54,673 bases of DNA from positions 1 to 54,673 of the forward strand of contig WHTS01000032.1 of assembly GCA_009377585.1 (NCBI GenBank), in the 5' to 3' direction. Shown piece by piece: positions 1 to 54,673 of the stretch. The position numbers were made by a program, and so were the translations under genes. Source of the stretch: Betaproteobacteria bacterium. Lineage in GTDB: Bacteria > Pseudomonadota > Gammaproteobacteria > Burkholderiales > WYBJ01. The notes under the pieces are model-generated. The model worked only from the letters and a program-made list of their open reading frames with translations, had not been told where the DNA came from and searched no databases. Every line of letters begins with the position of its first letter. Within the stretch, counting starts at the first letter, position 1.

Positions 1-140
1 GCGACTGACGCGTCACCCTTGCCAGCGTCAATCAACATCGGCATCATCAACCTCGCCGCGACATTCTCATCTTGTTTGTCGCGCCTCTCTCATCCAGATC
101 GTCGCGCTACAAGTCGTAGTGCTTCGATGATCTTGCGCAT
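1..140 (-). pseudogene. IS21-type istA start, decayed or cut by window edge
   Basis: On the minus strand an ATG at 138-140 opens a frame beginning MRKIIEALRL, which resembles the start of IS21-family IstA transposases, where a helix-turn-helix follows. The frame stops after 16 residues (stop at 90-92), so the gene is frameshifted or otherwise broken, and the rest would lie left of the window. The neighbouring repeat block at 252-347 fits the multi-repeat ends of IS21 elements and supports the call. The match is short and was judged by eye. Confidence 0.4.
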
Positions 141-251
141 GGATAACCGTTCTCTTGCCACCGGCCGTCCCCTGAAAAAGGGGGCGGATGGTAGCGGGTT
201 ATCCCGCGCCACCAGAGCGGGCCAGTCGTTCGCTCCGCTTGCATACGCAGT

Positions 252-347
252 CAGTGATCGAATTGCCCTGGAATCACTGATCGATTTGCACTGGAATAGG
301 TGATCGCAATGGCGTGGAATCAGCGATCGAAATGGCATGGAATACGC
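252..347 (-). repeat. Four imperfect ~23-bp direct repeats, IS21-like terminus
   Basis: Four consecutive units share the pattern TGATCGNNNTNGCNNTGGAAT on the plus strand, starting near 254, 278, 302 and 325. IS21-family elements carry several such transposase-binding repeats at each end. The block sits directly upstream of the istA-like start at 140, as expected for the terminal region of the element. It lies immediately beyond the 3' end of the flippase gene, so the insertion bounds the exopolysaccharide locus on this side. Confidence 0.5.
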
Positions 348-349
348 AC

Positions 350-1816
350 TTACGTTTTTCGACGGCGTCCGATCGTGTCGAGGATGAACTGCTCCGCACC
401 ATCGGGCCGTCTTGCAACCATCCAGAGTCCAAGGTGTGTGCAGACATAGAGCAAGACACCGGTCGCGATCAATAGGGCGACTTGTGCAATCTGCATGAAG
501 ATCGCTGTCGACGGGGCGATGGCAGATTTGAGCAGCACGACTCCGCCAACCATGATACTCACGCTGACAAGACTGCGCCAGATATTCGTGATCTGGCGCA
601 AGACCGAGATCTGAATGAAGCGTCGAGCGATCATCAAGGTCATGAGGATGATGACCAGCCCTCCAAGTGAGCGGGCAATGACCGCACCCAGCAGACCGAA
701 GTACCATGCGCCGCCCAGAGTAAGTGGCATGCGCATGCCAAAGTTGACGGCCTCGCGCACAACCAGCACCTTCGGTTGACCAAGGGCCATGGACAGCGAG
801 AGTAACGGCAGATAAAGCACCTGCAATGAGACGACAGGCGCCAGCCAGTAGATGACGGTCACGACAGAATCCCAGTTTGGGCCAAGTACCAACGGCACGA
901 GTCGGTCTGCGACGACAGAAAGGCCGAAGCCGAATGGGAGCAGGATTATCACCAGCATCTGCTGGGCCTTGAGATAAGCTGCACGGGTCCGGTCAGTGTC
1001 ACCATGCAGCCGAGCGAAACCTCCAAACATGGTCTGCATGATCGGAGAGGCAAAAGCGTAGGTCGCGAGCGATGCCATGTCGCTGCCAACCGTGTATTGC
1101 CCGAGTTGGGCCTTACCCAGGATATGACCTATCAGAAAGCGATCGGACTGGAGATTGACCGTCGAGATGAAGCGCGAGATCGTCACCCAGCCCGCGAAAT
1201 TGAGAAGGCTCCTGGTCCCTTTGAGCCGGAACCGAGGCCGATACGGCGCCAAGAAGTAGCTATAACCGGTAGACACCAATGGTGTCACCAATTGGCTCGC
1301 GATCAGCGCCCAGTAAGAGCGGGTGGCATAGGCCAACCCAATCGCGACTACAAGACCCGCGAGACGCCCGACGATTTGCATGCGGGCGCCAGGTCCATAT
1401 TCGAGCCGATGCAGGTAGTGCACTAGAGCTGGACTGGTAAAGCCGCCGACCAGGGGGACCAGTGACAGCACCCACAGGATGGCGGCGAGCCGATCATCAT
1501 CATAGAGCGCCGCCATCGGCACGGCAGCGCCGGCGATGACTACTGTGACCAGGAGCCCGCGCAGGCAATTGATGGAGAAGGCAGTGTCGATATCTCGCGG
1601 ATCGATTTCTTTGCGCCGCACCAGCGCGTCGCTGACGTTTAGTTCGGTTGTAGCCCGGACAATGGCCAGCACGGATGCTGCCAAGGCAACAAGTCCGAAA
1701 TCGGCTGGCGTCAGCAGCCGCGCCATGATCACGAGAGAGATGATGTCTACGAACTTTATGAGCAGCTGCAAGGCTGTCAGAAGCGCGGCGCCGAGGGCTA
1801 CTTTGCGTCCAAGCAT
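350..1816 (-). CDS. Wzx-like polysaccharide flippase (MOP superfamily)
   Basis: Predicted inner-membrane flippase that moves lipid-linked repeat units across the membrane for exopolysaccharide assembly. The 488-residue protein is hydrophobic throughout, with about 12-14 membrane segments. It has the N-terminal layout of the WzxC/oligosaccharide flippase family: a GRKVALGAALLTALQLLIKF first helix and an LTPADFGLVALA motif near residue 45. The ATG at 1814-1816 is preferred because the protein then starts at the first helix; a TTG at 1853-1855 would add 13 residues. Neither start has a strong ribosome-binding site. It is the last gene of the leftward exopolysaccharide locus, separated from the pyruvyl transferase by IS debris and the nitroreductase gene. 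The family assignment is firm; the sugar substrate cannot be read. Confidence 0.85.
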   Translation of the reverse strand: MLGRKVALGAALLTALQLLIKFVDIISLVIMARLLTPADFGLVALAASVLAIVRATTELNVSDALVRRKEIDPRDIDTAFSINCLRGLLVTVVIAGAAVPMAALYDDDRLAAILWVLSLVPLVGGFTSPALVHYLHRLEYGPGARMQIVGRLAGLVVAIGLAYATRSYWALIASQLVTPLVSTGYSYFLAPYRPRFRLKGTRSLLNFAGWVTISRFISTVNLQSDRFLIGHILGKAQLGQYTVGSDMASLATYAFASPIMQTMFGGFARLHGDTDRTRAAYLKAQQMLVIILLPFGFGLSVVADRLVPLVLGPNWDSVVTVIYWLAPVVSLQVLYLPLLSLSMALGQPKVLVVREAVNFGMRMPLTLGGAWYFGLLGAVIARSLGGLVIILMTLMIARRFIQISVLRQITNIWRSLVSVSIMVGGVVLLKSAIAPSTAIFMQIAQVALLIATGVLLYVCTHLGLWMVARRPDGAEQFILDTIGRRRKT

Positions 1817-1859
1817 GGGTTGTTTTTTCAGCGCTGCCAGACTGCCCGGAGGCAATTGA

Positions 1860-2246
1860 CCACTCGCTTGGCGAAGGGGTTCAGATCCTTAGTCGATTCC
1901 AGAATGCTGGCTTCCTTATATCGCGTAGGAATTGGCGCAACTTATCGTTCGAATTCGATCAGTGGCTGCTTGGCCTGCCGGAGCCTCCCATAGATCGCCA
2001 CCGAGGTTTCCGCGATTCCCAGTCGAACGTCATAACTCTCGCGACGATGCAAGCTTGACGCGAACTCTGGTTTGACGCGTTTGACCGGATCCCATGCTGC
2101 CCCCGGACCATGTCCTGCTCACACTCCGAGATTTCATAGCGAAAACAGCAGCCCATCGTTCTCGGTTGGATCCCCTGAGTTGACGTGCAGACCGCGTCAA
2201 TCTCGCCCGATGGAACAGTTCGACGAATAGGCATTTCGGCTCGATT
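1860..2246. other. Gene-free stretch
   Basis: About 390 bases between the flippase start and the IS3 remnant. I see no reading frame with recognisable coding sense, no RNA gene and no strong repeat. It should contain whatever promoter serves the flippase gene, but no convincing -35/-10 pair stands out. It may be decayed insertion-sequence DNA. Confidence 0.4.
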
Positions 2247-2309
2247 TTGACCTATCGCTCGGTGCGCGTCGAGCAAGTTGCCGTGGTAATCGCCGTCATG
2301 AAGCGGCTC

Positions 2310-2990
2310 GCACGCTCGCACAGCGGTACCCGCACTATGGGTACCGCCGCATCAAATCTTCCTGAAGCGAGAGGGTTACAGCATGAGTTGGCAACGCGCT
2401 CACCGGCTTTGGAATGCCGCCGGGCTGCAGCTTCCCCGACATCGGCCACAAAAGCGGGTTGTAAGGTCACGGCCGCGCCCCTTACAACCCTTTGCGCCAA
2501 ACAGCGTCTGGATCTACGATTTCGTCTTCGACGGCTGCGCCAACGGCCCACAGCGCAAATGCCTCACGATCGTCGACGAATTCACCCGGGAGTGCCTCGC
2601 GATCGATGTGGCGGGCAGCATCCGTTCCAACCTCGTGAACGAGGTCCTGAACCGCCTGATCAGCGAGCGTGGCGCTCCGGCGATCCTGCCTTCCAACAAT
2701 GGCCCGGAGTTCATCAGCAAGGCGATCTTGCAATGGATCGTGGACCAGAACATCCAGACGGCGCTCATCGATCCTGGGAAGCCATTGGGCAGAATGGGAT
2801 CGACGAGAGCTTCAACCGCAATCCCCGACGAGTGCCTCGGCGTCGAGCGGTTCCGTTCGCACCTGAGGCGATCGTCGAGGCTTGGCGCAGGAATTACACC
2901 ACGTTCACCGTATTCCAGCCTCGAGTACCATACGCGGTCGAGTTGCGACGTCGCCGCGATTTCAAGATTTTATCACCCGAAATTCCCATG
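2310..2990 (+). pseudogene. IS3-family transposase (OrfB), multiply frameshifted
   Basis: Remnant of an IS3-family OrfB with a DDE integrase core. Pieces in two or three frames line up with the family in order: LAQRYPHYGYRRIK (2312-2360), then from 2383 SWQRAHRLWNAAGL, WIYDFVFDGCANG, LTIVDEFTRECLAIDV (first Asp of DDE), NGPEF, then QNGIDESFN in another frame, DECLGVERFR, EAWRRNY and finally YSSLEYHT. At least five frame changes are needed, so the gene is dead. It lies beside a second, different IS3 fragment and faces a related fragment at 4590-4690, with the nitroreductase gene between them. Confidence 0.8.
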
Positions 2991-2994
2991 GCAG

Positions 2995-3123
2995 GTCAAA
3001 CGTTTGAATGGGTCAATTGGTCCGACAACCGGCGCCTACTCGAACCCATCGGCAACACGCCTCCGGTGGAGTTCGAGACATCGTACTATCCTGTCGCGGA
3101 TGCTGCTCGAGCAGCCCAACCCA
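2995..3123 (+). pseudogene. C-terminal fragment of a second IS3-family transposase
   Basis: The frame starting near 2995 reads TFEWVNWSDNRRLLEPIGNT, then PPVEFETSYY and ends at a stop at about 3276. This matches the usual C-terminus of another IS3 subgroup (W-V-D-W-F-N-x-R-R-L…I-G-x-x-P-P-x-E-F-E). It follows the YSSLEYHT end of the first transposase, so it cannot be the same gene; two different elements have been fused or nested here. Confidence 0.6.
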
Positions 3124-3273
3124 TGATCAAGCAGCGCGTGGCGCTAAACTTTCAGCTCCCTTCCTCACCTTCTCGAGTTACAAAGGTGGCCCACAGGGCA
3201 TGGGGTACTCTCTTGACCGAAACTGAAGCGTCGACGAGCGAGAAAGTGTTACGGCTACGTATAACAACAACTT

Positions 3274-3279
3274 TATAAT
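3274..3279 (+). promoter_or_regulatory. Possible -10 box for the nitroreductase unit
   Basis: A perfect TATAAT lies in an AT-rich stretch about 70 bases upstream of the small leader frame at 3350. The best -35 (TTACGG near 3249) is weak and 19 bases away. This is the only promoter-like signal in the gap; the assignment is tentative. Confidence 0.3.
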
Positions 3280-3349
3280 GTAATGATGAGGGAATCTAGT
3301 CGCATTGTCGATACAGTGTTTCAATCACTATCATAAGAGGAGTCAAGGT

Positions 3350-3406
3350 ATGTGCTTCCCCTTCGAGGCTCCATTGCCTTGCCAATCAGCATTAGCGTCG
3401 CTATAA
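3350..3406 (+). CDS. 18-codon leader-like small ORF
   Basis: An ATG at 3350 is preceded by AGAGGAG seven bases upstream, a far better ribosome-binding site than that of the gene that follows. The encoded peptide is MCFPFEAPLPCQSALASL. It ends 10 bases before the nitroreductase-family start at 3417, which has almost no Shine-Dalgarno sequence of its own. This arrangement suggests translational coupling or a leader peptide. Nothing in the peptide identifies a function, and the frame could be a chance ORF. Confidence 0.35.
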   Translation: MCFPFEAPLPCQSALASL

Positions 3407-3416
3407 GCTACTGGGT

Positions 3417-4484
3417 ATGTCAACAATGGCCTTCGCTCTTCTAAAACAAACCCTAAAGCGGACGACCTGGAACTTTTGTCGCTCGTTACTTCGCACGTGC
3501 CCTTTTGTTCGCGACGGATATCACTACCTTCTAAAACGAAGGATCGTGCGTGCAATGTTTTATCTACCCGACGCAGTTCGCGCGTATCGCCATATGCGCT
3601 GGGGAACGACGAGGGAAACCTATTGGAAACTCAGCGCGGAGACGATTTTCTACTTTCATAAGTTAGAGAAAGGACTATGCATTCCTGGTCAGAAGCGATT
3701 TTTCGGCGCGGACGCGGCAATCACGTTAGTCTCTTTGCTTGATCGGTGGAGAGCACGCAGCTACTCAATAGATGATCCTGTTTATGTTGGCGCCCTAGAA
3801 TGCCTTCGCGCCTATAGATCTCGCCTTGCCCTCACACCGCCGCCAGTCAAACTAGCCGACGGTCTGAAAAGACGAATCGATACTTGCTTGGCAGATGCCT
3901 CTTCGCGTCCTGAGTTCTCGACTCCAATGTCTGCCATGCAATGTACGGGCGCTGCTGAAACCCTTCAGCGGCTATGTATTGCACGCAGAAGTGTACGTGC
4001 ATATCGTCCGGAACCTGTTGCTTTGAGTGATGTGCACGATGCAATAGCCATTGCGCAACTGAGCCCAAGCGCTTGCAATCGGCAATCTTGGCGCGTACAC
4101 GCTTACCAAGACAGGCGGCAGATGGATTCGTTACTGGCTTTACAGAATGGCAACCGAGGTTTTGGCCATCTCATTCCACTACTTCTTATTATTACTGCAG
4201 AGGCCAATGGATTTTTCGATGGTTCGGAACGCAATCAGCCGTATATTGACGCCGGCTTGTTCACTATGACCTTGCTGCTGTCGCTTCAGGCTAGAGGATT
4301 GTCAAGTTGTTGTCTCAACTGGTGCGTCACAGACCCAACTTTAGACATCAAGGCGCACCGCCTCGGGCGTATCCCAGAAAGTGAGATTATCATCATGTAT
4401 CTAGCAGTAGGGTACGCCGATGACGCTGCGTTGGTGCCACGCTCGGTTCGCAGAGACATTAATTCTTTCTTAGTCGTACACTGA
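3417..4484 (+). CDS. Nitroreductase-family flavoprotein of polysaccharide locus
   Basis: The C-terminal half (from about residue 185) is a nitroreductase-like FMN domain. It shows RRSVRAYRPEPV, LSPSACNRQSWRVH (flavin-binding start), a GFGHLIPLLLIIT core and LGRIPESEIIIMYLAVGYA near the end. The N-terminal ~180 residues are not recognised as a known domain; they are mostly helical. Such proteins are often encoded beside polysaccharide pyruvyl transferases, as here. The substrate is unknown and the enzyme may not reduce nitro compounds. The gene is on the plus strand against its neighbours, looks lower in GC than the locus around it, and is flanked by IS3 debris, all of which suggests acquisition. 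The 3417 ATG lacks a good ribosome-binding site; translation may depend on the leader frame at 3350. Confidence 0.7.
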   Translation: MSTMAFALLKQTLKRTTWNFCRSLLRTCPFVRDGYHYLLKRRIVRAMFYLPDAVRAYRHMRWGTTRETYWKLSAETIFYFHKLEKGLCIPGQKRFFGADAAITLVSLLDRWRARSYSIDDPVYVGALECLRAYRSRLALTPPPVKLADGLKRRIDTCLADASSRPEFSTPMSAMQCTGAAETLQRLCIARRSVRAYRPEPVALSDVHDAIAIAQLSPSACNRQSWRVHAYQDRRQMDSLLALQNGNRGFGHLIPLLLIITAEANGFFDGSERNQPYIDAGLFTMTLLLSLQARGLSSCCLNWCVTDPTLDIKAHRLGRIPESEIIIMYLAVGYADDAALVPRSVRRDINSFLVVH

Positions 4485-4589
4485 TTCGGAGCCCAGACCA
4501 ACTGCAGCCCTCGAGCATCATTAACTGGACACGGAATATAACGGAATATCGTAACGTGCGGCGAACGCGACCTGCCTTAGAAATTCGGG

Positions 4590-4690
4590 TCAGTTATTGC
4601 TTGAGGATGGCTCCCTGGTTGATAAAATCATGACGGCGCCGAACTCGGTCGGGGTATGGTACTCGAAGCTGGAATGCGGAGGTGGCCCCG
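4590..4690 (-). pseudogene. IS3-family transposase C-terminal remnant
   Basis: On the minus strand the frame ending at the TGA at 4590-4592 reads HSSFEYHTPTEFGAVMIL, the usual end of an IS3-family OrfB. At the DNA level the ATTCCAGC(T/C)TCGAGTACCATA core is almost identical to the end of the plus-strand remnant near 2910-2935. The two copies are inverted relative to each other and bracket the nitroreductase gene. Confidence 0.6.
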
Positions 4691-4745
4691 CTTGGTGCTG
4701 TTGATCAGCGTTGCCTTCGCCTTTGTCCAGATCGTGATGGCGTGT

Positions 4746-5945
4746 TTATCCAAGCGCCTGCCGCAGGAAGGCAATGGAAGTTGCCTGTAGTTCCTTGAGC
4801 TTTTCGTCAACTACCGCAAAGTCGATGGGTGTGCGCACGAGCTCGCGAAGCCGATCTGGTGCCGCGTCGGAGACAAGGCGGTCCATGAGGCCAAGTTGGC
4901 TCAGTAGTGAGGTGAATCGATCCGCGCCGCGGTTGCGATTGACGATGGCGATGAAGTTCTTGCGGAAGATGATCGAGAACGCCATTCCATGGAAAGAATC
5001 GGTAAGGACGAAATCCGCCTCCACGAAGGCTCGCACCCATCCGGACACATCCAGCGTCGTCGCCCCGGCATCGAGTGTCAACGAATGGTAGGAATGGTCT
5101 GGCTCAAGGGCCCGTTGAACTTCGCGACTGAAAATGGGTCGATCGGGTTCCTCATCCAGTACATAGCTCAGGAAAGACTTTCCGGGCTTGCGGCCGACGG
5201 GTTCGGCGATCCTTACGTAGAAGGCGGGATCGATTAGAAGCGTGGGATCGATCACATGGAGAGCGTCATTGCGGTCGAACACCTTGGCACAGATTTCGAC
5301 GCCAGACGCCTCTCGCACTGAGACGGCATCGAACTGCGCCAGCAACGCCTTGATGCGAGTCGTGAGCTGGGGATAAGTCCAATTGCCGTGACCGAAGGAG
5401 GCCGCATAAGCCACCTTGCGGATGGCAGGGCTAGGCGCAAAGCCGAAGAAAAAGTCTTCCTCTGCGCCCCTGGGCAGGTATTCAAGACGCCAGACCTGAT
5501 CCGAGCCCACCACGAGGGTGTCGATTCCGAAACGATGGATCGCTGCTGCCATGTCGCGTGTGGTGGTCAGCTTGCCTGATCGACTCGACACAAACCGGTT
5601 CAAAAACGGTTGATGCCCTTTGGCTCTTCGGGCACGAAGCGCGATATCGGCTTTTTCGAGCAATTTCCTCGTAAGGCCAGACGGGAGCAGCCTAGAGAGG
5701 GGAGGTCTTTTCTCGGCCATTGTTGTCAGCTGACTTTGCAACGTGGGAAGCCAAGGCAGATGTTCGAGTAATCCGACAGCAGTCCGATGCAGGGGCGACG
5801 TCCCCGATAGGGACGACGCACGCTCCAGAAACACGACATCCTTGTTCAACTCGGAGGTTAGAAACCAATAAAGCGCAACCGCTTGAAGGATGCCACCGTA
5901 GTTGGTGTGCAGGGGGAGGGTCAACAGACCAACACGCTTGGACAA
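4746..5945 (-). CDS. Polysaccharide pyruvyl transferase family protein
   Basis: Predicted to transfer pyruvate from phosphoenolpyruvate onto a sugar of the repeat unit as a ketal, adding negative charge. The protein (399 aa) opens with RVGLLTLPLHTNYGGILQAV, the family's N-terminal motif, has LVVGSDQVWR mid-protein, and ends with the diagnostic FVLTDSFHGMAFSIIF segment. The start is a TTG at 5943-5945, chosen because GGAG lies 8 bases upstream and the family motif begins at residue 4. It is 29 bases behind the GT2 gene and probably shares its transcript. It lies beside a nitroreductase-like gene, a pairing seen in other polysaccharide loci. Confidence 0.85.
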   Translation of the reverse strand: MSKRVGLLTLPLHTNYGGILQAVALYWFLTSELNKDVVFLERASSLSGTSPLHRTAVGLLEHLPWLPTLQSQLTTMAEKRPPLSRLLPSGLTRKLLEKADIALRARRAKGHQPFLNRFVSSRSGKLTTTRDMAAAIHRFGIDTLVVGSDQVWRLEYLPRGAEEDFFFGFAPSPAIRKVAYAASFGHGNWTYPQLTTRIKALLAQFDAVSVREASGVEICAKVFDRNDALHVIDPTLLIDPAFYVRIAEPVGRKPGKSFLSYVLDEEPDRPIFSREVQRALEPDHSYHSLTLDAGATTLDVSGWVRAFVEADFVLTDSFHGMAFSIIFRKNFIAIVNRNRGADRFTSLLSQLGLMDRLVSDAAPDRLRELVRTPIDFAVVDEKLKELQATSIAFLRQALG

Positions 5946-5974
5946 ATCAGCTCACTCCAGTTCCGTGCGGCAGT

Positions 5975-6910
5975 TCACCGTTTTCCGATGACTCGGCGTC
6001 GCACATACTTCAAGTATCTCCTTGCATCTCCAAGGAGAGTTCGCGGTTTCAAAAGACGAAACTTGCGGCGTACACCGAGGCACCGGATGATTTGTCCGGA
6101 TTCCGCAAGACCGATGGCATCATCGGCAGCCGTTCTCTGTGCAAGTATGAAGAATGCCGCCCGGTGCTCCGGGGCAATGGTCTTCATAACCTCGAGTCCG
6201 TGGGTGGCCAAAGGACGTTCACGGTCTCGATACTTCACGGCGAAACCGAGGTCGGAATCTTCGACATGAAAAAGTATCCGTGGAGTTGGATCCCAGTAGA
6301 CAGGTCCCATGAACAGGATCTGAACCCAAAGGTAGCTGTCCTCACCCCATAAGCACCGGTCTCGATCGTAGAAACCGCCAGCCTTGTGGAATGCTGACCG
6401 GCGCACGATCGTCGAACTCGAGTGCAGGCCATCGAGAGCGATCTTCATCCGACTGGAGTCTGTTTCCGCAGTTGGCGGCGGCAAGAGTTCTGGAGACGAA
6501 GTGAGAAGAGATACCTTGTCTTTGACGCGGTGTGCGAATGCGCCGGTATCGTAGCTGCAGGCATAGGCAACTGCTTCCGGGTGTCGCTCGAGTGCGGCAA
6601 GCCCAGCCCTCAGGAAGCCCGGTTGCCACTCGTCATCTCCATCGAGAAAAGAGAGGAGGTCAGCCCTCGCGTGAGATGCACCGGCGTTCCTGGCGCGCCC
6701 CGGGCCGGCATTGGCCTGCTGAATCAGCCTAATGCGTTTGTCGGTGATCGCCTTGACTTCTTCGGCAGAGCCGTCCGTGCTTCCGTCATCCACCACGATG
6801 ATCTCGATCTCCGGAATTCCTTGTGCAATTACAGAACCAATCGCCCGCTGGATCGTGGCCTGCTTGTTGTAGAGGGGAATGACGATCGAAATTTGTAGAG
6901 GGTGAACCAA
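5975..6910 (-). CDS. Family 2 glycosyltransferase
   Basis: A cytoplasmic GT-A fold enzyme that adds a sugar from an NDP donor during repeat-unit assembly. Near the N-terminus it has ISIVIPLYNKQATIQRAIGS, then IIVVDDGSTDGS, AGPGRARNAG and LSFLDGDDEW (the DxD metal site). It has no membrane segments. The TTG at 6908-6910 is preferred because GGAGG ends 7 bases before it; the TTG at 6914-6916 lies only one base from that GGAGG. The protein is then 311 aa. It stands upstream of the pyruvyl transferase. Donor and acceptor are unknown. Confidence 0.85.
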   Translation of the reverse strand: MVHPLQISIVIPLYNKQATIQRAIGSVIAQGIPEIEIIVVDDGSTDGSAEEVKAITDKRIRLIQQANAGPGRARNAGASHARADLLSFLDGDDEWQPGFLRAGLAALERHPEAVAYACSYDTGAFAHRVKDKVSLLTSSPELLPPPTAETDSSRMKIALDGLHSSSTIVRRSAFHKAGGFYDRDRCLWGEDSYLWVQILFMGPVYWDPTPRILFHVEDSDLGFAVKYRDRERPLATHGLEVMKTIAPEHRAAFFILAQRTAADDAIGLAESGQIIRCLGVRRKFRLLKPRTLLGDARRYLKYVRRRVIGKR

Positions 6911-7088
6911 TTTCAAGCCTCCGTGAAATTTTAGTGTTCGATCCTTTCGTTGTCCGACATGACCGGCTACAGTTCACGTGCGGGAGGCAACTGTTGGCCG
7001 TCTGTGAAGCCGTTACTTACTCCGGCATCCAGAGCCAATGAGCCTCGCCGCCGAGCGCTTCCACCGTTAATGTGGAGGGAGAACCGAC

Positions 7089-7364
7089 ATGAACACGCTG
7101 CTTGCCGATCCGGCCGAATTCGCCGCCTTGCTCCAGCGCTTCTTTGCCGACCGGTTGCTCCAGCCCCAGGCCGTCAGCCCCAGGCCGTCAGCCCCAGGCC
7201 GTCAGCCTCAGGCCGTCAGCCTCAGGCCGTCAGCCCCAGGACCATCGCGGCATACCGAGACGCCTGGCGCTTGATGCTGGCATATGCTGAGCGCAGGCTC
7301 GGCCAGCCGCCCGCCAAACTGACTCTGGGCGACTTCGACACGCAGTTGACTCTCGGCTTCTGGC
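7089..7364 (+). pseudogene. Tyrosine-recombinase N-terminal remnant with internal repeat
   Basis: An ATG at 7089 begins MNTLLADPAEFAALLQRFFA, and a second frame downstream of the repeat gives SPRTIAAYRDAWRLMLAYAE and then LTLGDFDTQLTLGF. Together these are the N-terminal core-binding (SAM-like) domain of phage-type integrases found in transposon-borne recombinases. A 14-bp tandem repeat at 7171-7240 throws the frame. Homology ends near 7352, so the catalytic domain is gone. A good ribosome-binding site (GGAGGGAG) remains upstream of 7089. It marks another decayed mobile element in the locus. Confidence 0.65.
7171..7240. repeat. Five tandem 14-bp units inside recombinase remnant
   Basis: Five copies of CCGTCAGCC(C/T)CAGG run head to tail, preceded by a partial copy ending at 7170. 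Units 3 and 4 carry CTC where the others carry CCC. Because 14 is not a multiple of 3, each unit changes the reading frame. One or four copies would join the two halves of the recombinase in frame; five do not. Confidence 0.9.
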
Positions 7365-7557
7365 AGCGTCAATGGCGTAACGGCTGCGCCTTCTCGACCG
7401 CAGCACCGAACTGCCCGGCCCGATTGGTGGTATGCGCAACAAAATCCCGGAAATCCGACAAAAATCTGGGGGTTGGCGCCATTTCCGGTAGCGACCCGTT
7501 TGCTCTGTCCCGTAGAATACCGCGATCGACAAAGCAACGAAAACAGATCCACGACCA

Positions 7558-8766
7558 ATGCTCGACAGACGCTTTTGGGCACTTTTTTGTACGGCATGCT
7601 GGCCGGCTTTCGTGTTCGGCGCATTCGATCCGACGGATGTCGTTCAGATCGAAGCATCGGCATCGCTTTTGCGGGACGACAATTTGTACCGGCTGCCGGA
7701 CGTCGATCCAAGGATATTCGGCATTAGCCCGGAGCAAACTTCGGATACGGTGCGCGTGCTCGGCATCGGGCTGAAGCTCGACAAGGAACTCAGCCGACAA
7801 CGCGTTATTGCAGATCTGAAGCTGACCGACACCACCTTCGACAACAATCCACTACTCGACAATTCAGGTTACGACGGCGGGCTGTTATGGCATTGGCGGG
7901 TCGGAAACTATTGGGACGGAGAGTTGGGGGCAAGACGCCGCAAGTACCAAGCAGGGTTCGCAAATACCAGACTGACAACCAAAGACATCATCACATCGGA
8001 AAGTTATGTCGCATCCGGAGGGTATCTTTTCCACCCGCGATGGCGGATCGGGGGCGAACTACGTGCTCGTGACTACAGCCATAGCGCGCTGAGCAGGCAA
8101 AGCTCCGATCTGGAAACCAGCGGCGCGGCCATCGTCCTGACTTATCGCACCCCGGCCGCCAATTCGATTGGTGCGGAGCTGCGCCGAAATGAGGGCGAGT
8201 ACCCCAACCGGCAGCTTATCGGAGTGGCGGCGTTCGACAACAGCTATACCGAAAACGAGGCCAATGCGATTGTCGCATGGCGCCTGTCGGGTGTCACGAA
8301 TTTCAATGGGACGCTAGGATGGACCGAGCGACGTCATAAGAATTTCCCTGCCAGAGACTTTTCCGGGTTAACGGGAAAGTTGTCGGCCACCTGGGAGCCA
8401 ACGGGAAAGCTGCGGTTTACCGTCACGGGAATCCGCGATATCCGCACGCTCGAGGACGAGGTCAACAATTACGTGCTCGTCAACTCCATAGCGGTCTCAC
8501 CCTCATGGGCGGTCACTTCGAAATTCGCACTCCAGGGGTCACTGATACGGGAGGAGCGTGAATATCTCGGTGATCCTGGGGTCGTGGTCACGGGCGGTCC
8601 AACGCGAGAAGACACGGTGAAGACGGCCAGAGTTGGCATCATTTACACGCCCTTGCGATACATCGATCTAACCCTCTCGTACGAACGAGGCGACCGGCGC
8701 TCCAACCAGTTCCTCAATGACTTCGATTACGAGTCGTGGTTCGGAAGTTTGAGATTACGGTTCTAG
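7558..8766 (+). CDS. epsL: EpsL-type outer-membrane beta-barrel
   Basis: Predicted outer-membrane protein of the XrtB-linked exopolysaccharide system, probably involved in export or surface retention. It has a short signal peptide (residues 1-21, ending VFGA), then alternating beta strands over the whole 402 residues, and closes with SWFGSLRLRF. The terminal Phe is the classic signal for barrel insertion. Length and pattern fit the EpsL family named from Methylobacillus. It is the only intact core gene of the locus on the plus strand apart from the nitroreductase, so it needs its own promoter, presumably within 7370-7557. No strong ribosome-binding site is visible. Confidence 0.8.
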   Translation: MLDRRFWALFCTACWPAFVFGAFDPTDVVQIEASASLLRDDNLYRLPDVDPRIFGISPEQTSDTVRVLGIGLKLDKELSRQRVIADLKLTDTTFDNNPLLDNSGYDGGLLWHWRVGNYWDGELGARRRKYQAGFANTRLTTKDIITSESYVASGGYLFHPRWRIGGELRARDYSHSALSRQSSDLETSGAAIVLTYRTPAANSIGAELRRNEGEYPNRQLIGVAAFDNSYTENEANAIVAWRLSGVTNFNGTLGWTERRHKNFPARDFSGLTGKLSATWEPTGKLRFTVTGIRDIRTLEDEVNNYVLVNSIAVSPSWAVTSKFALQGSLIREEREYLGDPGVVVTGGPTREDTVKTARVGIIYTPLRYIDLTLSYERGDRRSNQFLNDFDYESWFGSLRLRF

Positions 8767-8843
8767 CTCAGGCCGTAGGTCATTGATTGCAAATTGCACC
8801 AATTTTCTCCGCGCAGTGGGAGTTAGGGCTAACGGTGCTCCCG

Positions 8844-10070
8844 TCAACGCACGGTTTGAGGCTCGAACTCTCGGTTTTCGTTACCTGGTAGGTTCGTTCG
8901 AGCGGTCCCTTGCTCGATCAGTGCCAGCAGCCCGGCATGCTGAGCACCATTCCAAGCGTGAGCGGCCCAGTGCGCTTTCCGCGCATATGAGGCGGCAACC
9001 TCGGGCTCACGCAGCAAGAGCACAATCGCGTCGGCCATAGCGCTTGGATCATCATCCGGCACGTTCAGAAACGCCTTACCGCGCAATCCTTCCAGCCCCC
9101 GGCTCCCTGCTTCTGTCACAACTAACGGAAGCCCCAATGCCAAGCATTCCACAGTCTTCACATTCAGTCCTGTGCCCATCCGGACCGGGTTGACTGCCAA
9201 CGATGCTTCCATGTAGACAGTTGCGAGGTCGTCTACCCTGCCCTTCTTGACGATGCCCACGGCATCTTCAATCCGGCGACATACGTCGCCAACGAGCCAC
9301 AACTCGAAATTGGGGCACATCGTGCGCACGCGGGGTAGCACCTCCGCCACGAAATATTCGACGGCCTCCTGGTTGATGGGGTTGTCCGACCCTACGAACA
9401 CTGCGCAAGGCCTTCTGGCGAGTAAGAGGGGATCCGATATCTGCACCAGGTGACCTATCGTCACCACCCGCGCCGCATCTTGCAGGATGTCGGAAAATAT
9501 TCGCCTTTCCGTTTCCTGAATTGCGACGACCACGTCGGCCCTCGCCAGCCCACGCCGTTCCTCCTCCTGAGTTGTCGAAAACCATCTCGGCGTTTGACCC
9601 TTTCGCAGATAGTGCAAATGACGGTCCGCGAAGCGATCGTTTGTATCGAGTACTTTCAGGACCGTATCGGGCAACGCATCCAGTGCCTTGGAAAGGAAGA
9701 CATACACGACGATGACCACGTCGAAACGTTCCTTCGCGTGCAATTCAGCCAGAGCAGCCGAAATCGCATTGTCGTACCAGTCGTCCACACCCCACACGTA
9801 TGCGCTCGCCCTGGCCAGAACCGCCAATACGCGCCGACGCAATCGTGTACGCCAGCCGCGATGAGCCGACGGAGCTCGGTACGGAAGAACCGTCAATCGG
9901 CCCTCGAAAAAGCGATTCATTGCCGCTAGGTCTCCGCTCTCCATGGGAACCAGTGCAAAATGCACGGTGTGCCGAGCGTCCTTCAAAGCGCGTGCAATTG
10001 CGCCGACTCTTGCCCGATTCCCTGCGGAGGAAGGGTGAGTTGGCGTCGGGGAAACGATCAAGATCTTCAT
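8844..10070 (-). CDS. GT4-type glycosyltransferase
   Basis: Predicted GT-B fold retaining glycosyltransferase (408 aa) acting in the cytoplasm. The N-terminal Rossmann domain starts KILIVSPTPTHPSSAGNRAR. The C-terminal donor domain contains ARRPCAVFVGSDNPINQEAV and the signature GTGLNVKTVECLALGLPLV, followed by EAGSRGLEGL. The ATG at 10068-10070 follows GGAAATGGG. The stop faces that of epsL 77 bases away (convergent). Together with the GT2 and the two other GT4 genes it would build the repeat unit; specificity cannot be read. Confidence 0.8.
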   Translation of the reverse strand: MKILIVSPTPTHPSSAGNRARVGAIARALKDARHTVHFALVPMESGDLAAMNRFFEGRLTVLPYRAPSAHRGWRTRLRRRVLAVLARASAYVWGVDDWYDNAISAALAELHAKERFDVVIVVYVFLSKALDALPDTVLKVLDTNDRFADRHLHYLRKGQTPRWFSTTQEEERRGLARADVVVAIQETERRIFSDILQDAARVVTIGHLVQISDPLLLARRPCAVFVGSDNPINQEAVEYFVAEVLPRVRTMCPNFELWLVGDVCRRIEDAVGIVKKGRVDDLATVYMEASLAVNPVRMGTGLNVKTVECLALGLPLVVTEAGSRGLEGLRGKAFLNVPDDDPSAMADAIVLLLREPEVAASYARKAHWAAHAWNGAQHAGLLALIEQGTARTNLPGNENREFEPQTVR

Positions 10071-10355
10071 CCCATTTCCATTATCTGCTAGTAGTACTAT
10101 TGTGGCGGGACTCTAACGCAGCTCGATGATTGCATCGTGGCCGTCTGCGGGATGGGTTCTATCGCAAATTGCGGCACGCCGAGTACTCGGTGTGTGCCGC
10201 TGCCTGCAGCCCTTTGCAACGGCCTCGTGACAAGTCGGCTAAGAACCGATAACTTCCGCAGGCTATATCGCGGGCGGCGATGCACATGCCAACGATAATG
10301 TATGCAAACGGCGAAGCCAACGAGCGGCGCCATTACAAGATGCGGTGACTGATTC

Positions 10356-10760
10356 TTGTCGAAGCTATCCAACTATCTCGAACGCGGCGAACAGGTTGAC
10401 GGTTGGCTCGTCAACTTCAGTGCGCGTTTCATTGATGTGGCGAGAATCCAATTGGCGGCATCGTATACGTGTTCACTCGGCGAGATCGGCGGATCGGCGT
10501 TCCATGCGGGGCGCCTGTTTTGGTGCTGCACCTCTCAGCGCAACCCGACGAAAAGGTCTTTGCGATCGGTGACTTCGACAGTCAACATCCCGAAGCTCGA
10601 TGCCGCTCCGAGCGGAGCCTATGCCGACTACTACAAGAGGAAGACCGAGGACTTCGAGCCCAACTTCCACTGTTGGGCTCGATGCACGCGAGCAGTAGAA
10701 GTGGTAAGCGTGGATGTCGATGAGGCCTCACTCGATCCGCTCTATCGGCTCACCAAGACG
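10356..10760 (+). pseudogene. Degenerate N-terminal part of a class I methyltransferase (tentative)
   Basis: The frame from 10356 reads LERGEQVDGWLVNFSARFID, then SLGEIGGSAFHAGRLF. A second frame continues LHLSAQPDEKVFAIGDFD. This resembles the start of SAM-dependent methyltransferases with a WL…EIGVHHGRLF pattern. At least one frameshift is present and the SAM-binding glycine loop is damaged. A C-terminal methyltransferase fragment on the same strand lies at 12032-12223, beyond the lyase gene. Recognition is by eye and weak; the stretch from 10071 to 10355 shows no further gene. Confidence 0.35.
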
Positions 10761-11086
10761 GAGACGCACCATGTAGTTCCTCTCAAAATACAATCTGAAA
10801 AACTCGACGAATCGATCGTCGTCGAAGACGACGAGCACGGCACATCTACAACATCCAGCCTTTGTCGATGCTGCAAAGGCACACTTCTCGTCTCACGAGA
10901 TTCTCGATTCACACCCGGACTCGCGAAAGATCATCCTCTTGTATGATGGCACGCGGTTTTCTATGGTCCGATGACAGCTCTGCACCCAGGCTCGAACACC
11001 CCGAACGCAATCGAGGAACTTGCCATCTTGTGCTCGAAACGGCTCCCGCTCATCTGCCGCCAGCGCTCCGATAACCATCCGAGGAA

Positions 11087-11956
11087 TCACCTGGGCATGC
11101 CTGCCGTCGTGCCAAACGCTGCTTCTTCGGCCGACTGGAAAGCGCCCGCGCGGGCAATAGGTCCCATCCAGAACGTATTTCGCACTCGCATGGAAGACCG
11201 ATACATGCCTTGCTTCCAATAGTGCCTACCCGGCGCTCCGATGTCCCGGCCGCTGTTGTACTGCAGCGTTGCGACCTTCTGGATGTCCAGCACTTGCCGA
11301 AATTGCACCTCGTTTTCGTTGCGGCGCCAGATCGTAACGCCTCCCGTGTCATCTGTCGCGAATTTGATTCGGATCACAAAATCGGTCCAGTGACCGAGAT
11401 TAAGAGAACTATCGGAGAGTTCTTTCGCGACGTAGCGATTGCCCGCAGCGAGATCGCCGCCATTCGTTCGAGCGACATATCGGCCGCCTGCTACATCAAG
11501 CGCGAACGAAGGAGGCGCCTTCAGACTATCCGGACCGTGCAGTTGCAGGATGATCTGCCACGTGTTTCTGGTATCTCGCTTAATGGCCACGAAGTCTTTC
11601 GGGAACTTGTAGCTCATCGCGAAGTACTGCGTATTGCTATCCGGGGTCTCGTACAAGACGCGGCCCTGATCCGAACGCATGTTGAGAAGCTCGGCACGAT
11701 TCTCGCCCGGATGAACATCGACCAGAACCGCTTTCTTGCCGTGGTTCATTTCGCTCTCGGACACTGACAAGCGATCCGGGCGCGCGGCATGAGCATGGGC
11801 CCACTTGCCGAGCCGGGAATCCGACGTAAAGTCACTCGCGAAGCTCACATCGGGTGCTTGGGCGGCTGCAGCAGCCACGCTCGCTGGAAGAAGCAGAAGA
11901 GACGCCATCCAGAAAACTGGACGATGATTGTGAATTCCAGACTTGGTGAATCTCAT
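11087..11956 (-). CDS. Secreted polysaccharide lyase (heparin lyase I-like)
   Basis: Predicted periplasmic or secreted lyase that would cut or trim the exported polysaccharide. The 289-residue protein has a signal peptide (residues 1 to about 34, ending SVAAAAAQA), then a beta-rich jelly-roll with DVHPGENRAELLNM, YFAMSYKFPKDFV, WQIILQLHGPD, LGHWTDFVIRIKFA and GRHYWKQGMYRS, the order seen in the heparin lyase I-like superfamily. The ATG at 11954-11956 has AGGAG six bases upstream; the frame is open further upstream but that part has no coding sense. The gene lies between two methyltransferase remnants. Such lyases are common in exopolysaccharide loci. Confidence 0.75.
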   Translation of the reverse strand: MRFTKSGIHNHRPVFWMASLLLLPASVAAAAAQAPDVSFASDFTSDSRLGKWAHAHAARPDRLSVSESEMNHGKKAVLVDVHPGENRAELLNMRSDQGRVLYETPDSNTQYFAMSYKFPKDFVAIKRDTRNTWQIILQLHGPDSLKAPPSFALDVAGGRYVARTNGGDLAAGNRYVAKELSDSSLNLGHWTDFVIRIKFATDDTGGVTIWRRNENEVQFRQVLDIQKVATLQYNSGRDIGAPGRHYWKQGMYRSSMRVRNTFWMGPIARAGAFQSAEEAAFGTTAGMPR

Positions 11957-12031
11957 AAGATTCTCCTGAGCTCCTGACAGGCCGAAATCGACCTCGGTCG
12001 GGGGTAGAGCTGCACTGCTGCGGACCGCGCG

Positions 12032-12223
12032 ATGCACCTCACCCGTGTTCTGAAAACCGGTGGCGTGACGATCATTGATGACGTCCAACTCTGGCCCTGC
12101 CGAATCGTCGCAGATTTCTCGATGGCGAAGACGTCTGGGGAGAAATTGTCCGAACGCGCCGTTTTTGCCGCCTATCGTGTGCGCGTCGCCTCTTCGGAAG
12201 CATTGAACAGGGCGGGCGCCTAG
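12032..12223 (+). pseudogene. C-terminal fragment of a class I methyltransferase
   Basis: The reading HLTRVLKTGGVTIIDDVQLW followed by PCRIVADF is the end of a Rossmann methyltransferase domain (strand-turn-strand LKxGGVxIIDD). There is no SAM-binding motif upstream in the same frame, so it is a fragment. It lies on the opposite strand to the lyase and WecB genes that flank it. Confidence 0.55.
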
Positions 12224-12288
12224 CCCTACGTTGTCATTAAATCCAGACGCACGTTCTGGACGAGAATGCTGGATAGACTTCCGCGCAG

Positions 12289-13050
12289 TTAGCGAATCCA
12301 TGCCGACAATTGACGACCATTATGCCGGGCCATCTCCAGGGCCAGCAGCCAGAAGAAGTACATGTCATGGATGAAGTAGCGGGCAAACATCCTCTGCGGT
12401 TCTTGCAGGAACCGATAGAACCACTCCAGGCCGACACTACGCATCCAGGCCGGAGCCCGCCTTGTCTTCCCTGCCACGATATCGAATGTTCCGCCGACCC
12501 CCATTGCGAAAGGCACCCCCATTGCCGACTGATACTTCGCCAGGAATTCTTCCTTCTTCGGCGAGCTGATGGCAACGAACAATATGTCCGGCGAGCTTTC
12601 CCGGATTTGCTCCACCACCGCGGCCTCGTCGTCTTTCTGCCAGTATCCGTGCCGAGATCCGGCAACGATCAACGAAGGGTGCATCGCTTTGAGGCTCTCC
12701 ACGGTTGCCGATACGATCTCCTGTCTGGCGCCCAGGAAATAGACCCGCCAGCCCTTCCGTGCAGCGCTCGCTACGAGTTCGTAGAACAGGTCCACCCCGG
12801 TCACGCGCTCCTTAAGCGGGCGCCTGAGCAGCTTGCTGGCCCACACGACCGGCATGCCATCCGCGTTTATGAGATCGCACCGATTGATAATCGACCTGAA
12901 TTCTGGATCATGGTGCGCGCGCACGACTTTGTCGGCATTTATCACGACGTGCTGATGCGGTTGTCCGGAATCGATGAACGATTCGATCCGATCTATCGTT
13001 TCGCTCATCGACAAGTTGTCGACCATGCAACCTAGAATCTGTACTCTCAT
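12289..13050 (-). CDS. WecB/TagA/CpsF-family glycosyltransferase
   Basis: Cytoplasmic GT26 enzyme (253 aa) that adds a sugar, typically to a lipid-linked acceptor, during polysaccharide assembly. It shows NADKVVRAHHDPEFRSIINR, INADGMPVVWASKLL, RVTGVDLFYEL, GWRVYFLGA, DILFVAISSPKKEEFL and FDIVAGKTRRAPAWM, the family motifs in order. The ATG at 13048-13050 starts the conserved RVQILG strand; upstream codons in the frame lack coding sense. The stop of the preceding GT4 gene is 61 bases away, so they are likely co-transcribed. Confidence 0.88.
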   Translation of the reverse strand: MRVQILGCMVDNLSMSETIDRIESFIDSGQPHQHVVINADKVVRAHHDPEFRSIINRCDLINADGMPVVWASKLLRRPLKERVTGVDLFYELVASAARKGWRVYFLGARQEIVSATVESLKAMHPSLIVAGSRHGYWQKDDEAAVVEQIRESSPDILFVAISSPKKEEFLAKYQSAMGVPFAMGVGGTFDIVAGKTRRAPAWMRSVGLEWFYRFLQEPQRMFARYFIHDMYFFWLLALEMARHNGRQLSAWIR

Positions 13051-13111
13051 CGTGAAGGTCTCATTAGCTCGCGAACGAATCCCTGTCAATCCTATCCGCC
13101 GTCCTGCGGCA

Positions 13112-14185
13112 TCATCCGTTGGGGGCCATGGATGCGTACAAGTTCTCCAATCTGGGCAACACGACATCGGCGGAAAATGCGTGCTCGACCCTCGATCTGC
13201 CGGCTGCGGCCATCGCCGTTCTCATGCTTTCATCCTTGCCCAGCCGAACAAGACTCGCCGCGAGCGATGCCACGTCTCCGGGAGACACGATAAGTCCATC
13301 CACCTGATCGCGTATTACGTCCGGAACTCCGCCCACATCTGTCGCCACCACCGCCAAGCACCACGACATCGCCTCCAGTATGCTCACGGGCAGCCCTTCA
13401 TGATGGGATGGGAGCACGAATATCTCCGACGTGGCGAACAGCGTCTCCTTTTCCTGGCCAGAAACCCACCCGCAGAACTCGACCTTGGTTTCCAAACCGA
13501 GGCCACGGGCGAATACTCGCGCCTTTTCGATTTCCCCGTCGCCGGCGACAACCAACTTCAACTGGGGCACATCCGCGATTGCCAGTTTGAATGCCGATAG
13601 CAGTTCATATATTCCCTTCTGTTCGGCCACCAGGCCCAGGAACAAGACTTGCAAAGCCGGCCCCGATCGCGGGCGGTTCACGTTCTGGGGCAAAGACACG
13701 TAGTTCGGAAGGACCATTATCTTGGAGCCGGGAGCAACGGCTTGTACGAATTCCCGCCAGGACTCGGTCAGAACCAGGACGATCGAGGCTTTGTACAGCT
13801 GCGAAGAAACGAAGCGCCGAAAGGGACGAAACAGTTGGGAGTAGAACTTCTGCATTGCCCCGCCGTGCAGGTGCAAGATCACCGGGACGCCGAAGGTCCG
13901 CGCAATGGATGCGAGAATCGCCTTTCTGAAGAAGCTTCCATACGCCGCGCAATGACAGTGCACGAGCGCGACTTTCCCGCTCATCAAGGCAGCCGTCAGC
14001 CGTAGGACACTCGACACGAATACCCCAATGCGCGCGGCGATGCTGCCCCTGACGTGCGTAACGATCAAAATTACGTCCCACCGTTCGAAGACCCCTTCCT
14101 TCCTGTAGCCTTCGACAACCGACCACATCCCGCCAGGCGCCGATGTCGAGAGCATGACTGCTCGCGATTTACGCCGGTCAAGCAT
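13112..14185 (-). CDS. GT4-family glycosyltransferase
   Basis: GT-B glycosyltransferase (357 aa). The N-terminal domain has STSAPGGMWSVVEGY and VALVHCHCAAYGSFFRKA. The donor domain has VLFLGLVAEQKGIYELLSAF, VVAGDGEIEKA and FVLPSHHEGLPVSILEAMSW, the GT4 EX7E-type signature, then ATDVGGVPDVI. The ATG at 14183-14185 lacks a strong ribosome-binding site but opens the first beta strand. It is third in a run of sugar transferases. Donor sugar unknown. Confidence 0.88.
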   Translation of the reverse strand: MLDRRKSRAVMLSTSAPGGMWSVVEGYRKEGVFERWDVILIVTHVRGSIAARIGVFVSSVLRLTAALMSGKVALVHCHCAAYGSFFRKAILASIARTFGVPVILHLHGGAMQKFYSQLFRPFRRFVSSQLYKASIVLVLTESWREFVQAVAPGSKIMVLPNYVSLPQNVNRPRSGPALQVLFLGLVAEQKGIYELLSAFKLAIADVPQLKLVVAGDGEIEKARVFARGLGLETKVEFCGWVSGQEKETLFATSEIFVLPSHHEGLPVSILEAMSWCLAVVATDVGGVPDVIRDQVDGLIVSPGDVASLAASLVRLGKDESMRTAMAAAGRSRVEHAFSADVVLPRLENLYASMAPNG

Positions 14186-14341
14186 CGCTGCGGCATTCCA
14201 GTTGCCGTAAGCGTACCATCGAGTTTGGATGCGGCCGCCAGCGCGAAACCCGCCTGCGGCATGCGAATAACGTTCCTAGGCGCAAGAGGTCGATGAACGG
14301 CCGTACTTGTTTTCCCGGTGCGGCTTTACCATCTCGCAAGG

Positions 14342-15544
14342 CTAACGTCGAAGCGCGAGCTTTCCCGTGAGGCCATGTCTGAGCTCGCGCGCTTCTGCGT
14401 AAACCAGTTCGCAGGTATCGGCTATCGATCTCCAGGACAATTCTCCATTTCTCAGTGCACCTGCGCCGTCCGCAAGCCGAGTCCAAAGGACATCGTCCAG
14501 AAGCAATGAGCGGACCGCGTTGGTAAGCGATACGACGTCTTTCGGCGGTACCAGCAGACCATTGATCCGGTCTCTAACCAGCAGCGGTATGGCCCCCACC
14601 GCGGAAGCCACTACTGGCCGGCCGTACCCTATCGCCATGGCCGCCACGCCGCTTTGTGTACCCTCCACATAGGGCAAAACAACCACCCTCGCACCACGAA
14701 ACAACGGGGGAACTTCCGAGGCAGCAATATAGCGGTCGATGACCTCGAAGCAGCCAGAGGTTTTCATGCGGGTTAAATGCCTGCCGAGATCGTCCCCTCG
14801 ACCCGCAACGACCCCCGTCACGGGATGACCTTCCGCGCGAAGCCTGAGCACGGCTTCGATGAAATATTCGAGACCCTTATATTCGTGCATCCGGCCAAAG
14901 AAGAGCAGCCGCATCCCGCGCGGCGGCACTTCCTCGGTAAGCATCGCTTCCTCCGGGCCCAGAGGTCCGTGAGCGACCGTCCGCACCTTCGTATGCAGCC
15001 ATGGAGCCACCTGTACGAGCTCCCCGGCCAGCGCTTCGCCGTGGACCAGCGCAAGATCCGCCGATCGCCTCGCCCACGGCAGATACCACCTGTACCGGGA
15101 GAAGCGCAGGCGATTCTCATCGGTACCCTTATGCGGTGCCGGATCGTGAATCGTCATTACTTTCGGATACATCCAAAGAAACGGCAACGTGAGCACGATT
15201 TCGTCGCGCGGATTCTCCTGATAGTGGATCACGTCGGGAGCGAAGCGCAGTATTTGCTTCACCAGCCGCCATGCGTTGACGATCGCATTCCATGGCCAGC
15301 GAGGCTTTTTCAGGACCAGGCACTTCAGATTGGCTTTCTCGCCTCGGCTTTCCCAGTCCTGGCCCAGCTCATTCATCACGTTCTGATCGTACAGGATTAG
15401 CAAGACTTCCCACTTATCCGCAAGCGCCTCGGAAAGGCGGACGGCATATTCCGCGAAATGCAGCGCAACGACCGCAACTCGCCGCCTTCCGGTCGCCCCC
15501 GGATCCAACACTGGACCCTCCGTGGATGTAATGTGCGCGCTCAT
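14342..15544 (-). CDS. GT4-family glycosyltransferase
   Basis: GT-B glycosyltransferase, 400 aa from the ATG at 15542-15544; a TTG at 15605-15607 would add 21 residues of low coding quality. The N-terminal part has RVAVVALHFAEYAVRLSEAL and VIHYQENPRDEIVLTLP; the C-terminal part has LLFFGRMHEYKGLEYFIEA, VVLPYVEGTQSGVAAMAIGY and ASAVGAIPLLV. Instead of the usual E-G-L-P motif it has EGTQSGV, a variant seen in several GT4 subgroups. It is one of two neighbouring GT4 genes that lie behind the polymerase gene. Confidence 0.85.
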   Translation of the reverse strand: MSAHITSTEGPVLDPGATGRRRVAVVALHFAEYAVRLSEALADKWEVLLILYDQNVMNELGQDWESRGEKANLKCLVLKKPRWPWNAIVNAWRLVKQILRFAPDVIHYQENPRDEIVLTLPFLWMYPKVMTIHDPAPHKGTDENRLRFSRYRWYLPWARRSADLALVHGEALAGELVQVAPWLHTKVRTVAHGPLGPEEAMLTEEVPPRGMRLLFFGRMHEYKGLEYFIEAVLRLRAEGHPVTGVVAGRGDDLGRHLTRMKTSGCFEVIDRYIAASEVPPLFRGARVVVLPYVEGTQSGVAAMAIGYGRPVVASAVGAIPLLVRDRINGLLVPPKDVVSLTNAVRSLLLDDVLWTRLADGAGALRNGELSWRSIADTCELVYAEARELRHGLTGKLALRR

Positions 15545-15727
15545 TTGGGATCGGTGAATATGTGCATCGTTACAGCGCCGCTGAGCTTCCTTGCGTTCTT
15601 CCAGCAACTGAATGGATCGGCAGCCGAATTGCCTACCGAGCTTCCCAGATGACCTTCGATCCTCTTCCCCTTCCTGCGGGACGACGGAGCGTACCGTGCG
15701 TCGTTGATGCCATCCGCCTGCGGAATT

Positions 15728-17284
15728 TCAGTAGCTCTGACCTAACAGCTTTGCGCCGTGCCTTTTTCCGTCCAGCGCGAATGGCCGCAACCGCCTGCCC
15801 GTTGCCTTGGCTTGCACGGCGCCTTCCTGCTGTTCGATTTTCGCGGCAACGCCGAACATGAGGGCAGGCAAAAAGTACAGCGTCGTATCCTGGAACGCCG
15901 GTGAGCTGAATGTCACCAGAAGCATGTACACCGTGCTGGCTACAAAAACAATCCAATACAGGCGTGCCCGCGACTTGGACTTGACAGAACGTATCACCGC
16001 GTACAGCAACACCAGACAGTAGAACATTAGCAGCAATGCCGCGCCGAAGAATCCGGACTCTGCAAGCGAATTTGGCCAGTACGTATCGATCAGAAATTGT
16101 TCGTCCTGAAACCACCAGTACTGCCTGAATCCGAGCTCATCGTATACGGACAGATCGAACTTCATCGCACCCGCGCCGCCGTAGGTTCCCAGCCCGGCCC
16201 CAATCGGAAAATACAGCTTGGCCAGGACGAAGCCTCCGTAGTACAGAAGTGCGCGCGGATTGTCCCATCTGCCCGTCGAATTGAACCCCCACGTTGTCGC
16301 ATCCCGAAGGATGAACTCCGAGAAGGCGACCCAAAGGAAGACTGCGCCTATGCCGAGCAAGAGCATTGCCAACAATATCCTGCTTCTCATCTGTTCCGGG
16401 CGAACGATGACAATCACAAAAGCCGCGGCCAGAATGAACGAGACGATCTCCTGCCTTTGGACCGCGAAAAAGACCAAGGCAAAATAGGCGACAGCAAGCA
16501 GACGGAACTTGAATCGCTGCTCGGACTCCAGAGCCGACTTGATGAGGCAAACGAGGCCGAAGAAAGCCGAGATCGAGGCGAGGATCGATGGGTGCACGAA
16601 CGGTCCGAGCGCGCGTCCGGGAAAGATTCCGGATGGATCCTTCCAGTACGAACCCGGCTCGGGAAAGACCTTCTCGTAAACGCCCGGCGCGACCCAGCCG
16701 AACACTACAAAAGCCAGTTCCCATAGCCAGAACCATCGGACCACGAACCAGAACGTCTTCTCTGCGGGAGCTCTCCATACTATCGCAAGCCCGAACGCAA
16801 GCAAGAGAAATGGTTTCAGATCCGACAGGAACTGGTATATGGCCGCGGCAGGGCGAGATCGGCCGAGATACGTGGACAACAACACAAGGAACAGAAAAAG
16901 AAGGAAGCAGATGCTTGCGCCGATCAGGAGCTTCGAGCGCGAGATCATGCCTAGTAACTTGGGCAGCCCTAGCAAGGCGCTCGCGAATACGAATACCTGC
17001 CAGAACCCGTAACCCGCTATCCCCAACACCTTATGAACGATCGGTAGACAGATCAATCCAGCCAGTGCGGCAAAAAAGAGCAGATCCCTCCCCGTAAGCG
17101 GAAAAAACGCCAGAAAGACGAGCATCAGCGCGGCCGCGATCAGCGCAAGCCAGAAGGCGGCCCCGAAAATACCGAACAGTGCGACAGAAGCGCCCACGAC
17201 AACCAGCAGGAAGGCGCAAAGAATGGCCGCTACGGCAGCTCCAAGCTTCGACTGCCTCGGAGCGATTGTATAAATCGGGGTCAT
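15728..17284 (-). CDS. Polymerase-like membrane protein (Wzy/O-antigen ligase family)
   Basis: Inner-membrane protein of 518 aa with about 11-12 predicted membrane helices and a long external loop. The loop region around residues 330-400 holds GFNSTGRWDNPRALLYYGGF and FPIGAGLGTYGG, typical of Wzy/WaaL-type proteins that polymerise or ligate lipid-linked glycans. In this locus it most likely polymerises the exopolysaccharide repeat unit. The ATG at 17282-17284 is clear. A short basic tail follows the last helix. It lies 219 bases behind epsI; a small ORF (17318-17437) sits in that gap. Confidence 0.75.
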   Translation of the reverse strand: MTPIYTIAPRQSKLGAAVAAILCAFLLVVVGASVALFGIFGAAFWLALIAAALMLVFLAFFPLTGRDLLFFAALAGLICLPIVHKVLGIAGYGFWQVFVFASALLGLPKLLGMISRSKLLIGASICFLLFLFLVLLSTYLGRSRPAAAIYQFLSDLKPFLLLAFGLAIVWRAPAEKTFWFVVRWFWLWELAFVVFGWVAPGVYEKVFPEPGSYWKDPSGIFPGRALGPFVHPSILASISAFFGLVCLIKSALESEQRFKFRLLAVAYFALVFFAVQRQEIVSFILAAAFVIVIVRPEQMRSRILLAMLLLGIGAVFLWVAFSEFILRDATTWGFNSTGRWDNPRALLYYGGFVLAKLYFPIGAGLGTYGGAGAMKFDLSVYDELGFRQYWWFQDEQFLIDTYWPNSLAESGFFGAALLLMFYCLVLLYAVIRSVKSKSRARLYWIVFVASTVYMLLVTFSSPAFQDTTLYFLPALMFGVAAKIEQQEGAVQAKATGRRLRPFALDGKRHGAKLLGQSY

Positions 17285-17317
17285 GATGTTCGGGCGCCTC
17301 TGGACAGGGAGAGGCCG

Positions 17318-17437
17318 TTATACCGGCTGACATATCGATAGTCGGACGCAATCGGCAGCCAGACCATCCTCGAGTTCGGACTCTTGTGCGATGTCGATGA
17401 ACTCGCGCACGGCGCGGGCGAAAGCCACTTCGACCAT
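17318..17437 (-). CDS. Possible 39-aa small protein between epsI and polymerase gene
   Basis: An ATG at 17435-17437 is preceded by AGAAGG seven bases upstream, a better ribosome-binding site than many genes here have. The peptide starts MVEVAFARAVREFIDIAQES and is acidic and helical in character, without membrane segment or signal. It overlaps no other gene and ends 33 bases before the polymerase start. It may instead be the tail of a lost gene. I do not recognise it. Confidence 0.35.
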   Translation of the reverse strand: MVEVAFARAVREFIDIAQESELEDGLAADCVRLSICQPV

Positions 17438-17503
17438 GGCATAGCCTTCTCGCGCCCGATCATGCAGCCACAGAACACTTGGTCCTACCGCAGGGCTGGC
17501 GCA

Positions 17504-18199
17504 TCAACCGGCCGTTTCGAAACGGCCGGCAATCCGAGCCCGGACCTCACCTTCAATGGCCGAAACGAACGTCTTCAGGAACCGATCCTGCACCTGGAAA
17601 CTGTGTTCGCTGTTCGTATCGATGGTCGAAACTCGCACCAGCACGCCATCTGGAATCGTGCCTGTCAGCCCATAGCGCAACTGAGCCAGCTTTTGCTGCA
17701 AACCGTCGAGAACGATGTTGTCCCCAACCACGATCCAGTACGTGATCGGCTCGTGGCGCGTCCCTTTGGTTGCGATCAGCCGCTTCACCGGAAGCACACC
17801 GAACTGAGTTGCCACCTGGGACAACGAAGAACGGACAACCTGAAAACCTTGCGCCGCATAGCAGACTTCCGGACGATGCGCTCGCATCGCGTCGCTTTGA
17901 TCGCCTCCATAGGCGATGGAAAGCATGACCCTGTTGCCTTGCTTGTCGACGTAGGTCCTTGCCAGGGTCTGGTTGTATATCTGATCGAGCTTTGCCTGAA
18001 CGTCGGGTGCAGGCACGACGGGCATTATGGATCGATCGATCCGCCAGTCTCCGAGCGACTCCGGCACGATCTGCTCCAGATCCAGCTTCGGTCCGAGATC
18101 TGCCATGCGCTGCCTCGGCGTGGCTGCGATCGTCAATCCGGCAGCAATGAGCATCAGAATTGCCAACAGAATCGGTTTAATCAGCGACTGCGCGTTCAT
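17504..18199 (-). CDS. epsI: EpsI family protein, exosortase-associated
   Basis: EpsI-type protein (231 aa), usually encoded next to or fused with exosortases. It has one N-terminal membrane segment (residues 8-26), the ESLGDWRID motif near residue 50, then SIAYGGDQSDAMRAHRPEVC (family core with conserved HRPExC) and PITYWIVVGD. It probably sits at the outer face of the inner membrane and aids export or the sorting step; its biochemical role is not established. Its ATG overlaps the xrtB stop by four bases (ATGA), so the two are translationally coupled. Confidence 0.88.
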   Translation of the reverse strand: MNAQSLIKPILLAILMLIAAGLTIAATPRQRMADLGPKLDLEQIVPESLGDWRIDRSIMPVVPAPDVQAKLDQIYNQTLARTYVDKQGNRVMLSIAYGGDQSDAMRAHRPEVCYAAQGFQVVRSSLSQVATQFGVLPVKRLIATKGTRHEPITYWIVVGDNIVLDGLQQKLAQLRYGLTGTIPDGVLVRVSTIDTNSEHSFQVQDRFLKTFVSAIEGEVRARIAGRFETAG

Positions 18200-19083
18200 G
18201 TCAGCCTCGGTTCGGTGCGTGCGAACGTTCGAAAATGCCCCAGCGCTGCGTCGATCACGAACAATATGAGCAATCCGACGACGAACAGGAATATGCCGGA
18301 AAACCCGTGAATGAATCCCTGTCCCGCCTCATCGCCGAAGTGATAGGTGACAAGGACAAGGACGCTGACGCGGACCACGTTAGCCGCGAACGCGATCGGG
18401 AGCAGGCAGGCGGCGAGCACGAGATTGCGCCACAGATTGCGATGGTCCATGAGATAGATGTACAGCAAGCCCATGGCCGACATGGAAATCAACGAATGCA
18501 GTCCGGAGCACGCGTCGGCCACCAGGAGTTGGTACGGCCCCACCGTCAGAATCACGCCCGTGCGGCCGATCGGATATCCCAGGGCGTAAAGCATGTTTTC
18601 CGCGATACCCGACACCTGCTGCTTCAACGGACCGGTGAGCGCATCGACCAGAACGCCTGGAAGCGGTAGCATGAACAAAATAAAAAGCAGCGGAAACTTG
18701 AATCGCCAAACGGTTTGCCAACCCTGCATTGCCAGCAGCACGCCGCCGAGTACCACAATCAGCGAGCCCACTTCGAAGATAACGATGTCTTGGGAACGTC
18801 CCAGTACGTAGAGGGCGAGCCCGAAGGTCAGGCCGGCAATGCCTGTCCAAAAGCGAGGAGTGTCGGCTGCGAGGAGCTCGGAGCGTTGTTGCCATACGAT
18901 CCACAACACGACAGCCAGCACGATCGGACCATGCATGTGATCATCTTGGGTCCACAGGCTGCGTCCCAAGTCCACGAAGGTCGGAACGTACAGCGCAAAC
19001 AAGCTGATCGCAATCGGGATCCACCGAATCCAATGACGTGCGAGCAGGCCGTTAGACGGCTGAGGGGAAACAATGCTCGACAT
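18196..19083 (-). CDS. xrtB: Exosortase B
   Basis: Integral membrane transpeptidase-like enzyme that is thought to cleave PEP-CTERM tails at the cell surface. From the ATG at 19081-19083 it is 295 aa with about eight membrane helices. The catalytic triad is visible: Cys192 in VADACSGLHSL, Arg238 in ANVVRVSVLV and His259 in GFIHGFSGI. An in-frame TTG at 19120-19122 would overlap epsG and is less likely. The gene sits between epsG and epsI, as in XrtB-type loci. Likely clients in this window are the PEP-CTERM proteins at 25161 and 26694. Confidence 0.92.
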   Translation of the reverse strand: MSSIVSPQPSNGLLARHWIRWIPIAISLFALYVPTFVDLGRSLWTQDDHMHGPIVLAVVLWIVWQQRSELLAADTPRFWTGIAGLTFGLALYVLGRSQDIVIFEVGSLIVVLGGVLLAMQGWQTVWRFKFPLLFILFMLPLPGVLVDALTGPLKQQVSGIAENMLYALGYPIGRTGVILTVGPYQLLVADACSGLHSLISMSAMGLLYIYLMDHRNLWRNLVLAACLLPIAFAANVVRVSVLVLVTYHFGDEAGQGFIHGFSGIFLFVVGLLILFVIDAALGHFRTFARTEPRLT

Positions 19084-19100
19084 GCGCTTCGGACGGCCAC

Positions 19101-19988
19101 CTAGATCCGGTTCAGGACGCAACCCACCACTTCGGCTTGCGTACTTTGAATCGCAATTCCAAGCCGACTCAGGGACTCCAACCGGGATCGGCCTTCGCGG
19201 GCGACGACCAGGGCGCCCCGCGCTCTCGCCGCGATCGCCTGCGCATCGGCCGAAGCGTCGGCCGCAGGCGTGTCGATCAATACGACGTCATAGCCAGCCG
19301 ACTCACGCGCCATGAGCTCGGCGAACTCCGGGCGGCTCACCAGCTCGAGAGGATTGGGCGGAATGGCCCCGGCAGGCAGAACCGACAGGTTGGCAAAGTG
19401 CCCGACTCGTTCAATGGCCGCACCATTGATGCGTCTGCTCAACAGGGCCGACAGCCCATATTGATTCGGTAACTTGAAGAGCTCGTGCTGGCGCGCGTCC
19501 CGCATATCGGCGTCTATGAGCAAGGTCTTCTCGCCGAGCTGCGAAAAGACGATGGCGAGGTTCGCCGCCAGGTAGCTGCGGCCATCGCCTTGGGACGGGC
19601 TTACGATGGCAAGCGCCTTGCGTTCCGTGCTGAACCAGCGCAACAACAGCTGCGTGCGCAAGGCGCGAAGGGCTTCGACTTGCTCGCTGAAAGGTTGATA
19701 AGCTGCCACGAGCTCAGCGCTTAGGTTCGCATCGCCCGGGCGCAAGTAGGGATAGTCGAACTGATCGGACAACGCGCTGTCGATGTCGGACTGCTCGACA
19801 AGCTTCAGCTGCGTACATGCTTCGCCGAAGCGGATTCCCTTGTCCTTGGAAAGCCGCAGGGCACGCTCTGCGTCGCCTGGTTTCAATTTCCCCGCGTCGA
19901 GCAGGATTTTGCCGATGGAGCGATCAGCGGCCTGATGAGTTCCGGCCGCCGGTACGTTTCCGCTCAACCGCTCGATGATGCTGCTCAT
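19101..19988 (-). CDS. epsG: EpsG, chain-length-associated tyrosine kinase
   Basis: Cytoplasmic BY-kinase partner of EpsF that controls polymer length and export. Residues 1-80 form a MshEN/GspE-N-like domain (IGKILLDAGKLKPGDAERAL). The ATPase part has a variant Walker A, PSQGDGRSYLAANLA, in which Arg137 replaces the usual Lys (also seen in other EpsG proteins), Walker A' LLIDADMRD near 157-163 and Walker B VVLIDT at 235-240. A Tyr-rich tail as in other BY-kinases is missing. The ATG at 19986-19988 lies 12 bases behind epsF. Function in the locus follows from position and family. Confidence 0.9.
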   Translation of the reverse strand: MSSIIERLSGNVPAAGTHQAADRSIGKILLDAGKLKPGDAERALRLSKDKGIRFGEACTQLKLVEQSDIDSALSDQFDYPYLRPGDANLSAELVAAYQPFSEQVEALRALRTQLLLRWFSTERKALAIVSPSQGDGRSYLAANLAIVFSQLGEKTLLIDADMRDARQHELFKLPNQYGLSALLSRRINGAAIERVGHFANLSVLPAGAIPPNPLELVSRPEFAELMARESAGYDVVLIDTPAADASADAQAIAARARGALVVAREGRSRLESLSRLGIAIQSTQAEVVGCVLNRI

Positions 19989-20000
19989 AAATCGATCTCC

Positions 20001-21419
20001 TCAGGCCCTCGAAAGCGCGGCGGGTCGTGCAGGCAGGCTGCGACGCCGCAGGCGCCGGGATTGGCGATCGAGCGCCCCGAGCAGCGGCATGCCCAGCGCG
20101 TCCACGATGTCCGCTTCGGAGCGCACGATCCGATCGGACATCTCCCTCAACAGGGCAAAGCCGACCGCGAGCATCGACCCGAGAACGAACGACAGGGCGA
20201 TGTTGAGGAGCAGCCTGGGGAAGGACGGAGCCATCGGCTCGATCGCTTCGTTGATTACCATGATGTTGGTCTGGGTTGTCAGACTTTCGAGCCGCGTCTG
20301 CGTCATGCGGCCCATGGCCGCGTCATAGGCACGCTGGGCAGCGTCCACCTCGCGCAGCAGGATTGCCTGATCTTCCCGCACCTTCTTCATCTGCAGCACC
20401 TTCGACCGCTGTGCGGCTAGTGAATCTCGAATCTCGCCTTCCCGGCGTCCGGCAAGATTGGCAGACGCTCCGAGCGCGCTACTTATGGTCTTCATCTCGT
20501 CGAGCAGTTGGCGCTTCACTCCGGCGATCTCCGCGCTCACGGCCTGGGACGCCGGATGGTTCTTCCCGACCCGCGTTGTCAAATCGTTCTGCTTGGTCTC
20601 CAGCTGGGCGAGGTTCGTCTTGAGACTCTGTATCACCGGGTTTGTCAGGACGTCCGGCAGTGTGTCCGGCACCTGCCCTCTCGCGACCAGTTCCTGCACC
20701 TGCCGCTGGCGCCCCACGCTGTCGTATGTTTGCGCCTGAGCCCCAACCAATTGGGACGAAAGATCGTTCAGCCGGCTGTTCGCAACGTCGAGCCGCTCGT
20801 CGGTGGCGATAATTCCGTTCTCCCGCTGATACTCCGAGAGCCGGCTTTGCGCCCGTTCGAGATTGTCTTTCATCGTCTTGATTTGCTCGTTGAAAAACAC
20901 GTTTGTCTCGCGGGCAGGCTCGGTCTTCAAGTCGAGATTCGTCGTTATGTAGCTATGGACAAACGCGTTCGCGACCGCCGCGGAAAAACGAGGATCGTTT
21001 CCGGTATAAGCCAGGTTGATCACGGTGCTATCGCGGGACGGATCGATATCCAAATTCTTCAAAAGCAGATCGGCCAGCCAATCGCGAATATTGCCCCTGC
21101 CCCCGGTTTCTTTCATGAACAGGTCCCTGGCCGTCGGATTGTCGGCCAGCTTGAGCACATCGACCGCGCGACGTGCGACGCTATGGCTCTTGATGATGTC
21201 CACCTGGGTCGCGAGATAGCCCGACATAGGCAGCATCGGCATGGCACCACCCGAAATCGGATCCACACCCTTGAAATCCACCAGCACCGTGGCGGTTGCT
21301 GTGTAGCGGGGAGGCAAAAGGAGGCTGACTGCAATGGTGGCTCCGACCGTAATCACGATCGTGAGCAACACCAGCAGCCAACGCGCGCGAAGGATCCGGA
21401 GGAACTGTTGTAGGCTCAT
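20001..21419 (-). CDS. epsF: EpsF, chain length determinant (Wzz/PCP family)
   Basis: Polysaccharide co-polymerase of the inner membrane (472 aa). The first membrane helix (residues 14-35) follows LQQFLRILRARW; the second lies at about 412-432 after the PMAPSFP proline motif typical of Wzz proteins. Between them is a long periplasmic coiled-coil region (about residues 165-375). The short cytoplasmic tail is Arg-rich. EpsG supplies the separate kinase domain. The EpsE stop lies one base from the EpsF start codon, so translation is probably coupled. Confidence 0.9.
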   Translation of the reverse strand: MSLQQFLRILRARWLLVLLTIVITVGATIAVSLLLPPRYTATATVLVDFKGVDPISGGAMPMLPMSGYLATQVDIIKSHSVARRAVDVLKLADNPTARDLFMKETGGRGNIRDWLADLLLKNLDIDPSRDSTVINLAYTGNDPRFSAAVANAFVHSYITTNLDLKTEPARETNVFFNEQIKTMKDNLERAQSRLSEYQRENGIIATDERLDVANSRLNDLSSQLVGAQAQTYDSVGRQRQVQELVARGQVPDTLPDVLTNPVIQSLKTNLAQLETKQNDLTTRVGKNHPASQAVSAEIAGVKRQLLDEMKTISSALGASANLAGRREGEIRDSLAAQRSKVLQMKKVREDQAILLREVDAAQRAYDAAMGRMTQTRLESLTTQTNIMVINEAIEPMAPSFPRLLLNIALSFVLGSMLAVGFALLREMSDRIVRSEADIVDALGMPLLGALDRQSRRLRRRSLPARPAALSRA

Positions 21420-21420
21420 T

Positions 21421-22233
21421 TCAGAACAGGCTTTCCTTAACGTAGATCACGTCGTTCTCCTGCACCCGGTCGCTCATCTTGGTCTCCAGCGTCTGCACCG
21501 TGCCGTTCCCGCTATGGCGATTGATGCGTATTCCACGCTCGGTTCCACGGACACTCAGGCCGCCACCGACCGAGAGGGCTTGTATCACGGTCATTTCCTT
21601 TTCCAGACGATACGCGCCTGGCCGCTGGACTTCGCCGTAGATATAGAAAAGCGGCCCGCGGGGCACGAAGATGATGTCTCCATTGGCCACCGGAAAGTTC
21701 TTTTCCATTTCGCCGCTTTTCAGTGCATCGTGAATATCGATCTCGCGCTTCACCGTTTTGCCATCGACTCCCCGCGTGATGTGCGTAATCACGTCCGCGC
21801 CCGTCTGCGAAATCCCGCCGGCGATAGCGAGCAGGTCTGCGAGCGTGCTTGCCTGCTCGATGGGGTATTTCCCTGGGCGATTCACTTGCCCCAGTACCGA
21901 GATCTGCTGGCTCTTGAATCCGAGCGTGAGCAGGTTGACCTGCGGCTTGATGACAAAGCCTCCTTCACCCAGGCGACGTGCGATCACCTGTTCCGCTTGG
22001 CCCTTCTCCAGCCCTCCGATTTGCACCTCTCCGATGAGCGGAAATGTTATTCGCCCTTCCTGGGTGATCTGAGCCTCGGTCAGCAGGTCTGGATTGTTGT
22101 ATACGCTGATCCGGACGACGTCGCCGGGACCCAGGCGATACTCGTAGGCCGGCTGCGTCGGCTGTGCTTGCGCCGCTGCGGGAAGCAAACAGGCGCTGAC
22201 CCAAGCGATGAACAAGATGGCAAATGTTTTCAA
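21421..22233 (-). CDS. epsE: EpsE, polysaccharide export outer-membrane protein
   Basis: Wza-like export protein (270 aa) carrying the polymer through the periplasm and outer membrane. It has a signal peptide (residues 1-23, ending AAAQA), the Poly_export motif YRLGPGDVVRISVYNNPDL, then two SLBB domains (VLGQVNRPGKYPIEQASTLA and IYGEVQRPGAYRLEKEMTVI). There is no lipobox Cys at the signal end, unlike Wza. The start is a TTG at 22231-22233 with GGGAG five bases upstream. It directly precedes epsF. Confidence 0.9.
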   Translation of the reverse strand: MKTFAILFIAWVSACLLPAAAQAQPTQPAYEYRLGPGDVVRISVYNNPDLLTEAQITQEGRITFPLIGEVQIGGLEKGQAEQVIARRLGEGGFVIKPQVNLLTLGFKSQQISVLGQVNRPGKYPIEQASTLADLLAIAGGISQTGADVITHITRGVDGKTVKREIDIHDALKSGEMEKNFPVANGDIIFVPRGPLFYIYGEVQRPGAYRLEKEMTVIQALSVGGGLSVRGTERGIRINRHSGNGTVQTLETKMSDRVQENDVIYVKESLF

Positions 22234-22322
22234 GTTATCTCCCGATCGCGCATGTTTTGTCGAAGGGCCCGCCCATCCAAGAACAATTCCTTGCTGTTTC
22301 CTTCACGAACGCGTAACGCGGC

Positions 22323-23255
22323 TCACCGTCGCAAGCCGGCCACACCCTTCTCGATATGATCGTCCGCCTTCTGCTCCTGCGTAGCAGGCGCTGGACTGGA
22401 CTTGGCATCGACCGCATCGACATCCGATTTCGCGTAATTCCCGACATACTCAATCTTGGCTTTCGCTCGCAAATCCTTCGCGCTGTCCTGGGCCACCTCA
22501 CGTCGTTTCTGGTTGAAGAGATAGCGCTGAATCGCCTGCGTCGCTCGCTCCATCGGCACCGGTTGCTCGGCGTAGTCGAGAAGCATCAGGACGTTTGCCA
22601 CGTTCTGATCGGTGAAGGCCGCCGTGTCGCCCTTGTTCATCTTCGCAATACGCGGCAATGCTTCGATAGGCAATGCTTCGGCCGGGCGAGTGCTGTTCCT
22701 TTCCCGGTAACGAATGCCTGCGGCATTGAGGATTTTGCTTACATCGGCAGGCGTCTTTGCGGCGTTCAGTTGTTCACGCAACTGCTCCGAATACTTGGCT
22801 CGTTCGAATACGAATTCCCTGAAAGCGTAAACTCGCCGATGCTCAAACAAACCCGGATGCTTTGCATAGAATTCCTTGATTTGTTCCGGCGTCGCTGGAG
22901 AACCAGCGGCCTGGCGGTCCACGTAAGCCTGAGCAAGGATCTGCCGGCGCGAAGACTCCAATTGCTGCAGAACTTGCGGGTCCCTGTCGAGTTTCGCTTC
23001 CACCGCTTGCTGAACCAATAGGGTCTGGTCGATCAGCCCCTCCAGGATGCGTTTGGTTGCGGCTTCCGTGTCCGCACCTTGGGGCAAATTGCCCGCGAGC
23101 CGCTGTAACTCCGCGTTGATCTGATGCACGGTCACTTCATCGTCGTTGACCTTGGCCGCCGTTTGACTCGCGGGCTTATCCTCTTCGCTGCCACACCCGG
23201 CCAGCACGGCGACGAGCAGCAGCGATCCAACGCTTTTCCCACACGCAAGGTTCAT
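22323..23255 (-). CDS. epsD: EpsD, peptidyl-prolyl isomerase-like lipoprotein
   Basis: Periplasmic lipoprotein (310 aa) of the SurA/parvulin-like EpsD family, proposed to help fold or place the export machinery. The signal ends at lipobox LAGCGSEE with Cys21. A SurA-N-like region with RILEGLIDQTLLVQQAVEAK follows. The parvulin part (about 150-250) is divergent, so catalytic isomerase activity is uncertain. The tail (after 270) is Ala/Lys/Asp-rich and probably disordered. It is the second gene of the cluster, 96 bases behind the priming transferase. Confidence 0.85.
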   Translation of the reverse strand: MNLACGKSVGSLLLVAVLAGCGSEEDKPASQTAAKVNDDEVTVHQINAELQRLAGNLPQGADTEAATKRILEGLIDQTLLVQQAVEAKLDRDPQVLQQLESSRRQILAQAYVDRQAAGSPATPEQIKEFYAKHPGLFEHRRVYAFREFVFERAKYSEQLREQLNAAKTPADVSKILNAAGIRYRERNSTRPAEALPIEALPRIAKMNKGDTAAFTDQNVANVLMLLDYAEQPVPMERATQAIQRYLFNQKRREVAQDSAKDLRAKAKIEYVGNYAKSDVDAVDAKSSPAPATQEQKADDHIEKGVAGLRR

Positions 23256-23351
23256 CTTGAAATAGTCCTAGTATCTTATGACAAGCCTATGATATACCGC
23301 AATTTACCGCGGAACCCGACTTCGTGAGCCCAAGGTCGTCCGCGCCAAGCT

Positions 23352-24812
23352 TCAGTACGCGTTCCGATCCTTCAGAATCGTGAACATCGTCTTCACCATG
23401 ATCCATAGGTCAAGTGAAACCGACCAGTTGCGCAAGTAGTCGAGATCATACTCGATTCGCTTGCGCATTTTGCCTACGGTGTCTGTCTCCCCGCGAAATC
23501 CGTTGACCTGCGCCCACCCGGTTATCCCGGGCTTTACCTTGTGCCGGATCATGTAACCGTCGATCAACTTACGGTACTGCTCGTTGTGGGATATGGCGTG
23601 CGGACGAGGGCCGACAATACTCATACTGCCGCCGAGCACGTTCAGGAATTGCGGCAACTCGTCCAGGGACGTCCTCCGCAGAAAAGCACCGAAGCGCGTA
23701 ACTCGCCCATCGTTTTTCCGTGCCTGAATCACATGAGACCCGTCCTCCTGGACGGTCATGGTCCTGAACTTATACACCATGATTTCTTCTCCACCCAGGC
23801 CGTAGCGTCGTTGCTTGAACAAAGCAGGGCCGGGCGATGTGATCCTAACTCCGAGCGCGATCATCGCCATCAGAGGCCAGATCAAGAGCACGATGGTTGT
23901 CGCCATGGTTACGTCGAACACGCGTTTGACGACGGCGTTCACGCCGAATATGGGCGTTTCGCATACGGCGACGACTGGAATTCCGTTGACCGAATCGACC
24001 CGCGCCTGGATAAGGTCGAATACGAACAGATGCGGCGCGAAATAAACGGACGCCGTGCTGTCGCGAAGGGCGTTGATCAAATCGATGATCCGAGGCTGAG
24101 CTGCGATGGGCAGAGCAATATAGACGCAATCGATGTTGTTGCGCTTCACAAACTCGGACGCGTCGGCAACCTTGCCGAGCAACTCTGACTTATCCAGTCC
24201 CGTCAGCCGGCTCGATCGTCGATCGTCGAAATAGCCGCGCACGTTCGTTCCGGAATACAAGTCTCGCCGGAAACGAGCGACCAATTCGCGTCCCAACTCA
24301 TTCGCACCGACGACGATTGCGGACCTGGCTATTGCTCCACTGATGACAGCGCGACGGACCAACGAGCGCGCGAGTTTGGTTCCTAAAAGAAGCGTCAACG
24401 GAGTGACGGCAAACCACGTCAATATTACGTTGTATTGAAAATTCGTCGTTAGTTGTGTGGCATATCCCAAGAAGAGCAATATGGCTGCAACGATGCCCCA
24501 TCCGACGACAACGCCCCGGATCAACCGGGTGAGATGAAAAGAGCTCCACGGAACCAGGATATCGATCTCGTCGAACACCTGGGAGGCAATGAAGAACGTC
24601 AAGACCGTCAGGAGCAAATAATACCCAGTGAAGTGCTCGCCGTAAGCATAAACGCAGACCAGCAGACTGGCAGTAGCAAGAAGGGGATGGAGCAGGCTGT
24701 TGACTAACGCGGTAAGCGGACTCTCCAGACCTGTGGATACCACCACTCCGCCACCCCGCGCAGGTAGCTGCGGGCGAGTATGGGCGAAAGACAGCTCTTT
24801 CGATTCCATCAT
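23352..24812 (-). CDS. Undecaprenyl-phosphate glucose phosphotransferase (WcaJ-type, EpsB position)
   Basis: Priming enzyme that transfers sugar-1-phosphate from a UDP-sugar to undecaprenyl phosphate, starting the repeat unit at the inner membrane. It is 486 aa, with four N-terminal helices (about 35-150), a CoA-binding-like Rossmann domain ([16 protein letters not shown]), then a fifth helix after KRVFDVTMA and the catalytic domain: [49 protein letters not shown] and the [17 protein letters not shown] end. Two adjacent ATGs (24812 and 24809) are equivalent. As first gene of the leftward cluster, its upstream 348-base gap should hold the locus promoter. Confidence 0.92.
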
Positions 24813-25085
24813 GATGCCTTGTTCTGAACTCGTGCGCCTATGCGTTAACTACTCAATGTGGCATGCGCCATGCCCGGGACTGCGGCCGAAACCGCAAGGC
24901 GATACGCGCTTTCGGCTGAGGCGCCAAAGTGCGGAGGTGCCAAGCGTGCGAGCTGCACCACGAAGCAACCACTCTCGCCTGATGCCGCGCCCCTTGATTC
25001 GCTCGCACACTTGTGGGCCACTCGTCTGTACAACGACAACGGACTGGCAATTTTTGCCCTGCGAGGCATTAATTACCTGCCACAG
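24813..25085. other. Gap upstream of the exopolysaccharide operon
   Basis: No gene is visible. This stretch lies between the terminator at 25086-25120 and the first eps gene and should carry the operon promoter and leader. On the minus strand I see no clean -35/-10 pair and no -24/-12 (TGGCAC-N5-TTGC) box by eye. GC-rich palindromic pieces are present (for example around 24880-24920), without a clear regulatory family. Confidence 0.4.
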
Positions 25086-25120
25086 AAAATTAAAGGCTGT
25101 CGGCCGTGGGGCCGACAGCC
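25086..25120 (-). terminator. Intrinsic terminator after PEP-CTERM gene
   Basis: A perfect 11-bp stem (GGCTGTCGGCC / GGCCGACAGCC, 25095-25105 with 25110-25120) and 4-base loop is followed on the minus strand by TTTAATTTT. It lies 40 bases downstream of the PEP-CTERM gene and would isolate it from the eps operon. Confidence 0.9.
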
Positions 25121-25160
25121 TAAGGCAAGCGAAACTAACGACCGAACTCGCTACGGCGGT

Positions 25161-25736
25161 CTACGCGAACCGGCTGGCAGACGCCCGCTTGCTCCTATTC
25201 CTCAGACGAAAGCCGACCAAACCCACACCCACCAACATCATCGCCCAAACTTCGGGTTCGGGTATTGAAGTGACGGAGATCGCACCGTTGTACGCCCCAC
25301 CAGCCGAGCCGGTAGTAAACCCGCTCACGGCCAGATACATATTTTGTGAGGCACCTTGTGGACCGAAATTCACACTCAGTTCCGTTCCACCACTACCTGC
25401 AACGCCGCTATCGGAATCCATCAAGACGTCGTCACCGCCGCCGATGGCAGCATCAGCGCCCATCGAGAACAAGGACAATGATGTAAACATCAAGTCCAAA
25501 TTCAGCGGTGGAATAGGAAAATTAACCACGGAATATGCGGACCCGCCATTCGGCGGTAGCACGAACGTGAAGAAGTCGCCGAGGGATACGGGGGGCGGAC
25601 CACCCAAGATGAAACCGGCGAATGGAGTGGCGCCTATATTCAGGGTGCCCAGATCGGTTATCGCTGCGTTCGATGTAACACAAGCGCCGGACAACGCTAC
25701 TGCACATGCCAACTGCTTCATCGGTAGTCTAGACAT
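25161..25736 (-). CDS. PEP-CTERM sorting-signal protein
   Basis: Secreted protein of 191 aa: signal peptide to about residue 24 (ending VTSNAA), a Gly/Ser-rich beta-type body, then the tripartite C-terminal signal with PEPEVWAMMLVG, a hydrophobic stretch and the basic end RLRNRSKR. It is a likely substrate of the exosortase encoded at 18196. Residues around 50-56 read SLGDFFTF, which recalls the FxDxF class of PEP-CTERM proteins but does not match its spacing exactly. The ATG at 25734-25736 follows AGAGGGTGA. Its own terminator separates it from the eps operon. Confidence 0.85.
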   Translation of the reverse strand: MSRLPMKQLACAVALSGACVTSNAAITDLGTLNIGATPFAGFILGGPPPVSLGDFFTFVLPPNGGSAYSVVNFPIPPLNLDLMFTSLSLFSMGADAAIGGGDDVLMDSDSGVAGSGGTELSVNFGPQGASQNMYLAVSGFTTGSAGGAYNGAISVTSIPEPEVWAMMLVGVGLVGFRLRNRSKRASASRFA

Positions 25737-25854
25737 TGCTTCACCCTCTTCTTTTTGACCCTTTGGCTAGCAAACACGGGCAGCACATTCGCCTAATCCC
25801 GTGGCTGAACTCAGTGACCCGAGGAAAGCGTACTATACTTTGCCTCGATTACAG

Positions 25855-25902
25855 ACTTCTTACTCCTGCCACTTCTTACTCCTGCCACTTCTTACTCCTG
25901 CC
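25855..25902. repeat. Three perfect tandem 16-bp repeats
   Basis: ACTTCTTACTCCTGCC occurs three times without gap or mismatch at 25855-25870, 25871-25886 and 25887-25902. The block lies about 120 bases upstream of the PEP-CTERM gene (minus strand) in a 450-base gap otherwise free of genes, so copy number could change promoter spacing. No coding frame is involved. Confidence 0.95.
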
Positions 25903-26142
25903 GGCAACTTCGATTGCTCCAGGCTGGCCACATACAAGCGCCGGGTATGCTTAAAATTGTGCGCCCTTGGGGCTGATATCACTGTTAACTGCGTCACGAC
26001 TCTGGCATAAGTTTTTAGGTCTTCTGCGCCCGGTGCCAACCATGCTTCGAGAGTAAGGTACGCTCTCGTCCATGAATCCGTCCGCAGTCCCTTAGTCATA
26101 GGCGACGGTATGCGACTTCGGTAGGGTTGCTACAAACCACGG

Positions 26143-26172
26143 TTGCCGTCCAATAGCCTTGGATGCTAAACT
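26143..26172 (+). promoter_or_regulatory. Promoter of tRNA-Val (candidate)
   Basis: TTGCCG (26143-26148) and TAAACT (26167-26172) are 18 bases apart, and transcription would begin about 7 bases before the tRNA. The position is right for a stable-RNA promoter; the match is moderate. Confidence 0.45.
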
Positions 26173-26186
26173 TTGCCTTCCATTTC

Positions 26187-26261
26187 GGGCGGTTAGCTCA
26201 GCGGTAGAGCACTGTCTTCACACGGCAGGAGTCACTGGTTCGAACCCAGTACCGCCCACCA
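26187..26261 (+). tRNA. tRNA-Val (anticodon CAC)
   Basis: A complete cloverleaf: acceptor GGGCGGT pairs with ACCGCCC, D stem GCTC/GAGC, anticodon stem CTGTC/GGCAG around loop TTCACAC (anticodon CAC, reads GUG), T arm CTGGTTCGAACCCAG, discriminator A and an encoded CCA. There is no intron. It stands alone between a PEP-CTERM gene and a DUF2188 gene, facing the latter. A 7-bp hairpin (CCTGGTG/CACCAGG) follows at about 26270-26288 without a T-run. Confidence 0.97.
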
Positions 26262-26304
26262 AGTCCGAACTCCTGGTGCCACTCACCAGGCCATTGCCCG
26301 GTCC

Positions 26305-26535
26305 CTAACTGGCCGTCTTCGGTGACGAGCCGTTGGCCGCGGCGGCCGATCCAAACGTTCCATCCGAGGCCGTCGTCTTGTGTAGCACGATCCTCGCCCC
26401 GCTCTGTCGGGCCAGGGACCGGGCAGCCCTGATTACACGCGCCTGCTCGCTGTCGCTTACCAGCGCAGCAGGTGAATTGCCTGCGTACAGGTGCCACGAG
26501 CCGTCTTTTTTCATGACATGGTAGTATTTGATCAC
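26305..26535 (-). CDS. DUF2188-like small protein
   Basis: Small soluble protein (76 aa from the GTG at 26533-26535). It reads IKYYHVMKKDGSWHLYAG, then alternating helix RVIRAARSLARQSGARIVLH, matching the compact DUF2188 fold, in which a W-x-V strand precedes a helix and a second strand. Function of the family is unknown. The frame is open far upstream, so the start is uncertain; the ATG 21 bases inside (MKKDGSW) is an alternative. The tail after about residue 55 is low-complexity Ala/Ser/Gly. Confidence 0.55.
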   Translation of the reverse strand: MIKYYHVMKKDGSWHLYAGNSPAALVSDSEQARVIRAARSLARQSGARIVLHKTTASDGTFGSAAAANGSSPKTAS

Positions 26536-26640
26536 TCCTAGCACACTCTTCTCTGGTCGTGTCTGCCGCCAGGCCGGGAAACGCCAGCACCGCAAATTGA
26601 GTACCTGACGCCGGACCCCGACAAGCGGTGCTATAGAACG

Positions 26641-26663
26641 AAAAGCCCCGCACGAAGCGGGGC
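26641..26663 (-). terminator. Intrinsic terminator after second PEP-CTERM gene
   Basis: Stem GCCCCGC/GCGGGGC (26645-26651 with 26657-26663), loop of five, followed on the minus strand by TTTT. It lies about 30 bases past the stop of the gene ending at 26694. Confidence 0.85.
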
Positions 26664-26693
26664 CAAAGACGGGATCTAAAAGCTCAATAGTTA

Positions 26694-27467
26694 TTAGACA
26701 CGGCGGCGGCGATGTACCACATAACCGATCAATCCCAAAGCCGAAAGCATCAACGCATAGGTCTCGGGCTCGGGAACAGCCGTGGTCGTCAAGTCCATGC
26801 TTCCGCGCAGGGTATCCGGATACGGCGGCGCCAGGCCGTTGAACGACGAGCCGATGAGAAAGTCGGCATTCCCGCCAAATAACGCCGGGACCGTATTCGA
26901 ATCGAACGACGCGTTCGCCACGCCACCGGCGCTGGTATCGACATCGAGCAGTCCGAAACCATGGCCGGTGAATGCGGGCGTGCCGATATTTTCGCCCTCG
27001 CTCCTGAACGTGTTACCGGCCGCGTCGATATCGTGCCCTTTGAGCGTGAGCCACAGCGTGCCGTTCGAAGCCTCGATCATATCGTCGGCAACCGAGCTCC
27101 CGGCGTTCTGGGTGCTGAAGTCCTTGGTCGCGCCCGTGCCCATGTAGACACGTACGGAACCGCCGTCAAAGGACACAGAACCGTCAACAATGTCAATCGA
27201 ACTCACGGTGTAACCATCGAATACATATGTGAGCTCGCAACCGCCGCAAAGATCTCCCGTAGCGAACGAATTGACGGAATCGATCTTCCCGTAACCGGTC
27301 AGTTCACCTCCAACGGCTGATGGCACATTGGTATAGATTTGCCCGGCCGTGAACGTTGTGCCCAGAGGGATCTCGAGGCCTCCGATATTGACGGCGAGCG
27401 CTTGGCTCGTGGCGGCAGCGAGCAGTACCGACCCCGCCGCCAACCATTTCTTGGACGTTCTTCTCAT
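26694..27467 (-). CDS. PEP-CTERM sorting-signal protein
   Basis: Secreted protein of 257 aa with a signal peptide (to about residue 25, ending SQALA), a beta-rich body containing a CGGC pair near residue 75, and a C-terminal tail VPEPETYALMLSALGLIGYV followed by HRRRR. This is a canonical PEP-CTERM signal and a likely XrtB client. The ATG at 27465-27467 is chosen because AGGAG lies seven bases upstream; an upstream ATG at 27507-27509 would spoil the signal peptide. The body is not recognised; no catalytic motif is seen. Confidence 0.85.
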   Translation of the reverse strand: MRRTSKKWLAAGSVLLAAATSQALAVNIGGLEIPLGTTFTAGQIYTNVPSAVGGELTGYGKIDSVNSFATGDLCGGCELTYVFDGYTVSSIDIVDGSVSFDGGSVRVYMGTGATKDFSTQNAGSSVADDMIEASNGTLWLTLKGHDIDAAGNTFRSEGENIGTPAFTGHGFGLLDVDTSAGGVANASFDSNTVPALFGGNADFLIGSSFNGLAPPYPDTLRGSMDLTTTAVPEPETYALMLSALGLIGYVVHRRRRV

Positions 27468-27509
27468 ATCCTGGCTCCTTTTATACGTCGTCAGTGGAAC
27501 GGAAAACAT

Positions 27510-27972
27510 AGACCACGGTTTTGCGAAACGTTGAGACGTGGTTCACATTCCGCCGTTAAAGGTTTTTCGACTCCCGGGCATGCCTCTTGCCTCCCCGGGC
27601 GCCTCATGACTTGTTGCAATTCACATGCACGGGGCACATGCACGGGGGTGGCGTCGCCTGGAATGTCGCTTGGTTGCGACAAGGCAGTCGAAGGAACGGG
27701 CCTTTATGCAGATGCCATTTCGATGGAGATAGCCCATCGACCACACCGCACGCCGATACGCGAACGATCGAGATCGCCGCTCGATGGAGAATCACTACGA
27801 CACTCACGTCCTCGATGCCGGCGTAATTTTCGATAGGTAATCCTCGGAGCCGCTGCGCGGCTTGATCGCCTCCCCGGGTCGGCGCGTCTCATGAAGACGG
27901 TACAATCCCGCATGAAGGAAGATGCGAGCGGCACCCCGCATAACGACAAGCGCCCATCGCCGAGGAATCGCA
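27510..27972. other. Divergent intergenic region, PEP-CTERM gene / nudC
   Basis: About 460 bases without a supported gene. It must hold promoters for both flanking genes. Two CCCGGG-containing inverted blocks (near 27571 and 27594) and a short direct repeat ACATGCACGGGG (two copies near 27623-27648) are visible, with no assigned function. Confidence 0.35.
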
Positions 27973-28815
27973 ATGAATGCTTCGTACAGTACGGATTTCG
28001 CTCCGGCCATCAGCAGTGATTGCGATGGCCGTCCTGCCCGATGGTTCGTATTCCACGAGGGTAGGATGCTGGTGGCGGTCTCCGGCGAAGAGCTACTCGT
28101 GCCGAAATGCGCGCATCTCGCCGAGCTCGGCCTGGAACCCGGTCGCATCCAGTTTCTCGGCACTCTGAACGGCGAACCCGCCTACGCAGCCGAAATCGCG
28201 ACGCCGCATACGCCCGAGGGGATGGCATGGGAGGGGCTGAGGGCGCTGTTCGGCCGCTTCGATGAGGTCCTGGTCGGCATTGCGAGCCGGGCCTCGCAGC
28301 TCATCGAGTGGGACCGGACTCACCAGTTTTGCGGCCGATGCGGCTCACCGACAACGCCCCGGGCCGACGAGCGCGCGCGGACGTGTCCGGGCTGTCGGCT
28401 CAGCGTCTATCCGCGGATCAATCCGGCCATCATGGTACTGATCACGAACGGCCGTCAGGTCCTGCTTGCCCGCAAGCCCGCCTCCCCGAAAAACCGTTTC
28501 AGTGCCCTGGCAGGCTTCGTGGAGGCTGGCGAATCGCTGGGGCAGACGGTAGTCCGGGAAACCCGTGAAGAGGTCGGCGTGGAGGTGAAGAATATTCGCT
28601 ACTTCGGCAGCCAGTCGTGGCCGTTTCCGAACTCGCTCATGATCGCGTTCACCGCCGAGTACGCAGGGGGCGAGGTCCGGCCGGACGGGGTGGAGATCGA
28701 GGAGGCGCGCTGGTTCGATCCCGGCGAGCTGCCGAACGTCCCCGATCGCATAAGCATCTCGCGCTGGCTCATCGATTCGGTGTGCGCGGAGCTCCTCGAT
28801 GGACGCCGGAACTGA
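27973..28815 (+). CDS. nudC: NAD(H) diphosphatase NudC
   Basis: Zinc-binding Nudix hydrolase (280 aa) that splits NAD(H) and removes NAD caps from RNA. Four zinc ligands are seen (Cys120, Cys123, Cys138, Cys141). The Nudix box runs from Gly181 (GFVEAGESLGQTVVRETREE, then VGV), and the NudC signature appears as SQSWPFPNS at about 213-221, with Ser where SQPWPFPxS has Pro. The ATG at 27973 has GAGG seven bases upstream; the frame is open further upstream without a ribosome-binding site. It converges on dnaQ, with stops 20 bases apart. Confidence 0.95.
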   Translation: MNASYSTDFAPAISSDCDGRPARWFVFHEGRMLVAVSGEELLVPKCAHLAELGLEPGRIQFLGTLNGEPAYAAEIATPHTPEGMAWEGLRALFGRFDEVLVGIASRASQLIEWDRTHQFCGRCGSPTTPRADERARTCPGCRLSVYPRINPAIMVLITNGRQVLLARKPASPKNRFSALAGFVEAGESLGQTVVRETREEVGVEVKNIRYFGSQSWPFPNSLMIAFTAEYAGGEVRPDGVEIEEARWFDPGELPNVPDRISISRWLIDSVCAELLDGRRN

Positions 28816-28835
28816 GGGGGCTGATCAGTCTTTTC

Positions 28836-29552
28836 TCAAGCACTCAGCTCCACCGCCCCGCACCGATTCCACACGCACGCGCCCCGACAAGCCTTGTCCA
28901 GATCGACCAGATATTGCTCGTGTGCAGTCAGTTCCTCGGCGCTTGCGACCAGAACCGTGAGCGTGTAGTGCTCGATGACGTCGACATCGAGATGGGCCGG
29001 GGTTTCGTCGCCGAGCCCGATCAGCAGGCTCTCCTGGCCGCGCGTCATGGCGAGATAAACCTCGGCCAGCAGTTGCGCGTCCAGCAGCGCCCCGTGCAAC
29101 GTGCGCGTCGAGTTGTCGATTCCGTATCGATCGCATAACGCGTCGAGCCCGTTCTTCTTCCCCGGGTGCAAATCGCGTGCGAGCTGCCAGCTGTCGATCA
29201 CCGAGGGACAGGATTCGCAGATCGGCGGCAATCCGGTGCGCGCGAGCTCCGCATTCAGGAAGGCGACATCGAAGGCAGCGTTATGGATGATGAGCTCCGC
29301 GCCGCTGATGTAGTCCAGGAACTGGGCCGCGACCTCGCGGAACTTCGGCTTGTCGAGCAGGAACTCGTCCGAGATGCCGTGCACCTGCAACGCTGCTTCG
29401 TCGCTCGACCGCTCCGGGTTGACGTAGTAGTGGAAATGATTTCCGGTCGAGCGGCGGTTCAGCAGCTCCACCGCGCCGAGCTCGATCACGCGATGACCCA
29501 GTTCCGGTTCGAGACCCGTGGTCTCGGTGTCCAGCACGATCTGACGCGTCAT
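28836..29552 (-). CDS. dnaQ: DNA polymerase III epsilon subunit
   Basis: 3'-5' proofreading exonuclease of the replicative polymerase (238 aa). The DEDDh motifs are complete: Asp8 and Glu10 in LDTETTGLE, Asp95 in HNAAFDVAFL, and His153/Asp158 in TLHGALLDAQLL. The C-terminal part after about 180 should bind the alpha subunit. The ATG at 29550-29552 is 69 bases behind rnhA, the usual betaproteobacterial neighbour. Confidence 0.96.
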   Translation of the reverse strand: MTRQIVLDTETTGLEPELGHRVIELGAVELLNRRSTGNHFHYYVNPERSSDEAALQVHGISDEFLLDKPKFREVAAQFLDYISGAELIIHNAAFDVAFLNAELARTGLPPICESCPSVIDSWQLARDLHPGKKNGLDALCDRYGIDNSTRTLHGALLDAQLLAEVYLAMTRGQESLLIGLGDETPAHLDVDVIEHYTLTVLVASAEELTAHEQYLVDLDKACRGACVWNRCGAVELSA

Positions 29553-29621
29553 CGCAACGCGTCTGGAATAATCTTCTTGTGCATCGGCTGCGCTCCCCGC
29601 ATGCGAATGGGCGCGAGTCTA

Positions 29622-30095
29622 TCAGCCAATCCCTGAAACATCACGCTCGGCATCGAGATGCGAGCCCGTGATCCCCATGTTCGCAAGCCGGTCGGCACGT
29701 TCGTTGCCCACGTGGCCGGCATGGCCCTTGACCCAGAACCATTCGACGCGATGAAGCGCCGCCAGTTCGTCCAGGCGTCGCCACAGGTCTTCGTTCTTGA
29801 CGGGCGTCTTATCCACCGTGCGCCAGCCACGCCGTTTCCAATTGCCGATCCACGCGGTGATGCCTTTTTGCACGTATTGCGAATCGGTGTGGATGCGCAC
29901 GACCGAGGGCCGCTTGAGCGCTTCGAGGGCGCGAATGACCGCGGTGAGCTCCATGCGGTTGTTGGTCGTCAGGGGCTCGCCGCCGTACAGCTCCTTGCTG
30001 TGAGCGCCCCACTCGAGCCGCACGCCCCAACCGCCGGGACCCGGATTGCCCTTGCATGCGCCGTCGGCGTACACATCGATCGCCTCGACGCTCAT
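29622..30095 (-). CDS. rnhA: Ribonuclease HI
   Basis: Cuts RNA in RNA-DNA hybrids (157 aa). Catalytic residues are visible: Asp11 in [16 protein letters not shown], Glu49 in NRMELTAV, Asp71 in IHTDSQYV and Asp135 in NERADRLAN, with His125 in WVKGHAG. The ATG at 30093-30095 overlaps the stop of the methyltransferase by four bases (ATGA), so the frame that is open further upstream is not used. Confidence 0.96.
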
Positions 30096-30862
30096 CGCTT
30101 CTGCGTCGACTCCCGGGCCGCCATGGCGCGCCCGCGCACGCGCCGCAGCGCCACCACGTTGCCGCTCGTTGCGATCGCCGGACGCCAGCTCGGCGTGATG
30201 ACGCGCATGCCGCGCACGCGCTTCACCGCCTGCAGCAGGTAGATTCCTCCGGCGAACGGCCACCAGCGGTCGCCGGCCGAATCGAGGAAGTGGAAGCGGC
30301 GCAGCCACTGCTCCTGCGAGAACGGCGGAACATAGCCGTGCATACACCCGCCGATAACGTCGAACGACAACAGCGACAACCAGTCCTTGAGCCGCGGCAG
30401 ATTGATGAAACGCCCATTCCACGGCGTCTGCGCATACGCGCTCGGCACAATGCGCTTCAAGCCGAGCAGGCTCCAAGGATTGAAACCGGAAATGACGACC
30501 TGCCCTTCGGGAACCAGCACGCGCACGACTTCGCGCAGGATCTGATGCGGGTCGTCGGTGAATTCCAGCACGTGCGGCAGGACGACCAGGTCGATGCTGT
30601 TGGCGGCGATGGGCAGATCGCGAAAGTCGGCCTTGAGCGCAATCGGACCGGCGGAGCCGATACACCAATGCGACGGGATGCGCGAGGTCCGCAGCAGGTC
30701 GATTTGCGCCGAGCCGTATTGCAGCGCGTTGTAGCCGAAGATGTCGGCGACCACGCGGTCGTAATACTCGCGTTCGCGCTCGAGCACATACTGACCCAGA
30801 GCGGTATCGAACCAGGTCGCGAGCGCCTCAGCGGTCACTTGGGGATGTTGCACTGTTGCCAT
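30092..30862 (-). CDS. Class I SAM-dependent methyltransferase (rnhA-linked)
   Basis: A 256-residue methyltransferase-like protein often encoded before rnhA in betaproteobacteria; its substrate is unknown. It has [20 protein letters not shown] at the start, then [20 protein letters not shown] (post-II acidic motif and strand 4) and [20 protein letters not shown]. The glycine-rich SAM loop is not canonical (SAGPIAL in its place), so activity is uncertain. It is coupled by a four-base overlap to rnhA. Confidence 0.8.
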
Positions 30863-31195
30863 AGGCGTCCATTACAGCGAAGGTTGTGAGTCACCGCCCG
30901 CCGGCCAGGAGTCCGGTACACACGCCGAGTACGCGAATCGGCGATTTGCCGGCGCCGAGCCATAACGTCGAACAAAGCCATTTCGTCCGCTTGGTTCTCG
31001 ATCGAGCCTGCACATGACGGGCCTATTATTGTCGAAATCCGCCGTGCGGGTGTGCCCTTGAGAGCCATGCATGTTTTTGCGAATGGCGGGTCGCCGGTCG
31101 AAGCGTCGCGCAGGTCGACGTGCAGGGAGTTAGCCCCGACGCAGCAAAGTGGGCCACATTCCTAATGCGGCACTCTAAAATACAACCATAAACCA

Positions 31196-31224
31196 TTGGC
31201 CCGACGCGTATCTTTGTCTAACAT
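31196..31224 (+). promoter_or_regulatory. Sigma70-type promoter of mltD (candidate)
   Basis: TTGGCC (31196-31201) and TAACAT (31219-31224) are separated by exactly 17 bases, with the start codon 30 bases further on. The remaining gap back to 30863 shows no gene. Confidence 0.45.
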
Positions 31225-31254
31225 CGCGCCGGGAATACGTTCTCCGGGGGTGGC

Positions 31255-32925
31255 ATGCCAGATTTCAAGGCGATGCGCGCAGTCGCGCTACTCGTGCTGA
31301 CGTACGGCCTGAGCGCAGCTTCAACCCAGGCATTTGCGTTCGATGAGCCCGCCGCCGAGGTCGAGATCATCGACGTTGGAACCTTGACGCTCGCCTCGCC
31401 CGTGCCGACCGAGCCCGCCTTGCTGTTGCCGCGCCCCCACCTGCCGCACGAGCAGGCCGAAGGTGCCGGACCCGCGGGCCTGACGCTCGGCGACATTCCC
31501 TTCAGCTCGGCAACCAACGCGGCCTCGGCTCATACGAGCCTGTGGGATCGCATCCGGGCTTCGTACGCCATGCAGGAGCTCGACTCGCCGTTGGTGAAGG
31601 AGTGGGAGAACTGGTATGCGAGCCGGCCGGACTATGTGGCTCGCATGGTGGCGCGGGCCGAGCGCTATCTCTACTACATCGTCGAGGAAGTCGAAAAGCG
31701 CGGCATGCCAGCCGAGATTGCGTTGCTGCCGATGATCGAAAGCGCCTATAACCCGAATGCATACTCGACCTCCCATGCTTCGGGCATATGGCAATTTATT
31801 CCATCCACCGGCAAGATTTACGGCCTGAAACAGAACTGGTGGCAGGACGAGCGCCGCGACGTGCTGGCTGCCACGCGGGCGGCGCTCGACTACCTGGAGA
31901 AACTCTACGAGATGTTCGGCTCGTGGGAGCTTGCGCTCGCTTCCTATAACTGAGGCGAGGGCGCGGTCGCTCGCGCGGTTCAGCGCAACGAATCCCGCGG
32001 GCTCAAGGCCGACTACCTGAGCCTCGACATGCCCGCCGAAACGCGCAATTACATCCCCAAGCTCATGGCGGTGAAAAACATCGTCACGCGACCGGAAAGC
32101 CATGGCTTGACGCTCGCCGAGGTGCAGAATCGGCCCTACTTCGCTGTCGTGACCACCGACCAGCACATCGACGTGAAGCTCGCCGCCAAGCTTGCCGACA
32201 CGCCGGTGGAAGAGTTCCAGGCGCTCAATCCCTCGCACAATCGGCCGGTGATCCGCGCCGATACAAGTCAGCCGATTCTGTTGCCGGCGGACAGGGCGGA
32301 AGTCTTTCAGACAAACCTGCAAACGCACGGCGAATCGCTCACCTCCTGGCAGTCCTATACCATCAAAAAGGGAGACCGGATCGAGCGCATCGCACAGCGC
32401 TTCGGCATCGCGCTGTCGCGCCTGAAGGCAATCAACAGCATTCCGGCCCGGCTACGTAGTCTCGTCGGGCTGACGATCCTGGTTCCCGCGGCTGGCGATC
32501 AGGCCGGCAGCGACATCGCGGCCGCCGGGTTCGCGGCGCCTGTCGTGGCGCCAGTGGCCGGCCCCGCAGCAGTAGCCGTCCAGGCAGCCAAGCATGTCGT
32601 CAAGGCGGGCGAGACCCTGGCAGGAATTGCTCGCCGCTATCGGCTGAGCGTCGCGCAACTGGCGGCCACGAACGGCATTCGCAACGGCAAGATCCGGGCG
32701 GGTCAGTCGCTCAATCTCGGCGTCTCGGGCAGACAGGTTGCCGCGACCGGCAAGAAAACCCCGGCCGCCAAACGCGCGGTCTCCAACACGACCAAATCGA
32801 CCAAACCGACGGCGCGCAGCAACGGCCCGGTTGCTCGCGGTCGCGCCGCCAGCAAGGACAGCCCGCGAGTCGCAAAAGACGCCAAGGATGGCACGCGCGT
32901 CGCGTACGCCGCGCAGAAGGACTGA
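31255..32925 (+). pseudogene. mltD: Lytic transglycosylase MltD with in-frame TGA
   Basis: Membrane-bound murein transglycosylase D by family. It has a signal sequence, an SLT domain with catalytic Glu162 in LLPMIESAYNP and ASGIWQFIPSTGKIYGL, then two LysM domains (YTIKKGDRIERIAQRFGI and HVVKAGETLAGIARRYRL) and a Lys/Ala-rich tail. Codon 233 (31951-31953) is TGA in ALASYN*GEGAVARAV, where the family has Trp (SYNWGEG). The same frame continues to the stop at 32923-32925, giving 556 codons in all. The piece before the TGA keeps the catalytic Glu but loses the end of the SLT fold and all LysM modules. It is either a recent nonsense mutation, a sequencing error, or a site of read-through. Confidence 0.9.
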
Positions 32926-32958
32926 TCCGTCGGACTGAAGGACTGATCCGTCGGACTG
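32917..32958. repeat. Perfect 21-bp tandem duplication at the mltD stop
   Basis: AAGGACTGATCCGTCGGACTG occurs twice in a row (32917-32937 and 32938-32958). The first copy contains the mltD stop codon; the second ends 8 bases before the end of the convergent ABC gene. Confidence 0.9.
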
Positions 32959-32965
32959 AACCGCC

Positions 32966-35041
<2,076 letters not shown>

Positions 35042-35075
35042 GTCGCCGCCTCCGTATCGTCGTCGTGAACCGATC

Positions 35076-35163
35076 GCCAAGGTGTCGGCGGCTGGGCGCC
35101 GGTTCGCTTTGCGGTCGATCCCCGCAAGCGGGGCCCCTCGCCCGGGAAGCTCACGTCGCCGCC
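35076..35163 (-). repeat. ABC-operon repeat, copy A
   Basis: An 88-base element in the gap between second permease and ATPase genes. It shares the core TTCGCTTTGCGGTCGATCCC and the flank CCTCGCCCGGGAAGCTCA with copies at 37675-37731 and 37762-37866. A hairpin CCCCGC-AA-GCGGGG lies at 35120-35133. In coding direction its right end resembles the GGCGGCGACGTGAGC start region of the ATPase gene. Confidence 0.85.
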
Positions 35164-35194
35164 CCGCCCTCGTTACGTCTCTCGCCCGCCGAGC

Positions 35195-36652
35195 TCACCC
35201 TGTCCTCCCGACCAGTGTGCGACCGAGCCGCAACTTGAAGGGCTTCACGATCGCGACCCGGGGATCGAACGCATCGCGCACCGCATCGGCGAACAAGTTC
35301 GCGGCGAGCACGAGCGCGAACATGAAGGCGAAGGCCGCGGCCAGGGACCACCACACCATGGGGTCTCGTGCCATCTCCAGGCGCGCCGCGTTGATCATGG
35401 TGCCGTAGCTGATCATCGAGGGGTCGACGCCGACACCGACGTACGACAGCACGGCCTCGGCCAAAACGAGGCTGCTGAACTCCATCACAACCGCGATCAG
35501 CACGATGTGCATCACGTTGGGCAGGATGTGACGCAGGATGATGCGCAGGTGGCTCACGCCGAACGCCTGCGCCGCCTGGATATAGTCGAGCTCGCGTATC
35601 TTCAACGTCTCTCCGCGCAGCAGGCGGCAAAGGCCCGTCCAGCTGGTCACACCGAGGATCGCGCACAGGAACAGCAGGCGCAGATCGGCCCGCTCGGCGC
35701 CGGAGGGGAAGAGTTGGGGATGGGTATCAACATACACCTGCATCATGAGCACGGCGGCTGCTATCAGCAGCACGGCAGGAATCGAATTGAGCGTGGTGTA
35801 GACGTACTGGATCACGTCGTCCGCCAAACCCTTGAAGTAGCCGGCGGCGATGCCGAGCAGAATGGCGAAGGGCAGCATCACCAGAGTCGTCAAGGTACCG
35901 ATCACGAGCGCGGTGCGAATGCTCTTGAGCGCCTGGTAGAGCACGTCCTCTCCCACCTTGCTGGTTCCCAAAACGTGGTACTTGGCGGCGAGCGCCGCTG
36001 CCACGCCGATCAGCACCAGCACGCATGCCAGCGTGATCAGTATCGCCCGCCAGGGCAGGTCGAGCCCACCGCGTGCCAGTGCGCGCCAGACCTGGTCGAT
36101 GCTCTGAGCGCGAGCGCGCGCGATGCCTGCGCAGATGAGCATCGCCGCAGCAACCCAGGCAATGAAGCCCCCCGCAGCGCCCGCCAATGCACGCCTCGAC
36201 ACGTCGGCTGCCCATTCCTGCTCCGGTGCCTTCAGGTGCGCGCCGCCGTGGCGCAGCCGAGGATACACGCGGCTTTGAGCTCCATCGGGCAGCTCGACCG
36301 TCTCACGTGCGTACAGCCGGTAAGCAAGCGGGGCCGAGTAGGTCTTCTCGCTCCGCTCCTGCAGCGTGCGCAGGGCGGCATCCAGTACGCTGGTCACTTC
36401 CACCGCGTAGCTCGCTTTGCCGCCGCCGGCGTCATCGAGTCGAGCGCGGAAATGCAGCGAATCGAGCAAACCGAATACGACGAAGAAGGTCAGCACGACG
36501 AGCCCCACCATGCCCGGTGCGCTATGGGCCACCCGCCGCCAGGGCTGGCGCAAGTGCTCGTGGCGGCGGACGTAGAGGGCCGCGCCGGCAACCGCGATCA
36601 CCAGCACATACACCAAGGCGTCGGTCCAGAGGATGACGGGGTCGAAAGGCAT
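35195..36652 (-). CDS. ABC importer permease (YejE/OppC-like)
   Basis: Inner-membrane permease of 485 aa. An N-terminal helix (about 10-30) and a second after AHSAPGMVG precede a ~110-residue external domain, then a further helix pair and the six-helix core. The EAA loop, LDYIQAAQAFGVSHLRIILR, contacts the ATPase. The extra N-terminal region is typical of the YejE subgroup of microcin/peptide importers, though longer than OppC. The ATG at 36650-36652 starts 10 bases after the stop of the other permease gene. Upstream codons overlap that gene and are not used. Confidence 0.88.
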   Translation of the reverse strand: MPFDPVILWTDALVYVLVIAVAGAALYVRRHEHLRQPWRRVAHSAPGMVGLVVLTFFVVFGLLDSLHFRARLDDAGGGKASYAVEVTSVLDAALRTLQERSEKTYSAPLAYRLYARETVELPDGAQSRVYPRLRHGGAHLKAPEQEWAADVSRRALAGAAGGFIAWVAAAMLICAGIARARAQSIDQVWRALARGGLDLPWRAILITLACVLVLIGVAAALAAKYHVLGTSKVGEDVLYQALKSIRTALVIGTLTTLVMLPFAILLGIAAGYFKGLADDVIQYVYTTLNSIPAVLLIAAAVLMMQVYVDTHPQLFPSGAERADLRLLFLCAILGVTSWTGLCRLLRGETLKIRELDYIQAAQAFGVSHLRIILRHILPNVMHIVLIAVVMEFSSLVLAEAVLSYVGVGVDPSMISYGTMINAARLEMARDPMVWWSLAAAFAFMFALVLAANLFADAVRDAFDPRVAIVKPFKLRLGRTLVGRTG

Positions 36653-36662
36653 AAGGACGGGC

Positions 36663-37640
36663 TTAAGCGAGACGCACCCGTGGATCGACCAGCGTGTAGG
36701 AGATGTCGGTGAGCAGCAGCCCGACGATGTAGAGCACCGCGCCGAGAAACACCATCGAGCGCACGACGGCGAAGTCCTGCGACTGGATGGCATCGATGGT
36801 GTACGAACCGAGCCCTGGAATGCCGAAGAACGACTCCATCAGCAGGCTCCCAAGAAACAGCATGGGGATCACGACCACCGCGCCGGTGAGGATCGGGATC
36901 ATGCCGTTCTTGAGGACATGCCGGAACAGCACGACCGATTCACGCAGTCCCTTGGCGCGAGCCGTGCGCACGTAGTCCCTGCCCATCTCTTCCAGGAATA
37001 TCGTGCGATACCAGCGCGCACCCGCGCCGATGCCGCTCACGACGCCGATCGCGACCGGCAGGACGACGAACTTGATCGCGTCCGGTCCGCCGGCAAATCC
37101 GGAAATGGGCACCAGGTGCCACAGCTTGCTGACGAGGTATTGACCGCCGATGATGTAGAACAGGCCCGAGATCGACATCATCGCGACACAACTCACTACG
37201 CCCCAGAAATCGAGGTACGTGGCGCGAAAAAAGGCCATCAGCAGCGCAAAGGTGATATTGACGGCGATGCCGATGATGAACACCGGCACCGCCAGCGCCA
37301 GGCTCGGACTCATGCGCGTGCGAATCTCGTGTGCAATGTCGCGGCCGTCGTCGGCATTGCCGAAATCGAATGCGAACAGTCGCACCGACTTGTCGTAGAA
37401 GATCGTGTCGGTCAGCTGGGCACTTCCTTCGGCTTTCGCGTTCCAAAGCAGCGGCCTGTCGTAGCCGTGCTGGATCTTCCAGCGCTCGATCGCCTCGGGC
37501 GTCACGCGCTTCGCGCCGAGTTGCATGCGCGCCATGTCGTCCGGGGTGTTCACGACGAAGAACAGGACGAAGGTGAGGAAATTGACGCCGATGAGAATCG
37601 GTATGGCGTAAAGCACGCGACGGATGATGTATCCGCTCAC
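36663..37640 (-). CDS. ABC importer permease (YejB/OppB-like)
   Basis: Inner-membrane permease of 325 aa with six helices. It starts SGYIIRRVLYAIPILIGVNF, the OppB/DppB N-terminal motif, and carries the EAA motif RDYVRTARAKGLRESVVLFR. The GTG at 37638-37640 has GGAGG seven bases upstream; the open frame further upstream is repeat DNA. Its partner permease follows after 10 bases, so the two proteins would form the heterodimeric channel. Confidence 0.9.
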   Translation of the reverse strand: MSGYIIRRVLYAIPILIGVNFLTFVLFFVVNTPDDMARMQLGAKRVTPEAIERWKIQHGYDRPLLWNAKAEGSAQLTDTIFYDKSVRLFAFDFGNADDGRDIAHEIRTRMSPSLALAVPVFIIGIAVNITFALLMAFFRATYLDFWGVVSCVAMMSISGLFYIIGGQYLVSKLWHLVPISGFAGGPDAIKFVVLPVAIGVVSGIGAGARWYRTIFLEEMGRDYVRTARAKGLRESVVLFRHVLKNGMIPILTGAVVVIPMLFLGSLLMESFFGIPGLGSYTIDAIQSQDFAVVRSMVFLGAVLYIVGLLLTDISYTLVDPRVRLA

Positions 37641-37674
37641 GGCGCCGCCTCCGAACTGTCGCGTCCACCCAGTT

Positions 37675-37731
37675 GCCAAGGCGTCGGCGGCCTGGCGCCG
37701 ATTCGCTTTGCGGTCGATCCCCGCAAGCGGG
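37675..37731 (-). repeat. ABC-operon repeat, copy B1 (short)
   Basis: Fifty-seven bases matching the left two thirds of copy A, with hairpin half-stems CCCCGC and GCGGG at 37719-37731 (outer pair lost). Lies in the gap between substrate-binding protein and first permease genes. Confidence 0.85.
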
Positions 37732-37761
37732 CACCTCCGAACCAATTGATGCAACTGAACC

Positions 37762-37866
37762 GCCAAGCCGTCGGCGCCCGGCGCCATTCGCTTTGCGGTC
37801 GATCCCCACTGCGTGGGGCCCCTCGCCCGGGAAGCTCATGTCGCCGCCCCTCGCCCGGGAACCTCA
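37762..37866 (-). repeat. ABC-operon repeat, copy B2 (long)
   Basis: Full-length copy of the repeat plus a duplicated CCTCGCCCGGGAA segment (37821 and 37849). Its hairpin is CCCCAC-TGC-GTGGGG (37804-37818): the G-C pair of copy A is replaced by A-T on both sides, a compensatory change. The element runs up to the stop of the substrate-binding protein gene. Confidence 0.85.
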
Positions 37867-40065
37867 CGGCGCAGCCCGCGCGGCCATGCGCTCGCGCCGC
37901 CGATAGCTCACCACGGCGGGCGCGGCCAGAACGATGAGCAGGAGCAGCCCAAGCCCGATGGGCCACACGACCGGCTGATTCCATTGTTGGCGCTCGGCCG
38001 CCCGCAAGGCCGGATCGACGCGCTGGTACTTCAGCCCGTTGCGCGCGATCTGATTCGGCTTTGCATTGAATACCCATTGATGCGCCAAGCTGTAATCCTT
38101 GGGGTGATAACCCCAGGCCCAGGGTGCGTCCTCGCGCGCGATGCGCAGCATCCGATCGATGATCGCCTGACGTTCCGGTCCGTTTTCGAGATTCTTCATG
38201 CGCTCGAACAGCCGATCGTATTCGGGGTTCTGATAATTCGCCGAGTTCTCGCCTTGCGTCTTGGCGCGGCTTTGCGGTCCGTTGAGCAGGAACATGAAGT
38301 TCTCGGGATCCGGGTAGTCGGCGTTCCAACCGAGAAAGAACATCTGCGTGTTGCCGCTACGGATTTTTTCCTGGAATCGATTCCAGTCGGTGGCGCGTAT
38401 CTCGAGATGGATGTTGAGCTTCGCGAACTGACGCCGGTACCACTCCAGGCGCGAGTTGTCACCGGGGCCGCGCGCGACCGTATCGAGTGCAAGCACCAGC
38501 GGCTGGCCGGTCTTGCTGTCGCGGCCATCGGCATATCCGGCCTGCGCGAGCAGCGCGCGCGCCACCTCGATGGATTTGCGTTTCGGCTTGCCGTCGACCC
38601 AGTCGTAGACCACGGGATTGATCCCCGTTTCGCCTTCGCGGTAGCCGAACAAGCCCGGCGGTATGGGCCCCATGGCCGGGATCCCGCGACCGTTGGCGAA
38701 GATGCTGATGAATTCTTCGAAGTCGACCGCGATCGAGATCGCCTGCCGCAGCTTGCGGGCGCGATCGCTCAATCCGCCCAGCACCGGGTCGAGGAAGTTG
38801 AACGCGAGATAGAACGTGCTGGTCGCCACCGACGTGCTGAGCGAGATGCCCTTGGCTTCCATCTCCGGCGTGAGCTGGGCGTGCCCCTCGACGCTGAACT
38901 GAACCACCTGGTCGAAGTTGTCGGAAGCGATGCTGGAACGGTCGTAATAGCCTTGCAGGAACTTGTTCCAATACGGAATGCCCTCCTTCTCGCGGCTGAA
39001 GACCACCCGATCGATGAAGGGCATCGTCTTGCCGGCGTCGCGCAAAAGCCCCTCGGCTGCGTCGCCCGGCTCGCCTTGCGACGGATAAGGCTCGCCGCGG
39101 AAGTTCGGATTGCGCTCGAGGACCATGCGCGCGTTCGGATCGTTTTCGGTGAGCATGTAGGGGCCGGTCCCCACCGGATACCAATCGAAGGTGATGTTGC
39201 GCCCCTCGTTCATGCCGCGCTGCGCGTAGAACTGGTCGACCTCGTACGGGATCGGCGCGAAGAAAGGCATCGCAAGCCAGTACATGAACTGCGGGTACTT
39301 GCCCTTGATGCGGATGCGGTAGGTATAGCGGTCGATCGCGGTGGCGCCGCTCAGCTCGTAGGCCCGCAGATCGAGCCAGGGCAGCCCCTTGTCGGCACTG
39401 CCGTAGCGTTCGCGATGCGTCGCCACGATCCTGTCGTTGTCCTTGCGCAGCCGCTCGGCCAGCTCGCGCAAGCCTTCGATGTACTCGCTGATGTGGCCGA
39501 AGATCGGCGAGGTCGCGCGGGGATGGGCAAGGCGCTTGATCTGGTAGATGAAGTCCTCGGCCGTCAATTCCCGAGTTCCGGTGCTCGGGAATTCGGCAAG
39601 CGTATAACGCGACGCGATCTCCGCTTCGGAGAGCGAAAGATAAAGAGGCTTGCCGGCCGCGTCCTTGGCGAATGCAGGATGCGGCTGGAAGCGGATTCCG
39701 GGGCGGATGTGGATCTCGAACTCGGAGCGAGCCACCTGCTGCGGCGGACTGTCCGGGCCGATCTCGCGCCCCTGCGCATCGAAATAGCGAACGCTCGGAA
39801 GCGCCTCGGCGGTTAGCGGAATCAGCCGGTACGGCCGCTCGAGGAAATGGTATTGCAGCGGCGGCTCGTAGATCTGCTGGATGAAATTCCACTCGTCGGA
39901 GGTGTACGACAGCGCCGGGTCCAGCCGCTTGGGCCGTTCGACGAAGGCGGCATAAAGCGAATTGTCTCCGCGCGACGCGGCCGGATACGGATTGTTCCAC
40001 AGCGTGTCACCGCATGCGGGCAGCCACGCGAGAACAGCCAGAAGCGCGACCATTCGCGAAATCAT
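37864..40065 (-). CDS. ABC substrate-binding lipoprotein, peptide type, with C-terminal helix
   Basis: Solute-binding protein (733 aa) of the SBP_bac_5 (OppA/YejA-like) class. The signal ends at lipobox LPAC with Cys18. Typical motifs follow: [65 protein letters not shown] and [20 protein letters not shown]. Unusually, a hydrophobic helix ([20 protein letters not shown]) and a basic tail [10 protein letters not shown] end the protein, so it may be anchored at both ends. It is first of four genes; the ATG at 40063-40065 opens the signal peptide. Confidence 0.9.
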
Positions 40066-40220
40066 GGCAACATTGTAGAGCAAGGCCCCGAGGAGGTTTT
40101 GCCTCGGAAGGCGTGGCCGCCATCGGCTATAATCTCGGGCCAATTCAGCGCGCTGCGTGTGTGCATTGCAGCGACCGCACACGTTCTCGGGCGCCCAATT
40201 CCCGTTTGCAGGAGACAGGC

Positions 40221-41003
40221 ATGGGATTTCTCGCCGGCAAGCGCTTTCTCGTTACCGGTTTGCTCAGCAGCCGCTCCATCGCCTATGGAATCGCGCGCGC
40301 CCTCAAACGCGAAGGCGCCGCGCTCGCCTTCACGTACCAAGGCGAAGCGATCAAGGACCGCGTCGTCCCGCTGGCAGCCGAGCTCGGTTCGGATTTGGTA
40401 TTCCCCTGCGACGTGGCAAAGGATGAGGAAATCTCGGCCCTGTTTGCGCAATGCGCACGCCACTGGGACGGGATGGATGGTCTGGTGCACTCGATCGCCT
40501 TCGCGCCACGCGAGGCGCTTTCAGGCGACTTCCTCGATGGCTTGTCGCGCGAGTCGTTTCGGATCGCGCAGGAGGTGAGCGCCTACAGCTTTCCGGCGCT
40601 CGCCAAGGCAGCCATGCCGATGATGGCGGGCCGGAAGGGGGCATTGGTTACGCTGAGCTACCTCGGGGCCGTTCGCAGCGTGCCCAATTACAACGTCATG
40701 GGTCTCGCCAAAGCAAGCCTGGAAGCTTCGGTGCGCTATCTCGCCGCCTCCCTCGGCCCAAGAGGCGTGCGGGTCAATGCCATCTCGGCGGGTCCCATCA
40801 AGACGTTGGCGGCCGCCGGCATCGGCGGCTTCGGCAAGATACTGAGCCACGTCGCCGAGCACGCACCCTTGCGACGCAATGTCACGATCGACGACATCGG
40901 CAACGCCGCCGCGTTTCTGTTGAGCGATCTGGCCGCCGGGGTTACCGGTGATGTGCTCTACGTCGACGGCGGCTTCAACACGATCGTCGCCGGCATGGGA
41001 TAG
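40221..41003 (+). CDS. fabI: Enoyl-ACP reductase FabI
   Basis: NADH-dependent reductase (260 aa) of the last step of fatty acid elongation. It shows the FabI variant nucleotide motif [13 protein letters not shown] and catalytic residues Tyr147 (SYLG), Tyr157 (NYNVMGLAK) and Lys164, then [13 protein letters not shown] and the VDGGF end. The ATG at 40221 has AGGAG six bases upstream. A TATAAT at 40128-40133 is a plausible -10, with no good -35. It diverges from the ABC operon and converges on ppiD. Confidence 0.96.
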
Positions 41004-41134
41004 CCGCACGGGGTCGCGGCGACCCGCACAACCCCGCGAGCGACGTGCCGGCACCGCGTTTCTCCATTGCAAAGCGCTCCCGCTTGCTTTCTTGCTTCCT
41101 TGCGTAGGCAGCGCCAAGCGCGAGGCGCGCACAC

Positions 41135-43030
41135 CTACTTCTTCTCGATGAGCTCCGGCTTCACCTTGACTTCGACCCGCTGCTTGAGCGCGCTCACGTA
41201 GCCTGCCAGCTGCTCCTGGCCGATGAGGCGATTCAACTGCTCGGCAGCCGCCTTGCGCATCTCGGGTTCGATCTCCGTCGGCTCGCTCACGCGCAAGATG
41301 CGAATCAGCTGATATCCTCCCTTGGGCCCCTCGGCGCCCCCGTACGCCGGCACGCTGCTCGCATCGACCCGGAAGATTTCCCGCAACACCGGCTCGGACA
41401 AGCCTTGCGGATCGGCCCGCCTGACGCCCACGGGCTTACTCCACGTCAAGTCAACGTTTACACCCTTCTCCAGCTTCTCCAGCTTCTCGCGCCCCTCGGC
41501 CAGCGCCCGCTTGCGGGCCTCGTCCTCGACGAGGTGCGTGCGAATTTCGTCGCGCACCGTATCGAACGGCTGGGTCGACGCGGGTTTGTGCTCGAGCAGA
41601 CGCGCGGCGATGAGCGTCCCCGACGCCACCTCCACCACTTCGCTGTTGCGCTTGTTCTGGAGTACCTCCTCGGAGAACACTGCCTTGAGAAACCGCTCGT
41701 TGCCGAGTGGCGAACCGGGCGAAGGCGTGCGCGAAATCCAGGGGCTTTCCTGAACCTTGACGCCGAGCGCCTCGGCCGCGGGCGTGAGCGAATCGGATTG
41801 CTCGTAGGCGATGTTGTTGAACTTCTCGGCAGCCTCGGCATAGCGCTTCGACGCGCGCGCTTTCTTCAGCTCCGATTCGATCATCGGACGCACTTGCTCG
41901 AACGGTTGCGCCGTGCCGCCCCGGATCGCATCGAGCTTGATCAAGTGATAGCCGAACTCGGTTTCGATCAGGCCGGCGATTTCGCCTTCCTTCATCGCGA
42001 AGAGCGCATCGTCAAACGGCTTCTTGGTTGCGCCACGGACGAGAAAGCCAAGATCGCCGCCGTTCTCGGACGAACCGGGATCCTGCGAATGCTTGCGTGC
42101 GAGCTCGGCGAACTGATCGGGCTGCGCTTTCGCCTGCTTCAGCAGTTCCTCGGCCTTGGACTTGGCCGCGGCCTTGGCTTCCGCGCTCGCATCGGCAGGC
42201 ACGGAGACGAGAATGTGCCGGGCCTGACGCTCTTCGGGGGCGGAGAAGCGCGCCGGATTCTGCTCGTAGGCCTGACGAACCTCCTCGGGCGGAATATCGA
42301 CCTGCGCCGCCAGGTTGTCGAGCGAGAGAACGACATATGCCACGCGCACCTGCTCGGGAATCTGAAATTCGCGCGGGTGGCTGTCGTAATAGGCTTTGAG
42401 CGCCGGCTCGTCGATGCTGATCTGCGCGACGAACGCGGACGGATCGATGGTCGCGATCGACACTTCTCGCGTCTGCTCGGAGAGCCGGATCATTCGATCC
42501 ATCACCGCATTGGGCACGAAGCTGCTGTCGCCGAACGCATTGACGAGCGGTTGCAGCAGCAGGTCGCGCCGCACTCGAGCCTCGAAACCGAGCGCGCTCG
42601 CATTCTGCGAGCGCAGGTAGGACTCGTACAGATCGTAGGAGAACTGGCCGCCCTCGCGGAAGGCATCCTGCGAGGTGATGAAGTCGTGCAGCCGGCTATC
42701 CGTGACCGTTAGGCCAGCGCGCACGGCTTGCGACAGCAGAAGACGCTGGCGAACGAGCTGATCGAGCGCGGCAAAGCGCATTTCCGGCGAATCGAGCACC
42801 GCCTGATCGACGGGGACGTTCCCCAGCATGCGCCGCATCGCCTCCTGGCGTTCGCGCAGCGCCTGCTGGTATTCCTGCTCGCCGATGCGGTAATCGCCAA
42901 TGCGCGCGACCTCTGCGCCGAGGTCGCCGCCGCGGAAGTAGCTGTCGACGCCGAAGAAAGCGAACGGCAAAAAGATAAGCGCCAGGATCACCTGCATGAA
43001 GCGCTTGTTGTTGTGGACCCAATCGAACAT
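41135..43030 (-). CDS. ppiD: Periplasmic folding chaperone PpiD (SurA-N and parvulin)
   Basis: Inner-membrane anchored chaperone (631 aa) for newly exported outer-membrane and periplasmic proteins. One helix near the N-terminus (VILALIFLPFAFFGVDSYF), a SurA-N-like domain with LDQLVRQRLLLSQAV, then a parvulin domain: RQARHILVSVPADA, KHSQDPGSSENGGDLGFLV and IETEFGYHLIKLDAI, which keeps the catalytic-site His and Phe positions. A second, degenerate parvulin-like domain follows. The ATG at 43028-43030 opens the anchor. Its 5' flank is the tRNA-Asp scar, as ppiD follows tRNA-Asp in many relatives. Confidence 0.93.
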   Translation of the reverse strand: MFDWVHNNKRFMQVILALIFLPFAFFGVDSYFRGGDLGAEVARIGDYRIGEQEYQQALRERQEAMRRMLGNVPVDQAVLDSPEMRFAALDQLVRQRLLLSQAVRAGLTVTDSRLHDFITSQDAFREGGQFSYDLYESYLRSQNASALGFEARVRRDLLLQPLVNAFGDSSFVPNAVMDRMIRLSEQTREVSIATIDPSAFVAQISIDEPALKAYYDSHPREFQIPEQVRVAYVVLSLDNLAAQVDIPPEEVRQAYEQNPARFSAPEERQARHILVSVPADASAEAKAAAKSKAEELLKQAKAQPDQFAELARKHSQDPGSSENGGDLGFLVRGATKKPFDDALFAMKEGEIAGLIETEFGYHLIKLDAIRGGTAQPFEQVRPMIESELKKARASKRYAEAAEKFNNIAYEQSDSLTPAAEALGVKVQESPWISRTPSPGSPLGNERFLKAVFSEEVLQNKRNSEVVEVASGTLIAARLLEHKPASTQPFDTVRDEIRTHLVEDEARKRALAEGREKLEKLEKGVNVDLTWSKPVGVRRADPQGLSEPVLREIFRVDASSVPAYGGAEGPKGGYQLIRILRVSEPTEIEPEMRKAAAEQLNRLIGQEQLAGYVSALKQRVEVKVKPELIEKK

Positions 43031-43061
43031 AACGTCAGAGCAAATCCGCGTTCGACACAAC

Positions 43062-43086
43062 AAAAAAGGCGAACGGACGTTCGCCT
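43062..43086 (-). terminator. Intrinsic terminator of the former tRNA-Asp unit
   Basis: Stem AGGCGAAC/GTTCGCCT (8 bp, loop of 4) followed on the minus strand by six T residues. It lies 9 bases past the tRNA 3' end and 30 bases upstream of ppiD, so tRNA transcription ends before ppiD. Confidence 0.9.
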
Positions 43087-43095
43087 TGTCTGAAT

Positions 43096-43142
43096 TGGCG
43101 GAGTGGACGGGACTCGAACCCGCGACCCCCGGCGTGACAGGC
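43096..43142 (-). other. 3' fragment of tRNA-Asp(GTC): attachment site of an integrated element
   Basis: On the minus strand these bases are the 3' part of tRNA-Asp: anticodon loop CTGTCAC (anticodon GTC), the 3' anticodon stem GCCGG, variable bases, T arm GCGGGTTCGAGTCCCGT, 3' acceptor strand and CCA. The match to tRNA-Asp ends right after the anticodon loop; the anticodon 5' stem, D arm and 5' acceptor strand are missing. Integrases that target tRNA genes use such a 3' segment as core site and leave a displaced copy at one end. An intact tRNA-Asp is expected at the other end, right of the window. Confidence 0.85.
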
Positions 43143-43230
43143 GGATAATAGCGGCACTAAGTGGTTGATGCAACAAGGAGTGGGCATCGCCAGCCACCAC
43201 TTACGCCGCTTTATCCCCACTCTGAGCGAA

Positions 43231-43518
43231 TTATCCAGTGACACAATTTCGACGCATCCCGGTTTGGGCAAATAGGGGGACCATGCGGGTAGGGATGCGT
43301 GGCGTGGCGATTAGTTTGACCAGACAGAGTTTCCACTTATGCCGCTGTTCAAATTCGCGGGGCCACTTCTGGCCTTCTAGGCCCTTCAGGTTCGTCGTTG
43401 GGGACAGCGTGATGTAGTATCCCTGTACGACGCGATGCAACCAGTTGCCGACAGCGGCAATGGATTCGTGCCGCCGACGCATCAGCGCGTGCCGGAGGGA
43501 CAGCGGCGTGGCTCGCAT
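43231..43518 (-). pseudogene. Group II intron reverse transcriptase/maturase, C-terminal remnant
   Basis: The frame reads RRRHESIAAVGNWLHRVVQG, then YYITLSPTTNLKGLEG and ATPRIPTRMVPL. This lines up with the maturase end of bacterial group II intron proteins (R-R-x-H-x-P-x-x-x-x-G-x-W-L-x-x-V-V-x-G-Y…P-R-x-x-H-P). The RT domain is absent and no intron RNA domain V/VI was recognised nearby. It is debris just inside the element boundary. Confidence 0.55.
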
Positions 43519-43717
43519 TCGCTTCTTCGCCGTGAGGCGAACGATCTGAAACCGGCCCTGCTGGTCCCGACCACAACAGTGACTGAATCTTGGCGAAAAC
43601 AGCGCATGCTCAACATGTTAACGCACGACGGGTTCATAAAAGTTAGGCAGGTTTCCCACCATACCGAAACCGAATTATGAACCACACCTCACGCGTGGTG
43701 AATCAGCGACCAAAAGA

Positions 43718-44425
43718 TCACACAGGTACCACATTTAGGTTAAGCGTCGTTGCAGTTGAAACCCAAACATATGTAACCGAATCGTCTGGATCCTCATCTC
43801 CGATTGCGCTGAACGCCCCATCGGAGGACCCGAATGTCAGTATTTCAAAACTATCACCTATAGCAGGTGTGAACCCGTCGGAATTTCGGACGCTCAGCAC
43901 GCCCTGAAGTCGCGCAATGCCGGATATCGTGATGCGTCCATATTGAGTCGTCGCCGTGCCGCCAAGGAGAACAGACGTAACGGCACCCGGCTGGCTCGTT
44001 AGGTCTCCACTGACATTTATCGATCCACCGGCCCCGGCCGAAATAGTTCCCGCGTTCACCAGGTTGTTCACCTGCAGCAGCGCGCCATCGAGCGCCTGCA
44101 GCGTGCCCTCGTTTCGCACCAACCCACCGTTGAGCGAGATCGACTCGCCCGCGGTGTCCGCCACGATCCGACCCAGCACAATCAACTGCGGCGCCGGCGT
44201 CCACGCCGCCACATCATGCGGCCCCACCATCCCCGACTGCGTGCCATGAACGAGAATCCCCTCGCCGATCGTGAGCACCGTCCCGGCCTCGGTCGCACGC
44301 ACCCAGTTCAAGTCCCCGCTGCCCGCAAACACCACCTCGCCTTCGCCACCGAGCGTCTGCGTGCCCTCGAAGTCCACTCTCGCAAGGTTGCCGGTGCTCT
44401 CCAGCCGGATCACGCCCCCAATCAA
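43718..44425 (-). pseudogene. C-terminal piece of a large adhesin/autotransporter-like protein
   Basis: About 235 codons of beta-helix-like repeats (LIVLGRIVADTAGESISLNG, LVRNEGTLQALDGALLQVNN, NAGTISAGAGGSINVSGDL) ending in YGRITISGIARLQGVLSVRN and TTLNLNVVPV. This is the usual end of filamentous, beta-solenoid surface proteins. An in-frame TGA lies about 21 bases upstream and no start or signal peptide is present; the 5' part is lost where the IS3 fragment begins. It is almost certainly not a functional gene. Confidence 0.6.
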
Positions 44426-44531
44426 CGCAGCCTCATACCCTCGGGATCAGAGGAGGGTCGCAGGAAGTCGGACACGGGGTGAGGTGAAAGCTCTGCTCTA
44501 ATGGGCGCATGTCCGCGCGGAAGCAGGAGCG

Positions 44532-44650
44532 ATGAAACGACCCCGCCGCAATCACTCATCCGAATTCAAGGCGAAGGTGACCTTGGCGGTGGTCGAGATC
44601 CGCCAGACGCTAGTGCAGTTAGCCGAGCGCTTCACGTACATCCCCACCAG
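44532..44650 (+). pseudogene. IS3-family OrfA, N-terminal fragment
   Basis: An ATG at 44532 begins MKRPRRNHSSEFKAKVTLAV and continues VQLAERFTYIP, the helix-turn-helix start of IS3-group OrfA. Homology stops at about 44650, exactly where the caspase-like gene ends on the other strand. OrfB is missing. The element was cut by, or cut into, the boundary of the caspase cassette. Confidence 0.7.
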
Positions 44651-44651
44651 A

Positions 44652-47288
44652 CTACTCAAACAGCCGGCGTTCAATGGGAGTAGTTCGCACGCGCGCTACC
44701 TGAGCCGCAATCCTGGCCGAGCCAATCGCAATTCTAATTTCGGGTTCGGACTCAGACGAGCGTTCGCGGTCCAGGGACTTCAATGCGTCGAGGAGTTGAT
44801 CTCGCGGCAGCGCCGCGAGACCTTCGGCCAGTAGATCCGAGGCGAGCTTGCGTTTGGCGGAGTCTCGATCATAAGCTTTTAGGACCTGAGAGCAGGTATT
44901 CGTCCAGCATTGCCGAGCAATATCCCAAGCAGGTTGTTGGGACAGAGCACGGATTATCACATCGCGGAACGCGGGGTCTGTCGAGTGCCGTTCCAGTACG
45001 GCAACAGCGTCAGGCGGCAGGCGGCGCCTTGTCCCGACGATCGCCAGCCCTTCGAGCCATGGGCCAGGACCGACGACGATGGCCATGCCCTGAAGGGGGA
45101 GCTCCGCCGTCATGCTCTCCGGCTTTGCCAGCTTCGCGCGATCAATGATGTCCAGCAGCATCTTGTCGGTCTCGAATCCCTGACGAGCGAGCACAGTGTA
45201 GATCTCTGCGACGGTGCTTGACAGTGGGGTTCGGTGCGCTGCCACTCGTGCGATAAGCCGGTAGACGAGTGGCCGAGACGACGCGGGGACCTGATGTATA
45301 CCGTGAGCTAGGACGCGCGCGTATTCCGAGTCCATGAAAATGTCTTCGTCCCGATCGATTGCCTCCTTTGCCTTTGCAAGCAGGGTTTGCATCAGCGACG
45401 GCGGGATCGATCGCCTGTCGCCCGCGGCGATCAAGAAGGCAGTCAGGTCGGATTGCTCCTCGCCACCGGCCGAGACGAAGCGCTGATAGACCGTTTCGAC
45501 GGCAAGCAGAGCCGATGGTGACCCGTCTAACAACTCCCTTAGCTGCCTGAGGGCATCGGCTTCGGCTCGATTCGCAGAGTTTCCGTGAAATGTGGACAAC
45601 GCAAGTTGGATAGCTCCCTGCATCTCGGCGGGCTTGCCAACGACCCGGCTCAACGCATTGCGAGCAAGCCGGTCATGGCCGGATGCTGCGAGGCCTTCGA
45701 GCGTGGCGACCATACTCGCTCCCAGAGGCGAGGGGGCTCCGCGGTCTATTCGCGCTTTCGCGATGGTTTCAACCGTGCTGCCAACATCCTCGGCGACGCG
45801 TCGCTGGGCCTCCCGCCCATGTTGCTCGATCGAGCTATGCGCAAGCCACATGGAACACGCCTTCAGGAACCCGACATAGGCCACAAACGCCCTATCCGGG
45901 TCGATCGCCGAGACGAGGCGCAGTGCATCGGCATAGGTCGAGAGATCTTGCTGCCTTAGGTCCAGAATCTCGAAGTCCAGTTCTCGAGCGTCGAAGGGCG
46001 TCACTAGCGGGCTCGTGCGGTTGGCGCCCGGCAGGTGACCCAATAGAGTTTCGAGGTCTTTGGGCTCAGAGCGATCGAGCAGTGCCCACGCAGCAATTAC
46101 AACGTCTGACGGCCGCGATTCGTTGTTCAGTCGCGTGACTGGGTGCGCCATGCCCCCAGACACCAAGACGTCGTATCGTGCAGCTGCGTTTGCACCGAGG
46201 AAGGGTCGAAGCGTATCGTACCAAGAACGATAGCCTCGCCGGGATGCGTGCGTCCACAAGCCCCAAACGTCCCCCGCTTGAACGGCGTATCGATGAACAG
46301 GATCGGTTGACACTTCAGCGGAGTCAATACCAGTAGCCAGCCGCACGCTAGGTAGATACTGGAATATCGGCGCCGTCCATTTCGATCCGTGGCGCAACTG
46401 AATCTGGCCGCTCCGGTCAATCTCGGCGTAGTAAACAAAGGAGTAGACAAAGACCATGACGACGAGACCGGCGAGGACGGCAGACATCGCGATCTGTCTG
46501 ACACGTCGAACCGCCGTGCCGAACGCCGAGCGCTCCTTAAGGCGACGTGCCGTTCGCGCGACTGGTAGTGAAACGGTGCGAGCGCAGACGCCACCTTTGA
46601 CCGGTTCTTGGCGCGCCTGCTTGTGCTCCAATACGTAGAGCGGAACCTGATCACACAGGACAGGAAAGAGCTCACCGTCGACGTCCAAATGGTCGTGCTG
46701 CCAAGCGAGCTTGATGGAACTTCCCGTGTTCAGTAGATCGACGAGATGAGCCGTGAAGATCCCGTGTCGGACATCGTCATCTTCCCACGTTCTCTGATCC
46801 TCGCGAGACGAGGCGATAAAGAGACGTGCATCGCGTGACCCAAGCCCGGCAAAGAAGGTCATCCGTCGAACGATGGCCTCAGCGAAGCAGCAGTCCAGAA
46901 TTAGAATTGTCCTTGATGCGGTCACGGAGGACAGAAACTGGTCGAGTCCCTCCGGTTGCAATAGGGTAGGCGCATTTGAATCGTGCGGCGGCTGCAGGAC
47001 GTATGCCGCACAAAGGTCGTCAACGTAGCCGTGGCCCGAAAGGAAGATCAGGTTGAGATCGTACGGTCCTGCCTCGCGCAATCGCGCAAAGGCGTCTTTG
47101 ATGGCTGCTTCCGTGGCATCGCCTTCTTCGATGTGGATGACGCATGCTTCGTCGGCGTCTGGCCAACACGTCTGAAGGTACCGGACGATCTCGCTGGCGT
47201 CGTTCCCCGCATATCGCAGCAGCGGAAACTGCGAACGGTCAAGCCGATAGTCGCCAATCCCAACAACGATGGCGCCTAAAGATCGCAA
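44652..47288 (-). CDS. Membrane-anchored caspase-like (peptidase C14) protein
   Basis: An 878-residue protein. Residues 1-220 are a caspase/metacaspase-like domain: VVGIGDYRL (first strand), LIFLSGHGY with His86, LILDCCFAEAI with the Cys133/Cys134 pair (Cys134 by analogy with D-x-C), and ASSREDQRTWED plus HGIFTAHLVDLL. A single membrane helix follows at about 267-287. The outer part (about 290-878) is largely helical, with repeat-like Ala/Leu-rich helices and no recognised domain. The likely start is a TTG at 47286-47288, four bases after the stop of the small membrane protein, so both form one operon. By analogy with prokaryotic caspase systems it may be a protease effector of a conflict or suicide system; this is inference. 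Confidence 0.75.
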   Translation of the reverse strand: MRSLGAIVVGIGDYRLDRSQFPLLRYAGNDASEIVRYLQTCWPDADEACVIHIEEGDATEAAIKDAFARLREAGPYDLNLIFLSGHGYVDDLCAAYVLQPPHDSNAPTLLQPEGLDQFLSSVTASRTILILDCCFAEAIVRRMTFFAGLGSRDARLFIASSREDQRTWEDDDVRHGIFTAHLVDLLNTGSSIKLAWQHDHLDVDGELFPVLCDQVPLYVLEHKQARQEPVKGGVCARTVSLPVARTARRLKERSAFGTAVRRVRQIAMSAVLAGLVVMVFVYSFVYYAEIDRSGQIQLRHGSKWTAPIFQYLPSVRLATGIDSAEVSTDPVHRYAVQAGDVWGLWTHASRRGYRSWYDTLRPFLGANAAARYDVLVSGGMAHPVTRLNNESRPSDVVIAAWALLDRSEPKDLETLLGHLPGANRTSPLVTPFDARELDFEILDLRQQDLSTYADALRLVSAIDPDRAFVAYVGFLKACSMWLAHSSIEQHGREAQRRVAEDVGSTVETIAKARIDRGAPSPLGASMVATLEGLAASGHDRLARNALSRVVGKPAEMQGAIQLALSTFHGNSANRAEADALRQLRELLDGSPSALLAVETVYQRFVSAGGEEQSDLTAFLIAAGDRRSIPPSLMQTLLAKAKEAIDRDEDIFMDSEYARVLAHGIHQVPASSRPLVYRLIARVAAHRTPLSSTVAEIYTVLARQGFETDKMLLDIIDRAKLAKPESMTAELPLQGMAIVVGPGPWLEGLAIVGTRRRLPPDAVAVLERHSTDPAFRDVIIRALSQQPAWDIARQCWTNTCSQVLKAYDRDSAKRKLASDLLAEGLAALPRDQLLDALKSLDRERSSESEPEIRIAIGSARIAAQVARVRTTPIERRLFE

Positions 47289-47292
47289 AGTT

Positions 47293-47631
47293 CTACCAAG
47301 TAAAGAATCGACGCAGCGTTGGCGGCGGCGTGACGACGATGTTTCTGCTGCCCTCTGTTTCGGGGATCGACGTCACAAGCTTCTGGAGGATCAACGGTGC
47401 TGACAATCCGACGTGGGCCGCGATGATCGCTTCAGCTCGGTTGCCGAAATAAAACCAAGCCACAAGGCCACCGGCCAACACCATGGCAAGCGTAATGAAC
47501 CAGTACAGAAGACTTTTCGCGTACGCGGGCAGCTGAGGAGATTGACGTAGTCCCCACCAATGCAGGAGTTCAGCTAGGGCGCCCCCAGCGCAACCCGCCA
47601 TGAAGATCGAATGACTTCCTTCAAGGACCAT
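47293..47631 (-). CDS. Small membrane protein paired with caspase-like gene
   Basis: 112 residues with two clear membrane helices (about 37-62: AKSLLYWFITLAMVLAGGLV; and 66-85: AIIAAHVGLSAPLILQKLV) and a possible third near residues 10-25 (AGCAGGALAELLHWWG). It ends with a basic/aromatic PPPTLRRFFTW tail. The ATG at 47629-47631 has a strong GGGAGG ribosome-binding site. Its stop is four bases from the TTG of the caspase-like gene. I do not recognise the family. It may anchor, sense or regulate the caspase-like protein. Confidence 0.7.
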   Translation of the reverse strand: MVLEGSHSIFMAGCAGGALAELLHWWGLRQSPQLPAYAKSLLYWFITLAMVLAGGLVAWFYFGNRAEAIIAAHVGLSAPLILQKLVTSIPETEGSRNIVVTPPPTLRRFFTW

Positions 47632-47908
47632 CGCTCCCTCCCTTCCTCTTGACGAGTAGTCAGTGTGTGCGACGCGATTCTGCGCGGTGGTGAAAGCTAG
47701 GAACCCTCGCCATTGAACTTGATGGGCTTGGATGCCGTCAAGCCATGGCGTCTAGTCAAGACCTAGGTTACCCTGTATGCGTGACAACGCCCCGAACGAC
47801 CGCTTCCGGTCTGTTTCGTTGAAGAACCCCAGTGCGGACGGATGGACCCGTTCGCTTACGTGAACCCATGGTTTGGTATCCGTTGCGTCGAATATCATTC
47901 AGGACATA

Positions 47909-49870
47909 TCAGGAAAGTGAAACTCCACGTTGCCGTCCGAGTTCCCACGAAGCCCCACTCCCTCGGACTATCGCTGTGATGGATTTTCCGCGATGTTTCT
48001 CGATGACCCGCTTCCAGGGAACGAGGCTGAATCCCTGGCCATCGACGAGCATCGCGAAGCGCCCACTGGCAAGCTGTACGTTCCGTCGATAGATCCCGAT
48101 GATACGTTTGCCGTCTTCGGTTGCCCGGAAGGTCAAGCCAGTTTCCGAGGCAATGGTCTTGCCCGCCTGCTCAAGTTCTCGCCTTCGCAGAGTCGATAAC
48201 AGGTCCCGCACCAACACCACGCGCCCGCCACGCCGATGGGCAAGCCCCTGCCCGACCAGGAAGTCCGCACGTTGCCGAAGTGCCGCCCGCACCTCGGCGC
48301 CGAAGCCCCGGTCGATGATTCCGCTCCCGTCTCCGATGAGCTGACGGTCCAGCCAAGTCGCACCGATGGCGCTTGCCTGCTGCTCGATCGGTAGATGCGA
48401 ACACACCTCCACCACCAGGCCGCCCCGCCTGCTGCGGTCGTACCGGGCTCCCTGCTGAGGCAGATCCGCCGGTACCCGCCAGACGCCATCCGCCAGTCGT
48501 TCTACGATGCCGGTCCGGCGCAGCGCTTCGAGCCGCCGCACCTGGATCTGCACGAGATCTGCTGGCGATTGCCCTGGGCTAGGATTCCCACCTGCCAGGT
48601 GGTGTGAGGTCCGGTAGACGCCGTCCTGGACGCTAACGGCGATGGATCGGTCGATTTCCCGTACCCCGAAGGCACTGCGCGCCTCGACAACAGCACCGAC
48701 CGGTAGCGCTTCGAGCTCGCTCCCTGGATTCAACGGGACGAAGTACGCCTTGCCGTCAATTCCATCCAAGGCGAGGAAGCTGCGATCTGCGAGCTCATCC
48801 GCTATGCCCCTCGCCACTACGCGCCCCACTATCGGCTCGGGTCGTTCCGTCGGCTCGAACTGCCCGATCTCGCGTTGCACCCCGCTCATCGCGCGCTGCA
48901 TGGTACGAATGATATCGCCCCGCTCACCCATCGCCCGAAGGATGCCCTCGAGCTCGGCGTGGACGTGCCATTTCCCGGTTGTCCGCTCCTCCGCGAGTCC
49001 CATGCCCTCCAGGGCGCGCAAACGACCCAGCATGAGGAGCCGGGTCTGCGATTGCGGGAAGCTTGCTGAAAGGCGGTCTACATCGACCGAGCCGTTGTCG
49101 ATCTGCCGCTGCAAGGCCCGGTCCAGACTTGTCCAGCGCTCCTGCTCGATCTCGCGAGCCAGGCTCTGGCGAATCTCGAGATCGCTCCGCGGCCCCAGCC
49201 AGGCCGTTGCGAGTTCGGAGGCGCGTCTCCGCATCCCGTGCGCTATGTATTCACCGGAGATCACGAGATCCTTTCCAGCCTCGTCCTTTCCGCGCAGCAC
49301 GATGTGCGTATGCGGGTTGTCGGTGTCCCAATGGTCCACGGCCAGCCAGTCGAGGCGCGTTCCCAGGTCCGCTTCTACGCGATTCATCAGCTGGCGCGTG
49401 AAGGAGCGAAGCGCCTCGAGCTGCCCCGCGTCTTCCGGCGAGACGATGAATCGAAACTGATGCCGATCGCCGTGGCTCCGCGCCTCGAATGCGTCGATAT
49501 CGGCTTCATTCATCATGGCGTCGTAGGCGCGTCCTGGTTCTTCGTTCGGCCCCACGCCTTCGCGCTCGATGTAGCGCAGGTGAGTGAGGGTCGAGCGCTT
49601 CCCGGCTTGCTTCAAGTTCACCAAGCGCACCTTGATCGCAACCCGTCGTGCGGTGATCGCGATCTGCTTGCCACCGAAACGTACTGCGACATGGCCGCGA
49701 CCGAGCGCTGTGGGGCGCGAGGTGCGCCTGCGCAGCGCGCCAGCCCGCACTTTGCTCACTTCAGTCAGAACTCGGGAGACAAATCGTTGGTGGCGGTTCT
49801 TCGGTGCGCCGGGACGCACGCGGAATCGATCATCATTCGAACGTCTTCGCTCCGCAGTGCCGCGTTTCAT
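47909..49870 (-). CDS. Relaxase / mobilisation nuclease with DUF3363
   Basis: Predicted DNA-nicking transferase (653 aa) that starts conjugative or mobilisation transfer at oriT. The N-terminal relaxase part has YDAMMNEADIDAF, HQFRFIVSPEDAGQL and the metal-binding motif WDTDNPHTHIVLRGKDEAGK. The large C-terminal DUF3363 region contains ELADRSFLALDGIDGKAYFV. The ATG at 49868-49870 has GGAG six bases upstream. Upstream lie the TraF-like, DUF2840 and RepA genes, a known order on plasmids and integrative elements of proteobacteria. No type IV secretion genes are in the window, so it may be mobilisable rather than self-transmissible, or they may lie further right. Confidence 0.9.
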   Translation of the reverse strand: MKRGTAERRRSNDDRFRVRPGAPKNRHQRFVSRVLTEVSKVRAGALRRRTSRPTALGRGHVAVRFGGKQIAITARRVAIKVRLVNLKQAGKRSTLTHLRYIEREGVGPNEEPGRAYDAMMNEADIDAFEARSHGDRHQFRFIVSPEDAGQLEALRSFTRQLMNRVEADLGTRLDWLAVDHWDTDNPHTHIVLRGKDEAGKDLVISGEYIAHGMRRRASELATAWLGPRSDLEIRQSLAREIEQERWTSLDRALQRQIDNGSVDVDRLSASFPQSQTRLLMLGRLRALEGMGLAEERTTGKWHVHAELEGILRAMGERGDIIRTMQRAMSGVQREIGQFEPTERPEPIVGRVVARGIADELADRSFLALDGIDGKAYFVPLNPGSELEALPVGAVVEARSAFGVREIDRSIAVSVQDGVYRTSHHLAGGNPSPGQSPADLVQIQVRRLEALRRTGIVERLADGVWRVPADLPQQGARYDRSRRGGLVVEVCSHLPIEQQASAIGATWLDRQLIGDGSGIIDRGFGAEVRAALRQRADFLVGQGLAHRRGGRVVLVRDLLSTLRRRELEQAGKTIASETGLTFRATEDGKRIIGIYRRNVQLASGRFAMLVDGQGFSLVPWKRVIEKHRGKSITAIVRGSGASWELGRQRGVSLS

Positions 49871-50279
49871 AGCGTTCTCCAGCGTAGCAGGCGCGCTTAT
49901 CGCCCAATGGAGTCAGGCTCTTACTAGCATCCGCAGCACAACCGATGAAATGGTGTGTGCTGCGCTAACTATCGTGCAGACAACACAAAATCGGCACACC
50001 TGTGCCGTCCCCTTTTATCTTGTCCTCCACCGCTGCACTGCCTCTTGGCCGTTGCACCTTCACGGCGGCCCGGCTCCTTCGACGTTCGATGCGCCAATCG
50101 GCCAGCGCTTGGAATGCACGTCACGCGGCCAAATGGCGACCAGCATTGCCGCCGCCTGTGCACCTTCAACTCGCAACTGCGGGTGCAAAGTGCGGGGCCC
50201 CCGTCCGTTCTGCCAACGCCCATAAGGCAGCCAAGTTCAACACCCGGCCGCACCATCAGCAGCCCGCGGATGTGTGGCG
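49871..50279. other. Gap between TraF and relaxase genes, possible oriT
   Basis: About 410 bases with no supported gene. It contains a perfect inverted repeat CGGCACA-CC-TGTGCCG at 49993-50008, about 120 bases upstream of the relaxase start. This could be an operator or part of oriT. In related clusters a lytic transglycosylase gene often sits here; none is seen. Confidence 0.35.
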
Positions 50280-50843
50280 TTACTGCCCGGTTTGCGGCCA
50301 TATCCGATCCGCCCGCCCGATCACCGTGCTCGCCTGGATCGGGCCAAAGTAGCGGCTGTCGAAAGACGCAGGATTGTCGACGCTCAACAGGAACAATTCG
50401 TCGCGCGTGAGCCGTCGGCATGCCGCCCACGCCGGCATCCTTCGGCTGAGCCGGTCCGCCTCCAGGATGGTCGCAATCGGAACAAAGTCGATGTATACGA
50501 CGCGACCCAGGATGCAGACATGCTGTGGCGAGACGGCGCCGATCCGCTTCAGGATCGGTACGTGAATAGGCAGGTAACTGCGTTCTGCCGCCAACCTCCT
50601 GAATGCCGCCGGTACCTTCGCCAGCACGATACTTCCGACGTGCCAGTCGTGTGCTGGTCGAATGCGATACCACCCGATCGGCACGCTGTCGGAGACGTTG
50701 TAGATGAGTTGCAACGAAGGTGTGGCTAGCGTCGACCAAGCCAGCGCAGCCAATCCGATTCCGGCCGTGGCTGCTATGGCGATTCTGCTTGGCCGCCTAC
50801 TGTGCCGACGCCGCCCTAACAAGACATCTTCCGCGCGAGCCAT
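50280..50843 (-). CDS. traF: TraF-like S26-family signal peptidase
   Basis: Conjugation-type serine peptidase (187 aa), related to TraF, which processes the pilin. One membrane anchor (about 22-42, RIAIAATAGIGLAALAWS), then YNVSDSVPIGWYRI with the catalytic Ser after N-x-S-D-S, PILKRIGAVSP with the catalytic Lys, and FLLSVDNPASFDSRYFGPI, the S26 C-terminal box. The ATG at 50841-50843 overlaps the end of the DUF2840 gene by 28 bases. A TTG at 50915 would only add non-conserved residues. Confidence 0.85.
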   Translation of the reverse strand: MARAEDVLLGRRRHSRRPSRIAIAATAGIGLAALAWSTLATPSLQLIYNVSDSVPIGWYRIRPAHDWHVGSIVLAKVPAAFRRLAAERSYLPIHVPILKRIGAVSPQHVCILGRVVYIDFVPIATILEADRLSRRMPAWAACRRLTRDELFLLSVDNPASFDSRYFGPIQASTVIGRADRIWPQTGQ

Positions 50844-51271
50844 GCCTCGTGCCTTTCTGTGGTGTACTCGGGAAGATCGCCTTGTCCATGCAACCGATTG
50901 CCGAGGGCACTCCAATAGTCCGGCGAGACGTCAGCCGGATCGACATTCATCGCCTCGATAGCGTCGATCTGCCTCAGCGTCGCGCGCACTTCGCCGTCCC
51001 GTTCTGCGTACAGAAGGACGCGCGCGCCGGGATGAACACCAGCGATTCGCTGCAGGCACTCCCCCGGACTCCCGACTTGCAAGACCGTCATGCGCCAGCA
51101 TGTCGTCCCGTATTCGTTTGCCTCCCAATGGAGCCGGCAAAAGACTTCCCCGGGTCGGAACAGGGCCTGGCTGCGATGACTATTCCTCCGACGCACGATG
51201 GCAGGACGTCCGAAGCGGAGATAGACGTTGATTCGGTGTTCGATGAAGATGAGCGACACACGCGTTAGCAT
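50816..51271 (-). CDS. DUF2840 domain protein
   Basis: A 151-residue protein of unknown function that accompanies traF and repA on many plasmids and islands. It matches the family by LTRVSLIFIEHRINVYLRFG, ANEYGTTCWRMTVLQ, LRQIDAIEAMNVDPADVSP and YTTERHEAWL. The ATG at 51269-51271 opens the first conserved strand; the frame is open to 51379 but that part has no match. The 3' end overlaps traF. Confidence 0.8.
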   Translation of the reverse strand: MLTRVSLIFIEHRINVYLRFGRPAIVRRRNSHRSQALFRPGEVFCRLHWEANEYGTTCWRMTVLQVGSPGECLQRIAGVHPGARVLLYAERDGEVRATLRQIDAIEAMNVDPADVSPDYWSALGNRLHGQGDLPEYTTERHEAWLARKMSC

Positions 51272-51677
51272 GTGCAAGCCGGACTCCGCATGGAGGTTCT
51301 CGGCATGACTGTTTTGAAGACGATTGGAGTGCGCCAGTTGCTTCACCACCGGTTTTCCTAGTGCACTTGCCTTGAACATGATGTCGCTCGAGGAGCGGCT
51401 AAAAACGTTGGCTATCGACGGTTGACTAAATGCAGGACAGAGCTCTTTTTAGGAGGCGCAGCGTTCGATACCTTGGGGACAGGTCGCGCTGTGATGGCCG
51501 GGGTGGTTGCCTTGCTTTCGAAACGTCCCCCCGGGGACCGGTCGCGATGCGTTCGCGCGGTTCACTGTGCCATTTCCTCCACCGCGCGTTGTTCCCTTAG
51601 TGTTTGTTAGGTATTTCAAGTTAAAACCGTTACGGCGCGGCCAAGTCATTGGTTTCCCATGTATTCTGGCACTTTCT
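51272..51677. other. Gap where parA is usually found
   Basis: In related clusters a ParA ATPase gene stands between repA and DUF2840. Here I find no Walker A (KGGxGKT) in any frame, only a Pro/Ala/Lys-rich minus-strand stretch (KATTPAITARPVPKV near 51450-51510) of unknown origin. The right part (51590-51677) is AT-rich and adjoins the iterons. Confidence 0.4.
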
Positions 51678-51741
51678 TGCGTCTGATAGCACGACTCGGC
51701 TGCGTCTGATAGCACGAGTACTGGTGCGTCTGATAGCACGA
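51678..51741. repeat. Three iterons of a plasmid-type origin
   Basis: The 17-mer TGCGTCTGATAGCACGA occurs three times without mismatch at 51678-51694, 51701-51717 and 51725-51741. Start-to-start spacing is 23 and 24 bases, about two helix turns, as for initiator-bound iterons. An AT-rich stretch lies on one side and the repA 3' end on the other. Confidence 0.85.
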
Positions 51742-51765
51742 GGGGATTCACAGCTCCTCCACAAG

Positions 51766-51774
51766 TTATCCACT
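51766..51774 (+). promoter_or_regulatory. DnaA-box-like site
   Basis: TTATCCACT differs in the last base only from the strict DnaA box TTATCCACA. It lies 24 bases from the third iteron and overlaps the repA stop codon. Together with the iterons and AT-rich flank it makes a plausible oriV. Confidence 0.5.
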
Positions 51775-52620
51775 GCGGTCGGTAGCCGGGCTGGGCAACC
51801 GCGCCGGTCGAAAGAACAGTTGCTCGCATCCCCGCAAGTCGCGCTGCACGGCTAGCACATAGCCGGGTAGAGGCTGCTTCGCCGCGATGTCACGCACATT
51901 GCGCGCGAAGTCTGAGAAGCGCGAGAGACTTCCGGACTTGAGGTATAGGTGCCGGAAATCGAATTGCCAGCCGTGTTGCTGGCGGCCGCCGTGCTTTCGA
52001 ACGAGCCGGTAGAGCCATCGCTCGATGCCACCGGTCAGGTTGAAGTATTCCCGATCGATCGTGAGTACGAGCGCTCGTTCCACCACTCCAGCGTAAAACC
52101 AGTCGGGCAGAATAAGTTCGATGCCTAGCGACCGCCCCTGAGCATCGGCCCGCTCCCTCCACTCGTTGATCCAGGAGAACCGGTGCAGCCGACGTCCAGA
52201 GGGCGCTCGAATGGACGTGGCGATACTCGTCGATTGCAGTCGATCCAGGGCCGCCTTGAGACGCACGTAATCCCGCGTCGATGAACCACGGCGTACGAAA
52301 CTGAGGATCTCGTAGGGCGTAGTCTGCATCAGCCGGGAGGTCGGAATGCCAGCATCGCGAGCTTCGACAATCTGACTTGCGGCCCAGATCAGAATGTCTG
52401 CATCCCATACCGTGGCTATGCCGTGCTCCGCGGTACCCTCCACGCGCACCACTACTGCCCCGGACCGAAAATCGATCGGCGCCGTTCGCTTTGACTTGGC
52501 CAGCGAGAAAAACGGATACGCCATCAGATCCTGCGCATCGCGCGGCGACATATCGCCCGGCAACGCGCGGAATGCCAGAAGCTCCTGGCGCGAACTCAGC
52601 AGCGCCGCTGAACTCCCCAT
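51766..52620 (-). CDS. repA: Replication initiator protein RepA
   Basis: Plasmid-type replication initiator (284 aa) of the RepA family common on alphaproteobacterial and betaproteobacterial plasmids and islands. Family motifs: MAYPFFSLAKSKRTAPIDF, WDADILIWAASQIVEARDAG, RGSSTRDYVRLKAALDRLQS, FSWINEWRERAD, and GGIERWLYRLVRKHGGRQQH. It should bind the iterons just past its own 3' end. The ATG at 52618-52620 is 21 bases behind the AlpA-like gene; no clear ribosome-binding site. No frameshift is visible, so the protein looks functional. Confidence 0.9.
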   Translation of the reverse strand: MGSSAALLSSRQELLAFRALPGDMSPRDAQDLMAYPFFSLAKSKRTAPIDFRSGAVVVRVEGTAEHGIATVWDADILIWAASQIVEARDAGIPTSRLMQTTPYEILSFVRRGSSTRDYVRLKAALDRLQSTSIATSIRAPSGRRLHRFSWINEWRERADAQGRSLGIELILPDWFYAGVVERALVLTIDREYFNLTGGIERWLYRLVRKHGGRQQHGWQFDFRHLYLKSGSLSRFSDFARNVRDIAAKQPLPGYVLAVQRDLRGCEQLFFRPARLPSPATDRSG

Positions 52621-52641
52621 AGCGCATCAATTGCGCAGACC

Positions 52642-52926
52642 TTAGAGGGGCACGGGAGCTCGCTGGGAGAGCTGAGGCGCGTCGCAGGTCGCCTCGAAGG
52701 TGCGCGCATCGGCCCACGCTTCGAGATCGACGAGCGCGTACATGACACGCCGCCCGAACTTCCTGAAGCGAGGTCCTCCGCCGATCACGCGTTGCTTCTC
52801 GAGAGTGCGCGGCGAGAGCCGCAAGAACTCGGCCGCCTCGTCATTTGTTAGGTATCGCGGTCGAGCGCCGCCCGCCGGTTGTGGAAGTGCTGCTGCTACG
52901 GGTTGCCGCGAAAAGGAATGTCGCAT
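52642..52926 (-). CDS. AlpA/MerR-like helix-turn-helix regulator
   Basis: Small DNA-binding protein (94 aa) with RYLTNDEAAEFLRLSPRTLE, the excisionase/AlpA-type winged helix, then GPRFRKFGRRVMYALVDLEA, the usual wing. It probably regulates repA or excision. The ATG at 52924-52926 has GGAGG eight bases upstream. It overlaps the end of the DUF2285 gene by 31 bases, so the regulators and repA form one operon. Confidence 0.85.
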   Translation of the reverse strand: MRHSFSRQPVAAALPQPAGGARPRYLTNDEAAEFLRLSPRTLEKQRVIGGGPRFRKFGRRVMYALVDLEAWADARTFEATCDAPQLSQRAPVPL

Positions 52927-53798
52927 TGCGTCTGCCTCCATCGATCCGAATCGCCGGCGGAGCAATCGCCGACGGGTGGAGGCAGTATGGTAGAAGTCAG
53001 TCGCCCTGCGGATGGCCGTTTCGCGCGCGAGCCAGGGCGACCCTGTTGACGCGTACTGCCGTATAGGAGTTGCCTGTACCCGCCCCGCATCAATTGACTG
53101 CCGCGACGCACCAGTCGTCGCACTTTCGAACGCATACCGCTGTCGGCATGCCAATGATTTGCAAGAGCAGAACCGAATAACACGTCTGCGATCTCATGCG
53201 CACTCGCGCCGGCCAAGTGTCCGTCCAGGGCTTGCAGGGTCTGCATCTCAAGTAAAGCCGAGGCCGTGGGCCGCGGAATTGTGGCCGCGATTGCATGTGA
53301 TGTGCTTCTTTCGATCTTTTTCAGCTCGCCGCCGAGCATTAGGGTGCGGTTGTGAAGAAGCTGTCCTGGGCGAACGACGTAGGCGAACGGCATGCCGTCC
53401 GCCAGGCTTGCGGCAAGAGCCAGGCGGGCATTGCACCCAGGTTGTCTCACGAAGACCGACAACGTATGCCCGTCGAACACGATCTGTTTCCGGCCAGGCA
53501 AGTTCCAAAGGCGAAATGGGGCAGCAACATCTTCCGAGTCGGTATCCGGACACAGCCGGAGCACGCATTCAAGATCAGGAGTCCAGATGGGACAGGCATC
53601 GCGTGCGTCCAGTTCGGGATCCTCGAATAGGCGCAGACCCCATCGACCGGCTGCAGCGGAAGCACCTTGCCGCCGCCAGTCCTGTCGGTACTCCGGATTG
53701 CGCCTCAAGTACTCCCAAGCGAGGGCCGGGGCGCCTAAAAGGAGAGCGTATAGGTATCCCGCATGAGGGTGCCACTCGTAGAGGTCCGAACGTCGCAT
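52896..53798 (-). CDS. DUF2285-containing regulator
   Basis: A 300-residue protein typical of integrative elements. The N-terminus (YEWHPHAGYLYALLLGAPAL then WEYLRRNPEYRQDWR) is the transcriptional-regulator-type domain found with DUF2285; the C-terminal DUF2285 part has LQALDGHLAGASAHEIADVL and SKVRRLVRRGSQLMRGGYRQ, a helix-turn-helix. A further ~45 residues after GYRQLL are not conserved. The ATG at 53796-53798 has GGAGG six bases upstream. It heads the leftward operon to repA. Confidence 0.85.
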   Translation of the reverse strand: MRRSDLYEWHPHAGYLYALLLGAPALAWEYLRRNPEYRQDWRRQGASAAAGRWGLRLFEDPELDARDACPIWTPDLECVLRLCPDTDSEDVAAPFRLWNLPGRKQIVFDGHTLSVFVRQPGCNARLALAASLADGMPFAYVVRPGQLLHNRTLMLGGELKKIERSTSHAIAATIPRPTASALLEMQTLQALDGHLAGASAHEIADVLFGSALANHWHADSGMRSKVRRLVRRGSQLMRGGYRQLLYGSTRQQGRPGSRAKRPSAGRLTSTILPPPVGDCSAGDSDRWRQTQCDIPFRGNP

Positions 53799-53972
53799 GC
53801 GTGGCCTCCACGAAGGAAGTAGAGCTCAACGTCAGAACGATATGGTCGCCGACGAATGCCTAGGCCGCATGACCGATTGGATCTCGCTGATGCGATGCTC
53901 GGGCATACTGGGGATTGATTCGTACAAGGTGAGCGCGGAGACTGCGCACCAGCGCTTCGCCGTTGCCTCCCA

Positions 53973-54065
53973 CTAGAACCAATCGGCAGGGATCAGGCAC
54001 CGCCGCCTGCGGATGAGGGTCTCGGCAACATCGCATTTCGCCACGTGTTGCGCACGCGGCCTGAC
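53973..54065 (-). pseudogene. SRAP (YedK/HMCES-like) fragment
   Basis: On the minus strand a frame ends AETLIRRRRCLIPADWF before a stop at 53973-53975. It resembles the R-R-R-R-C-L-I-P-A-D-G-F-Y-E-W motif of SOS-response-associated peptidases. The protein's catalytic N-terminus and its C-terminus are missing. The stretch from 53799 to 53972 holds nothing else recognised. Confidence 0.35.
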
Positions 54066-54112
54066 TGGGTTGAGAATCGAGCTAGGAGATCGACTCCGGA
54101 GGAGATCAAGCC

Positions 54113-54673
54113 ATGTCAGTAGAAGCAGTGCGGGAAGCGCTAGCGCCGCAGACCGGAGCAGTCGATGTTGCTCCGCTTTCGATTCACATCGGTGCGGAGA
54201 TCCACGGCGTCGATCTGTCGCGCCCTCTTCCGGCGGAGCACGTGAGCGCAGTGCGTGCTGCGCTGCTACGCTGGAAAGTGGTCTTTTTTCGCGATCAGTC
54301 GCTCGATCATGGCCGGCACATCGCAGCCGCGCGCCAGTTCGGCGAAACGACCGCCGGACATGTCGTCTACGGCAGCGACGGCGAGTACCCGCAGATTTAT
54401 TCCGTGGCCAAGAACCGGAAAGCAAACAGGTTCCAGGGCCAGGTCCTGTTCCGGCCGTGGTCGGGCTGGCACACCGACATCACCGCGGCCATCAACCCGC
54501 CTGCCGCGTCCATGCTGCGCGGCGATATCGTGCCGCCCTATGGCGGCGACACCCAGTTCACGAACCTGGTCGCTGCCTACAACGCGCTGTCGCCTGTCAT
54601 GCGGACATTCGTCGATAAACTGCGCGGCGTGCACCGATTCGCTCCGCCGCCGGGCGTGGACGAGACGCCGGAG
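54113..54673 (+). CDS. TauD/TfdA-family dioxygenase, 5' part
   Basis: Fe(II)/2-oxoglutarate-dependent dioxygenase, cut by the window edge after 187 codons. It shows IGAEIHGVDLSRPLPAEH, VVFFRDQSLD, the metal-binding pair in WHTDITAAINPP (His and Asp of HxD) and YGGDTQFTNL. The ATG at 54113-54115 has GGAGGAG eight bases upstream. It is transcribed away from the replication operon. The substrate may be a sulfonate, an aryloxyalkanoate or other; it cannot be decided from this part. Confidence 0.9.
   Translation, partial: MSVEAVREALAPQTGAVDVAPLSIHIGAEIHGVDLSRPLPAEHVSAVRAALLRWKVVFFRDQSLDHGRHIAAARQFGETTAGHVVYGSDGEYPQIYSVAKNRKANRFQGQVLFRPWSGWHTDITAAINPPAASMLRGDIVPPYGGDTQFTNLVAAYNALSPVMRTFVDKLRGVHRFAPPPGVDETPE

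Follow-up and report, generated by a model that had tools for sequence, protein, structure and literature searches.

Genomic islands that reside in tRNA genes have been catalogued in the Islander database, in whose published account attachment sites centred on the anticodon form a listed class of 2083 islands and the displaced fragment is as a rule a 3′ one, in 3760 islands as against 159 with 5′ fragments (PMC4383910). Another family that bears on the present locus is that of Tn4371, for which the description of insertion sites and the accompanying table state that characterised elements integrate at TTTTTCAT, that pPNAP01 of Polaromonas naphthalenivorans is classed as Tn4371-like, and that pPNAP01 and several others are entered without a direct repeat (PMC2789088). 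The gene order of pPNAP01 is radC, parB, DUF736, DUF2958, DUF2285, HTH, RepA, ParA, DUF2840, S26 and relaxase, all in one direction except for one reversed HTH gene. In the collection of papers searched, none joins tRNA-Asp, genomic island, integrase and Burkholderia.

The window analysed here is the entire contig C32 (54,673 bases) of a draft genome assembly (G000; 6.76 Mb, 242 contigs, 4.85% contamination), and an element reaching its right-hand side therefore runs off the contig end. We hold with high confidence that a mobile element, at most mobilisable, is integrated at the anticodon loop of tRNA-Asp(GTC), between hupB-tRNA-Val and ppiD, with its attL on a second contig, C1, and its attR in the window. 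The attR side, compared below with three other genomes of the genus (G001–G003), comprises the following features:

41135–43063, − strand: ppiD, likely start at about 43030, the ancestral flank; the name is that of the initial annotation, from sequence (ORF, start motif, homologue after tRNA-Asp in G001–G003)
43066–43087, − strand: terminator of the original tRNA-Asp, which remains on the ppiD side (hairpin scan; same hairpin in G001)
43094–43142, − strand: attR core, the displaced 3′ part of tRNA-Asp(GTC), beside ppiD (49 bp identical to part of the intact gene plus the bases that follow it, G000:C1:175220–175268)

The initial annotation had recognised a tRNA-Asp 3′ part at 43096–43142 next to ppiD and had expected its 47 bases to recur at a far end with an intact tRNA-Asp. 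The identical copy within an intact tRNA-Asp confirms the fragment, although the repeat is 49 bp long rather than 47 and the far end is located on contig C1 rather than downstream within the window. In the search of the assembly, the shared block is 100% identical to the intact copy (E 3.5e-18) and has only one further copy, C1:175220–175268, inside the tRNA-Asp(GTC) that is the only intact one detected by DNA searches; the lack of a second copy, which had been named as a ground for rejecting the interpretation, is thereby excluded. Neither ARAGORN nor Rfam identifies a complete tRNA at the fragment, and a 28-base pattern taken from it, with up to 3 mismatches allowed, occurs once in the window and in none of 100 shuffles. 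The terminator that had been placed on the ppiD side of the fragment corresponds to the hairpin at 43066–43087, which is also found 3′ of the intact tRNA-Asp in G001; the scan by itself is non-significant, with 1 hairpin found in 601 bases against an average of 0.6 in shuffles. A promoter-like sequence (TTGCAT-17-TATTAT), considered as driving an RNA from the tRNA half, was dropped, as the consensus scan shows no promoter-like site just outside the displaced fragment.

At the other end, the gene order on C1 is lon-hupB-tRNA-Val(TAC)-tRNA-Asp(GTC)-integrase, where the first two genes are those we take to be lon and hupB, the names having been assigned from reading the sequence. The tyrosine integrase (C1:175284–176411, 376 aa, Phage_integrase E 1e-16) converges on tRNA-Asp, with its stop 12 bp from the shared block; an integrase adjoining the intact tRNA had been predicted, and, in line with the remark that none lies in the window, tblastn with nine integrases gave no relative of this family there. 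Beyond the integrase are a 166-aa ORF without Pfam or NCBIfam match and then the start of radC, which is cut by the contig end at 177,471. The two att copies, the integrase and the gene order are observed directly, and the locus shows two features of tRNA-borne islands, namely an intact tRNA gene whose displaced 3′ fragment is also present, and an integrase gene inside the island beside one of its ends. The element had been estimated to extend at least 11.5 kb to the right of the fragment, which holds for C32; at least 2.2 kb on C1 is to be added, so that its length is at least 2.2 kb plus 11.5 kb, with the middle unassembled.

The empty site is likewise observed directly. In all three congeners (G001–G003), tRNA-Val and tRNA-Asp are followed, uninterrupted, by a ppiD homologue, in agreement with the earlier proposals that relatives lacking the element would have tRNA-Asp next to ppiD and that the ppiD side is the ancestral flank. 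The distance from the start of the tRNA core to the ppiD start motif is 174 bases in G001, 85 in G002 and 112 in the window; the exact motif was not found in G003, where similarity to ppiD begins again some 350 bp beyond the tRNA and thus leaves no room for an island. The stretch 43143–54673 of the window has no match at E 0.001 in G001–G003 among the 40 candidates scored per genome, out of 81 to 121 at first look.

From these observations we infer a recombination event that made C1 and C32 the ends of one element. The C1 integrase would have recombined the chromosomal tRNA-Asp with a corresponding 3′ segment of tRNA-Asp carried by a circular form of the element. At the hupB end, the tRNA gene would have been rebuilt from the host 5′ half and the element 3′ half (attL, adjoining the integrase), whilst the host's own 3′ half and its terminator would have been displaced to the ppiD end (attR). 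Assignment of the right end of C1 and of C32 beyond 43142 to the island settles the boundary in the draft assembly, and both contigs can therefore be placed around tRNA-Asp.

Against a single element stands the location of the two ends on different contigs, with no contig that joins them. It is conceivable, although unlikely, that attR and attL once belonged to one element and were later rearranged apart, with housekeeping chromosome of the type on contig C69 now between them. Among the radC pieces found, only C69 starts without the 5′ part and only C1 ends without the 3′ part, the C69 tail (residues 130–168) fits what is missing from the C1 piece (residues 1–114), and C69 continues into genes of a housekeeping kind, presumably purN/purM/panB-like from reading their sequence, which are ill-suited to a simple island. 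However, C1 and C69 do not overlap exactly over 12 or more bases, and copies of the radC 3′ end are repeated on C69 near two ORFs read as tyrosine recombinases; the tail may belong to another insertion. On C69 itself (L079, 1–7740), the radC 3′ end is followed by these two adjacent ORFs, and its copies form direct and inverted repeats at about 4150–4260 and 7660–7740, an arrangement that, we presume, recalls a Tn554-type insertion at radC. In an attempt to extend the other end, C32 and contig C91, which carries a TauD tail, showed no exact overlap, and the start of C91 had no blastn match to the TauD loci of C103 or C216.

An assembly artefact would require a mixed population of empty sites and circular elements, between which the assembler crossed over at the repeat; a shared block of only 49 bp, in a genome of 242 contigs with 4.85% contamination, is in its favour, but the assembly contains just two copies of the block, flanked exactly as attL and attR, and neither attB nor attP. 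A chimera at 43142, of which the initial annotation had warned, is accordingly very improbable, as the only other copy has just the expected complementary flanks (hupB side and integrase side), and such a chimera would still represent the same element in another state. That the fragment arose by chance or by decay, or remains from a duplicated tRNA with no integration involved, has nothing in its favour beyond the fragment itself, and we give it almost no credence: all 49 bp are identical (100%), the block is bounded at the anticodon loop as related islands are, an integrase adjoins the second copy, and 3/3 congeners keep the arrangement intact.

The integrase has relatives at E 0.001 or better in 34 of 60 genomes (own included); near-full-length relatives other than our own copy are at most 39% identical, and short pieces reach 40%, a distance that counts against our reading. 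At 9 of 14 integrase loci, again counting our own, a tRNA was present in the DNA searched. A contig scan with the integrase sequence alone gave no relative, which likewise counts against, and the survey was carried out as a contig scan with alignment A1, from which the best 80 of 469 confirmed loci were kept. Of these 80, 68 have a tRNA no more than 600 bp from the integrase 3′ end, and in all 68 the two genes converge; 12 have no such tRNA, three of them at contig ends. The tRNA targets of the 68 loci comprise 15 anticodon kinds and 9 amino acids; tRNA-Asp is absent among them, which we count against our reading. A related integrase also occurs elsewhere in the same genome, beside tRNA-Lys(CTT) on C38 (L096, 1182–1257), with no displaced fragment in 10 kb.

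In the DNA searched, a displaced 3′ fragment was detected at 26 of the 68 tRNA-associated loci among the best 80 of 469, with a second, weaker one at two of them. In 22 of the 26 the fragment opens with the first anticodon-loop base, two positions ahead of the anticodon (−2), and the others start one base earlier (two), at −5 (one) and at −10 (one); the surveyed loci are not independent, several being from related Nitrosomonas genomes. Fragments also start at −2 in G045 (tRNA-Asn), G003 (tRNA-Lys, two fragments) and G037 (tRNA-Pro), the tRNA-Lys element of G003 being survey locus L139, whose stretch of DNA in the survey was too short to include its fragments. These two tRNA-Lys fragments lie 9 kb apart on G003:C1, where they follow a single intact tRNA-Lys and a single related integrase, and probably represent tandem islands in one tRNA gene. 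No displaced fragment was found in the stretches searched of G035 C92, G001 C66, G017, G003 C18, G003 C14 and G000 C38, nor for the tRNA-Thr of G007 within its own 3.9-kb locus.

The sharpness of this boundary was examined in 30 fragments, namely 25 of the 26 from the survey, the four of G045, G003 and G037, and our own. At distances 1 to 8 before the loop, the element-side bases matching the tRNA number 3, 11, 5, 5, 6, 8, 6 and 13 of 30, which is near the chance expectation of 7.5 (distance 8, with 13, being somewhat above), in a test that admitted only fragments identical to the tRNA from the first loop base onwards and in which later-starting fragments cannot show. The block at our locus starts at −4, two bases further into the stem; two chance matches would explain this start, and the fragment fits the loop rule. 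That the shared block begins at the 5′ boundary of the anticodon loop across many kinds of tRNA constitutes a sharp rule, and the change of tRNA target within the integrase family is thus directly testable.

The element on C32, from the attR core to the contig end, comprises the following features:

43143–44650, no strand assigned: element end without assigned genes, with an ORF and an IS-like scrap (ORFs, comparison with own contigs)
44652–47288, − strand: caspase-like protein, 878 aa, cargo (Peptidase_C14 above cut-off)
47293–47631, − strand: small 112-aa protein adjoining the caspase-like gene (only a sub-cut-off DUF4131 match)
47909–49870, − strand: relaxase with DUF3363 (436 bits)
50280–50915, − strand: S26 signal peptidase, TraF-like (family search, pPNAP01 match)
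50816–51379, − strand: DUF2840 protein (family search, pPNAP01 match)
51766–52620, − strand: RepA, replication initiator protein A, RPA (family search, pPNAP01 match)
52642–53154, − strand: HTH_17 protein (family search, pPNAP01 match)
52896–53798, − strand: DUF2285-type / RovC DNA-binding regulator (family search, pPNAP01 match)
54113–54673, + strand: TauD-type dioxygenase, truncated at the contig end (family search)

In the end without assigned genes, the ORF at 43718–44425 (− strand) shares 29% identity with a portion of a 9594-aa frame on C15 of the same genome, and the scrap at about 44463–44658 is 78% identical to C125, the term IS-like reflecting a reading of its ORF. The caspase-like protein scores below the cut-off of the EACC1-associated caspase model (69 of 140 bits) and partially matches a PADLOC caspase model (E 2e-12, residues 6–219). 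Together with its small neighbour, the caspase-like gene lies between the relaxase and attR (44652–47631) and is possible defence cargo. The relaxase has a MobA/VirD2 domain below the Pfam cut-off (20.6 of 24.6 bits) and is 58–60% identical to 15 plasmid proteins among the matches listed, mostly annotated relaxases. Just upstream of its gene, 49932–50024 is 81% identical to G000:C182:1981–2073, possibly a transfer-origin region or the remnant of a second element. The HTH_17 gene is probably shorter than its ORF, as its pPNAP01 match starts near 52893. At the contig end, the last 642 bp (54032–54673) are 93% identical to C103, and this TauD near-repeat perhaps broke the assembly there. The assembly contains 58 TauD matches, fragments included, a family that seems unusually large for one genome.

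To assess the relationship to pPNAP01, 14 of its proteins served as queries for a search that covered C32, the terminal 20 kb of C1, the initial 20 kb of each of C69, C91 and C107, as well as C182 and part of C38. Six of the 14 (DUF2285, HTH, RepA, DUF2840, S26 and relaxase) match C32 in the same order with 52–78% identity, and residues 1–114 of radC align with the C1 end at 69% identity, C69 and C107 having other pieces of radC; the second pPNAP01 HTH has a weak match on C182 only. The C1 and C32 halves are collinear and co-oriented with the pPNAP01 scaffold, which supports both being one element. ParB, DUF736, DUF2958, ParA, the small hypothetical protein and TetR (6/14) have no match in the stretches searched, an absence that also counts against our reading. 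A DUF736 search of the whole genome gave no match, but carries no weight, its control being likewise positive nowhere.

PF03135 (CagE/TrbE/VirB4) has no match in the 242 contigs, whereas the control gave a match in 1 of 14 named genomes, and the best reading is consequently of a decayed island, at most mobilisable, that would have lost self-transfer. Unlike integrative and conjugative elements (ICEs), the assembly is without a match to TrbE/VirB4, the sole conjugation-apparatus family searched, and missing contigs could explain the absence. Of the features of mobilisable elements (IMEs), integrase and relaxase are both present, but on two contigs.

With the Tn4371 family, as represented by pPNAP01, the element shares the order of radC followed by DUF2285, HTH, RepA, DUF2840, S26/TraF and relaxase, whereas it lies in tRNA-Asp with a 49-bp repeat and not in a site of the TTTTTCAT type, as the family's description has it (PMC2789088). 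Furthermore, the parA of the RepA-ParA-TraF-relaxase scaffold was not found in the stretches searched, the order being otherwise kept, and, in contrast to pPNAP01, a caspase-like gene follows the relaxase. As in the islands of the Islander account, a tyrosine integrase splits a tRNA gene, with the intact gene at one end and the displaced fragment at the other (PMC4383910); our element differs in that its ends, which in such islands are 2–200 kb apart on one replicon, lie on two contigs and its middle is unassembled. The surveyed islands of Nitrosomonas, Comamonas, Burkholderia, Sphingomonas and others have integrases 31–37% identical, a convergent tRNA at 68 of 80 loci (the best 80 of 469) and, in most of those with a fragment, the same anticodon-loop start, whereas the targets at the 68 loci exclude Asp.

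The element may be a hybrid, in which a replication/mobilisation scaffold of the Tn4371/pPNAP01 type has been joined to an integrase family of many tRNAs and re-aimed at an apparently single-copy tRNA-Asp, the host gene now being half element-encoded; we regard the case for this reading as evenly balanced. As part of the same joint reading, and held in the same balance, the rule of the integrase family would be that the element carries all of the gene between the initial anticodon-loop base and the 3′ end. The initial observation and its interpretation both stand, with small corrections. The island is of the ordinary tRNA-borne kind; what the present analysis contributes is its far end and the integrase there, the uninterrupted sites of the congeners, the hybrid scaffold, and the rule by which this integrase family uses the anticodon loop.
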